NCBI RefSeq assembly: GCF_008330225.1
Contig: NZ_CP042466.1
Location: forward strand, 3,838,001-3,902,000
Origin: Geobacter sp. FeAm09
GTDB taxonomy: Bacteria > Desulfobacterota > Desulfuromonadia > Geobacterales > Pseudopelobacteraceae
Reading direction: 5' to 3'
Length of the DNA: 64,000 nucleotides
The notes beneath the pieces are model-generated. The model did not search any database and was not told the DNA's origin. It worked only from the letters and a program-made list of their open reading frames with translations. This document shows, in pieces, positions 1-64,000 of the stretch (position 1 is its first letter; each line of letters opens with the position of its first letter). The position numbers and the translations under genes are program-made.

Positions 1-49
1 GGAGGTTGTAAATGGCATTATTGGCGGTCATGTTCGAGGTAATGCGCAT
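1..49 (-). CDS. flgL: FlgL N-terminal fragment (window edge)
   Basis: Only the first 16 codons are in the window; the gene continues past base 1. The start reads MRITSNMTANNAIYNL, the typical FlgL (hook-filament junction protein 3) N-terminus that packs into the D0 coiled coil. A TAGGAG ribosome-binding site lies about eight bases before the ATG and touches the flgK stop, so flgK and flgL form one transcript. The assignment rests on this short match and on its usual place after flgK. Confidence 0.75.
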   Translation of the reverse strand, partial: MRITSNMTANNAIYNL

Positions 50-60
50 GGCGGCAGCTC

Positions 61-1455
61 CTAACGTATGAGTCCGATGACCGTGTCCATCATGTCGGTC
101 GCGGTGGTGATGATCTTGGATGACGCCTGGTAGGAACGCTGGTATTTCACCAGGTTGGTCAGTTCCTCGTCCAGCGACACCCCTGAATTGGATTCGCGCA
201 GCGTGCTCAGTTGGTTGCTGAACGCCTCGTCCTGGGCCACGGTGTTCTGGCTCGACTGCACATCCAGGCCGACCTTGCTGGCCAGGGAGTTGTAATAGCC
301 GGTGAAGGTGGAGCCCCCCATGGTGCTGGTGTCGTTGAGCAGCGCGGCCATGGCCACGGCGTTGCTGTTGTCCCCCGAGAGGGTGGCGCTCCCCGAGGCC
401 GCAATCTGGTCCGTGCTGGTGAGGGCCGGGTTGATGGCGATCGTTGCCGCGCTTGCGGCGGGGCTGAACATGGCGATGCCCGCCGCGCCGGGAGGCCCGC
501 TGATGTCGAAACCCGCCGCCTGCTGGGCATTGACCTTGGACGCAATCGTGCTCGCCAGGGCATCCACCTGGCTCAGGTAGCCGGGGATGATCGTATCGCG
601 CAGGGCAAGGGTCGCCCCCAGCGCCCCCTGGGTCGGCGTGACCGCTGCCGCGGCGGCCCCGCCGGCGGGCGTCAGGTTGACGTCGTAGAGGCCGGTGGCG
701 GCGTTGGTGGTCAGGGAGAAGGCGCCGGCCTGCTGGCCGGTCACCAGGGCGGCACCCCCGTCCGCGAACTTGATGTCCGTGGTGCCGTCGCTGTTCTCGG
801 TATAGGTGATGCCGATCTGCTTGGAAAGGTTCTGTACCAGCAGGTCCCGCTGGTCCTTCAGCTCGTTGGCGTTGCCGCTTACCAGTTGGGTCGTCTTGAT
901 CTGGCTGTTGAGCTGGGCGATATCCTTCAGGGTGGCGTTGATGCTGTCCGTCATGGAGACGAGCGAGGTATTCTGGGTGGTGATGGTGTCGTTCAGGGTC
1001 TTGCTGACGGCATGGAAGTCGTCCACCAGGATCTGGGCGCGGGTCAGGACCGCCTGGCGCTCCGCCGTGCCGCCCGGATTGAGGGTCAGGTCCTGCCAGG
1101 CCCCGAAAAATTTGGAGATGGCGTCGCCCAGGCCGTCGTTTTTGACCTCGTTGAAGCTGGGTTCGATCTGCTGCAGCACGGTGGATTTGGTCGTGTCGTA
1201 ACCGAGGGTGGTCTGGCCGGTCACCATCTGCTGTTGCAGCAGGCTGTCGTAGTACCGCTCCACGGTGGTGATGTTGACGCCGGTACCGATGGAGAAACCG
1301 TTGGACATGGTCTGGGGCGCGGTCTCCAGGACGGCCCGCTGGCGGGAATAGCCGGGCGTATTGACGTTGGCGATATTCTCACCGGTGACCTCGGTTGCTA
1401 TCTGGTAGGCGTTGAGGCCGCTCTTGCCGATCTGCATTATGGAATTAAGGCTCAT
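61..1455 (-). CDS. flgK: Flagellar hook-associated protein 1 FlgK
   Basis: FlgK forms the first hook-filament junction ring. The N-terminal rod/hook motif (ENIANVNTPGYSRQR, near residues 26-40) and the C-terminal motif (LVKYQRSYQASSKII, near residues 436-450) are the paired coiled-coil ends shared by axial proteins. At 464 residues it is shorter than enterobacterial FlgK (about 550), with an Ala/Gly-rich middle that suggests a reduced surface domain. The ATG sits directly after the flgN stop with no spacer, so translation is probably coupled to that of its chaperone gene. Confidence 0.95.
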   Translation of the reverse strand: MSLNSIMQIGKSGLNAYQIATEVTGENIANVNTPGYSRQRAVLETAPQTMSNGFSIGTGVNITTVERYYDSLLQQQMVTGQTTLGYDTTKSTVLQQIEPSFNEVKNDGLGDAISKFFGAWQDLTLNPGGTAERQAVLTRAQILVDDFHAVSKTLNDTITTQNTSLVSMTDSINATLKDIAQLNSQIKTTQLVSGNANELKDQRDLLVQNLSKQIGITYTENSDGTTDIKFADGGAALVTGQQAGAFSLTTNAATGLYDVNLTPAGGAAAAAVTPTQGALGATLALRDTIIPGYLSQVDALASTIASKVNAQQAAGFDISGPPGAAGIAMFSPAASAATIAINPALTSTDQIAASGSATLSGDNSNAVAMAALLNDTSTMGGSTFTGYYNSLASKVGLDVQSSQNTVAQDEAFSNQLSTLRESNSGVSLDEELTNLVKYQRSYQASSKIITTATDMMDTVIGLIR

Positions 1456-1938
1456 CTATGCCTCCTTGTTGATGATGGACGCGCCCGTCGGGCGCTGCTG
1501 CTGGTAGCCGCCCGATGCACCGTACACGCTCGCCTGGTTGAGGAGGCGGGTCAAAAAATTCAGCGAGGTCCCCACCGTTGCCATGAAGCGCTCCGCAATG
1601 TCCCGGTTCAGGGCGGCCCGCTCCTGCACCTGCCGGGCCGCGTCATTGAGTTCGCGGTACAGCCGTGGAATCCCCTTCTCCCGGGTTGCGGCGACCACTG
1701 CCCCCAGGGTGGCGTCCGGGCCGAGCCCGGCGGCGCGGGCGGCCGCGGCGATCGCCTGGCGCAGGGGGCCGGTATGCGCCTCGATGCGCCCCGTCAGTTC
1801 CTCCTTCAGCCGGTTCACCTCCGCCATGGCCTCCAGGTTCATGTCCCCAAGCTCGCGCGTCTCCCGCTCGAGGAGGAGCCGCAGCTCTTCGAGGAGCTGC
1901 AACTGGGTCGTGAGTATCTCGGTGAGTGTTTTATCCAT
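1456..1938 (-). CDS. flgN: FlgN-family export chaperone for FlgK/FlgL
   Basis: A 160-residue protein, mostly helical and rich in Leu, Glu and Arg, as in FlgN chaperones that hold FlgK and FlgL unfolded in the cytoplasm and deliver them to the export gate. The first 60 residues form a heptad-like helix. It lies directly upstream of its expected clients flgK and flgL. Sequence similarity within FlgN is weak, so position carries much of the call. Confidence 0.8.
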   Translation of the reverse strand: MDKTLTEILTTQLQLLEELRLLLERETRELGDMNLEAMAEVNRLKEELTGRIEAHTGPLRQAIAAAARAAGLGPDATLGAVVAATREKGIPRLYRELNDAARQVQERAALNRDIAERFMATVGTSLNFLTRLLNQASVYGASGGYQQQRPTGASIINKEA

Positions 1939-1947
1939 GGGCGCTCT

Positions 1948-2318
1948 TTATTCCCGGGTGTCCGTCTTTTTGCCCGGATTGCGGCTTTCCTGGCGGATGA
2001 TGTCCTTCTCGATGATGGGGGCGAGCCCCAGGCCGCCCCGCTTGGCTGCGGCCGCGGCATACTCCTGGTCCAGCATGGAGCGGTAGATCTCTTCGCCGTG
2101 CCCCCCCCGGTCAGCTTGTCCGTGCCGACCGTCGCCCGCATGGATTTCATCATCATGCCCACGAACAGGGCCTCGAAATCCTGGGACACCTTGCGGGCCT
2201 GTTTGAGCTGCTGCTGGCTCAGGCCGGCCGAAGCGCCGCTTGTCTGCCGCTGCAGTTGCCGCGCCTTTTCGGCGGCATTGTCGGTATCGGTTGTTATCGG
2301 GGAGATGCCGATATCCAT
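1948..2318 (-). pseudogene. flgJ: Rod-binding protein FlgJ-like, frameshifted in a G8 tract
   Basis: The first part (ATG at 2318) reads as the rod-binding FlgJ N-domain: KVSQDFEALFVGMMMKSMR is the family signature. The second part, in another frame, continues as HGEEIYRSMLDQEYAAAAA and ends at 1948 in a normal way. The switch lies at a run of eight C (2101-2108; G8 on the coding strand); one more G, or two fewer, restores about 120 residues. There is no muramidase domain, as in many non-enteric FlgJ proteins. Either a sequencing under-call or a true slippage mutation. FlgJ caps the growing rod in the periplasm. Confidence 0.8.
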
Positions 2319-2399
2319 AGCTATTCTTTCTTATCGCCACATCGGCCGCGTTCTTGAGCCTCTGCGGCTAAATAGTTTTCAGCAGGTCGGGACGGGGAC

Positions 2400-3493
2400 T
2401 CAGATAATGGACAGGTCCGCCTGCAACGCCCCGGAGGCCTTGATGGCCTGGAAGATGCCGATCAGGTCGCGGGGGGTCACCCCCAACTGGTTCAAGGCCC
2501 GCACCACATCGCCGATGCTGGCGCCCTCCGGCATAACCATCAGGCGGCGCGACTCCTCTGTCACCTTCAGTTCGGTACGGGGCACGGTCACCGTTTGGCC
2601 GCCGGTGCTGAGCGCCGTGGGTTGGGACACCTGGGGCGTCTCCCTGATCACGAGGGAAAGGTTGCCGTGGGACACCGCCACCGTGGAGATGCGCACGTTC
2701 TCTCCCATGACGATGGTGCCGGTCCGCTCGTTGAGCACCACCTTGGCCTGGGTATCGGGGCGCACCTCCAGGGTTTCCAGGGCGGCCACGAACTCCACCG
2801 GGCGGTTGGCGTACGCCTCCGGGATCCGCAGGACCACCGAGCCCGGGTCGGTGGTGGTCGCGACGGCCGAGTTGAATTTGGCGTTGATGGCCGTTTCCAC
2901 GCGGGATGCGGTGGTGAAATCCGCCTTGTGCAGATTGAGGCGCAGGGTCGTCTTGCCCGCCAGCACGTTGGGGATTTCCCGCTCCACAAGGGCGCCGCTG
3001 GGGATGCTGCCGGCCGTCGGGTGATTTTTCTGGGCGCTGGCCGCCTGGCCGCCGAAGGCAAAGGAGTTGGTCAGGATCGACCCCTGGGCCACGGCATACA
3101 CCTGGCCGTCCCCCCCCGAAGGGGCGTCATGATGAGGGTGCCGCCGGCAATGCTCTTGGCATCGCCCAGGGACGACACCATGACATCCAACTGGTTGCCC
3201 TGCTTGGTGAAGGGGGGCAGCGTTGCCGTGACCATGACCGCGGCCACGTTTTTCAGCTTGATGGAACCGACGTTGGTGGTGATCCCCATACGCTCCAGCA
3301 TATTGACGACGGACTGGAGATGGATCGAGGCCTGATCGCTGTCGCCGGAGCCGTTGAGGCCGACGACCAGGCCGTAGCCGACCAGCTGGTTCTCGCGCAC
3401 CCCTTCGAAGGCCGCAATATCCTTGATCCTGATGGCATGGGCAGTGGAAGCCAGAAACAGGGCGAGCATGGTAAGGACGACTATTGTTCTCAT
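2400..3493 (-). pseudogene. flgI: Flagellar P-ring protein FlgI, frameshifted in a G8 tract
   Basis: The N-terminal part (ATG at 3493) has a signal peptide ending near residue 20, then [20 protein letters not shown], the FlgI signature. After MTPLRGG the frame is lost at a C8 run (3110-3117). The remaining two thirds, from [10 protein letters not shown] to the stop at 2400, is intact in the next frame. One extra G in the tract restores a full protein of about 364 residues, normal for FlgI. The P ring lies in the peptidoglycan around the rod. The lesion has the same kind and direction as the one in neighbouring flgJ. Confidence 0.9.
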
Positions 3494-3519
3494 TTCACAT
3501 CACCTTTGTGCAACGGACC

Positions 3520-4194
3520 TTAGAAAGGCCAGATCTTGTCGACGATGTTCATCAGCCAGCCCGGGCTTTGCCGGTCGGAGATGATGCCCCGCCCGGAGTA
3601 GCTGATCTTTGCGTCGGAAACATAAATGGAGTTGACCACATTGTCCGGGCTGATGTCCCGCGGGCGCACGGTGCCGGTCAGGATGATCTCCTGGTCCTCG
3701 TTGTTGACCTTGACGTTTCGCCGCCCTTCGATCAGCAGGTTGCCGTTGGCAAGCACGTCGATCACCTTGGCGGAGATGGTTGCCGTCAGGTTTTCCTGGC
3801 GCGAGGTGGAACCGGAGCCGGAAAAGGTCGAATCGACGTTGGCGTTGATCAGCTGGCTCAGGTCCATGTTGCTTTTGAGGATGCCGGCCTTCTCCAGGCC
3901 CAGGAAATTGGGCATGCCCGCACTGACCGCCGAACTTCGCCCGGTGGCGGTGTTGGCCTTTTTGGATGCGCTGGCGGTTTCCGAGATGACGATGGTGATG
4001 ATGTCCCCCCGCCGGCGCGCCTTGGCATCCTCGGTGATGCCGCCCGAGGAGGCCGCCTGCCAGAGGGAGCCGCTGGAATAATCCAGGGGCGCTTTCGGAA
4101 TCTGCTCGTCGAGGCCGACCGTCCTGATCTCGGTTCTCTGCTCGGCGCAGCCCGCGCACAGCAGCATCAGAAGAAGACATATGCTCCGTTTCAT
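3520..4194 (-). CDS. flgH: Flagellar L-ring lipoprotein FlgH
   Basis: FlgH builds the outer-membrane L ring. The start chosen is the ATG at 4194, with AAAGGA eight bases upstream; a GTG 24 bases earlier has no such site. The lipobox LCAGC places the lipidated Cys at residue 16. The FlgH core is visible: ARRRGDIITIVISETASASK, then the Gly/Ser-rich stretch near GSGSTSRQE, and VRPRDISPDNVVNS. At 224 residues it has the usual length. It lies between flgA and flgI, as in other Geobacter-type clusters. Confidence 0.95.
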   Translation of the reverse strand: MKRSICLLLMLLCAGCAEQRTEIRTVGLDEQIPKAPLDYSSGSLWQAASSGGITEDAKARRRGDIITIVISETASASKKANTATGRSSAVSAGMPNFLGLEKAGILKSNMDLSQLINANVDSTFSGSGSTSRQENLTATISAKVIDVLANGNLLIEGRRNVKVNNEDQEIILTGTVRPRDISPDNVVNSIYVSDAKISYSGRGIISDRQSPGWLMNIVDKIWPF

Positions 4195-4218
4195 ACCGTA
4201 TCCTTTTTTCCCGTGCAC

Positions 4219-4941
4219 CTAAAACCCCACCTGTACCGTCGTGGCATTGATCACCTTCGCCGGGATCTCCTTGAGTGAGCTCAGGTTCTGCACCATGATG
4301 GTGTCCCCCTCCGCGCCGGCACTCCTGGCCCGGCCGGTGACGGTAATCTTCATAACCTCGTTTTCGGCCACAATGGTCACCATCTGACCGGATTTGATCA
4401 GGGGGACCTTTTCCACCTGGTCGGTGCGGATGGCGGCATTGGCCTTGATGGGCATCCTCGCCCGCCTGTCGACGACGCTGTCCAGGCTCCGGCTGTACTT
4501 GCTCCCCACCGTGGCCACATCCCGCTTCTGCAGCGTCACGTCCGCCCCGGTGATAACCGTGCCGTAGTCAAGCTGCCGCAGGGCGACCACCATATCGGCC
4601 AGCGCCTCGACCTCCACCTGGACCGGGATATTCAGCACCACGCGGTCGCGCTGCCGGGCAACCACCGCCAGGTTGGCGCTGCCCCACCCCTCCCACTGCT
4701 GCGGGGCCACCACCTCGAAATCCAGCGGCCCCTCCGGCAGGGACGGGTTGCCGTTGACGCTGATCCGCTTGATGCGGATCTCCAGCCCGAGATGGGCGGT
4801 CTTCTCCCGGATGTACCCGGACACGGCCTCGTGGACCCTGGCCTCGCCCGCCGAAACCTCCTGCCGCGCCGGGGCCGCCGTCGCCAGGGGCGGCGCCAGG
4901 AGGAGACACAAAAGGAATATGCCGATAAATCGTCGTATCAT
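4219..4941 (-). CDS. flgA: P-ring assembly chaperone FlgA
   Basis: The 240-residue precursor has a signal peptide (hydrophobic IFLLCLLLAPPLATA, residues 8-22) and is periplasmic. The C-terminal half is a SAF domain: GTVITGADVTLQKRDVA, RMPIKANAAIRTDQV, and IKSGQMVTIVAENEVMKI. These are typical of FlgA, which helps FlgI polymerise around the rod. It sits upstream of flgH and flgI, in keeping with ring assembly. Confidence 0.93.
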   Translation of the reverse strand: MIRRFIGIFLLCLLLAPPLATAAPARQEVSAGEARVHEAVSGYIREKTAHLGLEIRIKRISVNGNPSLPEGPLDFEVVAPQQWEGWGSANLAVVARQRDRVVLNIPVQVEVEALADMVVALRQLDYGTVITGADVTLQKRDVATVGSKYSRSLDSVVDRRARMPIKANAAIRTDQVEKVPLIKSGQMVTIVAENEVMKITVTGRARSAGAEGDTIMVQNLSSLKEIPAKVINATTVQVGF

Positions 4942-4991
4942 ATGTTCGTCCGGTCCTGCTCCGTCGGCGCAGCCATCAAAAAGCCGCCCGA

Positions 4992-5789
4992 TTACCTCTT
5001 CATGTTGTTGGCGGTCTGAAGCATCTCGTCGCCCGCCTGTACCGCCTTGGAATTGATTTCGTACGCCCGTTGGCCCACGATCATGTTGACCATCTCGCTC
5101 GCCACGTTGACGTTGCTCATCTCCAGGAACCCCTGGGAGATGGTGCCGATGCCGGTCTGCCCCGGGGTGCCGGTGGTGGCGTTGCCGGAGGAATCCGTCT
5201 GGAGGAACAGGTTTTTCCCCTGGGCCGAAAGCCCCGCCGGGTTGGCGAACTGGGCCAGCTGGATGTTCCCCACGTTGGTGGGGGCGGTCTGACCCGCCTG
5301 GGTCACCGACACGGTCCCGTCGTTGCCGATGCTGATCTTGGTGGCGTTGGTCGGGATGACGACCTCGGGCAGCAGCGGGTAGCCGTCGGAGGTGACGACC
5401 CGGCCCGTGCTGTCCTTCTTGAAGGCGCCGGCGCGCGAGTACGCCGTCGTGCCGTCGGGCATCTGGATCTGGAAAAAGCCGTCACCCTCGATGGCCATGT
5501 CCAGGTCGTTGCCGGTCTGGGTGAGATCGCCGGAGGTGAAGATCTTGGTGACGGCGGCAAGGCGCGTCCCGAGACCGATCTGGATGCCGGTCGGCACCTG
5601 GGTGGTGTTGGTGGACGGGGAGCCGGTCGTCTTCAGGTTCTGGTAGATCAGGTCCTGGAAATCGGCCCGGCTTTTCTTGAAGCCGGTCGTGTTGACGTTG
5701 GCCAGGTTGTTGGCAATGACGTCGATATTCGTCTGCTGGCTCTGCATACCCGAAGCGGCGGTCCAAAGCGCTCGTAACATGGTTTCCAC
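4992..5789 (-). CDS. flgG: Flagellar distal rod protein FlgG
   Basis: A 265-residue rod protein. The N-terminal motif ([21 protein letters not shown]) and the C-terminal motif ([21 protein letters not shown]) are the FlgG signature, and the central [21 protein letters not shown] is typical of the FlgE/F/G family. The family length of about 260 fits FlgG. flgF lies 31 bp upstream. Confidence 0.95.
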
Positions 5790-5820
5790 TCCTCTTTTCG
5801 TTTAATATTGTGAGAATTCC

Positions 5821-6558
5821 TTACAGTCTGCCCAGATCATTGGCGGCCTTGGTGGCCATGTTGTCGTAACTCAGTATCACCCGCTGGCAGGCCTCGAAGT
5901 AGCGGTTGTTTTCGATCATCTGCACCATCTCGCCGACCGTGTCCACATTGGAACCCTCCAGGTGCCCCTGGCGGATCTCCGCCTTGGCGGGCTGGGGCGC
6001 GGCGGCCTGCGCATCGGCCGGCACGAACAGCGCGCTGCCCGCTTTCGTCAGCTTATAGGGTTTGGGGAAATCCACCAGGTTCAAGGCCCCTGCCGCGGTG
6101 CCGTCCACGGTGATCTCGCCCTTGGCGTTGATGTCGACCTTGCTGCCTTTGATGGTGATTTCGCCCCCCTGCCCCAGAACCGGATAGCCGTCCGTCGTGA
6201 CCAGCGTTCCGTTCGCGGTCAGCCGAAAATTGCCCTGGCGGGTGTAGGCGGTTCCGCTGGGGGTCGAAACGGCAAAAAAACCGTCGCCGTCGAGGGCCAC
6301 GTCCAGGGTATTGCCGGTCTGGCTGACCGGACCGCTGGCGTAGTCGATGTAAACGGTCTCCTTCTGCATGATCGGGTCGGCAGTCCTGGCCTGGGGATAC
6401 GCCGGTGGCGTGGTGGCGCTGGTGACCAACCCCTCGAAGGTCATCTTGTCTTTTTTAAAGCCCGGGGTATTCACGTTGGCCAGGTTGTTGCTGATGGTGT
6501 CCATCCGCTTCATGGCCGCGATATTGCCCGAAAGCGCCGAATACATGCCACTGTTCAT
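5821..6558 (-). CDS. flgF: Flagellar proximal rod protein FlgF
   Basis: A FlgE/F/G-family rod protein of 245 residues with SGNIAAMKRMDTISNNLANV at the N-terminus and GEMVQMIENNRYFEACQRV at the C-terminus. Having Asn-Arg-Tyr-Phe-Glu rather than Gln-Arg-Ala-Tyr-Glu there separates FlgF from FlgG. It starts 12 bases after the fliA stop, so the sigma factor and rod genes are cotranscribed. Confidence 0.92.
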   Translation of the reverse strand: MNSGMYSALSGNIAAMKRMDTISNNLANVNTPGFKKDKMTFEGLVTSATTPPAYPQARTADPIMQKETVYIDYASGPVSQTGNTLDVALDGDGFFAVSTPSGTAYTRQGNFRLTANGTLVTTDGYPVLGQGGEITIKGSKVDINAKGEITVDGTAAGALNLVDFPKPYKLTKAGSALFVPADAQAAAPQPAKAEIRQGHLEGSNVDTVGEMVQMIENNRYFEACQRVILSYDNMATKAANDLGRL

Positions 6559-6570
6559 GTAAAGCCTCCT

Positions 6571-7320
6571 TTAGTCCCGGTACAGCTTCAGCTTGCTTTT
6601 CAGCCGGATCATGGCCTGGCTGAGGAGCTGCGATATGCGCGATTCGGTCAGACTCACGATCGCGCCGATTTCCTTGAGGTTCATCCCCTCGTTGTAGTAG
6701 AGCGTCACGGCCAGCCGCTCCTTGTCCGGCAGGGCCTCGATGGCACTCCCCAGCGCCTGGACCAGTTGCATCCGCATGACTTGGTGCTGCGGGCTCTTCT
6801 CCTCCTGTTCGCTCAGCACATCCGCCAGGGTGAGCGAGTTGCCCTCATCGTCCTCCCAACTGTCGTCCAGGCTGAGAAAGGTGAGCACATGCACATCGTC
6901 CAACAGGTCGAAGTATTCGTCGAGACTGATGGAAAGCGCCTTGGCCACCTCCTCGCTGGTGGGGTTCCTGCCCAGGGCGTGTTCCAGGGTCGTCACTTCC
7001 CGCTCCAGGCGCTTGTACTTCTCGCGCATGGAGCGGCTCAGAATATCGTAGGAGCGCAGTTCATCGATAATGGCCCCCCGCACGTGCTGCTCGGCAAAGG
7101 TCTTGAACAGCACCCCCCGTGCCGGGTCGAACCTGTCGGCGGCATTTATCAGGCCGATCACCGCCGCGCTCGTCAGGTCCTGGGGGTCCAGATGGGGCGG
7201 AAGCTGGGGGACGATACGCCCCACCAGATACTTGACCATGGGCATGTTTTCCATGATCAGGGTATCGCGCAGCATCGGTTCGGCCTCGGCGTAGGGGCAG
7301 TTTTGCTTGACGGCGCCCAC
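6571..7320 (-). CDS. fliA: Flagellar sigma factor sigma-28 (FliA/WhiG family)
   Basis: A 249-residue sigma-70-family protein with region 2 (LTSAAVIGLINAADRFDPARG; FAEQHVRGAIIDELRS), region 3 (NPTSEEVAKALSISLDEYF) and region 4 (ALPDKERLAVTLYYNEGMNL; LTESRISQLLSQAM). This is the FliA/WhiG layout, which directs RNA polymerase to late flagellar promoters. It lies three bases after flhG. No FlgM anti-sigma gene was found in the window, so its usual control would have to be encoded elsewhere or be absent. Confidence 0.95.
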   Translation of the reverse strand: MGAVKQNCPYAEAEPMLRDTLIMENMPMVKYLVGRIVPQLPPHLDPQDLTSAAVIGLINAADRFDPARGVLFKTFAEQHVRGAIIDELRSYDILSRSMREKYKRLEREVTTLEHALGRNPTSEEVAKALSISLDEYFDLLDDVHVLTFLSLDDSWEDDEGNSLTLADVLSEQEEKSPQHQVMRMQLVQALGSAIEALPDKERLAVTLYYNEGMNLKEIGAIVSLTESRISQLLSQAMIRLKSKLKLYRD

Positions 7321-7323
7321 GCC

Positions 7324-8250
7324 TTAACCGCCCGTAGGATTATCGAGGAACCGCCGGAAGAAAAACTGGATGTTCCCCTTGAGCCTGGTTTGACGCGTAT
7401 TTTCGATGACCCTCCTGGCCAGGGTGGTGAAGCAGCCGGCGGCCTCGGAATCGGGGAAGAGGTCGTACACCGCCTTCTGCCGCTTGACCGCCTCCACCAC
7501 CTTTTCGTCCTTGACGACGCATCCCAGGTAGTCCAGGGAGATGTCGAGAAAACGGCCGGCCACGTTGGCCAGCTTGCGGAACACCTCCAGGGCGTCCTCA
7601 CTGTCCTTGGCCATGTTGACCAGCACCTTGAAATGATGCTCCGAATACCGCGTCGCCAGGAGCTTGATCAGGGCATACACGTCGGTTATGGAGGTGGGCT
7701 CGGGAGAGACCACGACGATGATCTCCTGGGCGGCCACGGTGAAGTAGGTCACATTTTCGGAGATGCCGGCCTCGGTATCCACGATCATGATGTCGAACTG
7801 CTCCTCCAGGATGTCGAGTTCGTCCAGCAGCCTGAGCTTGTCGTGCTGGCTCAGGCTGGTGACCTCCTGGACGCCGGAGCCGGCCGGGATCACCTTGATG
7901 CCGGCCGGGCCGTCGATGATGATCTCGCTGATGCTCTTCTCGCCGTTGAGCACGTGGTTCAGGTTATAGGCGGGGGAGAGCCCCAAAAGCACATCCAGGT
8001 TTCCGAGCCCCAGGTCCGCATCGACGATCAGCACCTGTTTTCCCTGGGCGGACAGGGCCATGGCCAGGTTGGAAACCACGTTGCTCTTGCCCACGCCCCC
8101 CTTGCCGCTCGTCACCGAGATGACGCGAATGCCGCGTTCCTCGCCGGCAGCGGCCGTTTCGGAATGCTCCGCCGCGGCGTTTCTCCGGCTCTGCCGGGCC
8201 ATCTGGCGCAAGGTATCTGCCTGGTCGCCTGTTCCGGTCACCGTGCTCAT
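7324..8250 (-). CDS. flhG: MinD-like flagellar number regulator FlhG (FleN)
   Basis: A 308-residue P-loop ATPase with the deviant Walker A motif SGKGGVGKSNVVSNLA (near residues 47-62), Walker B-type strand VLIVDADLGLGNLD and switch IVDTEAGISENV. FlhG limits flagellar number and works with FlhF and the C ring. The gene overlaps the end of flhF by four bases, the usual flhF-flhG arrangement, and precedes fliA. Confidence 0.95.
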   Translation of the reverse strand: MSTVTGTGDQADTLRQMARQSRRNAAAEHSETAAAGEERGIRVISVTSGKGGVGKSNVVSNLAMALSAQGKQVLIVDADLGLGNLDVLLGLSPAYNLNHVLNGEKSISEIIIDGPAGIKVIPAGSGVQEVTSLSQHDKLRLLDELDILEEQFDIMIVDTEAGISENVTYFTVAAQEIIVVVSPEPTSITDVYALIKLLATRYSEHHFKVLVNMAKDSEDALEVFRKLANVAGRFLDISLDYLGCVVKDEKVVEAVKRQKAVYDLFPDSEAAGCFTTLARRVIENTRQTRLKGNIQFFFRRFLDNPTGG

Positions 8251-9581
8251 TCGGACGCCTCCCGCAGGATCATGTCGGCCAGTTTGGCGGAGGTCGCAAC
8301 TTCGATATCCTCCGGCACCCGCTGTCCGGTGGTGAAATAGGCTATCTGGAGGTTGTCCTTCATCAGCAGGTTGACCATGTTCCCGAAGCTCTCGCTCTCG
8401 TCGATCTTGGTGAACACCACCTTGCTGACCTGGAAAATTTTGAAGCGGTTGAGGATCTCTTCAAGCTCCCGGTCCTTGGTGGTGGCGGAGAGGCACAGGT
8501 AGACCTCGATCGGGGTCTTGTTGTCGAGAAAGTTCTTCATCTCGTCCAGCTTCTCTTTGTCCTTGTGGCTCCTGCCGGCCGTATCGATGAAGATCAGGTC
8601 GCAGGCGGAGTGTTTTTCCACGGCCTTTTCCAGCTCTTTGGGGGTGGAGGCCACCTCCAGGGGGATCCCCATGATGCGGGAATAGGTCTTGAGCTGTTCC
8701 ACCGCGCCCACGCGGAAAATGTCCATGGTGATGAGCGCCACCTTGTTGCCCCGGTTGAGGGCATACATGGCCGCCAGCTTGGCGGTGGTGGTGGTCTTGC
8801 CCACGCCGGTCGGCCCCACCAGGGCGATGATCCGGGGGGAGTTCTTGCGCATCTTGAGGGTGCCGGCAAACTTGATCAGCTTGGAGAACGTGGCCCCCAG
8901 GCGGCTCTTGAGGCTCTGGCTGCCGTCCTCGCCCGGCAGGGCGTTGAGGGTGTCCAGGATCCTTCTGATAAGGTCCGTGGAGATGCCGGATTGGACCAGT
9001 TCCCGCGCCAGGGGCGAATCCTCGGGCAGCAGTTCCAGCCCGCTCTGGGGCTCCGCCGGGGGCGTTTCCGCCGCATTGGGCCACTGCACCGTCCTGGCGC
9101 CCCCTTCCTGGCTTTTGGCCAGGGTGTTGAGCAGGAGTTTCTTGATCTCCTCCAGGTCCTCGCGGGGCACGTTTTTCAGGTTGAAACCGAGGGGCTGGGG
9201 CTCTTCCTGGCCTTGGCCTTCCCCCGTGGCCGCCGGCTTCCTTGCTTCGTCCTCGCGCCGGGAGAGGGCATCGACCTTCTCGCGCAACTCCTTGAGTTCC
9301 CGCGCCAGGGGGGCGAACATGGAGCCTTCCAACTCCTCTTTCGCCGTCCGCTCCCGTTCCGGCCGGGGACGGGGGGTGGGGACATAGGCCGGGGCGGGGG
9401 CCGGCCGCGGCACCGGCTCTATGGCGGCGGTCACGCGATAGACCGACTTGCTGAAAAAGCCGAGAATCCCGCCGGTATTCTCCTTCTTGGTGGACAGGAT
9501 CATGGCATCCGGGCCGAGTTCGGCCTTAACCATGCGGAGCGCTTCCGCCATACTTGCTGCCTGAAAGGTCTTAACCAGCAT
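8247..9581 (-). CDS. flhF: Flagellar placement GTPase FlhF
   Basis: An SRP-family GTPase of 444 residues. An N-terminal region (MLVKTFQAASMAEALRMV) leads into a Pro- and charge-rich B domain, followed by NG-domain motifs GPTGVGKTTTTAKLAA (G1), DIFRVGAVEQLKTY, DTAGRSHKD (G3) and TKIDESESFG (G4). FlhF marks the pole for flagellar assembly. It overlaps flhA by 11 bases and flhG by four. Confidence 0.96.
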   Translation of the reverse strand: MLVKTFQAASMAEALRMVKAELGPDAMILSTKKENTGGILGFFSKSVYRVTAAIEPVPRPAPAPAYVPTPRPRPERERTAKEELEGSMFAPLARELKELREKVDALSRREDEARKPAATGEGQGQEEPQPLGFNLKNVPREDLEEIKKLLLNTLAKSQEGGARTVQWPNAAETPPAEPQSGLELLPEDSPLARELVQSGISTDLIRRILDTLNALPGEDGSQSLKSRLGATFSKLIKFAGTLKMRKNSPRIIALVGPTGVGKTTTTAKLAAMYALNRGNKVALITMDIFRVGAVEQLKTYSRIMGIPLEVASTPKELEKAVEKHSACDLIFIDTAGRSHKDKEKLDEMKNFLDNKTPIEVYLCLSATTKDRELEEILNRFKIFQVSKVVFTKIDESESFGNMVNLLMKDNLQIAYFTTGQRVPEDIEVATSAKLADMILREASE

Positions 9582-11655
9582 TGACGCTTACCACCCCTAG
9601 CGACTGGATTTTAATGTTCTGCGGAATTTCATTGTGGGAAAGCACCGCCATGTGCGGCACGAAACGCTCTATCAGCTTCCGGACATGCCGGCGGATGGTG
9701 GGCGACGCCAACAGCACCGGCTGCGCGCCGCTCGAACCGAAACGGTCCGCCATGGTGCGGATGGTGGTGATGATCTGCTGGGCGACGCTCGGCTCGATCG
9801 CCAGGAAACTTCCCTGGTCCGACGGCTGGATGGCCTCGGCGATGGCGTCCTCCACCTCGCGGTCCAGGGCGATGAGGTACAGGGTGTCGTCGTCCAGCTT
9901 GTATTGATCGACGATGAAGCGGCCGAGTCCCTGGCGCACGAACTCGGTCAGCACGTCCGGGTCCTTGGTAAGGCCGGCATAGTCGGCCAGCGTCTCCAGG
10001 ATGGTGCGCATGTCCCGGATCGACACCCCTTCCCTGAGCAGGGCCTTGACCACCCGCAGGACCGTGCCCAGGTTGAGCTGGTTGGGGATCAGTTCCTCCA
10101 CGACCTTGGGGGCGCTCACCGCAACGTTGTCCAGCAGTTGCTGAAGCTCCTGGCGCCCCACCAGTTCGTGGGCATAGCGCTTGATGATCTCGCTGATATG
10201 CGTCGCCACCACCGTGGTGCTGTCCACGACGGTATAGCCGTTGATCTGGGCCTGGTCCCGGTCGTCGGAGCGGATCCAGACCGCCGGCAACCCGAATACC
10301 GGCTCCTTGGTGGCGGTCCCCGGCAAGGCTGCGGTCACCGCGCCCGAATCCATGGCCAGGTACTGGCCGGTCAGCTCGCTGCCGCCGACACGGGCCCCGC
10401 GGATAAGCAGATTGTACTCGTACGGCCTGAGCTGCAGGTTGTCGTGGATATGAATGGGGGGAACGACGAACCCCATCTTCTGGGCGTACTGGCGGCGGAT
10501 CGAACGGATGCGCTCCAAGAGCTCCCCGTCCTGGGAGGCGTCCACCATGGGGACGAGGCCGTAGCCGACCTCCAGTTCCAGCACGTCCAGCGGCCGGATG
10601 GTGGAAGCCTGGTCGATGGCCTCCTCGCCGGAGGCGGCTTCGGGCAGCCCCACCTCTTCCACGATCTGGGCCTTTTCCCGCGCCATCTTGCCGGCCAGAA
10701 GGGCCACGCCCGAAAGGAGCAGGAACGCGAAGTGCGGCAGGCCCGGAATCAGGGCGAAAAGGAACAACACCCCCGACGAGACGTAGAACGCCTTGGGGTA
10801 ATTCATGAACTGGCCGGTAATTTCGACGCCGAAGTTGTTCTCGTCGGCCGACCGGGTCACGATGATGCCGGCCGCGGTGGAGATGATCAGGGCCGGGATC
10901 TGGGCCACCAGCCCCTCGCCGATGGTCAGGAGGGTATAGTTGGCCAGGGCGGCCTGGAGCGGCATCCCCTGCTGCCAGACACCGATGACCAGCCCGCCGA
11001 AGATATTGACCAGGACGATCAGGATGCCGGCCACGGCATCGCCGCGGACGAACTTGCTGGCGCCGTCCATGGAGCCGTAGAAGTCGGCTTCGCGGGAGAT
11101 CTTGATGCGCCGGGCCTTGGCCTCTTTTTCGGTGATCATGCCGGCCGAGAGGTCGGCATCGATGGCCATCTGCTTGCCCGGCATGGCATCCAGGGTGAAG
11201 CGGGCCGTGACCTCGGCCACGCGGCCGGCGCCCTTGGTGATGACCACGAAATTGATGATGACCAGGATCAGGAAGATGACCGCTCCGACGACGTAATTCC
11301 CCCCGACCACGAACTGGCCGAAGGCCTTGATGACCGAGCCGGCCGCCTCGACCCCCTCGCTGCCATGCAACAGGATCAGCCGGGTCGAAGCGATGTTGAG
11401 GGCCAAGCGGAACAGCGTGGTAACCAGCAGCACGGAAGGGAACACGGAAAAATCGAGGGGGTGCTGCGTGTAGAGGCAGACCAGCAGAATGGAAAGGGCT
11501 ATGGTGATATTGGTCGCCAGGAACAGGTCCAGGACGAATGCCGGCAACGGGATGATCATCAGCGAAAGCACGCCGATCAGGGCTATCGCCACATAGATAT
11601 CCGAATTTTTACGGAAGCCCCGTAATTCTATCGCTTCAGTCGTTCCGTTTGCCAT
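9571..11655 (-). CDS. flhA: Flagellar export gate protein FlhA
   Basis: At 694 residues it has the usual FlhA size. The N-terminal half has about eight membrane segments and the conserved cytoplasmic loop (FVVITKGAGRVAEVTARFTLDAMPG, given only as its start and end here: Gly-Ala-Gly-Arg to Asp-Ala-Met-Pro-Gly). The C-terminal half is the nonameric export platform that binds chaperone-substrate complexes. The 215 bp upstream separates it from flhB and holds two strong inverted repeats, so it may be partly insulated from flhB transcription. Confidence 0.97.
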   Translation of the reverse strand: MANGTTEAIELRGFRKNSDIYVAIALIGVLSLMIIPLPAFVLDLFLATNITIALSILLVCLYTQHPLDFSVFPSVLLVTTLFRLALNIASTRLILLHGSEGVEAAGSVIKAFGQFVVGGNYVVGAVIFLILVIINFVVITKGAGRVAEVTARFTLDAMPGKQMAIDADLSAGMITEKEAKARRIKISREADFYGSMDGASKFVRGDAVAGILIVLVNIFGGLVIGVWQQGMPLQAALANYTLLTIGEGLVAQIPALIISTAAGIIVTRSADENNFGVEITGQFMNYPKAFYVSSGVLFLFALIPGLPHFAFLLLSGVALLAGKMAREKAQIVEEVGLPEAASGEEAIDQASTIRPLDVLELEVGYGLVPMVDASQDGELLERIRSIRRQYAQKMGFVVPPIHIHDNLQLRPYEYNLLIRGARVGGSELTGQYLAMDSGAVTAALPGTATKEPVFGLPAVWIRSDDRDQAQINGYTVVDSTTVVATHISEIIKRYAHELVGRQELQQLLDNVAVSAPKVVEELIPNQLNLGTVLRVVKALLREGVSIRDMRTILETLADYAGLTKDPDVLTEFVRQGLGRFIVDQYKLDDDTLYLIALDREVEDAIAEAIQPSDQGSFLAIEPSVAQQIITTIRTMADRFGSSGAQPVLLASPTIRRHVRKLIERFVPHMAVLSHNEIPQNIKIQSLGVVSVNAG

Positions 11656-11740
11656 TGCCGTTTCCGTTGTCGCTCGTTACCTGGAGGTACCTAAAAAACC
11701 ATCTGTTTTATGCATTTTCCATGCCGCGCCAGAAGCCGCC

Positions 11741-11791
11741 CCACGGGGGGCCCGTGGCCGCCGAAGCCAGTGAAAACGCTTCTTCGGCGGC
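11741..11791 (-). other. Two adjacent inverted repeats in the flhB-flhA spacer
   Basis: The spacer holds two perfect stems. Arms of ten bases, GCCGCCGAAG and CTTCGGCGGC, occur at 11757-11766 and 11782-11791. A seven-base stem CCACGGG/CCCGTGG with a three-base loop occurs at 11741-11757. They share a base, so they may be alternative structures. No T-run follows on the minus strand, so a classical intrinsic terminator is not supported; attenuation, mRNA processing or Rho-related termination after flhB is possible. Confidence 0.45.
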
Positions 11792-11870
11792 GATGCACCG
11801 CCCATCGCCCACGTGTCAATTCCTTGAAATTGTCATAATTTTGACCTGCATCGCGCCCCCGCCGCCAGCG

Positions 11871-12920
11871 CTACATCTTGCCCTTCAGGCGGTACACATA
11901 GGCCAGCACCTCCGCAACCGCGGCATAGAGCGACTCGGGGATCGGGGCATTTTCGTCCACCTGGTCGTACAACTCCCGGGCCAGGAACCGGTTTTCCACC
12001 AGGATGACCTTGTGCTCCTTGGCGATTTTCTTGATGGCCTGGGCCATCACGTCAGCCCCCTTGGCAATGACCACCGGGGCGAGCATCCGCTCCCGGTCGT
12101 ACTTGAGGGCCACGGCGTAGTGGGTCGGGTTGGTGATGACGACGTCGGCGGTCGGGACGATCTTGATCATCCTGCGCCGCGCCATCTGGAACTGCATCTT
12201 CTTGATCTTGCCCTTGATCTCCGGCGAGACGTCCTGCTCTTTCGTCTCTTCCTTGACCTCCTGCTTGGTCATCTTGAGGTTGTCGATGTAGCGCCACTTG
12301 ACGTACATCATGTCCAGGACGCCGAGCACGATCAGAACCCCGCAGGCGTGGGTTATGATCTGGAAGGCGATGTGCCCCACATAGGTGATGATCGTCTCGA
12401 TGTCGGCCGCGGCCAGAAACGCGATGTTCTGGCTCTCGTCCTTCATGACCCGGTAGGTGACGTAGCCCACCACCAGGAGCTTGAGGAGCGACTTCACCAT
12501 CTCCATCAGCGCGTCCTTGTTGAAGAGCCTGCCGAAGCCGTTCATGGGGTTGAGCCGCGTGATGTCGAACTCGAGGCGCTCGGTCCGGAAATCCATCTGC
12601 CCGTTGTCCTGGATGATATTCGCCAGTATCGCCGTGACGATGACGGTGATCACCAGGGCAAAGAGCTTGAGCGACAGCGTGTACATGTTGGACTCGGTCA
12701 GGTCGAAGGTGCCCATGGTGCTCAGGATCGCCACCATGTGCTTTTTCAGGCCGTCCATCATGTAGCTGCCGAAGATGTAGAGACTGACGATCCCGGCCAG
12801 CAGGGTAAGCGACGAGGTGAGCACCTGGCTTTTGGGCGGTGCCCCCTTTTTCCGTGCTTCGCTGAGTTTTTTTGCCGTCGGTTGTTCTGTTTTGGAGTGC
12901 TTGTCGGAATCTTCCGCCAG
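11871..12920 (-). CDS. flhB: Flagellar export switch protein FlhB (probable CTG start)
   Basis: FlhB changes export specificity from rod/hook to filament substrates by self-cleavage at NPTH, visible near residues 264-267 (ITNPTHYAVALKYD). The conserved N-terminus AEDSDKHSKTEQPTAKKLSE is present only if translation begins at a CTG at 12920; the first ATG/GTG/TTG start in frame is the GTG at 12824, which would remove about 32 conserved residues. A GGGGGG site lies seven bases before the CTG, inside the end of fliR. With CTG the product has 349 residues, normal for FlhB. Confidence 0.9.
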   Translation of the reverse strand: MAEDSDKHSKTEQPTAKKLSEARKKGAPPKSQVLTSSLTLLAGIVSLYIFGSYMMDGLKKHMVAILSTMGTFDLTESNMYTLSLKLFALVITVIVTAILANIIQDNGQMDFRTERLEFDITRLNPMNGFGRLFNKDALMEMVKSLLKLLVVGYVTYRVMKDESQNIAFLAAADIETIITYVGHIAFQIITHACGVLIVLGVLDMMYVKWRYIDNLKMTKQEVKEETKEQDVSPEIKGKIKKMQFQMARRRMIKIVPTADVVITNPTHYAVALKYDRERMLAPVVIAKGADVMAQAIKKIAKEHKVILVENRFLARELYDQVDENAPIPESLYAAVAEVLAYVYRLKGKM

Positions 12921-12923
12921 GTG

Positions 12924-13718
12924 TCATCCCCCCTTTGCCATCAGCCGGAACAGGGTATCGATCTGCCCCTTCAGGTTGCCGAATGACACCTCCAAAACAT
13001 GGAAAAAGATCAGCAGCGTTCCCCCCATGATGAGGAAGCCGAGCCCGATGTTCAGGGGCATGCTGACGATGAAGATATTCATCTGCGGAAAGGCCCGCGC
13101 CATGACGCCCAGGGCCACGCTGGCCAGCAGCAGGGCCACCATGACGGGCGCGGCCAGGCGGATGCCGATCACGAAAATGTCCGAGGTCCGCTGGATCAGG
13201 AAGGTGATCAGCTCGCCGGTAAGGTGCCATCCCCCGATGGGGATGACGCTGAAACTGTCCACGACGGCCCGGATGAAGACGTGGTGGACGTCCAGGGCCA
13301 GAAAGAGCAGCGTGGCGAACAGGCTCTGCAGGACGGACATGATCTGGACCTGGGTCCCCATGGTGGGATCGATGATCGAGGAGATCGTCAGCCCCATCTG
13401 TATGCCGACGATCTGCCCGCTGAACTCCACGGCCACAAAGACGATCTGGGCGATGAACGCCAGCGTCAGCCCGACCATCACCTCGCTCAGGGCCAGAAGC
13501 CCCAGCGTGAATGCGTCTGTCGGCATCGGCGGCGGCGTGATCTTCAGGACCGGGAAGCAGACCAGCGTGATCATGAACACCAAAAGCGCCTTGATGTTCA
13601 TCGGCAGGCGGCGGCCGCCGAAGAGGGGCAGCGCGGCAAAGATGCCGGCCACCCGGCTCAGCACCAGGGCAAAGATGATCACCTCGCGCGGGGAGGGGAA
13701 GGGGAGGAGCGGCAGCAT
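12924..13718 (-). CDS. fliR: Flagellar export gate protein FliR
   Basis: A 264-residue integral membrane protein with about six membrane segments. Motifs include VLSRVAGIFAALPLFGGRRL near the N-terminus and IQMGLTISSIIDPTMG in the middle. FliR forms the export gate core with FliP and FliQ. Its TGA stop is followed after three bases by the probable CTG start of flhB in the same reading frame. The upstream fliQ is separated by 88 bp without a recognisable gene. Confidence 0.95.
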   Translation of the reverse strand: MLPLLPFPSPREVIIFALVLSRVAGIFAALPLFGGRRLPMNIKALLVFMITLVCFPVLKITPPPMPTDAFTLGLLALSEVMVGLTLAFIAQIVFVAVEFSGQIVGIQMGLTISSIIDPTMGTQVQIMSVLQSLFATLLFLALDVHHVFIRAVVDSFSVIPIGGWHLTGELITFLIQRTSDIFVIGIRLAAPVMVALLLASVALGVMARAFPQMNIFIVSMPLNIGLGFLIMGGTLLIFFHVLEVSFGNLKGQIDTLFRLMAKGG

Positions 13719-13806
13719 GCCCTAACCCCCCGCCTGCGGCCTGCTGGCACGCGGCTGTCCCGGGCTCGCCACGGGCAGCCCTTCATGGCAGCGGGCCGGC
13801 ACCATG

Positions 13807-14076
13807 TCAGCGCCGCATGGTGGCGATGAAGGAGTACACCTCGCGGGTGAAATCGCTCATATAGCTCATCATCCAGGGGAAGAAAATGATCATGGCAACC
13901 ATCACGGCGATGATCTTCGGGGCAAAGGTCAGGGTCGCCTCGTTGATGGAGGTCACCGCCTGGAAGATACTGATGAGCAACCCCACCACCAGGCTGAAGA
14001 CGAGCAGCGGCGCGGCCAGCAGGAGCGTCGCCTCAAAGCTGCGGCGTGCGAGTTGAACGACGAATTCGGGTGTCAT
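13807..14076 (-). CDS. fliQ: Flagellar export gate protein FliQ
   Basis: An 89-residue protein with two membrane helices (TLLLAAPLLVFSLVVGLLIS and IIAVMVAMIIFFPWMMSYM) and the FliQ motif IFQAVTSINEATLTFAPKI between them. The ATG at 14076 gives the normal FliQ length; the longer open frame upstream is not conserved in character. FliQ surrounds the FliP-FliR helical gate. It lies 59 bp after fliP. Confidence 0.95.
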   Translation of the reverse strand: MTPEFVVQLARRSFEATLLLAAPLLVFSLVVGLLISIFQAVTSINEATLTFAPKIIAVMVAMIIFFPWMMSYMSDFTREVYSFIATMRR

Positions 14077-14135
14077 GGAAACCTCTGCGGGGCCCGGGGA
14101 CGGGTACTGCCGCGGCCGTGCCCCGAGCCGTGTTG

Positions 14136-14903
14136 TTAGCCGAAACTCTTCACCAACGACCCTATTACCAGCCCCCATCCGTCGACCAGCACGAACAGGA
14201 GGATCTTGAAAGGGAGCGAGATCATGACCGGCGGCAGCATCATCATGCCCATGGACATCAGGACCGAGGCCACCACCATGTCAACCACGATAAAGGGGAT
14301 GTAGATCAGAAAGCCGATCTGGAAGGCGGTCCGCAACTCCGAAATCATGAAGGCCGGGATGATGGTCAGGGTCGGGATGTCGTCGGCATTCTTGGGGCGC
14401 GGCAGCTTGGAGAGGCTCACGAACAGCGCCAGGTCCTTTTCCCGGGTCTGGGACAGCATGAACGTGCGCATCGGCTTGACGGCCCGCTCCAGTGCCTGGT
14501 CCTGGGTGATCTGCTGGGCCTTCCAGGGCTGGTAGGCCTCCTTGTTGATCTGCTGCCAAACCGGGCTCATAATGAAGAAGGTCAGGAACATGGAGAGCGC
14601 CAGGATGATCTGGTTGGAGGGCGCCTGCTGGGTTCCCATGGCGGTGCGCACGAAGGAGAGCACGACCGAGATCCGGGTGAACGAGGTCGTCATGATCAAA
14701 AGGCCCGGCGCCAGGGAGAGCACCGTCAGCAGCAGGAATATCTGGATGGTCATGGCGACGTCGCCCGGCTTGCTCGCCGTGCCGACGCCGATATTCAGCG
14801 AGGGGAACGGCAGCGGTTCGGCCAGGGCCACGGCGGCGGCCAGCAGCACCACGGCGGGAACCGCCAGAAAGCATACCCTTTTTGTCATACTGTTCATTTT
14901 CAT
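14136..14903 (-). CDS. fliP: Flagellar export gate protein FliP
   Basis: The start chosen is the ATG at 14903, which overlaps the fliO stop as ATGA and yields 255 residues. A signal peptide (FLAVPAVVLLAAAVALAEP) precedes the mature protein, as in other FliP. Conserved stretches are SLAPGLLIMTTSFTRISVVL, IIPAFMISELRTAFQIGF and the C-terminal VLVDGWGLVIGSLVKSF. FliP pentamers with FliQ and FliR form the export channel entrance. Confidence 0.96.
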   Translation of the reverse strand: MKMNSMTKRVCFLAVPAVVLLAAAVALAEPLPFPSLNIGVGTASKPGDVAMTIQIFLLLTVLSLAPGLLIMTTSFTRISVVLSFVRTAMGTQQAPSNQIILALSMFLTFFIMSPVWQQINKEAYQPWKAQQITQDQALERAVKPMRTFMLSQTREKDLALFVSLSKLPRPKNADDIPTLTIIPAFMISELRTAFQIGFLIYIPFIVVDMVVASVLMSMGMMMLPPVMISLPFKILLFVLVDGWGLVIGSLVKSFG

Positions 14904-15313
14904 GATCGTAGCCTGTCCAGAATCCCGGCAAAACCGGTTGCGGGGTCTTTCCCCTCCGGGAGTACCTCTATCTCTTCGAGCATATCGATGTGCTTGATGA
15001 GGCTGAGACGGTCGTCGGTACACGACAGGAGCAGGTACTCCCCGCCCACCTCAACGAGTATGAGCGCCTTTTTGGGGGCGATGTAGCGGCTTTCCACCAG
15101 GCGGATATGCCGTGTGGCGGAGCGGCCGGCCGTCACTCCCCGGGTGAACTTGTTGAAAAAATGCCACGTTACGAGGATCAGGCCAACAACAACGGCCAAC
15201 GCGGCAATCATCTGGAGAAAGCTGGAGAAAAAGCTGAATTCCTGTCCGGTGGTGCTTTCGGCGCAGGCGATGGATGGCAGGCAGAGGAGCAGTGCGGTTA
15301 CCGCACCTCTCAC
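14900..15313 (-). CDS. fliO: Flagellar biosynthesis protein FliO
   Basis: A 137-residue protein with an N-terminal signal-like segment, a membrane helix (MIAALAVVVGLILVTWHFF, near residues 35-53) and a small cytoplasmic domain with SRYIAPKKALILVEVGGEYLL, the recognisable FliO core. FliO helps assemble the FliP pentamer. It overlaps fliN and fliP by four bases each, so the three are translationally coupled. Confidence 0.9.
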   Translation of the reverse strand: MRGAVTALLLCLPSIACAESTTGQEFSFFSSFLQMIAALAVVVGLILVTWHFFNKFTRGVTAGRSATRHIRLVESRYIAPKKALILVEVGGEYLLLSCTDDRLSLIKHIDMLEEIEVLPEGKDPATGFAGILDRLRS

Positions 15314-15609
15314 AAAATTTTCTCCACGCGCTCGTTGGGGCTGACGATATCGACCAGACGCACGCCGAACTTGTCGTTGATGACGACCGCCTCGCCCCGG
15401 GCCACAAGCTTGGAGTTGACAAAGATATCCAAAGGTTCGCCGGCCAGCTTGGTCAGTTCCACCACCGCCCCCTGGTTCAGCTGGAGCACGTCCTTGACCA
15501 GCAGCTTGGTGCGGCCCAGTTCCACGGTCACCTGCAAGGGGATGTCAAGGATGAAGTCGAGGTTCTTCCTATCCTGTTCCGACTCGTTCACTTCAGGCTT
15601 GTCACTCAC
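15310..15609 (-). CDS. fliN: Flagellar motor switch protein FliN
   Basis: A 99-residue SpoA-domain protein. The sequence from ILDIPLQVTVELGRTKLLVK to VVINDKFGVRLVDIV is the FliN core of the C ring, where it also docks FliH. A short acidic N-terminus precedes it. It overlaps fliM by eight bases and fliO by four. Confidence 0.96.
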   Translation of the reverse strand: MSDKPEVNESEQDRKNLDFILDIPLQVTVELGRTKLLVKDVLQLNQGAVVELTKLAGEPLDIFVNSKLVARGEAVVINDKFGVRLVDIVSPNERVEKIL

Positions 15610-16582
15610 TGCTGCCCCCTTTTATCTTGGTTATCTGGATTGCTTTGTTGCCATGGCGGATGCCGGGGACGCAATCATACTTCGGCATCCCTTCGACCTT
15701 GACCAGCAGTTCGCTGGAACAGGGTTTATCCAGCATGATCGTATCCCCCACCGCAAGGTCCAGCAGCTCCCGCAGGGAGATATTGGCATTGCCCATCTCC
15801 ACGGAGATCTCCAGCGGGGCCTCGAGGATTTCGGACGAGAGCCGGTACGACCATTGCGGATCGATGGCCATCAGGTCGAACTGCATGCCCGCCTTGAGCT
15901 TGTCCCGTATGGGATCGATGGTCATGTAGGGAACGGCGAACACGATGTTCCCCACGGTTTCTTCGATCTGGATCTTGAGCGACATGGCCACGATCTGGTA
16001 CTCGGGCGGGACGATGTTGACCAGGCGCGGGTTCATCTCCATGCGCAGCAGGTTCATGTGGGTCGCGTAGAGCGGCGCCCAGGCCTTCTCGAAATCCTGC
16101 AGGATGTCCTTGGCGATCTTTTCCACCAGCCGGACCTCGATGGAGGTGAACAGCCGGTTGACCACCGGTCCCTTGGAATTGCCGGCACCACCCAGCAGGC
16201 TGTCCACCAGGGAGAGCACCAGCGGGCTGTCGAAGGCGATCAGTGCCGCCCCCTTCAGCGGTTCGATCTTGAAGATGGCCATGCACGCGGGCGACGGCAG
16301 GGTCTGGAGGAAATCGTCGAACTTGTAGGAGCGGGCGCCGACCTTCTTGATCTCCACGACCTTCCTCAGCCGATTGGAAAGGGTGACGCGATTATAGCGG
16401 ATCAGGCTGTCGTAGACGATGTCCAGGTTGGGGACGAACCCCTTGTGGGCCTCCGTGTTGAAGAGGTCGTAACTGACGGCAGTCCCTTCGGTTTTGGCCA
16501 GTTCCTTCTCCGGCTCGATCCTGCCGTCGAAGACGGCGTTGAGGAGCGCCTCGATTTCCGCTTTTGTGAGGATTTTTTCCAT
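15602..16582 (-). CDS. fliM: Flagellar motor switch protein FliM
   Basis: A 326-residue C-ring protein. The N-terminal MEKILTKAEIEALLNAVFDG resembles the CheY-P-binding peptide (LSQxEIDALL-like) in relaxed form. A CheC-like middle domain and a C-terminal SpoA domain (EVEGMPKYDCVPGIRHGNKA region) follow. Its partner cheY lies at the head of the same locus. fliL is 16 bp upstream. Confidence 0.96.
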   Translation of the reverse strand: MEKILTKAEIEALLNAVFDGRIEPEKELAKTEGTAVSYDLFNTEAHKGFVPNLDIVYDSLIRYNRVTLSNRLRKVVEIKKVGARSYKFDDFLQTLPSPACMAIFKIEPLKGAALIAFDSPLVLSLVDSLLGGAGNSKGPVVNRLFTSIEVRLVEKIAKDILQDFEKAWAPLYATHMNLLRMEMNPRLVNIVPPEYQIVAMSLKIQIEETVGNIVFAVPYMTIDPIRDKLKAGMQFDLMAIDPQWSYRLSSEILEAPLEISVEMGNANISLRELLDLAVGDTIMLDKPCSSELLVKVEGMPKYDCVPGIRHGNKAIQITKIKGGSSE

Positions 16583-16598
16583 AATCGGCGGCGCGGCC

Positions 16599-17141
16599 CT
16601 ACTGGACGACGAAATCGGTAAAGTAGATCTTGGCGACCTTGCCGGGTGGAAGAACCTTGTTTATCGCCCCCAGGATCTCTTCCTTGAGCTGGTTTTTACC
16701 CTGGACATCCTGGACATCCTGAAGGGTCTTGGCGCTCAACAGCACCAGGATCGAATCCCGGATGGGCGCCAGGCGCGCATCGATCTCCGCCTTGACCCCG
16801 ACGCCGACCATCTCCATCTCCACCTTTACTTTGAGGTAGCGCAGTTCCTGGCCGTCGTAGATATTGACGATGAACGGTTCCAGGGGATAGATGTTGCTGG
16901 CGGCCGCGCCTTCCTTGCCGCCCGCTTCGCCCCCCTTGGCGCCCTCGGCCTTGGTTTCGGCCTTGCCTTCCACCTTGGCCTCGTCCTTGCCCTTATCCTT
17001 CTTGTCGCCCTTACCCCCCAACATGAAGACAACGGCACCCAGGATAACCGCTACTGCAACGGCAGCCCCGATGATGATAAACAGCTTCTTGTTGCCGCCT
17101 CCGCCTTCCGTTTCAACAGCAGCCTGATCGTCCTTGGCCAT
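16599..17141 (-). CDS. fliL: Flagellar basal body-associated protein FliL
   Basis: A 180-residue single-pass inner-membrane protein: a short cytoplasmic N-terminus, a membrane helix (KLFIIIGAAVAVAVILGAVV, near residues 19-38), a Lys/Glu/Ala-rich linker, and a periplasmic FliL domain (LEPFIVNIYDGQELRYLKVK to VLLSAKTLQDVQ). FliL supports the stator ring under load. A 153 bp spacer without a gene, with a long hairpin, separates it from flgE, so fliL may start a new transcription unit. Confidence 0.92.
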   Translation of the reverse strand: MAKDDQAAVETEGGGGNKKLFIIIGAAVAVAVILGAVVFMLGGKGDKKDKGKDEAKVEGKAETKAEGAKGGEAGGKEGAAASNIYPLEPFIVNIYDGQELRYLKVKVEMEMVGVGVKAEIDARLAPIRDSILVLLSAKTLQDVQDVQGKNQLKEEILGAINKVLPPGKVAKIYFTDFVVQ

Positions 17142-17237
17142 CTTCTTCCTCCGTGCTCATCAATGCTGATTCCAATGAAGTTGACAAGTAGTACCTTATT
17201 AAAACTAATTCGCCGCCAATGCAACCTATTAAACCGA

Positions 17238-17275
17238 TGCGGAGGCGCGTTCTGCAACGCGGGACGCGCCTCCGC
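17238..17275 (-). terminator. Strong inverted repeat after flgE (probable terminator)
   Basis: Twelve-base perfect arms TGCGGAGGCGCG and CGCGCCTCCGCA enclose a loop of about 14 bases. It lies about 20 bp beyond the flgE stop in the direction of transcription. Only a weak T-rich stretch (GGTTTAAT) follows, so termination may be partial. The remaining 96 bp to fliL is AT-rich and could hold a promoter; TTGCAT-17-TAATAA is the best candidate, but it is weak. Confidence 0.55.
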
Positions 17276-17294
17276 ACACCTGCCGGCAGTTCGA

Positions 17295-18179
17295 TTACCG
17301 CTTCAGGTTGATCACTTCCTGGGTCATCTCGTCCGCCGTGGTGATGGTCTTGGAGTTGGACGAATAGGCCCGCTGGGTGGCGATCATGTTCACGAACTCC
17401 GTCGCCATGTCCACATTGCTGTACTCCAGGTCGTTGGAGAGCAGCTTTTCGCTGGTGCCGTTGGCACTGGCGAAGACGCCGGTCGCCGGGGCCACCGGGG
17501 TGCCCGAGGAGGTGGTCAGCGTGAAGAGCGTCCCCCCCTGCTTGAGCATGCCCTGGGGATTGGGGATTTTGACCTCGGCAATCTTGACCGCCGTCGCGGC
17601 CGGCGTGGGCGCAACACCCGCCCCGGCATAGGCGAGGGTGGCCGTATTGCCGTTGGCGTCCGCATACAGGAGCGTGATGGTGCCGGTCGAATCGATGGCC
17701 GAAACCTTCTGGAACTGGAGCGTATTACCGCTGGCGTCCGTCGCCGTCTGGCTGAACACGATGGCGTTGCCGGCCGTATCGACCACCTTGTAGCCGTCGG
17801 GGTTCACCAGGCCGAGGCCGGTGCTGTCGAGCCGGAAGGAACCGGCCCGGGTGTAATATGCCGTCGAGGCGGTAGCCGTGGTGGCATTGGGGCTGGCCAG
17901 TACGAAAAAGCCGTCGCCCTGGATGGCCACGTCGGTCACGTTCGTGCTGCTCTCGTACGACCCGGCCGAAAACAGGTTGTCGATCTTCTGCACCTTCACG
18001 CCGGTGCCGATCTGGGAATTGTTGCCGACGTTCAGGGAAAGCATGTCGGAAAAGAGCGTACGGGAGTCCTTGTACCCGACGGTATTGACGTTGGACAGGT
18101 TGTTGCCTATGACGTTGATCGCATCGGCGTTGGCCAGAAGGCCGCTGACGCCGGTAAACATTGCGGATGTAAGACCCAT
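17295..18179 (-). CDS. flgE: Short flagellar hook protein FlgE
   Basis: An axial protein of 294 residues. N-terminal ANADAINVIGNNLSNVNTVG, the FlgE-type TVGYKDSRTLFSDML that follows, and C-terminal EFVNMIATQRAYSSNSKTIT support the FlgE/F/G family. The place after flgD and the FlgE-like segment IQGDGFFVLASPNATT make it the hook subunit. It is much shorter than the enteric FlgE of about 400 residues, so the exposed domains must be reduced. A GGAGGC site precedes the ATG. Confidence 0.88.
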   Translation of the reverse strand: MGLTSAMFTGVSGLLANADAINVIGNNLSNVNTVGYKDSRTLFSDMLSLNVGNNSQIGTGVKVQKIDNLFSAGSYESSTNVTDVAIQGDGFFVLASPNATTATASTAYYTRAGSFRLDSTGLGLVNPDGYKVVDTAGNAIVFSQTATDASGNTLQFQKVSAIDSTGTITLLYADANGNTATLAYAGAGVAPTPAATAVKIAEVKIPNPQGMLKQGGTLFTLTTSSGTPVAPATGVFASANGTSEKLLSNDLEYSNVDMATEFVNMIATQRAYSSNSKTITTADEMTQEVINLKR

Positions 18180-18275
18180 GGTGATGCCTCCTTTATTCTT
18201 TGTGGGTTTGGGTGAAGCGCGTCAATCGGTCGGCGCTTCGGGGCTTCCTCAAGGAGGTCCAGCCCTGTTTCGTTA

Positions 18276-18662
18276 TCAGATGATGACTGCTGAATCGATA
18301 TTCGTGAACACGTTGCCCTGCATCTGGTTTCTGTCCAGTGCGGTTACCACGGTGCGGTTCGTGATGCTCACCACCAGTGCCGCATCCTTCATCATGACCA
18401 GAGATTCCTTGCCACCCTTTTGGGCCACGTTGTTGACAGCCCCTTCGAGGTTGGCGATGTCGTTGGCGGAGAGGACGATGTTGCGCGATTTGAGCCTCTC
18501 CTGGGCGTGTTGCGAGAACTTTACCCCCTGGGTCGGGAGCTTTTCATCCAGTACACGGGCAAACGAAGAATCCGAAACCTGTCCGCTCGTCGGTTGCTGC
18601 GGCTGGGGGCGTTCTTGCCTTCCCGGCTGGACGGGGTTTGGAAAAAATATCTGGTCTACCAT
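18276..18662 (-). CDS. TIGR02530-type flagellar operon protein
   Basis: A 128-residue protein. From FSQHAQERLKSRNIVLSAND to VVSITNRTVVTALDRNQMQG it matches what is known as the TIGR02530 flagellar operon family, found between flgD and flgE in many Firmicutes and Deltaproteobacteria. The role is not established; the position suggests hook assembly. The N-terminal 40 residues are rich in Pro and Gln. No signal peptide is visible. The last residues NVFTNIDSAVII are typical of the family. Confidence 0.85.
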   Translation of the reverse strand: MVDQIFFPNPVQPGRQERPQPQQPTSGQVSDSSFARVLDEKLPTQGVKFSQHAQERLKSRNIVLSANDIANLEGAVNNVAQKGGKESLVMMKDAALVVSITNRTVVTALDRNQMQGNVFTNIDSAVII

Positions 18663-18670
18663 TTTGCCGA

Positions 18671-19333
18671 TTACGCCCCCTTAACGTTGATGACGTCGGA
18701 CAAGGCCACGGACACGGAGCCGATGGTGAGGGTAGGGGTGCCGTTGACAAAGGCCACGCCGTCCACCGTGCCGGTCGTGTAGGTCGTCGCCGTCAGGGCG
18801 GAGCCGCTGGACGACGTGCTCGATACGGAGAAGGTGTAGGCTCCGGCCGGGAGCTGTGCCCCGCTGTTGTCGCGCCCGTCCCACGTATAGGTGTTGTCCC
18901 CCGCGGACTGCGCCGCGACGGTGGCGGTTCTGACCGTGTTCCCCGAGGCATCGGTGATCGTAATGGTGGACGATGCCGAGGCGCCGGAAAGGTTGTACTG
19001 GAGCGTTGCCGCCGACGTCCCGTCGAGCGCCACGCTGCTGCCGTTGGCCTTGACGGTCTTGCCGATGAACGACACGCTGTTCATGCTGGTCGTGTTGTTC
19101 TGGGCCGTGAGCAGGCTGGTCAGGTTCGTGTTCGTGTTATACGCCTGTTCCACCTGGGACATCTGGGCCAGTTGGCTCAAGAATGCCGAGGAGTCCTGGG
19201 GGTTCAGGGGGTCCTGGTTCTGCAGCTGGGCGATGAAGAGCTTCAAAAAGTCATCGCTGGTAAAGCCAAGGTCCTTTTTCATCTGGGCCGAGGCGGAGGT
19301 TGTATCGGTTGTCGATGTTACGCTGCTTACCAT
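18671..19333 (-). CDS. flgD: Hook cap protein FlgD
   Basis: A 220-residue protein. LGFTSDDFLKLFIAQLQNQD followed by PLNPQDSSAFLSQLAQMSQV is the FlgD N-terminal signature, and the later part folds as FlgD Ig-like and Tudor-like domains (YTWDGRDNSGAQLPAGAYTF). FlgD caps the growing hook and is exported itself. It lies eight bases before the TIGR02530-type gene and 21 bases after fliK. Confidence 0.95.
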   Translation of the reverse strand: MVSSVTSTTDTTSASAQMKKDLGFTSDDFLKLFIAQLQNQDPLNPQDSSAFLSQLAQMSQVEQAYNTNTNLTSLLTAQNNTTSMNSVSFIGKTVKANGSSVALDGTSAATLQYNLSGASASSTITITDASGNTVRTATVAAQSAGDNTYTWDGRDNSGAQLPAGAYTFSVSSTSSSGSALTATTYTTGTVDGVAFVNGTPTLTIGSVSVALSDVINVKGA

Positions 19334-19354
19334 GAAGAATCACCTCTCTTTCTT

Positions 19355-21439
19355 TTAGAAATGAAGGTCCACCATCGTGTGCTGGGATGGTGCCTGGTAC
19401 GCCAGCCGGCTTGCTGCCGCCGTTGCCGCAGCATCCGGCAGACGGTAGCCGCCTGACGCCAGCCAGGCGTTCTGCTGCTTTTGCTGGGCAAATTCGCGCC
19501 AGGCATCCTGCTGCTGCCCCTGGCCGGGGTTGCCGGCTCCACGACCGCCGGTCGTCACGTCGAAGGACTCCATGCTGATGTTCTGCCGCGCCAGCGACTC
19601 CTTGAGCGAGTCGGTATTTTGCAGCAGGGCGTCACGCACCATGCGGTTTTCCGCAACGATCTCGACCTTCAGACGTTGCCCGTCCATACTCAGATTAACC
19701 TTCAGGTCGCCGAGGTTTTCCGGCGAAAGCTTCAGAACGATCTGGTCGGTGCCCGTTTTGACCTCGTGATTCACGAGACGGTCCTTGACCTGCTGCATGA
19801 TCTGGTCGGAAAGCTCGGACCGCTGCCCGTTGGTTTGAACCGGAGTCGCAACGCTGTTTGTGCTTGCTACGCTTACGCCTTCAATCTTCCCCTGCTGGTG
19901 TGCCGGGGTGGTGTGAACCTGACCGTTCGTGAACTGGTCCGCCGCACCTTGTTCGCCGCCGCTGAACTCGTCGCCGGTCGGTGCGTCGCCGGCCGATTGT
20001 GCCACGTCATTCACGGCACTTTCCACGGCCTTTGCCACCACGCCACGCTCAACGCGGGTCTGGAGGGTGTCCCCGCCAAGCTCCGCACTCTTTTTCCCGG
20101 CCTCGGACACAACTCCCGCCTGAATCGAGCGCGTTCCTTCGCCCATGCGGCTGGTGCGGGTGTCGGTGATTGCCGCCGCTTGGTCCGGCAGGTGCCCATC
20201 CGGGGAAACCGTTGCCGGGTCAACGAGAGCGGCCTCTTCCAAACGGGTATTCAGTGGGGCCTTCCCTGCGGAAGCCGGGAGGGTTCCCGCTGTCTGCGCA
20301 TTCTGCGCCACTGGTGCCGGTGAAGCTGTTTGGGCCAGCTCCGCCGTGCTGCCGTCCTTCTGGGCGGGGTCCCCTGCCAGCGCGGCCTCAAGGGAGGCGG
20401 AGCGGGGCAGGATCACTGCCTGCTGCTGTTCTCCGTTCACCGGGGCTGGAGAGGAATGTACCGCCATGACCTCTGCGGAGACCGTCCCCGGTGTGCTGCT
20501 CGAACCGGCACGGGAGAATGCCGCCTCGCCGGCACTTCTTTTCTGCTCGCTCGGCGCTTGACCACGTTCTGTGGAAACGGCACCGGCTGTCACCGTCAGA
20601 GTGTTCTGCTCTGCCGCCATCACTACCGGCTGGACTGCCACCGGCTCCGTAACCGATGCCTCCTGCCGGGAGACACCCACCAAGGCGGCAAGACCTTGCA
20701 ACAGGCTCTCCTTCGCCAGAACGGCCTGGTCGGCAGTGGCTGCCGTTTCGTTTCCGGCCGGCTTCTGCCCGCCGTCCACCCCCGCGGCCGGTGTTGCCGG
20801 GGTTCCGTCGCCATCGGTTGCGGCGGAAATTTCCTGCATCAGCGCAGCAAGCGTCTGCTGTGCTGTCGTGCCATCGGCCTGCAGCATTCTGCTGCCGTCC
20901 ATCTGAAGCGCCACGACCGACCGGGCAGCGCCCGTTGTCGTGCCGACTTCCGCCACCAGCGCAGCAAGCGTCTGCTGTGCTGTCGTGCCGTCGGCTTGCA
21001 GCATTCTGCTGCCGCTCATCTGAACCAGCAGGGCCGACTGCACCCCGTCCGCATCCAGCGCCACATCCTGTGACTTCGTGTCCGAAGCGCCGGCCGTCGG
21101 CACCGCGACATCGGGCACCGTGCCCGCTGCCTGGGGCTTGGCGGTCATCTCCAGCGCACTCAGCAAGCCCGCCATCAACCCGGACATGCCATCCTGCACG
21201 GCCGTCGCTGCTGTGGCCTCGTCCTCCTTCTCCGACGCCGTAGCGTCTTTGCCGGCGGCTGGCCCAACCGCCCCCTGGGGCGCCTTCTGGGCCGTCATTC
21301 CTTGCAGCACTCCGATAAATTGACCGCCCGCCTGTTCACCCGCCTCCGGCAGTCCGGCCGCGGGGGAGGAAAACGGCACACCGGCCAGCGCTGGCGCACC
21401 GGCACTCGCCGGCATCATACTCATCTGTCCTGTATCCAT
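19355..21439 (-). CDS. fliK: Flagellar hook-length control protein FliK
   Basis: A 694-residue secreted molecular ruler. The long N-terminal and middle part is Ala-, Gln- and Thr-rich and of low complexity. The C-terminal Flg_hook domain is clear: IVLKLSPENLGDLKVNLSMD, then LKVEIVAENRMVRDALLQNT. It is long for the family (about 400 in enterics), which may relate to hook length. Two copies of a 22-codon segment with SRMLQADGTTAQQTLAAL stand 39 codons apart (DNA 20841-20905 and 20958-21023). Confidence 0.92.
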   Translation of the reverse strand: MDTGQMSMMPASAGAPALAGVPFSSPAAGLPEAGEQAGGQFIGVLQGMTAQKAPQGAVGPAAGKDATASEKEDEATAATAVQDGMSGLMAGLLSALEMTAKPQAAGTVPDVAVPTAGASDTKSQDVALDADGVQSALLVQMSGSRMLQADGTTAQQTLAALVAEVGTTTGAARSVVALQMDGSRMLQADGTTAQQTLAALMQEISAATDGDGTPATPAAGVDGGQKPAGNETAATADQAVLAKESLLQGLAALVGVSRQEASVTEPVAVQPVVMAAEQNTLTVTAGAVSTERGQAPSEQKRSAGEAAFSRAGSSSTPGTVSAEVMAVHSSPAPVNGEQQQAVILPRSASLEAALAGDPAQKDGSTAELAQTASPAPVAQNAQTAGTLPASAGKAPLNTRLEEAALVDPATVSPDGHLPDQAAAITDTRTSRMGEGTRSIQAGVVSEAGKKSAELGGDTLQTRVERGVVAKAVESAVNDVAQSAGDAPTGDEFSGGEQGAADQFTNGQVHTTPAHQQGKIEGVSVASTNSVATPVQTNGQRSELSDQIMQQVKDRLVNHEVKTGTDQIVLKLSPENLGDLKVNLSMDGQRLKVEIVAENRMVRDALLQNTDSLKESLARQNISMESFDVTTGGRGAGNPGQGQQQDAWREFAQQKQQNAWLASGGYRLPDAAATAAASRLAYQAPSQHTMVDLHF
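20841..21023 (-). repeat. Direct repeat inside fliK
   Basis: Two near-identical segments of about 65 bp (20841-20905 and 20958-21023) lie 117 bp apart, exactly 39 codons. Both encode SRMLQADGTTAQQTLAAL. Because the period is a multiple of three, gain or loss of a unit would change FliK length without shifting the frame. Confidence 0.85.
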
Positions 21440-21511
21440 TTTTGTCTCACCTCCTTTCCCGAAAGATTTTTTACAGGCAGGGACAGTTACATGCCCATAA
21501 AAGCCGATTCT

Positions 21512-22075
21512 CTATTTTCCCCGAAGATTTTCGCTGATCCACTTGACGACCCGCGGCTGGTTGATGAAGGGGGCCAGTTTCGCCACCGTCTTCGTGTCCA
21601 ACCGGCTCAAGAGCGTCAGGGCCAGGTCTTCGTGCAAGCTGTCGATGAATTGGCCGGCCTGTTCGCCCCGCAGGGTCTTGAACAGTTTGACCATCTTCTG
21701 CACCTTTTCGTCCTGCTGTTTTTTCTGGGCCGTGGAGCGCACCTTCATGCTCTCATCGACCCTCTTTTTGCTCTCCTCCAGGGCCTTCACCTGGGCTTCG
21801 AGCTTGGCGCTGAGCTTTTTCAGCTCCTGTTCCTTGGCGGCCAGCGCGGACTCTTTTACCGCCAACTGCTGGCGGCGCGCGTCCTGGATGGCCTTTTCCT
21901 CGCGGGCGGCACGGGAGGCGTTGAACGGCTGCTCCTGCGCGGATTCTTTGCCCGCCGCTGCTCCTCTCCTGGCGGCGCCCCCGCTCTCGGCCCCGGCCAC
22001 GGGGGGCAGCAGCCCCATGGCCAGACCGGTCGTGACGATGGCCGCCGTCAATAATCTGACCGGACGGGACATCAC
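21512..22075 (-). CDS. MotE-like protein with MgtE-N-type C-terminus
   Basis: A 187-residue protein with an N-terminal signal or anchor (LTAAIVTTGLAMGLLPPVAG), a long coiled coil (about residues 55-125, many Lys, Glu and Leu heptads) and a C-terminal MgtE intracellular-domain-like fold (KLFKTLRGEQAGQFIDSLHE, LLSRLDTKTVAKLAPFINQP). Such proteins between fliJ and fliK are called MotE or YlxF and are linked to stator function. It overlaps fliJ by four bases. Confidence 0.8.
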   Translation of the reverse strand: MMSRPVRLLTAAIVTTGLAMGLLPPVAGAESGGAARRGAAAGKESAQEQPFNASRAAREEKAIQDARRQQLAVKESALAAKEQELKKLSAKLEAQVKALEESKKRVDESMKVRSTAQKKQQDEKVQKMVKLFKTLRGEQAGQFIDSLHEDLALTLLSRLDTKTVAKLAPFINQPRVVKWISENLRGK

Positions 22076-22515
22076 GGCTTGGGCCCCTTTTTCTGGATGG
22101 ATATTTCGTCCAAAAACGCCTGTTCCTTCTGATCCATCATCTGTTTGAACTCTTTCGCCTTCTGTTCTTTGAGCGATTCCAGCACCTTTTTGTCCTTGGT
22201 CGCATCCAGCAGGAAATCCCGCCGATCGTTCATGATGGTGCCGAGCTGGTCGAGCCGTTCCTTTTGATGCTTGATGTCTTCGCGCTTGCGGGCGAAGAAG
22301 TCGGCGTACATGCGCATCTCCTGGATGCTTTCCAGTTCGCCCTGGCGGTGGCTGAATTCCTCGGCGAGGTTTGCCACACGCTCTTTCTCCCGCCTGAGCC
22401 GGTCCCCTGCGTGCTCGAACTCCCGCTTGGCGGTGGCAAACTCCTGCTTGCGCATCTTTTCGATCTCGCAGCGGTAGTTGAGCACCTGCTCCAGTTTGAA
22501 GCCATTGCCTTTCAC
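22072..22515 (-). CDS. fliJ: Flagellar export protein FliJ
   Basis: An approximately 147-residue, highly charged, all-helical coiled coil. FKLEQVLNYRCEIEKMRKQE is the FliJ N-terminal signature. The GTG at 22515 is preferred because GAGGTGAG lies just upstream and the family begins close to this motif; a longer frame back to 22575 overlaps the end of fliI. FliJ forms the central stalk of the FliI ATPase ring and links it to FlhA. Confidence 0.9.
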   Translation of the reverse strand: MKGNGFKLEQVLNYRCEIEKMRKQEFATAKREFEHAGDRLRREKERVANLAEEFSHRQGELESIQEMRMYADFFARKREDIKHQKERLDQLGTIMNDRRDFLLDATKDKKVLESLKEQKAKEFKQMMDQKEQAFLDEISIQKKGPKP

Positions 22516-22537
22516 AACGCTCACCTCGGTCTGCCGT

Positions 22538-23851
22538 TCAGGCCTCGAAAAGCTTCTTGAGCCCCTGAACTGCATCGAACATGGACACCGGGTCCTGGAC
22601 GGCCTGCTTGAGGTAGGTCACCATGCCGTCATGGCGTGCTACAGCATAATCTATACCGGGGTTGCTGCCCGCCTTGTAGGCCCCGATGTTGATGAGGTCC
22701 TCGGACTGGCGGTAGGTTGCCAGGGCCTCCTTGAACTTGCCGGCCAAGTCCAGGTGCTCGCGGCTGGCCACATCCGCCATGACCCTGCTGGCGCTGGCCA
22801 GCACATCGATGGGAGGGTAGATGTTGCGCGCCGCCAGGCTCCGCGAGAGGACGATATGACCATCCAGGATGCTGCGCATGGCGTCCGAGATCGGCTCGTT
22901 GAAGTCGTCCCCCTCTACCAGCACGGTGTACAGGCCGGTGATGCTCCCGTCGGGGAAATTGCCGGTGCGCTCCAGCAGCTTGGGCAGGGCGGCAAAGACC
23001 GACGGCGTGTAGCCCTTGGTGGTCGGCGGCTCGCCGATAGCCAGGCCGACTTCGCGCATGGCCATGGCAAAACGGGTGGCCGAGTCCATCATCAGCAACA
23101 CCTTCTTGCCCTGTTTCTGAAAATATTCGGCAATGGTGGTGGCGATGTAGGCGCCCCGCATGCGGACCAGCGGCGGCTGATCCGAGGTGGCGACCACCAC
23201 CACCGTTTTTTTGAGCCCCTGCTCCTGGAGGTCCTTCTCGATGAACTCCCGGAGCTCGCGCCCCCGCTCGCCGATCAGGGCGATCACGTTGACATCCGCT
23301 TCCGTATAGCGGGCAATCATCCCCAACAGTGTCGATTTCCCGACCCCGGAACCGGCCATGATGCCGACCCGCTGCCCCTGGCCGCAGGTCAGGAGCCCGT
23401 TGATGCTGCGGATGCCCAGGTCGAGCGGCTTCCTGATGGGGGGCCGCGTCATGGGGTTGACCGGCGTTGCGTAGATCGGGTATTCCTCCTCCACCCTGAT
23501 CGGCCCCTTGTCGTCTATGGGGTTGCCGAGCCCATCGATCACCCGGCCCAGCATCAGCGGCCCCACGCCCAGCGAGGCGTTTTCCCGCCGGACGGAGATG
23601 AGGCTGTCCAACCCCACCCCCCGCAACTCCCCCAACGGCATCAGGAGGGTCTTGTTGTTGCGGAAGCCGACCACCTCCGCCGGGATAGGCTCGCCGCTCT
23701 GGGGCCTGATCTCGCAGATGGCCCCCACCGAGGTATCCGGGCAATACCCCTCGATCACCAGCCCGACGACCTGGGTGACCTTGCCGTGCAGCTTGACCGG
23801 TTTGACGGACTCCAGCGCCGTTCGGTATCTCTTCAGGTTGAGGTGCGACAT
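22538..23851 (-). CDS. fliI: Flagellar export ATPase FliI
   Basis: A 437-residue F1-beta-like ATPase with Walker A GSGVGKSTLLGMIARYT, Walker B-type KKVLLMMDSATRFAMA, and ALPKLLERTGNFPDGSITG. The start is the ATG at 23851 (MSHLNLKRYR); the open frame extends further upstream into fliH without conserved features. FliI energises unfolding and delivery of export substrates with FliH and FliJ. Confidence 0.97.
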   Translation of the reverse strand: MSHLNLKRYRTALESVKPVKLHGKVTQVVGLVIEGYCPDTSVGAICEIRPQSGEPIPAEVVGFRNNKTLLMPLGELRGVGLDSLISVRRENASLGVGPLMLGRVIDGLGNPIDDKGPIRVEEEYPIYATPVNPMTRPPIRKPLDLGIRSINGLLTCGQGQRVGIMAGSGVGKSTLLGMIARYTEADVNVIALIGERGRELREFIEKDLQEQGLKKTVVVVATSDQPPLVRMRGAYIATTIAEYFQKQGKKVLLMMDSATRFAMAMREVGLAIGEPPTTKGYTPSVFAALPKLLERTGNFPDGSITGLYTVLVEGDDFNEPISDAMRSILDGHIVLSRSLAARNIYPPIDVLASASRVMADVASREHLDLAGKFKEALATYRQSEDLINIGAYKAGSNPGIDYAVARHDGMVTYLKQAVQDPVSMFDAVQGLKKLFEA

Positions 23852-23864
23852 GCTCTCCCCGGCC

Positions 23865-24608
23865 TCAGGCGCCGGGAGCCGGGGCCTGGCTCCGCTCCTC
23901 GAGCAGCCGGCGGTAGATCTCGTCGAGCTGGCCATCGACGCTGGCATCGATAGTGCCCATCTCGGTGTCGATCAGGCAGTTGCCCGGCAAAACGGCAGCA
24001 TCGGCCTTGAAGTTCATCCGGTCGCTCTTCAGCTCCTGCTGGAAAAAATCCCCATGGCCGCTGGTAATCATCGCATGATCGTCAGGGTGCAGGCGCACCG
24101 TGATCATGTCGCGCTCGGAGAGCCCGGCAATCGCCGTCTGGACCATATGTTCGAGGATGGAGCGGTCCGTCTTCACTTCCCGCAGGATCACCTTGCGGGC
24201 AACCATGACGATGAGCTTGAGGAGCTCTTCCTCCGACTCCCGCATGACCTTTTCCCGCAGATCGCGAATCCCCTCGGCCGCGGTCCTGAGCGAGCGGAAG
24301 ACGTTGACCAGGCCGCGTTCGGCCAGGTTCTTTCCCTCCTGGAGGCCGCTGTTGAAGGCATCGCGAAGTTGCTGGTCCAGCTCTTCCTCGGTCAGGACCA
24401 CCCCGGCGGGTTCCACAACCGCCGGAGCCGCCTCTTCCGGGGGCGGGGCGGCCTGTGCCCTGGTGATCTCCGACGAGTCGAAGATCCCCATGGGGATGAA
24501 GCCGGTCTCCTGGACGCCGCCGCTCGCCTGGCCGACCTGACCGAAGGCGTACTCGGTGACCACGATCCCTTCCGTTTGCGCGGATTTGAAGATCTTAGAC
24601 GAGGACAT
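23865..24608 (-). CDS. fliH: Flagellar export regulator FliH
   Basis: A 247-residue protein. The N-terminal half is Pro/Glu/Ala-rich, the middle is a coiled coil (EELDQQLRDAFNSGLQEGKN), and the C-terminal half is related to vacuolar/F-type delta subunits (IVMVARKVILREVKTDRSIL, TVRLHPDDHAMI). FliH ties FliI to the C ring through FliN. The ATG at 24608 overlaps the end of fliG by 14 bases. Confidence 0.9.
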   Translation of the reverse strand: MSSSKIFKSAQTEGIVVTEYAFGQVGQASGGVQETGFIPMGIFDSSEITRAQAAPPPEEAAPAVVEPAGVVLTEEELDQQLRDAFNSGLQEGKNLAERGLVNVFRSLRTAAEGIRDLREKVMRESEEELLKLIVMVARKVILREVKTDRSILEHMVQTAIAGLSERDMITVRLHPDDHAMITSGHGDFFQQELKSDRMNFKADAAVLPGNCLIDTEMGTIDASVDGQLDEIYRRLLEERSQAPAPGA

Positions 24609-25599
24609 CGTCTCCCCCGCGGCCGGCCAGCACGATCTTGCCTTCTTCCTCCATCTTGCGCACGACCTTGATGATCTCCGACTGGGCCTTGTCCACATCC
24701 GAGAGCCGCACCGGGCCCATGACCTCCAGGTCCTCCTTGATCATTTCCGCCGCGCGGCTGGAGATGTTCTTGAAGATCTTGTCCTTGACCTCGTCCGCGG
24801 ACGTCTTCATGGCCAGGGTCAGGGTGTCGTTGGAAACCTCGCGCATGATCGCCTGGATGCTGCGGTCGTCCAGCTTGAAGATGTCTTCGAAGGTGAACAG
24901 GTGCTTGCGGATGATCTCGGCCAGGGGCGGGCTGAGCACGTCCAGCTTGTCGAGGATCTGCTTTTCCTTGCTCCGGTCGAAGTGGTTGAACATGTCCACG
25001 ACCTTCTCGACACCGCCCACCTTGTAGCGCTGGACGCCACCCATGGACTTGATCTCCCGCCGGATGACGTCGTCGATCTCCTGGAGGATGTCCGGGGAGA
25101 CCTGCTCCACGTCGGCAATCCGCAACACGACTTCGGCCTGCAACTCCTGGGGGAGCAGGCTGATGATCTCGCTGGTCTGTTTGGATTTCAGCTTGGCCAG
25201 GATGACCGCGACGGTCTGGGGATGTTCCTGGGACAGGAAGTTGGCGATACTCTTGGAATCCATGTTGCCCAGGATATCCACCAGGTCGCCGTAACTGGAG
25301 GCCTGCAGCTCCTCCATGAGCATATCGGCCTTGACCGGCCCCAGGGCCTTTTCCAGAATCTTGCGGACGAATTCCTCACCCTGGGAGAAGATCCCGGCCT
25401 CGGGGTTGATGACCTCGGTGAAGTCCTCCACCACCTGCATGATGGTGCTGCGCGGCACATGCCCCAGGTGGGCCATGCTCTTGCTGATCTTCTTTATCTC
25501 GTCGTCATCCATATGCTCGAACACCTTGCTGGTAACCTCGTTACCAAGGTAGAGCAGCAGGATGGCAGCTTTTTCAGACCCCGACATGGACCCCGTCAT
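24595..25599 (-). CDS. fliG: Flagellar motor switch protein FliG
   Basis: A 334-residue protein with the three FliG domains: N-terminal (KAAILLLYLGNEVTSKVFEH), middle with the EHPQ motif (FLSQEHPQTVAVILAKL), and C-terminal torque domain (RKHLFTFEDIFKLDDRSIQA with charged helix residues). FliG links the MS ring to FliM and contacts the stator. It lies between fliF and fliH, the usual order. Confidence 0.97.
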   Translation of the reverse strand: MTGSMSGSEKAAILLLYLGNEVTSKVFEHMDDDEIKKISKSMAHLGHVPRSTIMQVVEDFTEVINPEAGIFSQGEEFVRKILEKALGPVKADMLMEELQASSYGDLVDILGNMDSKSIANFLSQEHPQTVAVILAKLKSKQTSEIISLLPQELQAEVVLRIADVEQVSPDILQEIDDVIRREIKSMGGVQRYKVGGVEKVVDMFNHFDRSKEKQILDKLDVLSPPLAEIIRKHLFTFEDIFKLDDRSIQAIMREVSNDTLTLAMKTSADEVKDKIFKNISSRAAEMIKEDLEVMGPVRLSDVDKAQSEIIKVVRKMEEEGKIVLAGRGGDDVLV

Positions 25600-25629
25600 G
25601 AATGCACCCGTTCGTCTCTCTGCATGGTT

Positions 25630-27228
25630 TTAGTTGTTCTCTTCCCCCAACCAGTTCTGCAGTATCTGGGCGACCTGGTAGGGATCCTTTTTGGCGGTTT
25701 CGATGAGATTCTGCTGTTCGGCCACCTGCATGGCTATCTGGGCCTTTTCGGCGGACGAGAGCTTGTCGGGCACCTCGCCGATCGGCTCAAACGACTCGAA
25801 CGCCGGCTGTTTTATCACCTTGAGCGATTTGAGCAGCGGCCTGATGACGAACAGGACCATGGCCAGGAAGGCCAGGCCGATCAGCAGGTTCTTGTAGAGC
25901 GCCATGAAGAAGGGGCTGCTCCACCAGGAGGACGTTTCGGCGGCGCCGGCATCGCCCATGTCCTGAAACGGGATGTTCTGGATGCTCAACTGGTCCCCCC
26001 GCTCGGCATTGAAACCGATGGCGCTCTTGACCAGGGCATCGATCTTCTGCAACTCGTCGGGCGAACGGGGGACGTATTTGGCCTTGGCCACCTGGCCGTC
26101 CTTGACGGCTGCGGGTGTCTCGTACTTGCCGTCCACCAGGACGGCAACGGACAACTTGCTCAAGGTCCCCACCGGCTCGATGGTCTTGGAGGTGGATCGG
26201 CTTACTTCGTAATTGAGGGTCTCGTCGTTCTTGGAGCCGCCGCCGGAAGCCGTAGCCGGTTTCGGGGCGGTTTTGCCCAGGTTGGTCTGGACGCCGGGGA
26301 CCCCGGCGATGGCGGTGGTGGACGCGCCCTTCTCCTCGGTGCGCTGCTCGCTTCTGACGGCGATGGTCTCCGGGTCGAACTTCTCGTCAACCCGCTCCAC
26401 CTGCTTGAAGTCGAAGGTTGCCGTGGCCCGCGCCACCGTCTTGCCCGATCCGACGATACGGTCCAGCAGCGATTGGATGCGCTCTTCCACGTTCTTCTCG
26501 TAGGCGCGCTGGGTATCCTGCATGGACGCGGTCATGCGGGCCGCCGGGTCGCTGCTCCCCCCCTTGCTGAGGATCTTGCCCCGGCTGTCCAGGACCGTGA
26601 CATGTTCGGGGTCCATCCCTTCGATGGAAGAGGCGACCAGGTGTACCACCCCCTGGACCTCGTTGTCGCTCAGGGAACGGCTCGATTTCATCTTGAGCAC
26701 GATGGAGGCGGTGGCGGGCTTTTCATTCTCCTTGAAGAGCGATTTCTCCGGCATCACCAGGTGGACGCGGGCCTGCTCCACGCCGGCGAGCTGGGAGATG
26801 GTACGGGAAAGCTCCCCCTGGAGGGCACGCTGGTAGTTGAGCTTCTGGACGAACTCGGTCATGCCGAAATTCTTGCGGTCGAAGATCTCGAAACCGACGC
26901 CGCCCCCCTGGGGCAATCCCTCGGACGCCAGGGAAAGCCGCATCTCGTAGACCTTTTCGGCCGGGACGAGGATTCCCTTGCCGTCCGCCGTGATCTGATA
27001 CGGGGTCTTGGCGTCCTTCAGTTTTTTTACGATTTCCCCCGCGTCTTCCGCAGTCAGGTTGGTGAAGAGCGGCTTATAGTCGGTACGGTTGACGACAAAG
27101 ATCAGCACGGCGAAGGCCAGCGCCGACAGCAGCGCAATGCCGGCGATGAGCATGCGCTTGCCGGGGGACAACGCCATGAAAGGCTCTATAAGTCTTTGGA
27201 ATCCTTCGGGCATGTAGAACGCTAACAT
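25630..27228 (-). CDS. fliF: Flagellar MS-ring protein FliF
   Basis: A 532-residue membrane protein with two membrane helices (near residues 27-45 and near residue 445), ring-building motifs (KNFGMTEFVQKLNYQRALQG, VKKLKDAKTPYQITADG) and a C-terminal FliG-binding tail. An ATG at 27228 and a second at 27213 are possible starts; AAAGGA fits the second with long spacing and nearly touches the first, so the start is uncertain by five codons. Confidence 0.95.
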   Translation of the reverse strand: MLAFYMPEGFQRLIEPFMALSPGKRMLIAGIALLSALAFAVLIFVVNRTDYKPLFTNLTAEDAGEIVKKLKDAKTPYQITADGKGILVPAEKVYEMRLSLASEGLPQGGGVGFEIFDRKNFGMTEFVQKLNYQRALQGELSRTISQLAGVEQARVHLVMPEKSLFKENEKPATASIVLKMKSSRSLSDNEVQGVVHLVASSIEGMDPEHVTVLDSRGKILSKGGSSDPAARMTASMQDTQRAYEKNVEERIQSLLDRIVGSGKTVARATATFDFKQVERVDEKFDPETIAVRSEQRTEEKGASTTAIAGVPGVQTNLGKTAPKPATASGGGSKNDETLNYEVSRSTSKTIEPVGTLSKLSVAVLVDGKYETPAAVKDGQVAKAKYVPRSPDELQKIDALVKSAIGFNAERGDQLSIQNIPFQDMGDAGAAETSSWWSSPFFMALYKNLLIGLAFLAMVLFVIRPLLKSLKVIKQPAFESFEPIGEVPDKLSSAEKAQIAMQVAEQQNLIETAKKDPYQVAQILQNWLGEENN

Positions 27229-27299
27229 CCTTTCGGGTGCATATGGGAAACGGGGTCTCTCTGCAACTGCTGCTCCACGGCGAGTCGAGGGCTAACGCC

Positions 27300-27602
27300 C
27301 TATACCTGCATGCGCATCACTTCCTGGTAGGCCTCCACGGCCTTGTTGCGCACCTGGGCCAGAAACTGGAAGGAGATGCTGGCCTTTTCCATGGTGATCA
27401 TGACCTCGTGGAGGTTTTTGTTCTCACCGGTGGCAAGCCCCTGGATGGCCTGGTCGGACTGGGTCTGCAGGTCATTGACCTTGGAGACGAGTTCGCTGAA
27501 AAATTTTCCGGCCCCTTCGGGCGCAGACGCCGATTTCACCCCGCTGGTCCCCGGGAATGCCGCACCGAGGCCGAGGCCGCTTTCTATACCTTTTACATCC
27601 AC
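27300..27602 (-). CDS. fliE: Flagellar rod-base protein FliE
   Basis: A 100-residue FliE. The C-terminal half is diagnostic: [20 protein letters not shown] then [17 protein letters not shown]. FliE connects the MS ring with the proximal rod. Gly- and Ser-rich sequence fills the first 30 residues, as is usual. It follows flgC by 61 bases. Confidence 0.95.
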
Positions 27603-27663
27603 ACGAAACCTCCCGAAGGTTCAACCCGCCACGCACATGGGGTGCGCAGGCCAGGCCGGAAAA

Positions 27664-28101
27664 CTACTTGCTGATTTCAAGCGTCTTAAGGGCCATGCTC
27701 TTGGCTGCCTGAACAGCCGTCACGTTGGCCTCATAACTGCGGCTTGCGGTGATCATGTCGGCCATCTCCTCCACCACGTTCACGTTGGGCATGGCCACAT
27801 ACCCCTGGGCGTTGGCGTCGGGATGGCCGGGGTCGTACTGCATGCGCGGGGGATTCTGGTCCTCGACGATCTCGGAGACCTCCACCTGGCGGGTCTGTTG
27901 GCCGGCAGCACTGTTCAGAGCCCGGTTGAAACGGCTCTCCACGGGGGTCGCGGAAAAGACCGCATCCTTGCGCTTATAGGGGCCCCCCTCGGAAGTCCGG
28001 GTCGATGAGGCATTGGCCAGATTGCTGGAGATCAGGTTCATCCTGGTCCGCTCAGCCGTAAGGGCCGAGGAGCTGATATTCATGGAACTGAAAAAATCCA
28101 T
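27664..28101 (-). CDS. flgC: Flagellar proximal rod protein FlgC
   Basis: A 145-residue rod protein. N-terminal ISSSALTAERTRMNLISSNL, central YVAMPNVNVVEEMADMI and C-terminal TASRSYEANVTAVQAAKSM are the FlgC pattern. Its ATG overlaps the flgB stop by one base, so the two rod proteins are translationally coupled. Confidence 0.96.
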   Translation of the reverse strand: MDFFSSMNISSSALTAERTRMNLISSNLANASSTRTSEGGPYKRKDAVFSATPVESRFNRALNSAAGQQTRQVEVSEIVEDQNPPRMQYDPGHPDANAQGYVAMPNVNVVEEMADMITASRSYEANVTAVQAAKSMALKTLEISK

Positions 28102-28523
28102 CAGTTACCTCCCTTGATCGCCGTACGCAGCCCCTCGAATTTCTTCGCGAGCATCTGGACCGAGGCGTTGTACATGATCTGGTTTTCCACCATTCTGCCC
28201 ATCTCGTTCTCCAACTCCACCGCATTGCCGTCGTTGCCGGGGGTCTTGGCGGGGGTTTCCACAACCTGGCCGGTCACGGACTGGAGCCCCGTGCCGCCCC
28301 CCCGCAGCGGCAGATGCCGCGGATGGGTGATTGCCGGCGTTCCCCTGCTGCCGTTTTTGACCGCTTCCTGTAATTCCTGCTCGAAATCGAGCGATTTGGG
28401 GATGTAATTGGGGGTTTCCGCATTGGCGATATTGGACGAAATCAGGTTTTGGCTTTTGGTCCGCAGATCAATGCTTTTGCTCAGCACGTCAATCGTCGTG
28501 CCAAAAATTCCGGTAACCGGCAT
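28101..28523 (-). CDS. flgB: Flagellar proximal rod protein FlgB
   Basis: A 140-residue rod protein. IDLRTKSQNLISSNIANAET and VELENEMGRMVENQIMYNAS are FlgB signatures. A strong GGGAGG site precedes the ATG. It is the first gene after the 210 bp spacer that carries the sigma-54 promoter, so it heads the basal body operon. A C7 run at 28297-28303 lies within it, and here the frame is intact. Confidence 0.96.
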   Translation of the reverse strand: MPVTGIFGTTIDVLSKSIDLRTKSQNLISSNIANAETPNYIPKSLDFEQELQEAVKNGSRGTPAITHPRHLPLRGGGTGLQSVTGQVVETPAKTPGNDGNAVELENEMGRMVENQIMYNASVQMLAKKFEGLRTAIKGGN

Positions 28524-28565
28524 GCTGTAAACCTCCCTGACAGATCGCGAACGACTGGAATTTTT

Positions 28566-28581
28566 TGCAAAAAGCGTACCC
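28566..28581 (-). promoter_or_regulatory. Sigma-54 promoter upstream of flgB
   Basis: On the minus strand the bases read GGGTACG-CTTT-TTGCA. The GG and GC dinucleotides are ten bases apart, as RpoN requires, and TTGCA is a perfect -12 element; the -24 element matches consensus TGGCACG at five of seven positions. The expected start is about 30 bases before the flgB ATG. The rest of the 210 bp spacer could hold activator sites; none was recognised. Confidence 0.7.
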
Positions 28582-28733
28582 AGCTTGCAGCCTACGGCAA
28601 AAGGGCGCCTGGCCTGCGGGAAATGCCATCTTTTATATCATCGTCAGGCAAAAGCCGCCATGCACAATTTTGTCACAATTCGTGTCGGTTTTTTGACTAG
28701 GTCTGATTCTTGACAGCCCCGGCACTTCGACGC

Positions 28734-30860
28734 CTACCGCTTGGCACTCCCCAGGTCCAACGACTCGATGGCCTGTTGCGCCAGCCTTTTCCAGTCATCG
28801 TCCTTGCCCTTTTTCACCACTTGCTCGAAATAGGAACGGGCAACCTGCTTCTTCCCCTCCTGGGCGGTGATCTCCCCCGCCTTGTAGAGAAATTCGTCGT
28901 TGCGCTCGTTATCGGGCAGCTTTATGCCGGCGTCAAGTATGCGCAGGGCCCCCTTGCGGTCTCCCGCCGCCAGGCGCGCCGAGGCCGCCACGTAGTAGGC
29001 GTCGGGCAGCAGGTGGACATCCTTCGCATCCCGGCCGGCAGCGGCAATATAGAGATCCATGGCCTTGCCGGCCTGGACGGTCCCCTTCTGTTCCCACAGG
29101 GAACGGCCGAGATAGTAGTAGCTCTCGCTCCTCTGGGCGTGCTCCTTCTTGTTGAGCAGCCACAACAGGGTGTCCCGGGCCTCCTGATATTTTCCCCCCA
29201 GGAAATACACCCCGCCCAAGCGCTCCAGCATGAGCCGCGCCCGGGGATGGGTGGGGTATTTGCGCAAAAAGCTGCGCAGGGTCTTCTCGGCCAGGACGCT
29301 GTCCCCCAGGAGATCCGCATTGGAAGCTATCTCCTCATAGAGATAGGGTGCATTGGCCCCCACCCATTGGTGGTCCAGGAGGGTACTGAAAAATTTGATC
29401 AATTCGATGGGCCGGCCCGCCTCGTCGTAGGCCTTGGCCACATTCGGGAGGAAATCGGGCGCCTCCATGCAGGCGGCCAGGTAGTCCTGGTGCTCCTCCA
29501 CAAACCTGATCAGCCCCGGAGCGTCCTTGCCCCAGTTGTTTTCGTGGTACACCTGGGCAACCAGCACCTCCCGGATGGTCCGGCACACGGTGACATAGAC
29601 CCCGCGCGGGAACCGCTTCTGGAACGAAACGACCTGCTGCAGGGCGTCGGACGCCTCACCATGAATGGCATGGAGCAGGACATGTTTGAACAGGGCCTCC
29701 TCGCGCATATCCACATCGCTGCTCTGGCGCGAGATGTTCAGGTAAAGATCGCTCAGGCGCTGGTAGTCCCACGGGGAGGTGCGGAGAAAATCGCGGTCGG
29801 CCAGACGCAACTGCGCCATCTGATTGGCCTTGTTGTCCGGGAAGTTGTCGGCAACCGTGCGGTAGATGGCCAGGGCTTCCCGGTCGTGCCCCTGGCGCGT
29901 CAGGATATCGGCCAGGCGCACCAGCAGGGTCGGGGCGTACTTCTTGTCGGCAAGCCGGGCGATCAGGCGGGCAAGGAGCACCCGGGCACCGGCCAGGTCT
30001 CCGCTGCGGGCGATACTGTCCCCGTAATAAAACGTGACGCTCGGATTGAAGGTCAGAAACGCCGGCCAGATCTTTTCGGCTTCGCGAAAGGCGGCCAGGG
30101 CCTGGGGGTACTTTTGCAGCTTGTACCACGTCTCGCCAAGCCGGTAGAGCGCCAGCGGCCTCACCGCGCTCTGCCGCCCGGCAAACTGGGTGAAGGCGTC
30201 CTCGGCTTCGGTCAGGGGCCCCTTGTAGAGCGCCGCCTCGGCCGCCATAAAGGCCTGCTGGTCGCTGTCGCTGAGGATATTCTTCAAAATCTGCCGGTCG
30301 GTCGGCACAAAGGGGATATCCGTTTTCAGCGGCGGATCGAAATCCCGCACCAGCTTCTCCACGCCGTTCCAGATTCTCTCACGGCCGGCAATGAACAGGC
30401 GGGGAGGCGCCGGGGTGAACTTCTTGCCCACATCCAGGGCAATGGCGCAGGTGCCGTCCACCGTCGCATCGCGCCATCCCGTCCCGGGAGCCGCCTGAAA
30501 CGTAACCCGGAGGTCCGTCCCACGCCGGGAGAACAGCAAGCCGCCGATGCTGGTATCCGAATAGCGCCGATACTTGTGGAAAAGGGGGCCGTCCGTGTCC
30601 TGGAGCGTGAGCCGCAACCGGTTGCCGGGCAGCGACACGACGGAAAACTGCGGGTTGTCCTTGAGGCGCAGGATGATGCGGGTATACCCCTGCTTGGGAC
30701 GGATATCGACCCGAAAGACCCGGTTGGGGATGGAGGCCTGGGCCGGCGCCGGAAGCAGCGCCGCAACGGCACAAACGGCCGCCAATGCCAGCGGCAGGGC
30801 CGCTTTCGCCACCATCACGCCGCGCGTCAGCGCACCTATGCCGTACCGATAAGACAACAT
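28734..30860 (-). CDS. AMIN-like and TPR-repeat exported protein of the flagellar locus
   Basis: About 708 residues. A signal peptide (ALPLALAAVCAVAALLPAPAQA) is followed by an AMIN-like beta domain (YTRIILRLKDNPQFSVVSLP, NRLRLTLQDTDGPLF) and then many tetratricopeptide repeats (ALYRLGETWYKLQKYPQALA, LLVRLADILTRQGHDREALA). This suggests a periplasmic scaffold that may touch peptidoglycan or a secretin-like partner. An ATG at 30860 with GGGGGGA upstream is chosen; a GTG at 30893 overlapping the upstream stop is an alternative. Exact function unknown; it is cotranscribed with chemotaxis-type genes. Confidence 0.75.
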   Translation of the reverse strand: MLSYRYGIGALTRGVMVAKAALPLALAAVCAVAALLPAPAQASIPNRVFRVDIRPKQGYTRIILRLKDNPQFSVVSLPGNRLRLTLQDTDGPLFHKYRRYSDTSIGGLLFSRRGTDLRVTFQAAPGTGWRDATVDGTCAIALDVGKKFTPAPPRLFIAGRERIWNGVEKLVRDFDPPLKTDIPFVPTDRQILKNILSDSDQQAFMAAEAALYKGPLTEAEDAFTQFAGRQSAVRPLALYRLGETWYKLQKYPQALAAFREAEKIWPAFLTFNPSVTFYYGDSIARSGDLAGARVLLARLIARLADKKYAPTLLVRLADILTRQGHDREALAIYRTVADNFPDNKANQMAQLRLADRDFLRTSPWDYQRLSDLYLNISRQSSDVDMREEALFKHVLLHAIHGEASDALQQVVSFQKRFPRGVYVTVCRTIREVLVAQVYHENNWGKDAPGLIRFVEEHQDYLAACMEAPDFLPNVAKAYDEAGRPIELIKFFSTLLDHQWVGANAPYLYEEIASNADLLGDSVLAEKTLRSFLRKYPTHPRARLMLERLGGVYFLGGKYQEARDTLLWLLNKKEHAQRSESYYYLGRSLWEQKGTVQAGKAMDLYIAAAGRDAKDVHLLPDAYYVAASARLAAGDRKGALRILDAGIKLPDNERNDEFLYKAGEITAQEGKKQVARSYFEQVVKKGKDDDWKRLAQQAIESLDLGSAKR

Positions 30861-30889
30861 ACTGGCATCCCCCCGACCGTCACGGACCG

Positions 30890-31984
30890 TCACTGCACCG
30901 GCGGTTTGCAGAACCTGCGCACCTTGGCGACCAGTTCCTCTTCGCTGCAGGGCTTGATGATAATCTCCCGGGCTCCGTATTTCAATGCCTTCAGGACGGC
31001 CGTCCGGGTCCAGCGCTGAGCGCTCATGATGATCGGCGGCGGGGAGTTCTGGCGGATGGCATTGACCTTGATGCAGACCGCCAGCTCGTGGTCGTTCGCA
31101 TCCTGCGAACCGATCAGCACCAGCCGCACGTTGCGGCCGGAGAAGAGCTCCTTGATGTCGGCATTGAGCGTCCCCTCAACCACTTGGTAACCGGTCACAG
31201 CAGCCGCCGTCACCATCTGGTGGCGTGCGTCGTTGTCATCCTCCAGCACCACGACGCTGTCGATCCCGGCCTCTGCCGAGCCGGGCTCCTCTTCGGGGGA
31301 GGGGGCGACCCCCTCGCCGGCCTTGGCTTGCGGCGGCACCGCGGCATCCCCCACCTCGGCGGGCGCGGGGGGCTCCTCCTCGACGGGGGGCGCGGGCGGT
31401 TCCTCGCTGGGAGGGTCGAACTGGTTGCCCAGGCCGACGGGGATGAGCACGTCCAGATAGTTCAACTCCTGGTCCGGCATCTCCAGCTTCGAGCGGAACA
31501 TTAGGTAGTCGCCTTCGGGAAGCGGCTCGTTTTCGCTCAATTCATCGATTTCGGGGATGAACTTTTTGGGCGAAAGCAATTTCAGATGCACCTTGTTGGG
31601 AAGGCTGCCCTGAAAAACGGTGTTGAACGCCCCGTTGATCATATTGGCAATCTCGGCAAAGGCATCGATGTCATCGCTTTCGATGATGCAGAGACGCTTC
31701 TTCTCCTGGATGCGTGCCGGCGGGATACCCAGCAGGATGCTGCTCATCACGATGGCGTCGCGCAGGGAGAACAGCAGGTAAAACTGCCCGGTGTAGGCCT
31801 CCCGCGACTCGACGCCGATCACGAAGCAGGCATCCTCGAGGCCGCCGAAGTAGGAAGTCTTGCTGGTAGTGAGAGAATCAGAGAGGGCAATGGCGAGCTC
31901 CTGCCCCAAAAGCATGCCGCTTTCCTCACCAGCCTGCTTCAGGGCAGAGGCCAACATCTCATGTAGCGTGGTATATCCATCCAT
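30890..31984 (-). CDS. CheC/CheX-like domain fused to a degenerate receiver domain
   Basis: A 364-residue protein. The N-terminal part contains DAFAEIANMINGAFNTVFQ (near residues 107-125), a CheC/CheX/FliY-type motif. A Pro/Glu-rich linker spans about residues 190-240. The C-terminal 120 residues fold like a response-regulator receiver with acidic LEDDND, the IIMSAQ strand and the IIIKPC lysine. The phospho-acceptor Asp expected at the end of beta 3 is replaced (LVLIGSQ), so normal phosphorylation is unlikely. Probably a motor or CheY-P-binding adaptor; the next genes are cheX and cheY. Confidence 0.75.
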   Translation of the reverse strand: MDGYTTLHEMLASALKQAGEESGMLLGQELAIALSDSLTTSKTSYFGGLEDACFVIGVESREAYTGQFYLLFSLRDAIVMSSILLGIPPARIQEKKRLCIIESDDIDAFAEIANMINGAFNTVFQGSLPNKVHLKLLSPKKFIPEIDELSENEPLPEGDYLMFRSKLEMPDQELNYLDVLIPVGLGNQFDPPSEEPPAPPVEEEPPAPAEVGDAAVPPQAKAGEGVAPSPEEEPGSAEAGIDSVVVLEDDNDARHQMVTAAAVTGYQVVEGTLNADIKELFSGRNVRLVLIGSQDANDHELAVCIKVNAIRQNSPPPIIMSAQRWTRTAVLKALKYGAREIIIKPCSEEELVAKVRRFCKPPVQ

Positions 31985-32054
31985 CAGAGGCTATCTTCCG
32001 GTTCGCGATCAAGCATTGGGCCGCAACGGTTACGCCTGCGCCCGCAAAGCGTTG

Positions 32055-32561
32055 TCAGTCTTCTTTCTTGAGGGTGAGCCCGACGAGAAACCTGTTGTCG
32101 TTGACTTTGAACGGGATAACGACACAGTCGATGTCGGAGAGTGAATTGACGGTATAATCTTCGCCGGAAATAACCGTGGGGATCGAGAGCTTGACGTCCA
32201 TCCCTCCCTTGGAAAGCACCTGCTTTACGCTTCCCCCCAGCATATTGGCTATTTCACCGATGGCGTCGTTCAAGTCCTCGTTGGCCTCCTCGCATTCCAT
32301 GCCCAGCATGCTGGAGGTGATCTGCAGGGCCAGGGCGACCGGGCAGTGGATGGAGATCACCCCCGAATAGATGCCCGCAAACCCCACCATACCGGTGATG
32401 CTGCATTGAAAGCGATGAATCGGGTCCTTGAGGGGATAGTCGTCCTCCGGGTCCATCATGACCATGGTGGAGAAGACGTCCTTGGTGGCATCGATGACGT
32501 ACCGGGCAAGCTGCTCTTCCGTAAACCTGGCAGTGCCGGCGATGTCGGCGTTAAGGCTCAT
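32055..32561 (-). CDS. cheX: CheX-type CheY-P phosphatase
   Basis: A 168-residue protein of the CheC/CheX family. The active helix shows DAIGEIANMLGGSVKQVLS with the Glu-x-x-Asn pair used by these phosphatases, and one such helix supports CheX rather than CheC. YSGVISIHCPVALALQITSS is the family beta-alpha segment. It overlaps cheY by four bases, fitting a role in resetting CheY-P in the cytoplasm. Confidence 0.85.
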   Translation of the reverse strand: MSLNADIAGTARFTEEQLARYVIDATKDVFSTMVMMDPEDDYPLKDPIHRFQCSITGMVGFAGIYSGVISIHCPVALALQITSSMLGMECEEANEDLNDAIGEIANMLGGSVKQVLSKGGMDVKLSIPTVISGEDYTVNSLSDIDCVVIPFKVNDNRFLVGLTLKKED

Positions 32562-32923
32562 ATCAGCCCCCCCAGTTTTTCCTGCAACTGCTCGGGCGTA
32601 AAGGGCTTTTTGATGCTGTCGCTGGCACCGCTCGCGATGGCTTCCTTGAGGATCTCTTCGCCCCCCTCCGTGGTGATCATGACGATCGGGACGGTGTTGC
32701 CGTTGGCCCTGACCTGCTTGATGAACTCCAGGCCGTCCATGTTGGGCATATTGATGTCGGAGAGGATCAGCGTAACCGGCTTGCCGGAGGCCAGCACGCT
32801 CAGCCCTTCAATGCCGTCGCCGGCCTCGTATATTTCATCGACCGCCAAGCCGGCCTGCCGAAGCGAACGCGAAATGATCTTGCGCATTGTGGAAGAATCG
32901 TCAACGATGAGTATATTCGCCAT
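32558..32923 (-). CDS. cheY: Chemotaxis response regulator CheY
   Basis: A 121-residue stand-alone receiver. Acidic pair Asp8-Asp9, phospho-acceptor Asp56 (LILSDINMPNMDG), Thr84/Thr85 (VMITTEGG) and Lys105 (SIKKPF) are all present, so it should be phosphorylated and bind FliM. GAGGAGG lies about eight bases before the ATG. It is the first gene after the riboswitch leader. Confidence 0.93.
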   Translation of the reverse strand: MANILIVDDSSTMRKIISRSLRQAGLAVDEIYEAGDGIEGLSVLASGKPVTLILSDINMPNMDGLEFIKQVRANGNTVPIVMITTEGGEEILKEAIASGASDSIKKPFTPEQLQEKLGGLI

Positions 32924-33086
32924 GCCAGTAATCCTCCTCTTTCAAGTATCCCGTTGGGCTTAGAAATTACGTGAATGTGCACGTGGGAACTTAATACCAT
33001 AAAAACGATAAAATTCATCCAAATTTTATCATGTTTCTAATCTTGGAAATGGGGTTGCGGCATTCCGCGGCGGCAGGACGTGCACA
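32924..33086 (-). other. Leader between riboswitch terminator and cheY
   Basis: A 163 bp AT-rich untranslated stretch with no convincing gene. On the minus strand it holds a nine-base perfect stem GATAAAATT/AATTTTATC followed by GTTTTTATGG, and a small ACGTG/CACGT inverted repeat further on. Either may affect RNA stability or translation of cheY; neither is a typical GC-rich terminator. Confidence 0.4.
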
Positions 33087-33127
33087 ATGAAGAAAGCCTA
33101 CCCAGATAACCGCAGTAGGCTCTTCAT
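33087..33127 (-). terminator. Intrinsic-terminator-like hairpin of the riboswitch expression platform
   Basis: On the minus strand ATGAAGAGCCTAC and GTAGGCTTTCTTCAT form a stem of 13 pairs with a two-base bulge and a loop of 13 bases. The GC-rich GCCTAC/GTAGGC core is followed by TTTCTTCATT, which makes it terminator-like. It begins 12 bases after the riboswitch aptamer ends and lies before cheY, the arrangement of transcription-controlling riboswitches. Confidence 0.7.
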
Positions 33128-33138
33128 CATGAACCGAG

Positions 33139-33226
33139 AACCGATCTTATAACCCCTCTTTCCAAGACAGTATTGGACAGGTGGCTTTGCGTCACACGGT
33201 TGCCCATGCTTTGCCCTCTGATGGCC
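33139..33226 (-). promoter_or_regulatory. GEMM-I (cyclic di-GMP-I class) riboswitch upstream of cheY
   Basis: Minus-strand RNA shows the two invariant GEMM blocks: AGGGCAAA (33210-33217) and ACGCAAAGCC (33183-33192). Between them CAUGG-GCAA-CCGUG forms the P1b-type stem with a GNRA tetraloop (33195-33208). A second stem UCCAA/UUGGA and GGGGUU follow, and outer AUC...GAU pairing closes the element, giving about 88 nt, the family size. At the position of Vc2 G20 there is a G, which favours cyclic di-GMP over cGAMP, although Geobacter has cGAMP-sensing members. Confidence 0.87.
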
Positions 33227-33247
33227 GATTTGCAATTGTGGTTCACT

Positions 33248-33277
33248 GATATAAAAAATAATCTGGCGATATGTCAA
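33248..33277 (-). promoter_or_regulatory. Sigma-70-type promoter of the riboswitch-cheY transcript
   Basis: On the minus strand a perfect -35 TTGACA (33272-33277) is followed by 18 bases and TATATC (33248-33253); TTATAT with 17-base spacing is an equally good reading. Transcription would start about 15-20 bases before the riboswitch aptamer. It lies 68 bp after the phosphomutase stop. Confidence 0.65.
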
Positions 33278-33344
33278 GTTATTAATTTTATATCGTATAT
33301 TTTTTCCGCGTCGCGCGCAGGGCGTTCGGGCCGGCGGTTGTGCC

Positions 33345-34753
33345 TCAAATCGCCGCCAGGACCTCCGCCGCACGCAGCAACCGGTCCACCTGTTCCCGGG
33401 TCCCGGCCTCGCTGTAGAGCCGCAGGACCGGTTCGGTGCCCGAAGGACGGATCAGGAGCCAGTCGCCGTTCTCGAAGATGAACTTGAAACCGTCGCTGAA
33501 GTTGGCGGTGGCCACCCGACGGCCGTCGATCTCGGCCGGCGGGGCCGATTTCAGGCGGGCAATGAGCCGTTCCTTGGCGTCGTTCCCGATACGCCGGTCG
33601 ATCCGGCGATAGGAGAAGTGCCCGATCTCCTCCATGGTTTCGTCAAGCAGCTGGCGCAAACCTTTGCCGCTGACCGCCATGGCCTCCAGAAGCAAGAGCC
33701 CGAGCAGGATGCCGTCCCGTTCCGGGATGTGTCCCTTGACGCCCAGGCCGCCCGACTCCTCGCCACCCATGAGGATATCCTCCGCCAGCATCAGCTCGCA
33801 GATATGCTTGAAGCCGATGGGGGTTTCAAACAGCGGCAGGTCGTATTTCCGAGCCAGCAGGTCCACCATGCGGGTCGTGGAAACGGTCTTGACCACGCCG
33901 CCCCGCAACTGTTTGTGCTCGATGAGATGGCGCAGGATAACGGTAAAGATGCAGTGGGACGAGAAGAAATCGCCGTTTTCGTCCACCGCCCCGATCCGGT
34001 CGGCGTCACCGTCCAAAGCCAGCCCGACCCGGTATGCCCCCCCTTGAGGAGCGCCGAGAGTTCCGCGAGATGTTCGCCGATCGGCTCGGGAGGCTGCCCC
34101 CCGAAGGAAGGATTCTCGCTGTTGTGGATCTCGTGGACCCCGGCCAGCAGGCGGGGGAGAAAACCCGACCCGGCGCCGTACATCGGATCGACCACGACCG
34201 GGATGCCGGCCCTGGCGATCAGTTCCAGGTCTACGTAGCGGCCGATCTGGCGGAAATACCCCTCGCAGGGGTCGAATATCTCGATGAGCCCCTTCTCCAG
34301 GGCCTCGTCGAAGGGGATAGCCACCACGCGGCGATCGTTGGCCGCATTGAAGGCAACGATCTCCTCCAGCACCTTCGTGGTGGCGGGGCGGGCCGAGCCG
34401 CCGAATGCCTCCTTGACCTTGAACCCATTGTATTCCGGCGGGTTGTGGCTCGCCGTGATCATGACGCCCCCTGCGGCACCCGACTCGCGAACCGCCCACG
34501 ACACGGCCGGCGTGGGCGCATAGCCGTCGGTCAGGCGGACCCGGATGCCGTTTCCGGCCGCCACCTCGGCCACGCGCCGGGCGAAATCGCGGGAAAGAAA
34601 ACGCCGGTCATAACCGATTACCAGCCCTTTGTCGCCCAAGCCGTCGCGGTTGAGATAATCCATGGTGGCCTGGGCCACCAGGGACAGGTTGTCGAAGGTG
34701 AAATCACGGGCAATGACCCCGCGCCAGCCGTCGGTGCCGAATTTGATCTGCAT
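33345..34753 (-). pseudogene. Phosphoglucomutase/phosphomannomutase, frameshifted in a G7 tract
   Basis: An alpha-D-phosphohexomutase of about 469 residues if repaired. The ATG at 34753 starts MQIKFGTDGWRGVIARDFTF. The catalytic serine loop is VMITASHNPPEYNG, the metal loop LALDGDADRIG and the phosphate-binding loop RPSGTEP, so all catalytic parts exist. The frame breaks at a C7 run (34037-34043) just before the metal loop; one extra G joins the halves. It interconverts hexose 1- and 6-phosphates for cell-surface sugars. Substrate cannot be decided. Confidence 0.88.
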
Positions 34754-34782
34754 GTTTCCTCCTCGGTATGAAAAACTATCTT

Positions 34783-35055
34783 TCACTGCCGTTCCTGCTC
34801 GATTCCGTACAGCCACACCAGCACCTCGGCCACGGCGCGGTACAATTCCGGCGGGATGAACGCATCGGTGTCCACCTGCATCAGCAGGTTGACCAATTCC
34901 GGCGACTCATGGACATAGACCCCCGCTTCGCGCGCGCAGGCGATGATCGCCTCGGCCATCACCCCCTTGCCCCTGGCGACGACCACCGGGGCGTAATAGC
35001 CCTGCTTGTAGGTCAGGGCTGCAGCGCGGCGCTCTTCGTCCTTACGGGATTTCAT
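34783..35055 (-). CDS. FhlB: stand-alone FlhB C-terminal-like protein
   Basis: A 90-residue protein that matches the C-terminal cytoplasmic part of FlhB: RRAAALTYKQGYYAPVVVARGKG, then VMAEAIIACAREAGVYVHES and FIPPELYRAVAEVLVWLYG. The self-cleaving NPTH motif is missing. Such small proteins (FhlB, YlqH) often pair with a FliK-like gene (YlqG), as here, where the two overlap by 14 bases. A role in export switching is likely but unproven. Confidence 0.85.
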   Translation of the reverse strand: MKSRKDEERRAAALTYKQGYYAPVVVARGKGVMAEAIIACAREAGVYVHESPELVNLLMQVDTDAFIPPELYRAVAEVLVWLYGIEQERQ

Positions 35056-37290
35056 GGGTCACGCCGATCTCCGAGGGGGTAAGCCCGGACGCCTCAAGCT
35101 GTTCGGCAAGGCGCGGTATGCCGGCCGTCAGAAACTCCGCAGAGTCCGGCAGCGCGGCGTTCAGCTCGATGCTCACCCTGGTGCCGTCGAGCTTCAGGCT
35201 GGCCGTGACCTGCCCCAGTTTCGGCATCTCCAGGGTGAGCGACGTTTCCCAGGAGCGCGTCTGTTCTCCGGACTCGTTGCGGTGCGCTTCCCGCTCCCGC
35301 ACCGACCACTCCAGTTGCTGGCCCGGCATCAGATCTCCGCGGAAGAGGACCTGCCCGCTCTGCAGCGCCGCCAATTGCTCCTTGACCACCGGCAGGGCCT
35401 GTTGGTCCACGACCCCCTCATGGGCCATGGCGGTGCCGGCCTTCTTGAGCGCAGCCTCCATGGCCTCCATGGCGCCACCCTTCAACCCGGCCAGCCCCAT
35501 GTCGGGCGCCGCCGGGTTGCCCGCCTCCGGCCCGGGCGGGCGGTGGAGAGAGGACAACCGTCCCTGGGGCTCCCGCAAAATGTCCTCCAGAGGATAGTCG
35601 CCGCCGAACCAGCGCGCCAGGTGGGATTCGTAAAACAGGCCCCCTTCCCGCAACCCCTGCTGCAAAAGCCGGCTCACCCGGGAGGCATCGCTCGGTGGTT
35701 CGGAGAGCAGGGTTCTCAAAATTCCCAGGGTTTCCCGGGCCGCCATCTGCTCGCCCGCGGCGCCGAGAAAACCGCTCAGCCACCTGCCGGTTTCGCTGAC
35801 CCGCGCATCGCCGGGCTTGCCGAAGCGGGTCATCAGGAAGGTGGGCTGCGGATCGTCGGCGACGAAGAAGAGTGTCACCATGTCGCCCCGTTTGATTCCC
35901 TTGGGCAGCATGAATTCCATGGCCTGGCCGGCCACCTGCACCATGAAGCGCCCCCCGCCCAGGGAGGTCATGATCTCGCCTTTCACCTGCTGGCCCGGGA
36001 AAAGACCGGCACCGGCGGCCTGCTGGTTGATGGCCTCGAGGAGCGCCAGGCGGTTCCCCTTGATCAGCGCCTGGAGCAGTTTGGCCATGTCGTCGCTGAG
36101 GACGATGCCGCTGCCGGGCTGCAGGGAGGGCTGCGGGTTCAGCACGGCGGCCGCGCCCGCCTGGGATGCGCCCCCCGGTTGGGCCGGCTGCTGGTCCACG
36201 GCCGGGCGGCCGCGCGCCACCGTCTGGTAGGTGATGGCCTCGTCCTGAATGGCGGTAAAGGCCGGGGAGTCCGGCGGCAGGCTTTTCAACACCGTGTTCA
36301 ACCGCTCCAGCACGTACATCTGCTGCGCCGACGCGCCCCCTTCGCTGTGCTCCAGGGCGCTCAGCCACCGGCCCGCCTCGCTGAGGGAACTGGGAACCCC
36401 GGCGGCGGCCCGTTGCAGCGCGAACAGCGGCCGGGGGTCGGAGGTGATGAAGGTCAGGCGGAGGATGTCCCCGGTCTGGACCGCCCGGGGAATCATCAGT
36501 TCCAAGGACGTCCCCGCGAGCTGGACGAACACCCGGCCGCCGGGCAGGGTGCCGAGCACCGCGGCATCGACCTCTTCCCCCGGCATGAGGGGGAGCGGGG
36601 TTACCGGTTGGTTGGCCGCCTCGGTCAGGTCGAAACGGGAATTGCGGGCGACATTCTGGAGGATCTGGGCCGCATTGGCCTCGAAGGACGACAGGCGGGC
36701 CTGTTCGGGGACCGCCCCCTGTCCGGCGGTCGGTGCCCCCCTTGCTGCCCGGCGCGCCCCTGCTGGAGCGGGACATCCGGCAGAAGGGTGGGCGCTGCGT
36801 CACCCTCGCGGGCCGCCCCGTAGGTGAGCGCCTCGTCCATCAGATTGGCCAGGACGCCCGCCTCCCCCGGCGAACGCCGCAGCATGTCGCTGATGCTCAG
36901 AAGCGAGGCCCGAAGATTCGGATCGACGATCTCCTCGCTGCCGACCAGGAGGCTCAGCAGCCGGGACGCATCCGAGAGGCTGACCGGCGGGGCGGCGACG
37001 CCCTGGCGGGCCACGGCGAAGGTCGAGCGCGGCTCCCCGGCAACGAAGGTCATCTCCAGGGTCTGCCCCGAACGGACCGTCATGGGCAGCGCCAGGTTGA
37101 AGCGTTCCGTGCCGATCCGCACCTGGGTCAGGTTGTTCGGCAGCGTCGTCAGCACCTCGGCGCTCACCTGCTGGCCCGGGACGAAGCTGACCCGCGCCCC
37201 CGCCTCCTGCTCGGCGCTGACGAACGAGAGGTTGGAGGCCTGGGAGAGCAGGTTGTACACCTGGCTTTGGATGTCAGTCGGTATGGCCAT
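35042..37290 (-). pseudogene. FliK-like protein with three tandem modules, frameshifted in a G6 tract
   Basis: About 749 residues if repaired. Three related modules follow each other: PGQQVSAEVLTTL..., PGEEVDAAVLGTL... and PGQQVKGEIMTSL..., each with a LALP/LMIP/FMLP strand and an AGEPRSTF/SDPRPLF/DDPQPTF strand. The C-terminal domain (LEMPKLGQVTASLKLDGTRV) resembles Flg_hook of FliK. The frame changes at a C6 run (36736-36741); one extra G joins them. AGGAG precedes the ATG at 37290. It pairs with the FhlB gene. Confidence 0.75.
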
Positions 37291-37413
37291 GGGCTCCTGG
37301 AGCGGCAATCGCCGTACTCGGGTTGACGACGCAAGGGACAAGCGGCATCCCCGCCGGCACCGGAAGGGCTGGGGCGCAGGGTGCAGCAGGCGCGGCAGTG
37401 CGGCCGGCCGGCA

Positions 37414-38337
37414 TCAGAACTCCTGCCACGAGAGGATCTCCGTCGTGCCGTCCACGTTGACCACGGCCTCGACGGTGCGGGCCGCCTCCTTGACGAATCC
37501 CTTGGCCGTGATCCTGAATACCTTACCCTGGACCTTCCCGGTCTTGGCCAGGGACGCGGCCAACCGGCTGTCAACCCGGGACAGCTCACCGATGGCCTTG
37601 AATGGCGTCAGGCGCCGTTCCTCCATGATCCGCTCCGCCACGCTCGCGGTGATGCTGCTGTCCAGCGCCATGAGCACCTCTTTGGGCGCGGTGTTCACGT
37701 TGACGGCCACGCTGGTGCCGAGGCCCCCGGCCTTGTTGGGATAGACGGTCACGAACGGTTTGAGCTTGTTGACCACGTCCGCCGTGAAGCCCTTGACCAG
37801 CGACAGTTCGTTCACCGTCGCCAGACTGCCGTTGCGCGCCGCGTAGGACGGGCTCAGGCTCTTGTAGTAGGTGGTCTCGGCGCCGCCCGAGCGGGGCACG
37901 TCGTCGTTGTCCAGCCAGTCCGCCAGGGCGTTCCACGCGCTTTCCGGGATGTCCAGTTGCGCACCCAGCCGTTTCAGGACCGCCAGGGTGTCGTCGTTGA
38001 TCACGTTGTTCGACTGGACCAGCGCGTTGAGGTTGATCTTGCCGCTCTCCTCGGTGGTGATGATCTCGATGCGCCCGATCTCGTCATCCATTTTGAACGG
38101 CAGGGCCCAGGTGTCCGACAGCGAGGTGTAGCTTTGTTTCGCCAGCAGCGTCTTGAGCAGGGCCATGCCGCCATAGGCGCTCGATTCCGCCAGGATCGAG
38201 GCCTGCTGGCCGTCGCGGAAGCTGCGGTTGAGCGACGTGTCCACGTATACCTGGTGGATCAGTTCCACGGCGGCGGCCACCATCAGGGCGGTGACCACCA
38301 GGGTCAGGACCAGGGCAAAGCCCTTTTCGCCTCTCAC
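37414..38337 (-). CDS. gspK: Type II secretion minor pseudopilin GspK
   Basis: A 307-residue GspK. GEKGFALVLTLVVTALMVAA is the prepilin leader and membrane helix, with Gly-Phe cleavage site; GKINLNALVQ and VNVNTAPKEVLMALD mark the GspK alpha-helical domain. The GTG at 38337 overlaps the gspJ stop as GTGA. GspK caps the pseudopilus tip in complex with GspI and GspJ. No gspL or gspM follows. Confidence 0.92.
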   Translation of the reverse strand: MRGEKGFALVLTLVVTALMVAAAVELIHQVYVDTSLNRSFRDGQQASILAESSAYGGMALLKTLLAKQSYTSLSDTWALPFKMDDEIGRIEIITTEESGKINLNALVQSNNVINDDTLAVLKRLGAQLDIPESAWNALADWLDNDDVPRSGGAETTYYKSLSPSYAARNGSLATVNELSLVKGFTADVVNKLKPFVTVYPNKAGGLGTSVAVNVNTAPKEVLMALDSSITASVAERIMEERRLTPFKAIGELSRVDSRLAASLAKTGKVQGKVFRITAKGFVKEAARTVEAVVNVDGTTEILSWQEF

Positions 38338-38969
38338 GTGCCACCCACCCGGGGGGCCGTATAGACGGTAAACGCCACCAGCGCCCCCTCTTCCTCCACC
38401 TGGACCGTGATGCGCACCAGTTTCGGCAGTTTGCCGTTCAGGGTCGTGTCCCAACTCTTCACCCAGGTGGTGCCGCCGTCGCTGCTGCATTCCACCAGGA
38501 AGGAGCTGATCCGTTCCATCTGCGGGTAGGCGGGCACCGTGGTGGCCGTGTCCAGCAGGACGTCCTGTTCCTTGCGGGTCAGGAGCAGGCGCTGGTTCTC
38601 CTGTTCCACCATGCGGTACTGGACGTCGATGGTGCCCGATTCCTTCTGGGCCGTGCTCAGGGTGGAGGGGGGCGCCAGGGTGGTCAGTTCCAGGTTGGAG
38701 GCGGGACGGCCGAAGCTGTCCCGGTCTTCGACGATGAATTTGAGTTTCTTGTCCGTGCTCTTGTAGAGGGCGGAGCCGATCTCCCGCCGCAGGAGGTCCA
38801 GGGTGTTCCCCAGTTCGCGCCGCGCCTCCATGCCCTCCGCCGAGCGCTCCCGGGCACGCAGCACCGTGAAGTAGCTCCCGTAGAGGGCGGCGGTGAGGAT
38901 GCCCAGCAGGACCACGGCGATCAGCACTTCCAGGAGGGTGAAGCCCTTATTGCGTGAGATAGCACTCAA
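38334..38969 (-). CDS. gspJ: Type II secretion minor pseudopilin GspJ
   Basis: A 211-residue protein with leader RNKGFTLLEVLIAVVLLGIL (class III prepilin signal with Glu at +5) and a globular part with GMEARRELGNTLDLLRREIG, typical of GspJ. It is processed by the prepilin peptidase, which is not in the window. It overlaps gspI by 23 bases and gspK by four. Confidence 0.9.
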   Translation of the reverse strand: MSAISRNKGFTLLEVLIAVVLLGILTAALYGSYFTVLRARERSAEGMEARRELGNTLDLLRREIGSALYKSTDKKLKFIVEDRDSFGRPASNLELTTLAPPSTLSTAQKESGTIDVQYRMVEQENQRLLLTRKEQDVLLDTATTVPAYPQMERISSFLVECSSDGGTTWVKSWDTTLNGKLPKLVRITVQVEEEGALVAFTVYTAPRVGGT

Positions 38970-39300
38970 GCGCCACCTCCCGTTTGTCGCCGGTCCGCCA
39001 TACCCGCACCACCAGTTTCTGGAGCACGGACAGGTCGGTGGCCGTGACTTCGGCCCGCCAGGAGAGTTCCGGGTGGGCCGGGGCCAGGGTCCCTTCGCTC
39101 TTCTCGGAGAGCGTCTGCCCCTGGCTTTTCTGTTGCAGCAGTTCTGCCATCTTGGCCCGCGCCAGAAGCGTCAGGGCGGTGCTGTCCCGTTCGTTGGTAA
39201 TGATCGTCAGGTGGTAGTTGACCGCCCCCAGCACCGTCAGGATGACGCTGGCCATGATGGCCAGGGCCACCATTACCTCCAGCAGGGTAAATCCTCTCAT
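38947..39300 (-). CDS. gspI: Type II secretion minor pseudopilin GspI
   Basis: A 117-residue protein beginning MRGFTLLEVMVALAIMASVI, a very short prepilin leader, then ALTLLARAKMAELLQQKSQG, the GspI helix. It is small, as the family is. The start overlaps the gspH stop by four bases. Confidence 0.9.
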   Translation of the reverse strand: MRGFTLLEVMVALAIMASVILTVLGAVNYHLTIITNERDSTALTLLARAKMAELLQQKSQGQTLSEKSEGTLAPAHPELSWRAEVTATDLSVLQKLVVRVWRTGDKREVALECYLTQ

Positions 39301-39800
39301 AGTGCGTCTTCCTGGTAGCCTTGGTAAATCTTGACCTTGCCGCTGGAGGGGAAGCCCATGACCGTCCAGAAAGCGCCGCCCGCCGAGCGCAGGTGGATGG
39401 TGACGAAATCGCGCAGGCCGCCGGCGCCGATGTCGAGCCGCACCTGGCCGTCGTTCAGTTTGCCCAGGCGCGGGATGACCACGTCCGCCACCACCACACC
39501 TTCCTTGGTGGGGCGTTGTTGCAGGAAGGGGTCGGTCGGCTCCATTTCGCTCCCGTCGCCCGCCGCCTGCAGGACCTTGACCGTGTCCGTGCCCGGCTCC
39601 AGGCGCAGGTAGTAGACGATCCCGGTGGTGGCCGCCCGGTCCTGGAGGTAGCGCAGCGTCGAGGCCAGGGTCCGCGCCGAGGTTTTCAGATCCTCGCCCT
39701 CCGTAGTGGGCAGGCGCGGGATCACCAGCGCCATCACCATGCCGATGACCGCCAGCACCACCACCAGCTCCAACAGCGTGAAACCCCGACGGTCGGACAC
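39297..39800 (-). CDS. gspH: Type II secretion minor pseudopilin GspH
   Basis: A protein of about 167 residues. DRRGFTLLELVVVLAVIGMV is the prepilin leader; LASTLRYLQDRAATTGIVYY is the GspH helix. The start is uncertain: GTG at 39800 gives the usual short leader (VSDRRGF), whereas GTG at 39827 lies inside a dispersed repeat and adds nine residues. The major pseudopilin gene gspG is not next to it. Confidence 0.85.
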   Translation of the reverse strand: MSDRRGFTLLELVVVLAVIGMVMALVIPRLPTTEGEDLKTSARTLASTLRYLQDRAATTGIVYYLRLEPGTDTVKVLQAAGDGSEMEPTDPFLQQRPTKEGVVVADVVIPRLGKLNDGQVRLDIGAGGLRDFVTIHLRSAGGAFWTVMGFPSSGKVKIYQGYQEDAL

Positions 39801-39814
39801 CTTACTGCTCGCCT

Positions 39815-39956
39815 GCCACGGAGACACAGAGGCACAGAGGTTTCACCGGATTCATTTCTGCATTAACGATACGTAAAGCATGATGTTTCATGTTTGTATT
39901 CCAGGCGCCCCACCATACGTATTGTTTTTATCTCCGCGTCTTCGTGGCTCTGTGGC
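39815..39956 (-). repeat. CACAGAG-type inverted-repeat element between gspH and the arnA-like gene
   Basis: The spacer is bounded by imperfect inverted repeats: GCCACGGAGACACAGAGG at 39815 and, read backwards, GCCACAGAGCCACGAAG at 39956, about 18 of 25 positions alike. The middle is AT-rich. Similar CACAGAG/CACGGAG intergenic repeats are common in many bacterial genomes (known from general experience). It covers the region where a gspH promoter would be. Confidence 0.6.
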
Positions 39957-39966
39957 AATTTTGGAG

Positions 39967-41007
39967 TTACAGAAATTCCGACAGTTTCTCCCGCTCGTCC
40001 ACCAGGTAGAATTCCAGGGTCTTGCGCAGGGCCTCGTCGGCGCTCGTCACCGGCTCCCATCCCAGGCATTCCTTGGCGCGCCGGATGGAGGGAACGCGGG
40101 TCAGCATATCCTGGTACCCCTTGCCGTAGAACTGGTCGGAGGAGGTCTCGACGATGCGGCATTTCTCGGCCTTTTCCCGGTAGAGCGGGAATTCGGCCAC
40201 CATGTCGCGCAGTTTGTGGGCCAGCTCCTTGACGGACAGGTCGTTGGCCGGGTTGCCGATGTTGAAGATCTTGCCGTCGGCGCAGCCGTCCTTGTTCTCG
40301 ATGATCCGCATCAGGGCGTCGATGCCGTCTTCGATAAAGGTGAAGGAGCGGCGCTGGTTGCCGCCGTCCACCAGCTGGATCGGCTCTTCGGCCAGGATGT
40401 CGTACAAAAACTGGGTCAGGACCCGGGAACTTCCCTCTTTGGCGGTATGGATGCTGTCCAGCTTGGGGCCGATCCAGTTGAAGGGGCGGAACAGGGTGAA
40501 GCGGAGCCCCTCGTGCATGCCATAGGCGTAGATCACCCGGTCGAGCATCTGCTTGGCGCAGGAGTAGATCCAGCGTTCCTTGGCAATCGGTCCCAGCATG
40601 AGGGGCGAATTGTCCTCATCGAACTCCCGGTCGGGGGACATGCCGTACACCTCTGAGGTGGAGGGGAAGATGACCCGTTTCTTGTACTTGTGGCACAGCC
40701 TGATGATCTTGAGGTTTTCCTCGAAATCCAGCTCGAAGACGCGCAGCGGGTCCTTGACGTAGGTCACCGGCGTGGCGATGGCGACCAGCGGCAGCACCAC
40801 GTCGCATTTCTTGATGTTGTACTCGATCCACTCCTTGTTGATGGTGATGTCCCCCTCCAGGAAATGGAAGCGGGGGGCGCCCAGGGAACGCTCAAGCTTG
40901 TCGCAGGCCATGTCCAGGCCGTGGACCTCCCAGTCGGTGGTGGTGAGAATGCGGTGGGTCAGAGCGTTGCCGATGAAACCGTTAACGCCGAGGATCAATA
41001 CTTTCAT
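39967..41007 (-). CDS. ArnA C-terminal-type UDP-glucuronate decarboxylase (stand-alone)
   Basis: A 346-residue short-chain dehydrogenase matching the C-terminal half of ArnA. Rossmann loop [14 protein letters not shown] at the start, Ser-Glu pair in [10 protein letters not shown] and Tyr-Lys in [11 protein letters not shown], the residues used for oxidation and decarboxylation of UDP-glucuronate to UDP-4-keto-pentose. In enterics ArnA is a fusion with a formyltransferase; here the two are separate genes with a repeat between them. The ATG at 41007 has GGAG upstream. Serves 4-amino-arabinose addition to lipid A. Confidence 0.87.
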
Positions 41008-41025
41008 GCTCTTTTTCTCCTTAAG

Positions 41026-41204
41026 AGGTTGTTGAAAAACAGCCATCTCGCTGCCGTCCTCGAAAGGCCCTTCGTGCGGCGTAGCGTCCGGCCTTCGCAG
41101 CCAAAGCTGCTTCGGCGGAGTAGGCCTGCTACGCCTCCTCGGGTCTTCCTGCGGGTGCGGCGATCTGACTATTTTTGAACAACCTGAGTTATTCAACAGT
41201 CTGT
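41026..41204. repeat. MITE-like dispersed repeat, copy A
   Basis: An element of about 180 bp between the two arn genes. It begins AGGTTGTTGAAAAACAGCC and ends with TATTTTTGAACAACCT at 41185 plus a conserved tail up to the formyltransferase stop. The ends AGGTTGTT/AACAACCT are inverted. Copy B at 54.3-54.6 kb has the same outer parts in the opposite orientation but a different centre. No transposase gene is present. Confidence 0.8.
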
Positions 41205-42106
41205 TATGTAAACTGCCGTGCATCCGTGATAAATTCCGTTGCGGACATCTCGTCCCCGTTCTCCGCCTGGAGCGACCGGATCTCCAGCAACCCTGCGCCG
41301 GTGCCGACCAGAAGCGGGCGGTGCGACACGATGCGCCCCGGCTCTCCGGTTCCTTCGACCGGCCAGGCGGACCAGATGATCACCTTTTCGCCGGCCAGGT
41401 GGCTGAACGCGCCGGGGTAGGGATGGGCTACGCCCCGGATCAGGTTATAGATGCGCACGGCGCTTTGCTGCCAGTCGATCCGGCCGTCGGCGGGCTTGCG
41501 GCCGCCGAAGTAGCTCCCCTCTGCCAGGTTCATGGGACGGCACGCCGCCCTCCCCTCCCTGAGCAGCGGCCAGGCGCGGGCCATGACCGCCGCCGCCGCA
41601 TCGGTAATCTTGTTGAAGACATCGAAGGCCGTATCGGTGAAGGCGATCTCCACCCGCTCCTGGTCCACGATGGCCCCGGCGTCGGGCTTCTCCACCATAT
41701 GGTGCAGGGTCGCCCCGGTTTCGCTCTCGCCGTTGATCACCGCCCAGTTGACCGGCACCCGGCCGCGGTACTTGGGGAGGTACGAGCCGTGCAGGTTGAA
41801 CGCCCCCCGCTTCGGGATCTCCAGCACCGCCGGTTTGATCATGGTGCGGTAGTAGAAGGAGAAGAGGAAATCCGGCCCGATGGCCCGCACCCGCTCCACG
41901 TTCTCCGGGAGGGAGATGTCCGTGGTCAGGTACGGGATGCCGTGGCGCTCCGCCAGTTCCCGCACCGACTTGAACCAGATCTCCTCCGTGGGGGAGTCCT
42001 CGTGGGTGAAGATCAGGGCGATATCCGCCCCCTGGCGCACCAGTTCCTCTATACAACGATAGCCTACATTATGGTAGGCGCAGATTATCAGTTTGTCAGC
42101 TTGCAC
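41204..42106 (-). CDS. ArnA N-terminal-type UDP-Ara4N formyltransferase (stand-alone)
   Basis: A 300-residue formyltransferase. [19 protein letters not shown] carries the catalytic Asn-x-His and SLPxxRG-like loop, and [12 protein letters not shown] the catalytic Asp. This matches the N-terminal half of ArnA, which formylates UDP-4-amino-4-deoxy-arabinose with 10-formyl-tetrahydrofolate. It follows arnC by 66 bp. Methionyl-tRNA formyltransferase is an alternative family, but the context of arnC and the decarboxylase supports ArnA. Confidence 0.85.
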
Positions 42107-42172
42107 CGTTTTTCCTCTATTGCGGCGGGTTGCGCCGGATTGTGGGACCGGCCGGGGCCGGCGGCCGCCGTA

Positions 42173-43138
42173 TCAGAGTCCGGCCTGTTCTTCAAAGCCG
42201 TAGGTCCGCCGCACCACGTATCGGGGCCGTTTGCGCACCTCCTGATAGATCCGGCCCACGTATTCGCCCACGATGCCGATGCCGAAGATGATGATGCCGA
42301 TGAAGAAGAACAGGATGGCGAACAGGGTGAAGACCCCCTCCACCTCCGCCCCGACGATGAAGCGCCGCACCAGCAGGAACAGGGCAAAGACCAGGGAGAA
42401 GAGGGCGGTGCTGATGCCGAACAGCGCGAAGATCTGCAGCGGCACCACCGAAAAGCCGGTCATCAGGTCGAAATTGAGCCTGATGAGCCGGTAGAACGAA
42501 TACTTGCTCTCCCCCTCCATCCGCTCGGCATGCCCCACCTCGATCTCCGTCGGGTTGGAGGCGAAGGTCTGGGCCAGGGCCGGGATAAAGGTGGTGGATT
42601 CACGGCAGCGGTTGATATTGTCCACCACGTAACGGTGGTAGGCCCGCAGCATGCAGCCGTAATCCTGCATCTGCATGCCGGTGATCCGGTTGGTGGTGAT
42701 GTTCACGATGCGCGAAGCGAACTTTCTGAAGAAGGAATCCTGGCGTTTCTGGCGGATGGTGCCGACCACGTCGTGCCCTTTTTCGATCTCCGCCACCAGG
42801 CGCGGGATCTCCTCGGGGGGGTTCTGCAGGTCGGCGTCCAGGGTGATGACGATCTCTCCCCGGGACATCTCGAAAGCCGCCAGGATGGCCATGTGCTGGC
42901 CAAAGTTGCCGTTGAACTCGATGACCTTGACCCCCGGATACTGCTGCACCATCCGGCGCAGGATCTCCAGGGAGCGGTCACGGGAGCCGTCGTTGGTGAA
43001 GATGACCTCGAAGGGCCTGCCGACGCCCTGGACCGCCGGATAGAGGCGCTCCATCAGGGGGGCGAGATTGCCCTCCTCGTTATAGACCGGCACGACGATA
43101 CTTAGGTAGGGTTGTTCCGTGCGTGTTTCATTGTCCAT
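42173..43138 (-). CDS. arnC: ArnC-like undecaprenyl-phosphate glycosyltransferase
   Basis: A GT2 glycosyltransferase of about 321 residues. LSIVVPVYNEEGNLAPLMER and VITLDADLQNPPEEIPRLVA (DxD-type) form the catalytic domain; two membrane helices follow (VVPLQIFALFGISTALFSLV and TLFAILFFFIGIIIFGIGIV). ArnC transfers formylated Ara4N to undecaprenyl phosphate. GtrB-like enzymes are related, but the neighbours favour ArnC. The ATG at 43138 overlaps the end of rnd; a TTG at 43147 is possible. Confidence 0.85.
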   Translation of the reverse strand: MDNETRTEQPYLSIVVPVYNEEGNLAPLMERLYPAVQGVGRPFEVIFTNDGSRDRSLEILRRMVQQYPGVKVIEFNGNFGQHMAILAAFEMSRGEIVITLDADLQNPPEEIPRLVAEIEKGHDVVGTIRQKRQDSFFRKFASRIVNITTNRITGMQMQDYGCMLRAYHRYVVDNINRCRESTTFIPALAQTFASNPTEIEVGHAERMEGESKYSFYRLIRLNFDLMTGFSVVPLQIFALFGISTALFSLVFALFLLVRRFIVGAEVEGVFTLFAILFFFIGIIIFGIGIVGEYVGRIYQEVRKRPRYVVRRTYGFEEQAGL

Positions 43139-44282
43139 CAGCTTCAAGCACCTCGATCAATTCTTTTCCGTAGAGCCCTTTTTGCCACTCCCGCATCCCG
43201 GCGATCACGTCCAGGCCGGCGAGCGAAACGGGGTTCATATCCGCCGCCGCCTCCAGAAGCCAGTTGGGAGCGATCACCCCCGGCTCCAGCCCCAGGGCCG
43301 CACTCGACTGCTCACGCCACGACTTGAGCCGCTTGAGCCGCTCCTTGGCCCCCTCGCCGGGGTCTTCCTTCCGCGTGCGCGGAAACCGGGGCAGACGCTC
43401 CTCGGGCAGTTCCAGGGCGGCGGCAACAGCCGCCAGCAGGGCCGTGCCATGGCGATGGAGCTGCTTGGGGGTCATCCCCTTGATGCCCGAAAGTTCGCTC
43501 AACGAGCGGGGCTTCTTCTCCGCCGCCTCCAGGAGCGTCTCGGCCGACATCACCTTGAAGGGGGGACGGTCCATCTGCTGCGCCTGGCGGTCGCGGTAGC
43601 GCAAAAGCTCCTCCAGGGTCGCCAGGCTGCGCCCTTTGAGCTTTCCCGCCCCCTTGCAGGAGAGGAACAGCGGCCCCTCCTTTTCGCTCACCCGGGCCCG
43701 GCAGACCAGGGCGCACTCCTCCTCCTGCCAGGCAAGACGGCCTTTCCCGGCCAGCTCGCCGTGCAGTTGGTCATACAGGGGGAGCAGATCGGAGGTATCG
43801 GCCGAGGCATAGGCGCACATCTCCGGGCTGAGCGGCCGCTGGCTCCAGTCCGCCTTCTGGTATTTCTTGTCCAGCTCGATGCCGAAGCGCGCCCTGAGCA
43901 GCGCGGCGAGGCCGAACTCGTTGATGCCCAGAAAGCGTGCCGCGATCATGGTGTCGAACAGGTTTCCCACTTCGATGCCGAAATCCCGGTGCAGGGAACG
44001 GATATCGTAATCCGCGCCATGCATCACGATCAGGATGGCGGGGCTGCCCAGGGGCGCGGCCAGGGGGGACAGGTCCTCCACGGCCAGCGGGTCGATCAGC
44101 CAGCTTTCGTTCCGGGTCGAGACCTGGATCAGGCAGACCTTCTCCCGATAGTGATGGAGCGAATCCATCTCCAGGTCCACGGCCAATTCATGGTGCCGGC
44201 AGAGGTGGTCTGCCAGTTCTTTCAGGCGTGCTGCGGTAGTGACGATTTCGCACGTTCCGGCCTGCCGGTTTGCATGTGTCAA
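43128..44282 (-). CDS. rnd: Ribonuclease D
   Basis: A 384-residue DEDDy exonuclease: LAVDLEMDSL (Asp, Glu), VMHGADYDIRSLH (Asp), MCAYASADTSDLLPLY (Tyr and Asp), followed by two HRDC-like segments (near residues 210-290 and the C-terminus). It trims 3' ends of structured RNAs such as tRNA precursors. The TTG at 44282 is chosen: AAAGGAG lies eight bases upstream and the start overlaps the mqnC stop as TTGA. The open frame continues upstream through mqnC but that part is out-of-frame noise. Confidence 0.88.
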   Translation of the reverse strand: MTHANRQAGTCEIVTTAARLKELADHLCRHHELAVDLEMDSLHHYREKVCLIQVSTRNESWLIDPLAVEDLSPLAAPLGSPAILIVMHGADYDIRSLHRDFGIEVGNLFDTMIAARFLGINEFGLAALLRARFGIELDKKYQKADWSQRPLSPEMCAYASADTSDLLPLYDQLHGELAGKGRLAWQEEECALVCRARVSEKEGPLFLSCKGAGKLKGRSLATLEELLRYRDRQAQQMDRPPFKVMSAETLLEAAEKKPRSLSELSGIKGMTPKQLHRHGTALLAAVAAALELPEERLPRFPRTRKEDPGEGAKERLKRLKSWREQSSAALGLEPGVIAPNWLLEAAADMNPVSLAGLDVIAGMREWQKGLYGKELIEVLEADGQ

Positions 44283-45349
44283 GCCGGAAACTCCTTTACG
44301 ATGTGGTAGGTGGTGGTGCGCTGGGCGGCGCGGAAGCCGGCCCCGCGGATAAGGTCGATCATCTCTTCCCGGGACATGCGGAAGCTGCAACCGGCTGCGG
44401 CAACGACGTTTTCTTCCAGCATGGTCCCCCCCAGGTCGTTGGCCCCGAAGAAGAGGGCGACCTGCGCCATCTTGGCCCCCTGGGTGACCCAGCTGGCCTG
44501 GATGTTGGGGATATTGTCCAGCACGATGCGGGCCAGGGCCAGCACCTTCAGGTACTCGACCCCGGTGGCGGTATCGCCCCCCAGCTCCGTATTCCCCGGC
44601 TGATAGGTCCAGGGGATGAAGGCGGTGAACGAGCCGCCCCGGTCCTGGATCTCCCGCACCCGGAACAGGTGCTCGACGATGTCTTCCGGCTTCTCGCGGC
44701 TGCCGAACATCATGGTGGCCGTGGTCGGCATGCCGAGCCCCGCGGCCCGGGACATGACCTCCGCCCACTGGCGCCAGCCGATCTTGTTGGGCGAGATGGC
44801 GCCGCGGACCTCGTCCACCAGGATTTCGGCCCCGCCGCCGGGTATGGAATCCAGGCCGGCCCGGTGGAGCCGCCCGAGGGTCTCGTCCAGCGACAGCCCC
44901 GAACTCTTTGCGATGCTGACCACCTCGGCCGGGGAGAGGGAATGGTTCTGCACCGAGGGGAACCGGGACTTGATCTCGCGGAACAACTGCTCGAAAAAGC
45001 CGATCTTCAGGTCCGGGTTGAGCCCCCCCTGCATGAGGAGTTGCGTCCCCTCCAGCCTTACCAGTTCCTCGATCTTGGCGAAGATTTCCTCCTGGGTGAG
45101 CACGTAGGCGTCCGCCGCGCCGCCATCGCGGTAGAATGCGCAAAAGGCGCATTTCGAGGTGCAGATGTTGGTGTAATTGACGTTGCGGTCCACCACAAAC
45201 GTCACCACCCCTTCCGGGTGGAGCGTGCGGCGTATCCTGTCGGCGCGGCTTCCCAGTTCCAGCAGTTCGGCGCTTTCCAGCAGCCGCACCGCCTCCTCGC
45301 GCTCCATGCGCCGCCCAGGGGCGGTATCCGTGGTTTGTTGCATCATCAT
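44279..45349 (-). CDS. mqnC: Cyclic dehypoxanthine futalosine synthase MqnC
   Basis: A 356-residue radical SAM enzyme of the futalosine menaquinone route. The 4Fe-4S motif is NICTSKCAFCAF with Cys63, Cys67 and Cys70. LDSIPGGGAEIL and MFGSREKPEDIVEHLFRVRE are MqnC/MqnE family segments; the overall pattern favours MqnC. It overlaps the thioesterase upstream and rnd downstream by a few bases. Menaquinone is needed for anaerobic respiration, in keeping with the host type. Confidence 0.88.
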   Translation of the reverse strand: MMMQQTTDTAPGRRMEREEAVRLLESAELLELGSRADRIRRTLHPEGVVTFVVDRNVNYTNICTSKCAFCAFYRDGGAADAYVLTQEEIFAKIEELVRLEGTQLLMQGGLNPDLKIGFFEQLFREIKSRFPSVQNHSLSPAEVVSIAKSSGLSLDETLGRLHRAGLDSIPGGGAEILVDEVRGAISPNKIGWRQWAEVMSRAAGLGMPTTATMMFGSREKPEDIVEHLFRVREIQDRGGSFTAFIPWTYQPGNTELGGDTATGVEYLKVLALARIVLDNIPNIQASWVTQGAKMAQVALFFGANDLGGTMLEENVVAAAGCSFRMSREEMIDLIRGAGFRAAQRTTTYHIVKEFPA

Positions 45350-45747
45350 TGCCCCTGCACCGCCCCCTCTTCCAGCACGCGCCTGACCTCGTCGGGAAGC
45401 CGCCGCGCCCGGCGTTCCGGGCTGATGCAGGCAAGCGTGACCACCGCCTCCGCCAGGACCCTGCCGTCCGACGGCCGCACCGCTTGTTGCCTGACGATGA
45501 AGGACGCGCCGCCGACCCGCTCCGGGCGGGTAACGATGGACAGCAGGTCGTCGTGCAGCGCAGACGCCTTGAAGTCGATCTCCATCCTGATCACCGGGAA
45601 AACGAAACCGGCCGTGGCGAGTTCCGCCACTCCCAGGCCGCGCTCCCGGAAATATTCCGTCCTGGCCCGTTCGAAGAATTTAAGGTAGCTGGCATGGTAG
45701 ACCACGCCGGCGGCATCCGTGTCTTCATAGTAGATGCGAACGTCCAT
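45346..45747 (-). CDS. YbgC-family acyl-CoA thioesterase
   Basis: A 133-residue hot-dog fold protein. IYYEDTDAAGVVYHASYLKFFERARTEY-type motif is present (YYEDTDAAGVVYHASY; then FFERARTEYF), with the catalytic Asp in EDTDAAG. Such enzymes hydrolyse short or medium acyl-CoA and are often linked with tol-pal genes, which are not here. It is coupled to mqnC and starts two bases after the lipoprotein gene ends. Confidence 0.85.
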   Translation of the reverse strand: MDVRIYYEDTDAAGVVYHASYLKFFERARTEYFRERGLGVAELATAGFVFPVIRMEIDFKASALHDDLLSIVTRPERVGGASFIVRQQAVRPSDGRVLAEAVVTLACISPERRARRLPDEVRRVLEEGAVQGQ

Positions 45748-45749
45748 GT

Positions 45750-46472
45750 CTATTTGAGCCTCAGGTTGAGCGTGCGCACCGTGCCGCTCTCGCGGAACCG
45801 GACCTGGAGGCGGAGTTCCTTGACCGATTCCGCCTCGCCCGGGAAGAAGATAAAGCCGGAGGCCAGGGCCTCGGCGGCCATGATCTTGCCTTCCATCCCT
45901 TTTTCACGGACGTCGTCGGCGATCTTGTATTCCCGTTCCCGGTCGTCGCCCTTGGAGGCGCCGCCGATGACGGCACCGCCCACCCCACCCAGGACGCCCC
46001 CTTTGACCAGGGACGAGCCGGCATCATGGCCGGACACGATCCCTATGGCCAAGCCCAGCAGCGCGCCGGCTGCGGCCCCCCAGGCAGCACCTTTGCCCGC
46101 CCCGCTGGTGATGGCCCCCGCCTGGGTAGCCTTATCGACCCGGTCCACGGCCTCGCGGTTGGAGAGGAGCTTCCAGTAGCGGTTCGAATTGTCGATCAGA
46201 AAGGTCTGGCCGGACACGACCTCGATCCCCTGGCCGCTCTTGTTGTCGATGACGACCAGCACGGGCAAAAGTCCGGCATCCCGGACATTGAAGCCAAACG
46301 CGTCTTCGGCCTGCTGCCGGTCGACAAAGGCCTCTGCCCCCACCTGCATCCCGGCAACGTCCTGGTAGTTTACGTAGTCCTGGGGCGGCCGGAACGAAAC
46401 CGAACGGCTCTCGTAGGTGGCGCACGCGGAAAGATGCGCCGCCATCATCAAGAGACAGATGATTTTCTTCAT
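45750..46472 (-). CDS. Glycine-zipper lipoprotein
   Basis: A 240-residue precursor with lipobox LSAC (Cys17). After a beta-rich part (VLVVIDNKSGQGIEVVSGQT) comes a glycine-zipper segment (GAAWGAAAGALLGLAIGIVS and GGVLGGVGGAVIGG, near residues 123-165), then a C-terminal beta part. It should be anchored in a membrane leaflet facing the periplasm. Function unknown. It heads the ybgC-mqnC-rnd-arn gene string. Confidence 0.75.
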   Translation of the reverse strand: MKKIICLLMMAAHLSACATYESRSVSFRPPQDYVNYQDVAGMQVGAEAFVDRQQAEDAFGFNVRDAGLLPVLVVIDNKSGQGIEVVSGQTFLIDNSNRYWKLLSNREAVDRVDKATQAGAITSGAGKGAAWGAAAGALLGLAIGIVSGHDAGSSLVKGGVLGGVGGAVIGGASKGDDREREYKIADDVREKGMEGKIMAAEALASGFIFFPGEAESVKELRLQVRFRESGTVRTLNLRLK

Positions 46473-46511
46473 GGCTCATCTCCAATCGTAAATGTACTGC
46501 CTGCTACTGTC

Positions 46512-46540
46512 ACTTTAGTGCAGAATCGGCCCGGCTGCAA
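46512..46540 (-). promoter_or_regulatory. Possible sigma-70 promoter of the lipoprotein gene
   Basis: TTGCAG and TAAAGT with a 17-base spacer on the minus strand, about 40 bases before the lipoprotein ATG. Matches to consensus are three of six and four of six, so it is only a fair candidate. Confidence 0.3.
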
Positions 46541-46542
46541 CT

Positions 46543-46638
46543 TCATTCTATGCCAAAAGGCCGGTTTCCGGCGGCTTCCCGGGCAAAACGCCCAAATTTG
46601 GCCCAGAACGCACTTTGATGACCAAGACTGTCATGCAT
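46543..46638 (-). CDS. Possible 31-codon small protein with perfect ribosome-binding site
   Basis: An ATG at 46638 is preceded at eight bases by GGAGGTGATCC, a full complement to the 16S rRNA tail. The frame encodes 31 residues from MHDSLGHQSAFWAKFGRF to the stop at 46543. A hairpin with arms CCCAAAA/TTTTGGG (46650-46679) abuts the ribosome-binding site. No family is recognised. It could be real, or a chance frame in a repeat; it is included because of the unusually strong site. Confidence 0.35.
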   Translation of the reverse strand: MHDSLGHQSAFWAKFGRFAREAAGNRPFGIE

Positions 46639-46702
46639 ATGGATCACCTCCCAAAACAGCGCCAGCGGGCCATTTTGGGATTTCATCTCGCGAATGCCCA
46701 TT

Positions 46703-47356
46703 TTAAGCGGCTTTGCGGGAGACAATCTCGATCAGGTTGCGCTCCCCCTTGTCGAAGGGCAGCCGGTACGGTGTGACCGACACGATTTCAAACCCCAGGG
46801 CGGCGAGACGCTCCTCATCCGCCCGGATCTCCCCGGCGACGCCCGGCCCCTTCATGGCGACCAACCGCCCGGTCTCCACCAAGAGCGGTGCAGCCAGGGC
46901 GACGAACTGTTCCAGGCGCGAAAAGGCCCGGGAGGTAATCAGGTCGAAGCCGTGGCCCCGTGTGCGGCACAACTCCTCCACCCGTGCGTGAACGGCCTCG
47001 AAGCCGGAGAATTTCAAAAGACGGGCCACATGCCGCTGGAAGAGGATCTTTTTCCCGACCGCATCCACGGAGGTGACCGGCTGCGCGGGCTTGACAATCT
47101 TGAGGGGGATGGCCGGCACCCCCGCCCCGGAGCCGATATCCAGCACCCGCTCACCGTCACGGACGGATCCGGCAAACACCAGGGCATCGATGATGTGCTT
47201 CACCGCAATCTCCTCATCGGAGACGATGGCGGTGAGGTTGATCTTGCGATTCCACTTTTTGAGTTGGTCGGCAAAGAGTTCGAAGGCCTGGATATGCTCC
47301 TCCGGAATCTCCAGGCCAATCTCCCGCGCCCCCTGTTCCAGTATGCGACGAATCAC
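46703..47356 (-). CDS. rsmG: 16S rRNA m7G527 methyltransferase RsmG (GidB)
   Basis: A 217-residue class I methyltransferase. WNRKINLTAIVSDEEIAVKH is the RsmG signature and VLDIGSGAGVPAIPLKI the SAM-binding loop. It uses SAM to methylate G527 of 16S rRNA. It overlaps mnmG by four bases. In many genomes parA and parB follow; here they do not. Confidence 0.96.
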   Translation of the reverse strand: MIRRILEQGAREIGLEIPEEHIQAFELFADQLKKWNRKINLTAIVSDEEIAVKHIIDALVFAGSVRDGERVLDIGSGAGVPAIPLKIVKPAQPVTSVDAVGKKILFQRHVARLLKFSGFEAVHARVEELCRTRGHGFDLITSRAFSRLEQFVALAAPLLVETGRLVAMKGPGVAGEIRADEERLAALGFEIVSVTPYRLPFDKGERNLIEIVSRKAA

Positions 47357-49260
47357 GAACCCTCCGTCCCGGCTTCCCGGCCGCTCTGTTTCCCGCTCCT
47401 CGTCTTCAGGGCAATGGACAGCACCGAGATGGCGGCCGGCGTCACGCCCGGGATGCGTGAAGCCTGGCCCAGGGTGCCGGGGCGATTCCTGGCCAGTTTT
47501 TCCCGCACTTCGGTGGTGAGCCCGTTGATGGAAAAGTAGTCCAGATCTTCAGGCACCTGCGTACCCTCAAGCTTGTGCGCCCGCTCCACCTGTTCGAGCT
47601 GCCGCTCGATATAGCCCTGGTATTTCACCTGGATCTCTACCTGCTCGCGCACCTCGGGGGACGTTTCACGTGAAACGTCGTCGAATTCCGCCAGCTCCCC
47701 GTAGGTGATCTCGGGGCGCCTGAGCAATTGCTCCAGGGTGGTGCCCTTCTGGATGTCCCCCAAGCCGTGCCGGGCCAAAAATTCCAGTTCCCGGTCATTC
47801 ATGGCCAGCCGGCCGGAACAGATCCGCTCATGCTCTGCGGCAATCATCTCCCGTTTCCGCAGGAAGCTGCCGTAGAGCTCGTCACGCACCAGACCCACGG
47901 CGTGCCCCTTCTCGCGCAGGCGCATGTCGGCGTTGTCCTCGCGCAGCAGCAGGCGGTACTCGGCCCGCGAGGTGAACATGCGGTACGGCTCCTTGGTACC
48001 CAGGGTGACCAGGTCGTCGATCATCACCCCGATGTAGGCCTCGCTGCGGCCCAGCACCAACGGGTCCCTGCCCTTGACCCGCAAGGCGGCATTGATCCCT
48101 GCCATCAGCCCCTGCCCGGCAGCCTCCTCGTAGCCCGAGGTGCCGTTGATCTGCCCGGCGTGATAGAGGTTGCGGATCAGCTTGGTTTCAAGAGAGGCGC
48201 GCAACTGGATCGGGTCCACGTAATCGTATTCGATGGCATAGGCCGGCCGCATGATCTCCACCCGCTCCAGCCCCTCGATGGAGCGGTAAAACGGTATCTG
48301 GATATCGATGGGGAGCGAGGTGGACATGCCGCTGGGGTAGACCTCCACGGTCTCCAACCCCTCCGGCTCGATGAAGGTCTGGTGGCGTTCCTTGTCGGGA
48401 AAACGCACCACCTTGTCCTCGATGGAGGGACAGTAGCGGGGCCCGACCCCCTCGATGACCCCGGCGTACAGTGGCGAACGGTCCAGGCCGGAGCGGATGA
48501 TCTCGTGGGAGCGTGGGTTGGTGTAGGCGATATGGCACGGCACCTGGGGCAGGATGATGCGCTCGGTGGCGAAGGAGAACGGCGCCGGCGGGTCGTCCCC
48601 GTACTGGGGTTCCAGCCGCGAGAAGTCGATGGTCCGCCCGTCCAGGCGCGCCGGGGTGCCGGTCTTGAGCCGCCCCACATGGAAGCCGAGCTGTCCGAGC
48701 TGGTCGGAAAGCCCCACCGACGGCAGGTCCCCCGCCCTGCCGCCAGGGTAGTTGGTCAGGCCGATGTGGATCAGGCCGCGCATGAAGGTGCCGGTGGTCA
48801 GGACGACCGTCGTGCCGAGAAAGCGGATGCCGGCGCGGGTGTCCACACCGCGCAGCTCCTCACCCTCCAGGTAGAGCCCGGTCACCTCCCCCTGCTTGAG
48901 GTACAGGTTGTCCTGCTGCTCCAGCACCCGCTTCATGCGCAGCCGGTAAAGCTGCTTGTCGGCCTGGGCGCGGGAGGCGCGCACCGCGGGTCCCTTGCGG
49001 GTATTGAGGATGCGGAACTGGATGCCGGTGGCGTCGATGTTCCGGGCCATCTCCCCCCCCAGGGCGTCGATCTCCTTCACCAGGTGCCCCTTGGCGAGAC
49101 CGCCGATGGCCGGGTTGCAGGACATGAGCGCCACCGCGTCCAGATTGATGGTCAAAAGCAGTGTGGAACAGCCCATGCGGGCTGCCGCCAGGGCGGCCTC
49201 GCAGCCGGCATGGCCGGCCCCGACCACGATCACGTCATATATGGTTTCATAGCAGTGCAT
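47353..49260 (-). CDS. mnmG: tRNA uridine-5-carboxymethylaminomethyl enzyme MnmG (GidA)
   Basis: A 635-residue FAD protein. VIVVGAGHAGCEAALAAARM is the FAD loop; SCNPAIGGLAKGHLVKEIDA and GTFMRGLIHIG are MnmG signatures. With MnmE it modifies U34 of tRNAs. The ATG at 49260 with GGAGGAT upstream is chosen over TTG at 49263. A parS-like palindrome is embedded in codons for VSRET near residue 530. A C8 run at 49073-49080 is in frame here. Confidence 0.97.
   Translation of the reverse strand: MHCYETIYDVIVVGAGHAGCEAALAAARMGCSTLLLTINLDAVALMSCNPAIGGLAKGHLVKEIDALGGEMARNIDATGIQFRILNTRKGPAVRASRAQADKQLYRLRMKRVLEQQDNLYLKQGEVTGLYLEGEELRGVDTRAGIRFLGTTVVLTTGTFMRGLIHIGLTNYPGGRAGDLPSVGLSDQLGQLGFHVGRLKTGTPARLDGRTIDFSRLEPQYGDDPPAPFSFATERIILPQVPCHIAYTNPRSHEIIRSGLDRSPLYAGVIEGVGPRYCPSIEDKVVRFPDKERHQTFIEPEGLETVEVYPSGMSTSLPIDIQIPFYRSIEGLERVEIMRPAYAIEYDYVDPIQLRASLETKLIRNLYHAGQINGTSGYEEAAGQGLMAGINAALRVKGRDPLVLGRSEAYIGVMIDDLVTLGTKEPYRMFTSRAEYRLLLREDNADMRLREKGHAVGLVRDELYGSFLRKREMIAAEHERICSGRLAMNDRELEFLARHGLGDIQKGTTLEQLLRRPEITYGELAEFDDVSRETSPEVREQVEIQVKYQGYIERQLEQVERAHKLEGTQVPEDLDYFSINGLTTEVREKLARNRPGTLGQASRIPGVTPAAISVLSIALKTRSGKQSGREAGTEGS
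47661..47678. other. parS-like palindrome inside mnmG
   Basis: The 18-base perfect palindrome ACGTTTCACGTGAAACGT differs from consensus TGTTTCACGTGAAACA only at the two outer bases of the 16-mer. ParB binds such sites to organise the origin region. Its place inside mnmG, near oriC, is found in other bacteria. Confidence 0.75.
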
Positions 49261-49453
49261 CAATATCCTCCCTGAATCCGTGACGCCGGAATGCCGCAGT
49301 ATCCGGAAGAACCGGAGCCTGCACGCCGCCGTGTCGTGCCAGCCCGCTCACGCGGCCCGCCCCCTCGCGGTGCCACAAACCCCTAAAACGCGGCGGCAGA
49401 GACCATCCGGGCCAGCGGAGGTGGTGAGACGCCACAGGTTCAAATCGTCGCCA

Positions 49454-49469
49454 TGTTTCACGTGAAACA
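49454..49469. other. parS site 1
   Basis: Perfect consensus ParB-binding palindrome TGTTTCACGTGAAACA, 191 bp upstream of the mnmG start. It lies within about 8 kb of the origin region, where parS sites cluster. Confidence 0.92.
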
Positions 49470-49653
49470 CGCCTGAATCCGTGATGCCGGAAAGCCGCAG
49501 TATCCGGAAGAGCCGGGACCGCACGCCGCCATGTCGTACCAGCCCCGTCACCTGGCCCGTTCCCCGTCCGATGCCGCAAACTCTCAAAGCGCAACGGCAG
49601 AGGCCTTCCGGGCCAGAGAGACAGGGAGGCGTCACGGTTCCAGGCTCTCACCA

Positions 49654-49669
49654 TGTTTCACGTGAAACA
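49654..49669. other. parS site 2
   Basis: A second perfect TGTTTCACGTGAAACA, exactly 200 bp from site 1 and six bases beyond the mnmE stop. Close spacing of the sites should favour ParB loading and clamp formation. Confidence 0.92.
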
Positions 49670-49675
49670 GGAATA

Positions 49676-51046
49676 TCATTTACCTATGCAGAATGACGAA
49701 AAGACCACGTCCAGGAGATCGTCCGTGGTGGTTTCGCCGGTGACCTGCCCCACGGCGGACAGGGCGTCGCGCAGATCAATGGCCAGGGTTTCCAGCTCGC
49801 GCCCCTCGTCCAGGCCGGAGAGAAACCGGTGGAGTGCCGACCGGGCCGAGACCAGGACGTCGCGATGACGGGCTCGGGAAATGGCCACGAATTCGCGGCT
49901 GTCCAGGGCCGCTCCGTGCAGGAAGGTCGTGCGGATCACCTCGCGCAGCTCATCGATGCCCGCGCCGGTGCCGGCGGACAGGGCGACGCAGGGCATCTCT
50001 CCCATGCCGGAGGGGAGATCAAGGGCCGGGGGGAGATCGCTCTTGTTCAAAACAGCTATGGTGATTTTCCCCTGCACGGCATCCAGGATCAGCCGGTCTT
50101 CGTCGCCGAAGGGGCGCGCCGAATCCAGGACGAACAGCACCAGATCGGCCTGGGGAATCTTGTCCAGGGTGCGGCTGATCCCCTCCCGCTCCACAACATC
50201 ATCCGTGTGGCGGATGCCGGCCGTGTCCAGCAGACGCACCGCCAGCCCCCCCAGGTTCACCGTTTCCTCGATGATGTCGCGGGTGGTGCCGGGGATATGG
50301 GTGACGATGGCGCGGTTTTCCTTGAGCAGGCGGTTGAGCAGGCTGGACTTGCCGGCGTTCGGCTTGCCGACGATCAGCACGGAAATCCCCTCCCTGAGGA
50401 TACGCCCTTCATCGAAACCGGTCAGCAGGGTGCCGATCTCGTTCAGGGCCTCGCCCACACCCGCCCGCAGGGCCACGGTGTCGGCCTCGCCGATGTCGTC
50501 CTCGGGGAAATCGATAAAGGCTTCCACAAAGGCCAGTCTTTTCGTCAAGCCGTGGCGGATGGCCTCGATCCTGTCGGAGAGCGCACCGGCCCGCTGGCGT
50601 TGGGCAAGGGCAAGGGACGCCTCGGTCTTGGCGGCGATCACGTCCATGACCGCCTCGGCCTGCACCAGGTCGATCCTGCCGTTGACAAAGGCCCGGCGGG
50701 TGAACTCCCCTGGTTCGGCCAGCCGCGCGCCGCAGGCCAGGACCGCGGCCAGGACACGTTCCACCACCAGCATCCCGCCATGACAGTGCAACTCCAGCAC
50801 ATCCTCACGGGTGTAGGAATGGGGCGCCCGCATCAGGACGGCCATGGCCTCGTCCAGCACGGCCCCGTCATCGGGCGCCACCACGGCACCATAGTGCAGG
50901 AAGTGGCTGACGAATACCGCACCCTTGCGGAAGCGGAAGAGCCGCAGGCCGATGGCTTCTGCCCCGCTGCCGCTGATCCGCACGATGCCGATGCCACCCT
51001 CCCCCTGGGGGGTGCTGATGGCTGCGATGGTGTCCTCAATATACAT
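49676..51046 (-). CDS. mnmE: tRNA modification GTPase MnmE (TrmE)
   Basis: A 456-residue GTPase. N-terminal [21 protein letters not shown]1 [15 protein letters not shown]3 [11 protein letters not shown]4 NKSD and the terminal FCIGK with the catalytic Cys are all present. It works with MnmG on wobble uridines. It follows the EndoQ-UvrD gene by 27 bp, and its stop is next to parS site 2. Confidence 0.97.
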
Positions 51047-51073
51047 GGCTGCTTCCTTGTTGGGTCCGGGGCG

Positions 51074-54321
<3,248 letters not shown>

Positions 54322-54337
54322 GCACGGTGTCCCTAGG

Positions 54338-54555
54338 AGGTTGTTCAAAAACTCAGGTTGTTCAAAAATAGTCAGATCGTCGTACCCGTTAGACAAGTCC
54401 TGCGGAGGCCCTCACCCGGCCTTTGGCCACCCTCTCCCGGAGGGAGAGGGTAACGGTATCCCTTCTCCCTTTGGGAGAAGGATAGGATGAGGGGCGCTAC
54501 GCCGCACAAAAGGGCTTTCGAGGATGGCGGCGAGATGGCTGTTTTTCAACAACCT
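54338..54555. repeat. MITE-like dispersed repeat, copy B
   Basis: The gene-free stretch 54322-54563 holds an element with AGGTTGTT starts at 54338 and 54355 and AACAACCT ending at 54555. Its outer parts (TCAAAAATAGTCAGATCG and GAGATGGCTGTTTTTCAA) match copy A in inverse orientation. The centre is a different, GC-rich palindromic block (CTCTCCCGGAGGGAGAG and TTCTCCCTTTGGGAGAA). It lies between yidC and the EndoQ-UvrD gene, where jag is often found. Confidence 0.8.
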
Positions 54556-54563
54556 GTTAAAGC

Positions 54564-54593
54564 AAAAAGCGCCCGTGCGGTGCAGGGGCGCTT
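54564..54593 (-). terminator. Rho-independent terminator of yidC
   Basis: On the minus strand the stem AAGCGCCC/GGGCGCTT is followed by TTTGCTTT, about 28 bp after the yidC stop. It is a classical intrinsic terminator and should end the rpmH-rnpA-yidD-yidC transcript. Confidence 0.85.
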
Positions 54594-54620
54594 CGACTGT
54601 GCCGTAACCCACGGCGGTCG

Positions 54621-56237
54621 TCAATCCTTGACCAGTTTGTTGATATACATCTGCTGGCCGATGGTCAGGATATTGTTCACCAGCCAGTACAGGACCAGGC
54701 CGGAGGGGAAGCTCAGGAACATGAAGGTGAACACCACCGGCAGGGCCAGCATCATCTTCTGCTGGACCGGGTCCATCTGGGAGGGGGTCATCTTCTGCTG
54801 CACGAACATGGTGACCCCCATGATGACCGGGGTGACGTAATAGGGGTCCTTGTCGGAGAGGTCGGTGATCCAGAAGAAGAACGGCGCATGGCGCAGCTCG
54901 ATGGAGAACATGAGCGCCTTGTAGAGGGCGAAGAACACCGGGATCTGGACGACCATGGGCAGGCAGCCCCCCAGGGGGTTGACCTTGTGGTCGCGGTACA
55001 GTTCCATGACCGCCTTGTTCATGGCGTCACGGTCGTTCTTGTACTTCTCGCGGATCTTGTTCATCTCCGGCTGGATCTTCTGCATCCCCTTCATGGACTT
55101 GTAGCTCTTGTGGGTCAGGGGGAAGAACAGCGCCTTGAGGATGATGGTGATGATGATGATGGCGATGCCGTAGTTGCCCACATAGCGGTAGAAGTATTTG
55201 AGGGTGTACAGGAGCGGCTTGGCAATGACCGCAAACCACCCCAGGTCGAGGGACTGTTCCAGCGCATTGCCCTGGGCCTTGAGGATGTCGATATCCTTGG
55301 GGCCGACGAACAGCCGCTGGGTCACCGTGGCGGCCTGGCCCGGATTGATCGTGAACTGCGGGGCCGAGGCGACGGACTCGAGGAGTCCGGCTGCGTTCTT
55401 TTTCAATTCGACGGATGCGATGCTCCCCTTCTCGGCCAGGAGGGCGCTCAGGAAATATTTGTCGGCAAAGCCGGCCCACAGGACGGCCCGGTCATACTTC
55501 TTCGAAGCCGCGGCCACATCCTTGGCCTTGTCCGCCTTGAGGCCGTTGTCGGAGTAGAGGTACGAACCGGCCGTATCCAGGCGGTTGTCCTTAACCTTGT
55601 GCTCGGCCGGATAGGTCATCACCTGCTGGATGGTCCCGACCAGGGGGGCAGCGGAGTTGTTGAACACCTGGGTGTCCAGCTTGATGCCGTAGGAGTCCCC
55701 GGTAAAGGTGTAGACCTTGCGCACGGTGAATCCCTGGCCCGACACGTAATTGAACGTCAACTGGCGGCTCTCGCCGCCGACCAGGGCCAGGGCGTCGGCA
55801 TCCGGCACGAAGACGGTGCCGTCCGGGAGGTTGAAGCCGGCCCCCCTGGTGGAGAAGGTGAAGAGCGAGGAGCCGCCGCTGGTCCCGAGAACCACGAGCG
55901 GGGCAGTCGGGCTGTTCTGTTCGCGGTACTTCTTGAGGGTCAGGCTCTTGAGGCTGCCGCCCCGCCCGGAGAAAACCGCCGTATAGAGACCGGTCTCCAC
56001 CGTCACGTCCTTGGCAACGGTCTGAGGTGACGGGGCAGCCTGGGCCGGGGCGCCGGTTGCCGGTGACGGGACCGGCTGGGCCGGTTGCTCAACGGCCGGG
56101 GCCGCCGACGGCGCGGCGGAGCTGGCTGCAGGGGTGGTTTTAGGCGGGATCGGTGTTTTTCCCGGGCCGAAGACCGTGGTAAAAACGTAGAAAACCGCTA
56201 TTGAAAGAATGACTGCCAGGAATGCGCGCTTTTCCAT
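54621..56237 (-). CDS. yidC: Membrane protein insertase YidC
   Basis: A 538-residue protein. The first helix is [19 protein letters not shown], then a Pro/Ala linker and a periplasmic beta-sandwich of about 250 residues, and the C-terminal insertase core: [40 protein letters not shown], and [20 protein letters not shown]. The ATG at 56237 is chosen because the frame beyond it lacks conservation. It inserts proteins with or without SecYEG. Confidence 0.97.
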
Positions 56238-56262
56238 AAAAGCTCCAGTGGTGCTCTCTTGA

Positions 56263-56475
56263 TTAAGGTACCGGATCGAACCCGCCCGGATGAAAGGGGT
56301 GACATTTGCAGAGCCTGACCAGGGTAAGCCAAACGCCCCTGACAACGCCATGCCGTATAATTGATTCGCGGGAATACTCGGAACAGGAGGGATAAAACCG
56401 GCAGGTCTGCGGAAGAAGCGGCGAGAGCAGCTTCTGGTACAGCCTGATTACGATGAGCGCAACGCGCTTGAGCAT
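56263..56475 (-). CDS. yidD: Membrane protein insertion efficiency factor YidD
   Basis: A 70-residue protein. [30 protein letters not shown] and [15 protein letters not shown] are the YidD signature with conserved cysteines. An amphipathic N-terminal helix is expected to lie on the inner membrane. It overlaps rnpA by 28 bases, typical for this operon. Confidence 0.95.
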
Positions 56476-56846
56476 GGGGATGTGCCGATATGCCTGAAGG
56501 CCTTTTCAAGTTCTCGTCGGACAGCGCCGAAGTCCATCGCCGCAGACTCGCGTCGTGCCACGACATTCAAATCCACGCACGGTAGAAGGAGCCGCACCTG
56601 CCTGAATGTTTCTCTGGTATATCGCTTGATCCTGTTGCGAACCACGGCACAGCCGACCTTTTTGCTGACCGTGACCCCCAGGCGCGCCTGGCCGCCGTCA
56701 TTTTCCTGCCAGACGACAAGGAACCCCTTGGTGGCAAACTTGTGGGGAGAGTCCAAAAGCCTGAGGAATTCGAAACGCTTCCTCAGCCGAGCCGACTTTG
56801 GAAACAGCCGGCGCTCCGCTCTCCCACAAGTATTACTTGGTTGCAA
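56448..56846 (-). CDS. rnpA: Ribonuclease P protein component RnpA
   Basis: A 132-residue basic protein with [30 protein letters not shown] (the RNR motif) and [10 protein letters not shown]. It binds the RNase P RNA to process tRNA 5' ends. The start is uncertain: the TTG at 56846 overlaps rpmH and has no good ribosome-binding site, and the conserved part begins about 15 residues later. Confidence 0.92.
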
Positions 56847-56982
56847 TGCGAACGGACAGGCTCTTACGCCCTTTGGCCCTTCTGCGCTTGATCACGAGAC
56901 GGCCGTTCTTGGTGGACATGCGCACCAAAAAGCCGTGGGTACGCTTGCGGGAAGTGTTGCTGGGCTGGAATGTTCTTTTCAT
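56833..56982 (-). CDS. rpmH: 50S ribosomal protein L34
   Basis: A 49-residue protein, [18 protein letters not shown] to VRIATK, the L34 family consensus throughout. It is too short for many gene callers. GGAG lies eight bases before the ATG. It is the first gene of the operon read away from oriC. Confidence 0.97.
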
Positions 56983-57021
56983 ATCATACGCTCCTCTAAG
57001 TAATTGTATCAGGAAATGAGT

Positions 57022-57050
57022 TTTTAATCATATCACCTTGAAATTGTCAA
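57022..57050 (-). promoter_or_regulatory. Promoter of the rpmH operon
   Basis: A perfect -35 TTGACA (57045-57050) with a 17-base spacer and TTAAAA (57022-57027) on the minus strand, about 40 bases before the rpmH ATG. The -10 is weak, but a TGATACAAT sequence closer to the gene may help. Confidence 0.5.
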
Positions 57051-57149
57051 GAAAATTATTACTCGTCCGGAGCGTTCGCTCCCAGGTGTTTTGCCTTGAA
57101 AAATGGCCCGGCCTCTGTTAATCTGCCCTAGCCGAAAAAAGTCCTTAAT

Positions 57150-57306
57150 ATTCAGCAAAGTATGCATAACTTTTTGATTTTATTGTGTTATAAGTTATCA
57201 ACAGGTGTTGAAAATTATGTTGATAACTGTTGATATTCATAAGGGTCCGCGACGTAAAAGCAGCTCATACCACTGGTAATCTGTCACCTGCGACCATTGT
57301 GGATAA
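57150..57306. other. oriC-like region upstream of dnaA
   Basis: The 364 bp between rpmH and dnaA has no gene and an AT-rich core (about 57155-57240). DnaA boxes: TTATCAACA (57195-57203), TGTTGATAA (57218-57226), TGTTGATAT (57228-57236) and a perfect TGTGGATAA (57298-57306). The first two form an inverted pair. A dnaA promoter is expected here, but no clear -35/-10 pair was found apart from TATAAG near 57190. Confidence 0.75.
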
Positions 57307-57346
57307 CCCCACTGAACCGCCATCCCTTTGATAATGAGAATGTGAT

Positions 57347-58708
57347 GTGAATATGCATGAAGCTTGGCAACAAGCCGCCGAAAATCTGGAAAAAGTTCTT
57401 TCCGAGCGAGATTTTGCCACCTGGATCAAGCCGGTAAGCTACAGCCATCACGATGGCACTACGGTCTACCTTTCCGTTCCCACCTCGTTTTTCAAGGATT
57501 GGCTGGAAGAGAACTATCAGAAGGTCATCCTCGGCGCCCTGTCGGTGACTTCGGGACACAACCTCTCGCTCGCCTTCGTGGTCAGGGACCACACCAGGGA
57601 GACCGAAGACCTTTTAGCGGAAGACCTCATCATCAAGGGGCACCAGGAAGATGCCGAACAGGCGAAGAGCGCCCAGTTGGACTCGACCATTACCCCCCTC
57701 AACTCCAAATACACCTTCGATCTGTTCGTCAGCGGCACCGGCAACCACTTTGCCCACGCGGCCGCCATGGCGGTGGCCCACAATCCGGCCGATACCTATA
57801 ACCCGCTCTTCATCTACGGCGGCGTCGGCCTGGGCAAAAGCCACCTGTTGAACGCCATCGGGCACACCATCCGCAGTACGTCACCCTCGCTGAACGTCTG
57901 TTACTGTTCGGCGGAGAAGTTCATGTACGAGATGGTGAACCACCTCCGTCTCAAAAAGATGGATCTGTTCAGAAACCTGTTCAGAAACGTGGATGTGCTC
58001 CTCATCGACGATATCCAGTTCATATCCGGGAAAACCGGGACCCAGGAGGAATTTTTCCACACCTTCAACGCCCTCCACGAGGCCCACAAACAGATCGTCA
58101 TCACCTCCGACAAGTTCCCCCGGGAGATATCGGACCTGGAGGAACGTCTCCGCTCGCGTTTCGAATGGGGGCTGATCGCGGATATTCAACCTCCCGACCT
58201 GGAAACCAAGATCGCCATTCTCAAGAAAAAGTCGGAAGTGACCAAGATCCGCCTTCCCGACGATGTCACCTATTTTCTCGCTTCCAGCGATACGAGAAAC
58301 ATACGCGAGTTGGAAGGCATGCTGATCAGGCTCGGCGCCTACAGCAGCCTGCAGAACATCCCCATCACCCTGGAAATGGCCAAGGAAAGCCTCAAGGACA
58401 TCCTGGGCGACCGGCGCAAAGAGATCACCATAGAATTGATACAAAAAGCGGTGGCGGATCAGTTCGGCATCAAGATAGCCGATCTGAAATCGGAGAAACG
58501 GCAGAAAAACCTGGTACAGGCACGCCAGATAGCCATCTGGCTCTGCCGGGACATGACCAAGTCCTCCTACCCCGACATCGGCTCGAAGTTCGGCGGCAAG
58601 GACCACTCGACGGTCATCTATGCCACCAAGAAGATCGACAAGGCGCTGCACGACGATCAGAAACTGTTCAAGATGGTGGACGATATCAGGCAGGCGCTAT
58701 TGAAATGA
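57347..58708 (+). CDS. dnaA: Chromosomal replication initiator DnaA
   Basis: A 453-residue initiator. Domain I (LEKVLSERDFATWIKPVSYS), AAA+ Walker A (IYGGVGLGKSHLLNAIGHTI) and Walker B (VDVLLIDDIQFISGK), and domain IV DNA-binding signature FGGKDHSTVIYATKKI are present. The GTG at 57347 has GAG at good spacing; ATG at 57353 is an alternative two codons later. DnaA-box clusters on both sides suggest autoregulation. Confidence 0.97.
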   Translation: MNMHEAWQQAAENLEKVLSERDFATWIKPVSYSHHDGTTVYLSVPTSFFKDWLEENYQKVILGALSVTSGHNLSLAFVVRDHTRETEDLLAEDLIIKGHQEDAEQAKSAQLDSTITPLNSKYTFDLFVSGTGNHFAHAAAMAVAHNPADTYNPLFIYGGVGLGKSHLLNAIGHTIRSTSPSLNVCYCSAEKFMYEMVNHLRLKKMDLFRNLFRNVDVLLIDDIQFISGKTGTQEEFFHTFNALHEAHKQIVITSDKFPREISDLEERLRSRFEWGLIADIQPPDLETKIAILKKKSEVTKIRLPDDVTYFLASSDTRNIRELEGMLIRLGAYSSLQNIPITLEMAKESLKDILGDRRKEITIELIQKAVADQFGIKIADLKSEKRQKNLVQARQIAIWLCRDMTKSSYPDIGSKFGGKDHSTVIYATKKIDKALHDDQKLFKMVDDIRQALLK

Positions 58709-58727
58709 GACAACCCTGTTGACGGCG

Positions 58728-58854
58728 TGTGGATAACTGTGCATAACCGCCGTCCTGTTGATAACCGCCCCGTGCGGCCGAAAGTTGTCAACAGGGCTTA
58801 AAAGGAAAATATCCCGCCAAAACGTTATGTTGCGGGGTTTTACCCATATCAACA
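58728..58854. other. Second DnaA-box cluster between dnaA and dnaN
   Basis: The 212 bp spacer holds TGTGGATAA (58728-58736), TGTGCATAA (58738-58746), TGTTGATAA (58756-58764), TTGTCAACA (58785-58793) and ATATCAACA (58846-58854). The first two are ten bases apart, so DnaA would sit on one helix face. The stretch towards dnaN (58855-58900) is AT-rich and could be the unwinding element. Confidence 0.75.
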
Positions 58855-58920
58855 GGACCAACAACAAGAACAAAGGTTTTAAGATTTATAGATAAAACAT
58901 CTTCCTGTAAGGAGTGACAG

Positions 58921-60042
58921 ATGGAATTTACAATCGATAAGGAACTGTTCCTCAAGTCGCTGCAGAAGATTCAGGGCATCGTCGAAAAACGGACATCCAT
59001 GCCGATCCTCTCCAATGTCCTTCTGGAGGCGACCGGTTCCGCGCTGCACGTAACGGCCACGGACCTGGAGGTGGGGATGAAGAGCACCTACCCCGCCGAA
59101 GTCGCGACACCCGGAAAGATCACGGTCGGAGCCAAGAAGCTGTACGAGATCGTCAAGGAACTCCCCAACCAGTCCATCGTCTTTTCCACCAAGGACAACG
59201 ATTGGGTGGAGATCAAATGCGGCAAGGTGCAATTCAACATCGTCGGGCTGTCTCCCGATGAATTCCCCTATTTTCCCGACATCAAGGAAGAAAACCTCTT
59301 CGAGATCGAGAGTGCCCTGCTGAAAGGCATGATCGAAAAGACGTCCTACGCCATCTGCACCGACGAGACGAAATACAACTTAAACGGCATCTTCGCCAAG
59401 GTCGAGGTCACCGACAGCGGCGAAAACGCCCTTAAAATGGTCGCCACCGACGGCCACCGTCTCTCCATCGCCACCGGAGCCCTCAAGGGGACAGCCGGTC
59501 CCGAACTCCTGAAGGGGGTCATCCTCCCCAAAAAGGGCATCTACGAGATGAAAAAGATCACCGACGAGGACAGCGGCACCCTGCTGTTCGGTTTCATGGA
59601 CAACAGCGCGGTGATCAAGCGGGGCGATTCCTACATGGTCATGCGCCTGGTGGACGGAGAGTTCCCGGACTACAACCGGGTCATCCCCGCGGCGAACGAT
59701 CGCATCGTCACGGTCGACCGGGAGAACTTCACCCACTCCGTCCGCAGGATGGCCATACTCTCCAGCGAGAAGTTCAAGGGGATCATGCTGGAGATATCCT
59801 CCGGCGGCGTGAAGATATCCTCGAGCAACCCGGAATTGGGCGACGCCATGGAGGATATCGACGTGGCGTACGACGGCGAACCGATCTCGGTCAGGTTCAA
59901 TGCCCGCTATCTCCTGGACGTGCTGGCCGTGGCCGAAACCGACAGCGTGGAGATGAAGTTCCGGGATGAACTCTCCCCCTCGATCATTGTGCCGGAAGCT
60001 TCCGACAGTTTCCTGGCGGTGATCATGCCCATGAGACTCTAG
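58921..60042 (+). CDS. dnaN: DNA polymerase III sliding clamp (beta subunit)
   Basis: A 373-residue clamp. MEFTIDKELFLKSLQKIQGI and KRTSMPILSNVLLEATGSAL start domain 1; the C-terminus is SFLAVIMPMRL, the family end that helps form the protein-binding pocket. AAGGAG lies about seven bases before the ATG. It forms a ring on DNA as processivity factor. recF follows after 12 bp. Confidence 0.98.
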   Translation: MEFTIDKELFLKSLQKIQGIVEKRTSMPILSNVLLEATGSALHVTATDLEVGMKSTYPAEVATPGKITVGAKKLYEIVKELPNQSIVFSTKDNDWVEIKCGKVQFNIVGLSPDEFPYFPDIKEENLFEIESALLKGMIEKTSYAICTDETKYNLNGIFAKVEVTDSGENALKMVATDGHRLSIATGALKGTAGPELLKGVILPKKGIYEMKKITDEDSGTLLFGFMDNSAVIKRGDSYMVMRLVDGEFPDYNRVIPAANDRIVTVDRENFTHSVRRMAILSSEKFKGIMLEISSGGVKISSSNPELGDAMEDIDVAYDGEPISVRFNARYLLDVLAVAETDSVEMKFRDELSPSIIVPEASDSFLAVIMPMRL

Positions 60043-60054
60043 CGGCAGAGCGGG

Positions 60055-63568
<3,514 letters not shown>

Positions 63569-63634
63569 TTCCTGGTTTGCAGGTGGCCGCAGTTGGCTCT
63601 TTACCCCACATTGAAGGATAATAGCTGTTCTTTT

Positions 63635-63660
63635 AAACGGCCCGTAACTACGGGTCGTTT
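63635..63660 (+). terminator. Hairpin after gyrB
   Basis: AAACGGCCCG and CGGGTCGTTT form ten pairs with one G-U and a six-base loop, followed by AACTTTTC. It lies 66 bp after gyrB and between converging genes, so it probably ends the dnaA-gyrB transcript. Confidence 0.65.
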
Positions 63661-63720
63661 AACTTTTCAAAACAGTGGGAAATCTTCCAATGCAAGCGAC
63701 CCTGAATTGAAATGGCCGAA

Positions 63721-64000
63721 CTACAGGTAGCGTGTCAACTTGCGGTACAGCGTCGACGGACTAATCCCCAACTGGCTGGCGGCAAGCCGTTTGTTGTCGC
63801 CGGAGGCGCGCAAGACAGCCATGATGTAATCTCGTTCCGCTTCTTCGAGCTTCTTGACCCCGCTGCCTGACGAATAACCCGATATCGACTGCATGGTCTG
63901 GATATGCTTCGGCAGGTCATCCAACTCGATGTATTTCCCCCTGCAAAGCGCCACGCCTCTCGCCACAACGTTTTGCAACTCCCTCACGTTTCCCGGCCAA
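63721..64000 (-). CDS. C-terminus of a sigma-54-dependent (NtrC-type) activator (window edge)
   Basis: The last 92 residues of a gene that starts beyond the window. WPGNVRELQNVV at the edge is the end of the AAA+ sigma-54 activator domain, and the final 45 residues hold a Fis-type helix-turn-helix (AVLRASGDNKRLAASQLGIS, then PSTLYRKLTRYL). A receiver or other sensor domain cannot be seen. The target is unknown. Confidence 0.88.
   Translation of the reverse strand, partial: WPGNVRELQNVVARGVALCRGKYIELDDLPKHIQTMQSISGYSSGSGVKKLEEAERDYIMAVLRASGDNKRLAASQLGISPSTLYRKLTRYL

Follow-up and report, generated by a model that had tools for sequence, protein, structure and literature searches.

The cheY leader and the genes behind it

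The window analysed here is the whole 64-kb stretch of DNA. On the minus strand, where all features of the window described below lie, a TTGACA promoter is followed by a GEMM-I aptamer, then by a terminator-like hairpin, 165 nt of further leader and cheY. An earlier sequence-only reading had described this arrangement, with two GEMM-I blocks and a GNRA stem as parts of the aptamer, and every part of it was found in that order. The host is a soil bacterium of the genus Oryzomonas (Geobacterales); one of the compared genomes, G002, is Oryzomonas japonica. Members of this genus reduce iron, are motile and bear peritrichous flagella (PMC7285026). The cheY gene (32558..32923, ATG at 32923) encodes a 121-aa receiver (Pfam PF00072, E 1.8e-27) and is preceded by a Shine-Dalgarno sequence, AGGAGG, at 32938-32933. 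It overlaps by 4 nt with cheX (32055..32561; 168 aa; Pfam PF13690, E 4.7e-28), and cheX is followed by genes for a 364-aa protein with a C-terminal receiver domain (30890..31984; Pfam) and a 719-aa TPR protein (28734..30893; Pfam), then by flgB (28523-28101), flgC and fliF. The sequence-only reading had named the controlled genes cheY-cheX-(CheC-receiver)-(AMIN/TPR); cheY, cheX, the receiver and the TPR protein stand, while the CheC part (faint similarity to CheX/CheC, E 0.027) and the AMIN domain (E 0.06) are marginal. That control might extend from flgB onward, as had also been suggested, now appears unlikely, since flgB carries a putative sigma54-type -24/-12 promoter of its own, the GG-N10-GC element GGTACGCTTTTTGC (28567..28580). 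This element is housed in the 211-nt gap ahead of flgB, and a similar sequence is found before flgB in G002 and G001. On the other side of the leader, a phosphoglucomutase/phosphomannomutase gene (33345-34816) is split in two frames near 34040, at a six-G run, and the same gene is a single intact 469-aa frame in O. japonica (L049:842-2251); the split is either a real frameshift or a sequencing error.

The Rfam covariance model RF01051 (c-di-GMP-I/GEMM-I) matches 33225-33145 over its full length with 49.5 bits, well above the gathering score of 35 bits (E = 1.1e-6 in a search of the full 64 kb with 4227 families), which bears out the family assignment made earlier. At the Rfam cut-offs no other match was observed in the window. 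From this match, the consensus fold of four orthologues and a census of the ligand pocket, the aptamer was placed at 33139..33226, with the GEMM-I blocks AGGGCAAA at 33217-33210 and ACGCAAAGCC at 33192-33183 and a GCAA loop capping the stem at 33203-33200. In the consensus fold the P1 helix pairs GGCCAUC (33226-33220) with GAU-C-GGUU (33146-33139), its first pair being C33220-G33146. The conserved GEMM-I core is present in sequence, consensus fold and census: G20, A47, a GNRA loop on P2 and a three-helix fold. These features, together with the P1/P2/P3 layout, are shared with the reference GEMM-I aptamer, Vibrio cholerae Vc2, from which the cheY element differs by C92 to U, C93 to A and, on the 3' side, a P1 helix that starts two nucleotides farther outward. 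The GCAA loop and the P3 receptor had been singled out as unusual, but both are common to sister elements in the same genome. No two-sided covariation was detected in the aptamer among the four orthologues. Three further Oryzomonas genomes carry orthologues in the same position, so the element is more than a chance match; judged by sequence and predicted fold, it is a genuine GEMM-I riboswitch of the ordinary kind.

Terminator, promoters and direction of switching

The terminator-like hairpin (33125-33089, GAAGAGCCUAC..GUAGGCUUUCUUC) pairs AGCCUAC with GUAGGCU, is followed by UUUCUUC, a weak U tract, and is predicted to fold with about -15 kcal/mol. It begins 13-22 nt past the aptamer and reuses no aptamer strand. 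Its 13-nt loop TGCGGTTATCTGG (33114-33102) is identical in four of four intact orthologues, and part of this loop may extend the stem. Upstream of the aptamer, promoter P1 (33248..33277) has its -35 hexamer TTGACA at 33277-33272 and, after an 18-nt spacer, the -10 hexamer TATATC at 33253-33248; TTATAT, at 17-nt spacing, is an alternative -10. A simple promoter/terminator scanner made no call in the cheY leader, because the best -10 has no T at its last position and the loop of the terminator exceeds the length that the program accepts.

A second promoter-like element, P2 (GATAAAATTTGGATGAATTTTATCGTTTTTATGGTATTAA, 32991..33030, with the extended -10 TGGTATTAA), was found by cross-lineage alignment between the terminator and cheY, about 70 nt before the gene. 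P2 aligns across Oryzomonas and six other lineages, in which it stands directly upstream of cheY with no riboswitch. It is thus probably an extended -10 promoter that is older than the riboswitch and gives a basal, riboswitch-independent supply of cheY. With P2 located behind the terminator, the transcript from promoter P1 is probably the only one under riboswitch control, and the switch would modulate cheY-cheX rather than gate it; the direct gating of cheY proposed by the sequence-only reading is hence not upheld.

In order to place the expression platform, we compared it with those of other GEMM-I elements. Across this comparison, most terminators that follow A20-type and GCC-type aptamers take up 14-15 nt of the 3' strand of the aptamer, while behind AGAGGGG-type aptamers the terminator is mostly a separate one, with a 5' arm complementary to that strand; the automatic terminator finder misplaces some hairpins, such as that of L007, where it picked an overlapping one. 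These two layouts are those of pilM (ON) and Cd1 (OFF) (PMC9262584). Three sisters of the same genome and aptamer type, L005, L006 and L008, have separate terminators and predicted antiterminator duplexes of -13 to -15 kcal/mol, and inspection of the sequence of a fourth, L007, gave a separate GGCCCG/CGGGCC terminator. The cheY group has a weak predicted antiterminator duplex (-5.8 to -10.1 kcal/mol). Whenever the leader is folded to equilibrium the terminator wins over it, and in pre-terminator transcripts the terminator 5' arm pairs with varied upstream partners. A search for a strong thermodynamic antiterminator thus turned up none but weak, varied pairings. The cheY element nevertheless probably has the OFF layout, a direction that we infer from the separate terminator and from the likeness to OFF-type GEMM-I elements, including the sisters in the same genome.

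The opposite direction, in which ligand binding favours read-through into cheY, seems unlikely. The A20 (cGAMP) and GCC-type GEMM-I elements of the same genome do carry ON-type terminators, the predicted antiterminator is weak, and Bacillus Bc1 shows that the behaviour of GEMM-I can be unexpected (PMC11218506). However, a hairpin that does not reuse the aptamer strand makes the usual ON mechanism unavailable, and the closest elements of the same genome carry the OFF layout. Behind the terminator, and so contained in the read-through RNA only, the spacer segment AACCCCAUUUCCAAG (33042..33056) could pair with the 3' strand of the aptamer, CUUGGAAAGAGGGGUU (33166-33151), in a predicted duplex of -24.1 kcal/mol. 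None of 500 shuffles gave as good a duplex in the host, compared to 13/500 in G002 and 11/500 in G005; the complementarity is present in these two genomes and absent in G003.

Distribution, conservation and loss

GEMM-I elements are widespread in the order, with at least one in 136 of 141 genomes, and the host genome, a single contig of 4.10 Mb, has 18 copies. Intact orthologues of the cheY element precede the same cheY in G002, G003 and G005, giving four genomes with the host. Among these, 80% of the aptamer columns and 85% of the hairpin columns are invariant, against 14-42% in the neighbouring spacers, and the third codon positions of cheX and cheY are invariant at 58-68%. Taken together, aptamer and terminator reach 82%; the spacers next to them have 32% (Fisher p 8e-18), the third codon positions of cheX 58% (p 1e-5). 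On this comparison, aptamer and terminator are under purifying selection in the four genomes.

The cheY-cheX pair itself is conserved across the order. Outside Oryzomonas, no GEMM-I element was found beside cheY in Rfam scans of 60 cheX loci or in a core-pattern scan of 65. Within the genus, G001 has a decayed copy in which GACGCAAAGCC has become GGTGCCGAGACGC and the hairpin is broken; this copy gives no Rfam match even at E 1. In G004 both aptamer and hairpin are gone, and the TTGACA promoter is retained, fused close to cheY; P1 is kept in all Oryzomonas leaders, including this riboswitch-less one. In the cheY-cheX tree, G001 and G004 are grouped together (100/99) beside the intact G003 (91/92), and the other three intact genomes form the sister group (83/85). 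The simplest account would be one gain in the Oryzomonas ancestor, then erosion in one clade. In one genus, control by a c-di-GMP riboswitch would then have spread onto a response-regulator/phosphatase pair at the core of chemotaxis, to be lost again in a sub-clade. The leaders would form a natural series for the gain and discard of a riboswitch: no switch, intact, decayed, and excised with the promoter left behind.

A rival reading is that the element is losing its function, with weak coupling, the ancestral promoter doing the work and the riboswitch a lineage-specific addition that is being discarded. The decay in G001 and excision in G004, which are sister genomes, are consistent with this, as are the unusual pocket, the weak antiterminator and the position of P2 downstream of the terminator. 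We consider it rather unlikely, however, since in the four species with an intact element both aptamer and terminator show much higher conservation than the spacers or the third codon positions.

Ligand pocket and proposed mechanism

By Vc2 numbering, the pocket positions of the cheY aptamer are G20 (33215), A47 (33188), U92 (33149) and A93 (33148). C92 provides the Gbeta contact and C93 the first P1 pair; both are usual, not obligatory, in the GEMM-I family. G20, U92 and A93 are all found in four of four cheY orthologues. In order to see how common such a pocket is, a census of 107 elements of the order was made from the Rfam match ends, leaving out L189, which had been read on the wrong strand. 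The sample is not random, as it was drawn from the best-scoring matches and, for ten genomes, mostly from G20-type elements. Position 20 reads G 77 times and A 30 times; at position 92 there are 92 elements with C, 12 with U, two with G and one with A; and 103 elements have C at position 93, the exceptions being the four cheY elements. The idea that U92 is unique to the cheY element was ruled out, for eight other G20 elements of the order carry it, each with C93. U92 is thus a natural variant, and A93 is peculiar to the Oryzomonas cheY group among the 107 elements.

The specificity of the pocket can be viewed against published mutants. Positions 20 and 92 set the specificity of Vc2, of which a G20A/C92U mutant binds c-di-AMP (PMC7288161), and in a Geobacter aptamer A20G changes the ligand from cGAMP to c-di-GMP (PMC6456294), while A47 is more conserved than both G20 and C92 (PMC9049102). 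No affinity value for the C92U single mutant was found in the literature searched. The sequence-only reading had taken G at position 20 to favour c-di-GMP. A G is indeed there in all four orthologues, not the A20 that marks GEMM-Ib, but it is not decisive alone given U92, A93 and the score of the variant model RF03168 (c-di-GMP-I-UAU). This score, 50.8 bits, is comparable to that of RF01051 and lies under the model's own cut-off of 65.9; the RF03168 consensus shares A47 and U92 with the cheY aptamer and differs from it by U20 in place of G20 and C93 in place of A93. U92 and A93 may lower the affinity for c-di-GMP or shift recognition to another ligand. The most likely ligand is c-di-GMP, though it is not a settled one, with U92 and A93 standing beside G20 and A93 unique to this orthologue group.

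A ligand other than c-di-GMP, e.g. 3',3'-cGAMP bound with its G facing G20 and its A facing U92, or a broadened specificity, is rather unlikely. The constancy of U92, the unique A93, the RF03168 score and the Vc2 and Geobacter mutants would fit with it, and nine A20-type elements in the host genome make cGAMP signalling plausible there; against it, the eight other G20 elements combine U92 with C93, so that U92 may be a tolerated G-U contact, and both the U20 of the UAU variant and a score at its cut-off are lacking. More specifically, that the G20/U92/A93 pocket reads the mixed dinucleotide 3',3'-cGAMP in the orientation opposite to that of the known A20 riboswitches, or reads both messengers, is very unlikely; if true, it would make the element a distinct GEMM-I specificity variant linking chemotaxis to the cGAMP network. 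The changes at 92 and 93 also allow the strictness of GEMM-I ligand recognition to be tested directly.

We favour as fairly probable a class I c-di-GMP (GEMM-I) OFF switch that acts on the P1 transcript and modulates part of cheY-cheX transcription. The transcript would start at the TTGACA promoter. At high c-di-GMP the aptamer would fold, its P1 helix would hold the 3' strand GAUCGGUU, and the separate AGCCUAC/GUAGGCU hairpin could form and stop transcription. At low c-di-GMP the aptamer 3' strand (GGGGUU and/or GGUU) would pair with AGCCU in the terminator 5' arm, and RNA polymerase would continue through cheY-cheX into the next two genes. P2, if active, would add a basal level independent of the riboswitch, so that the switch modulates cheY-cheX rather than gates it. 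The RF01051 match, the kept G20 and A47, the purifying selection in four species, the hairpin that does not reuse the aptamer, the sisters L005, L006 and L008 (L007 by inspection) and the Cd1 precedent argue for the OFF switch, and the alignment across seven lineages for the part given to P2. The weak antiterminator, the folds in which the terminator wins, the lack of covariation, U92/A93 and the poor U tract speak against it.

The messenger c-di-GMP governs the choice of bacteria between attachment and swimming. Control of motility genes by GEMM-I is established, and Cd1, before the flgB operon of C. difficile, is a c-di-GMP OFF switch (PMC4744006, PMC6200980). Like Cd1 (Cdi-1-3, Clostridioides difficile; PMC4744006, PMC6200980, PMC9262584), the cheY element has a GEMM-I aptamer, a separate terminator, a motility target and an expected OFF direction. 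Unlike Cd1, it targets cheY-cheX and not a flagellar operon, carries U92 and has a second promoter-like element behind the terminator; furthermore, the direction of Cd1 is experimentally proven, that of the cheY element read from sequence. With the cGAMP (GEMM-Ib) riboswitches of Geobacter (PMC6456294, PMC8835794) it shares the Rfam family and the order, and nine A20-type copies exist in the host, but it differs from them by G20, by a terminator that does not reuse the aptamer and by chemotaxis targets, compared to cytochromes and secreted proteins. In the open-access literature, to which the search was confined, no description of GEMM-I on cheY-cheX in Geobacterales was found.

In the host genome, L007 and L008, of the same aptamer type, precede chemoreceptor genes, and L006/L243 (G000:C1:968058-968136, minus strand) precedes a gene for a Cache-HAMP-PAS-PAS-GGDEF diguanylate cyclase, where it could possibly form a feedback loop on c-di-GMP synthesis. 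The cheY switch thus belongs to a chemotaxis/c-di-GMP subset. Two further observations were made on other GEMM-I elements. L001 (G000:C1:2391292-2391372, minus strand), which stands in tandem with L004 in the host genome, reaches the c-di-GMP-I-UAU cut-off with 67.6 bits despite G20 and C92. In G001, the elements L178, L188, L198 and L207 have A20 with an otherwise c-di-GMP-like core, AGCAAA, where the usual A20 type has ACTAAA.
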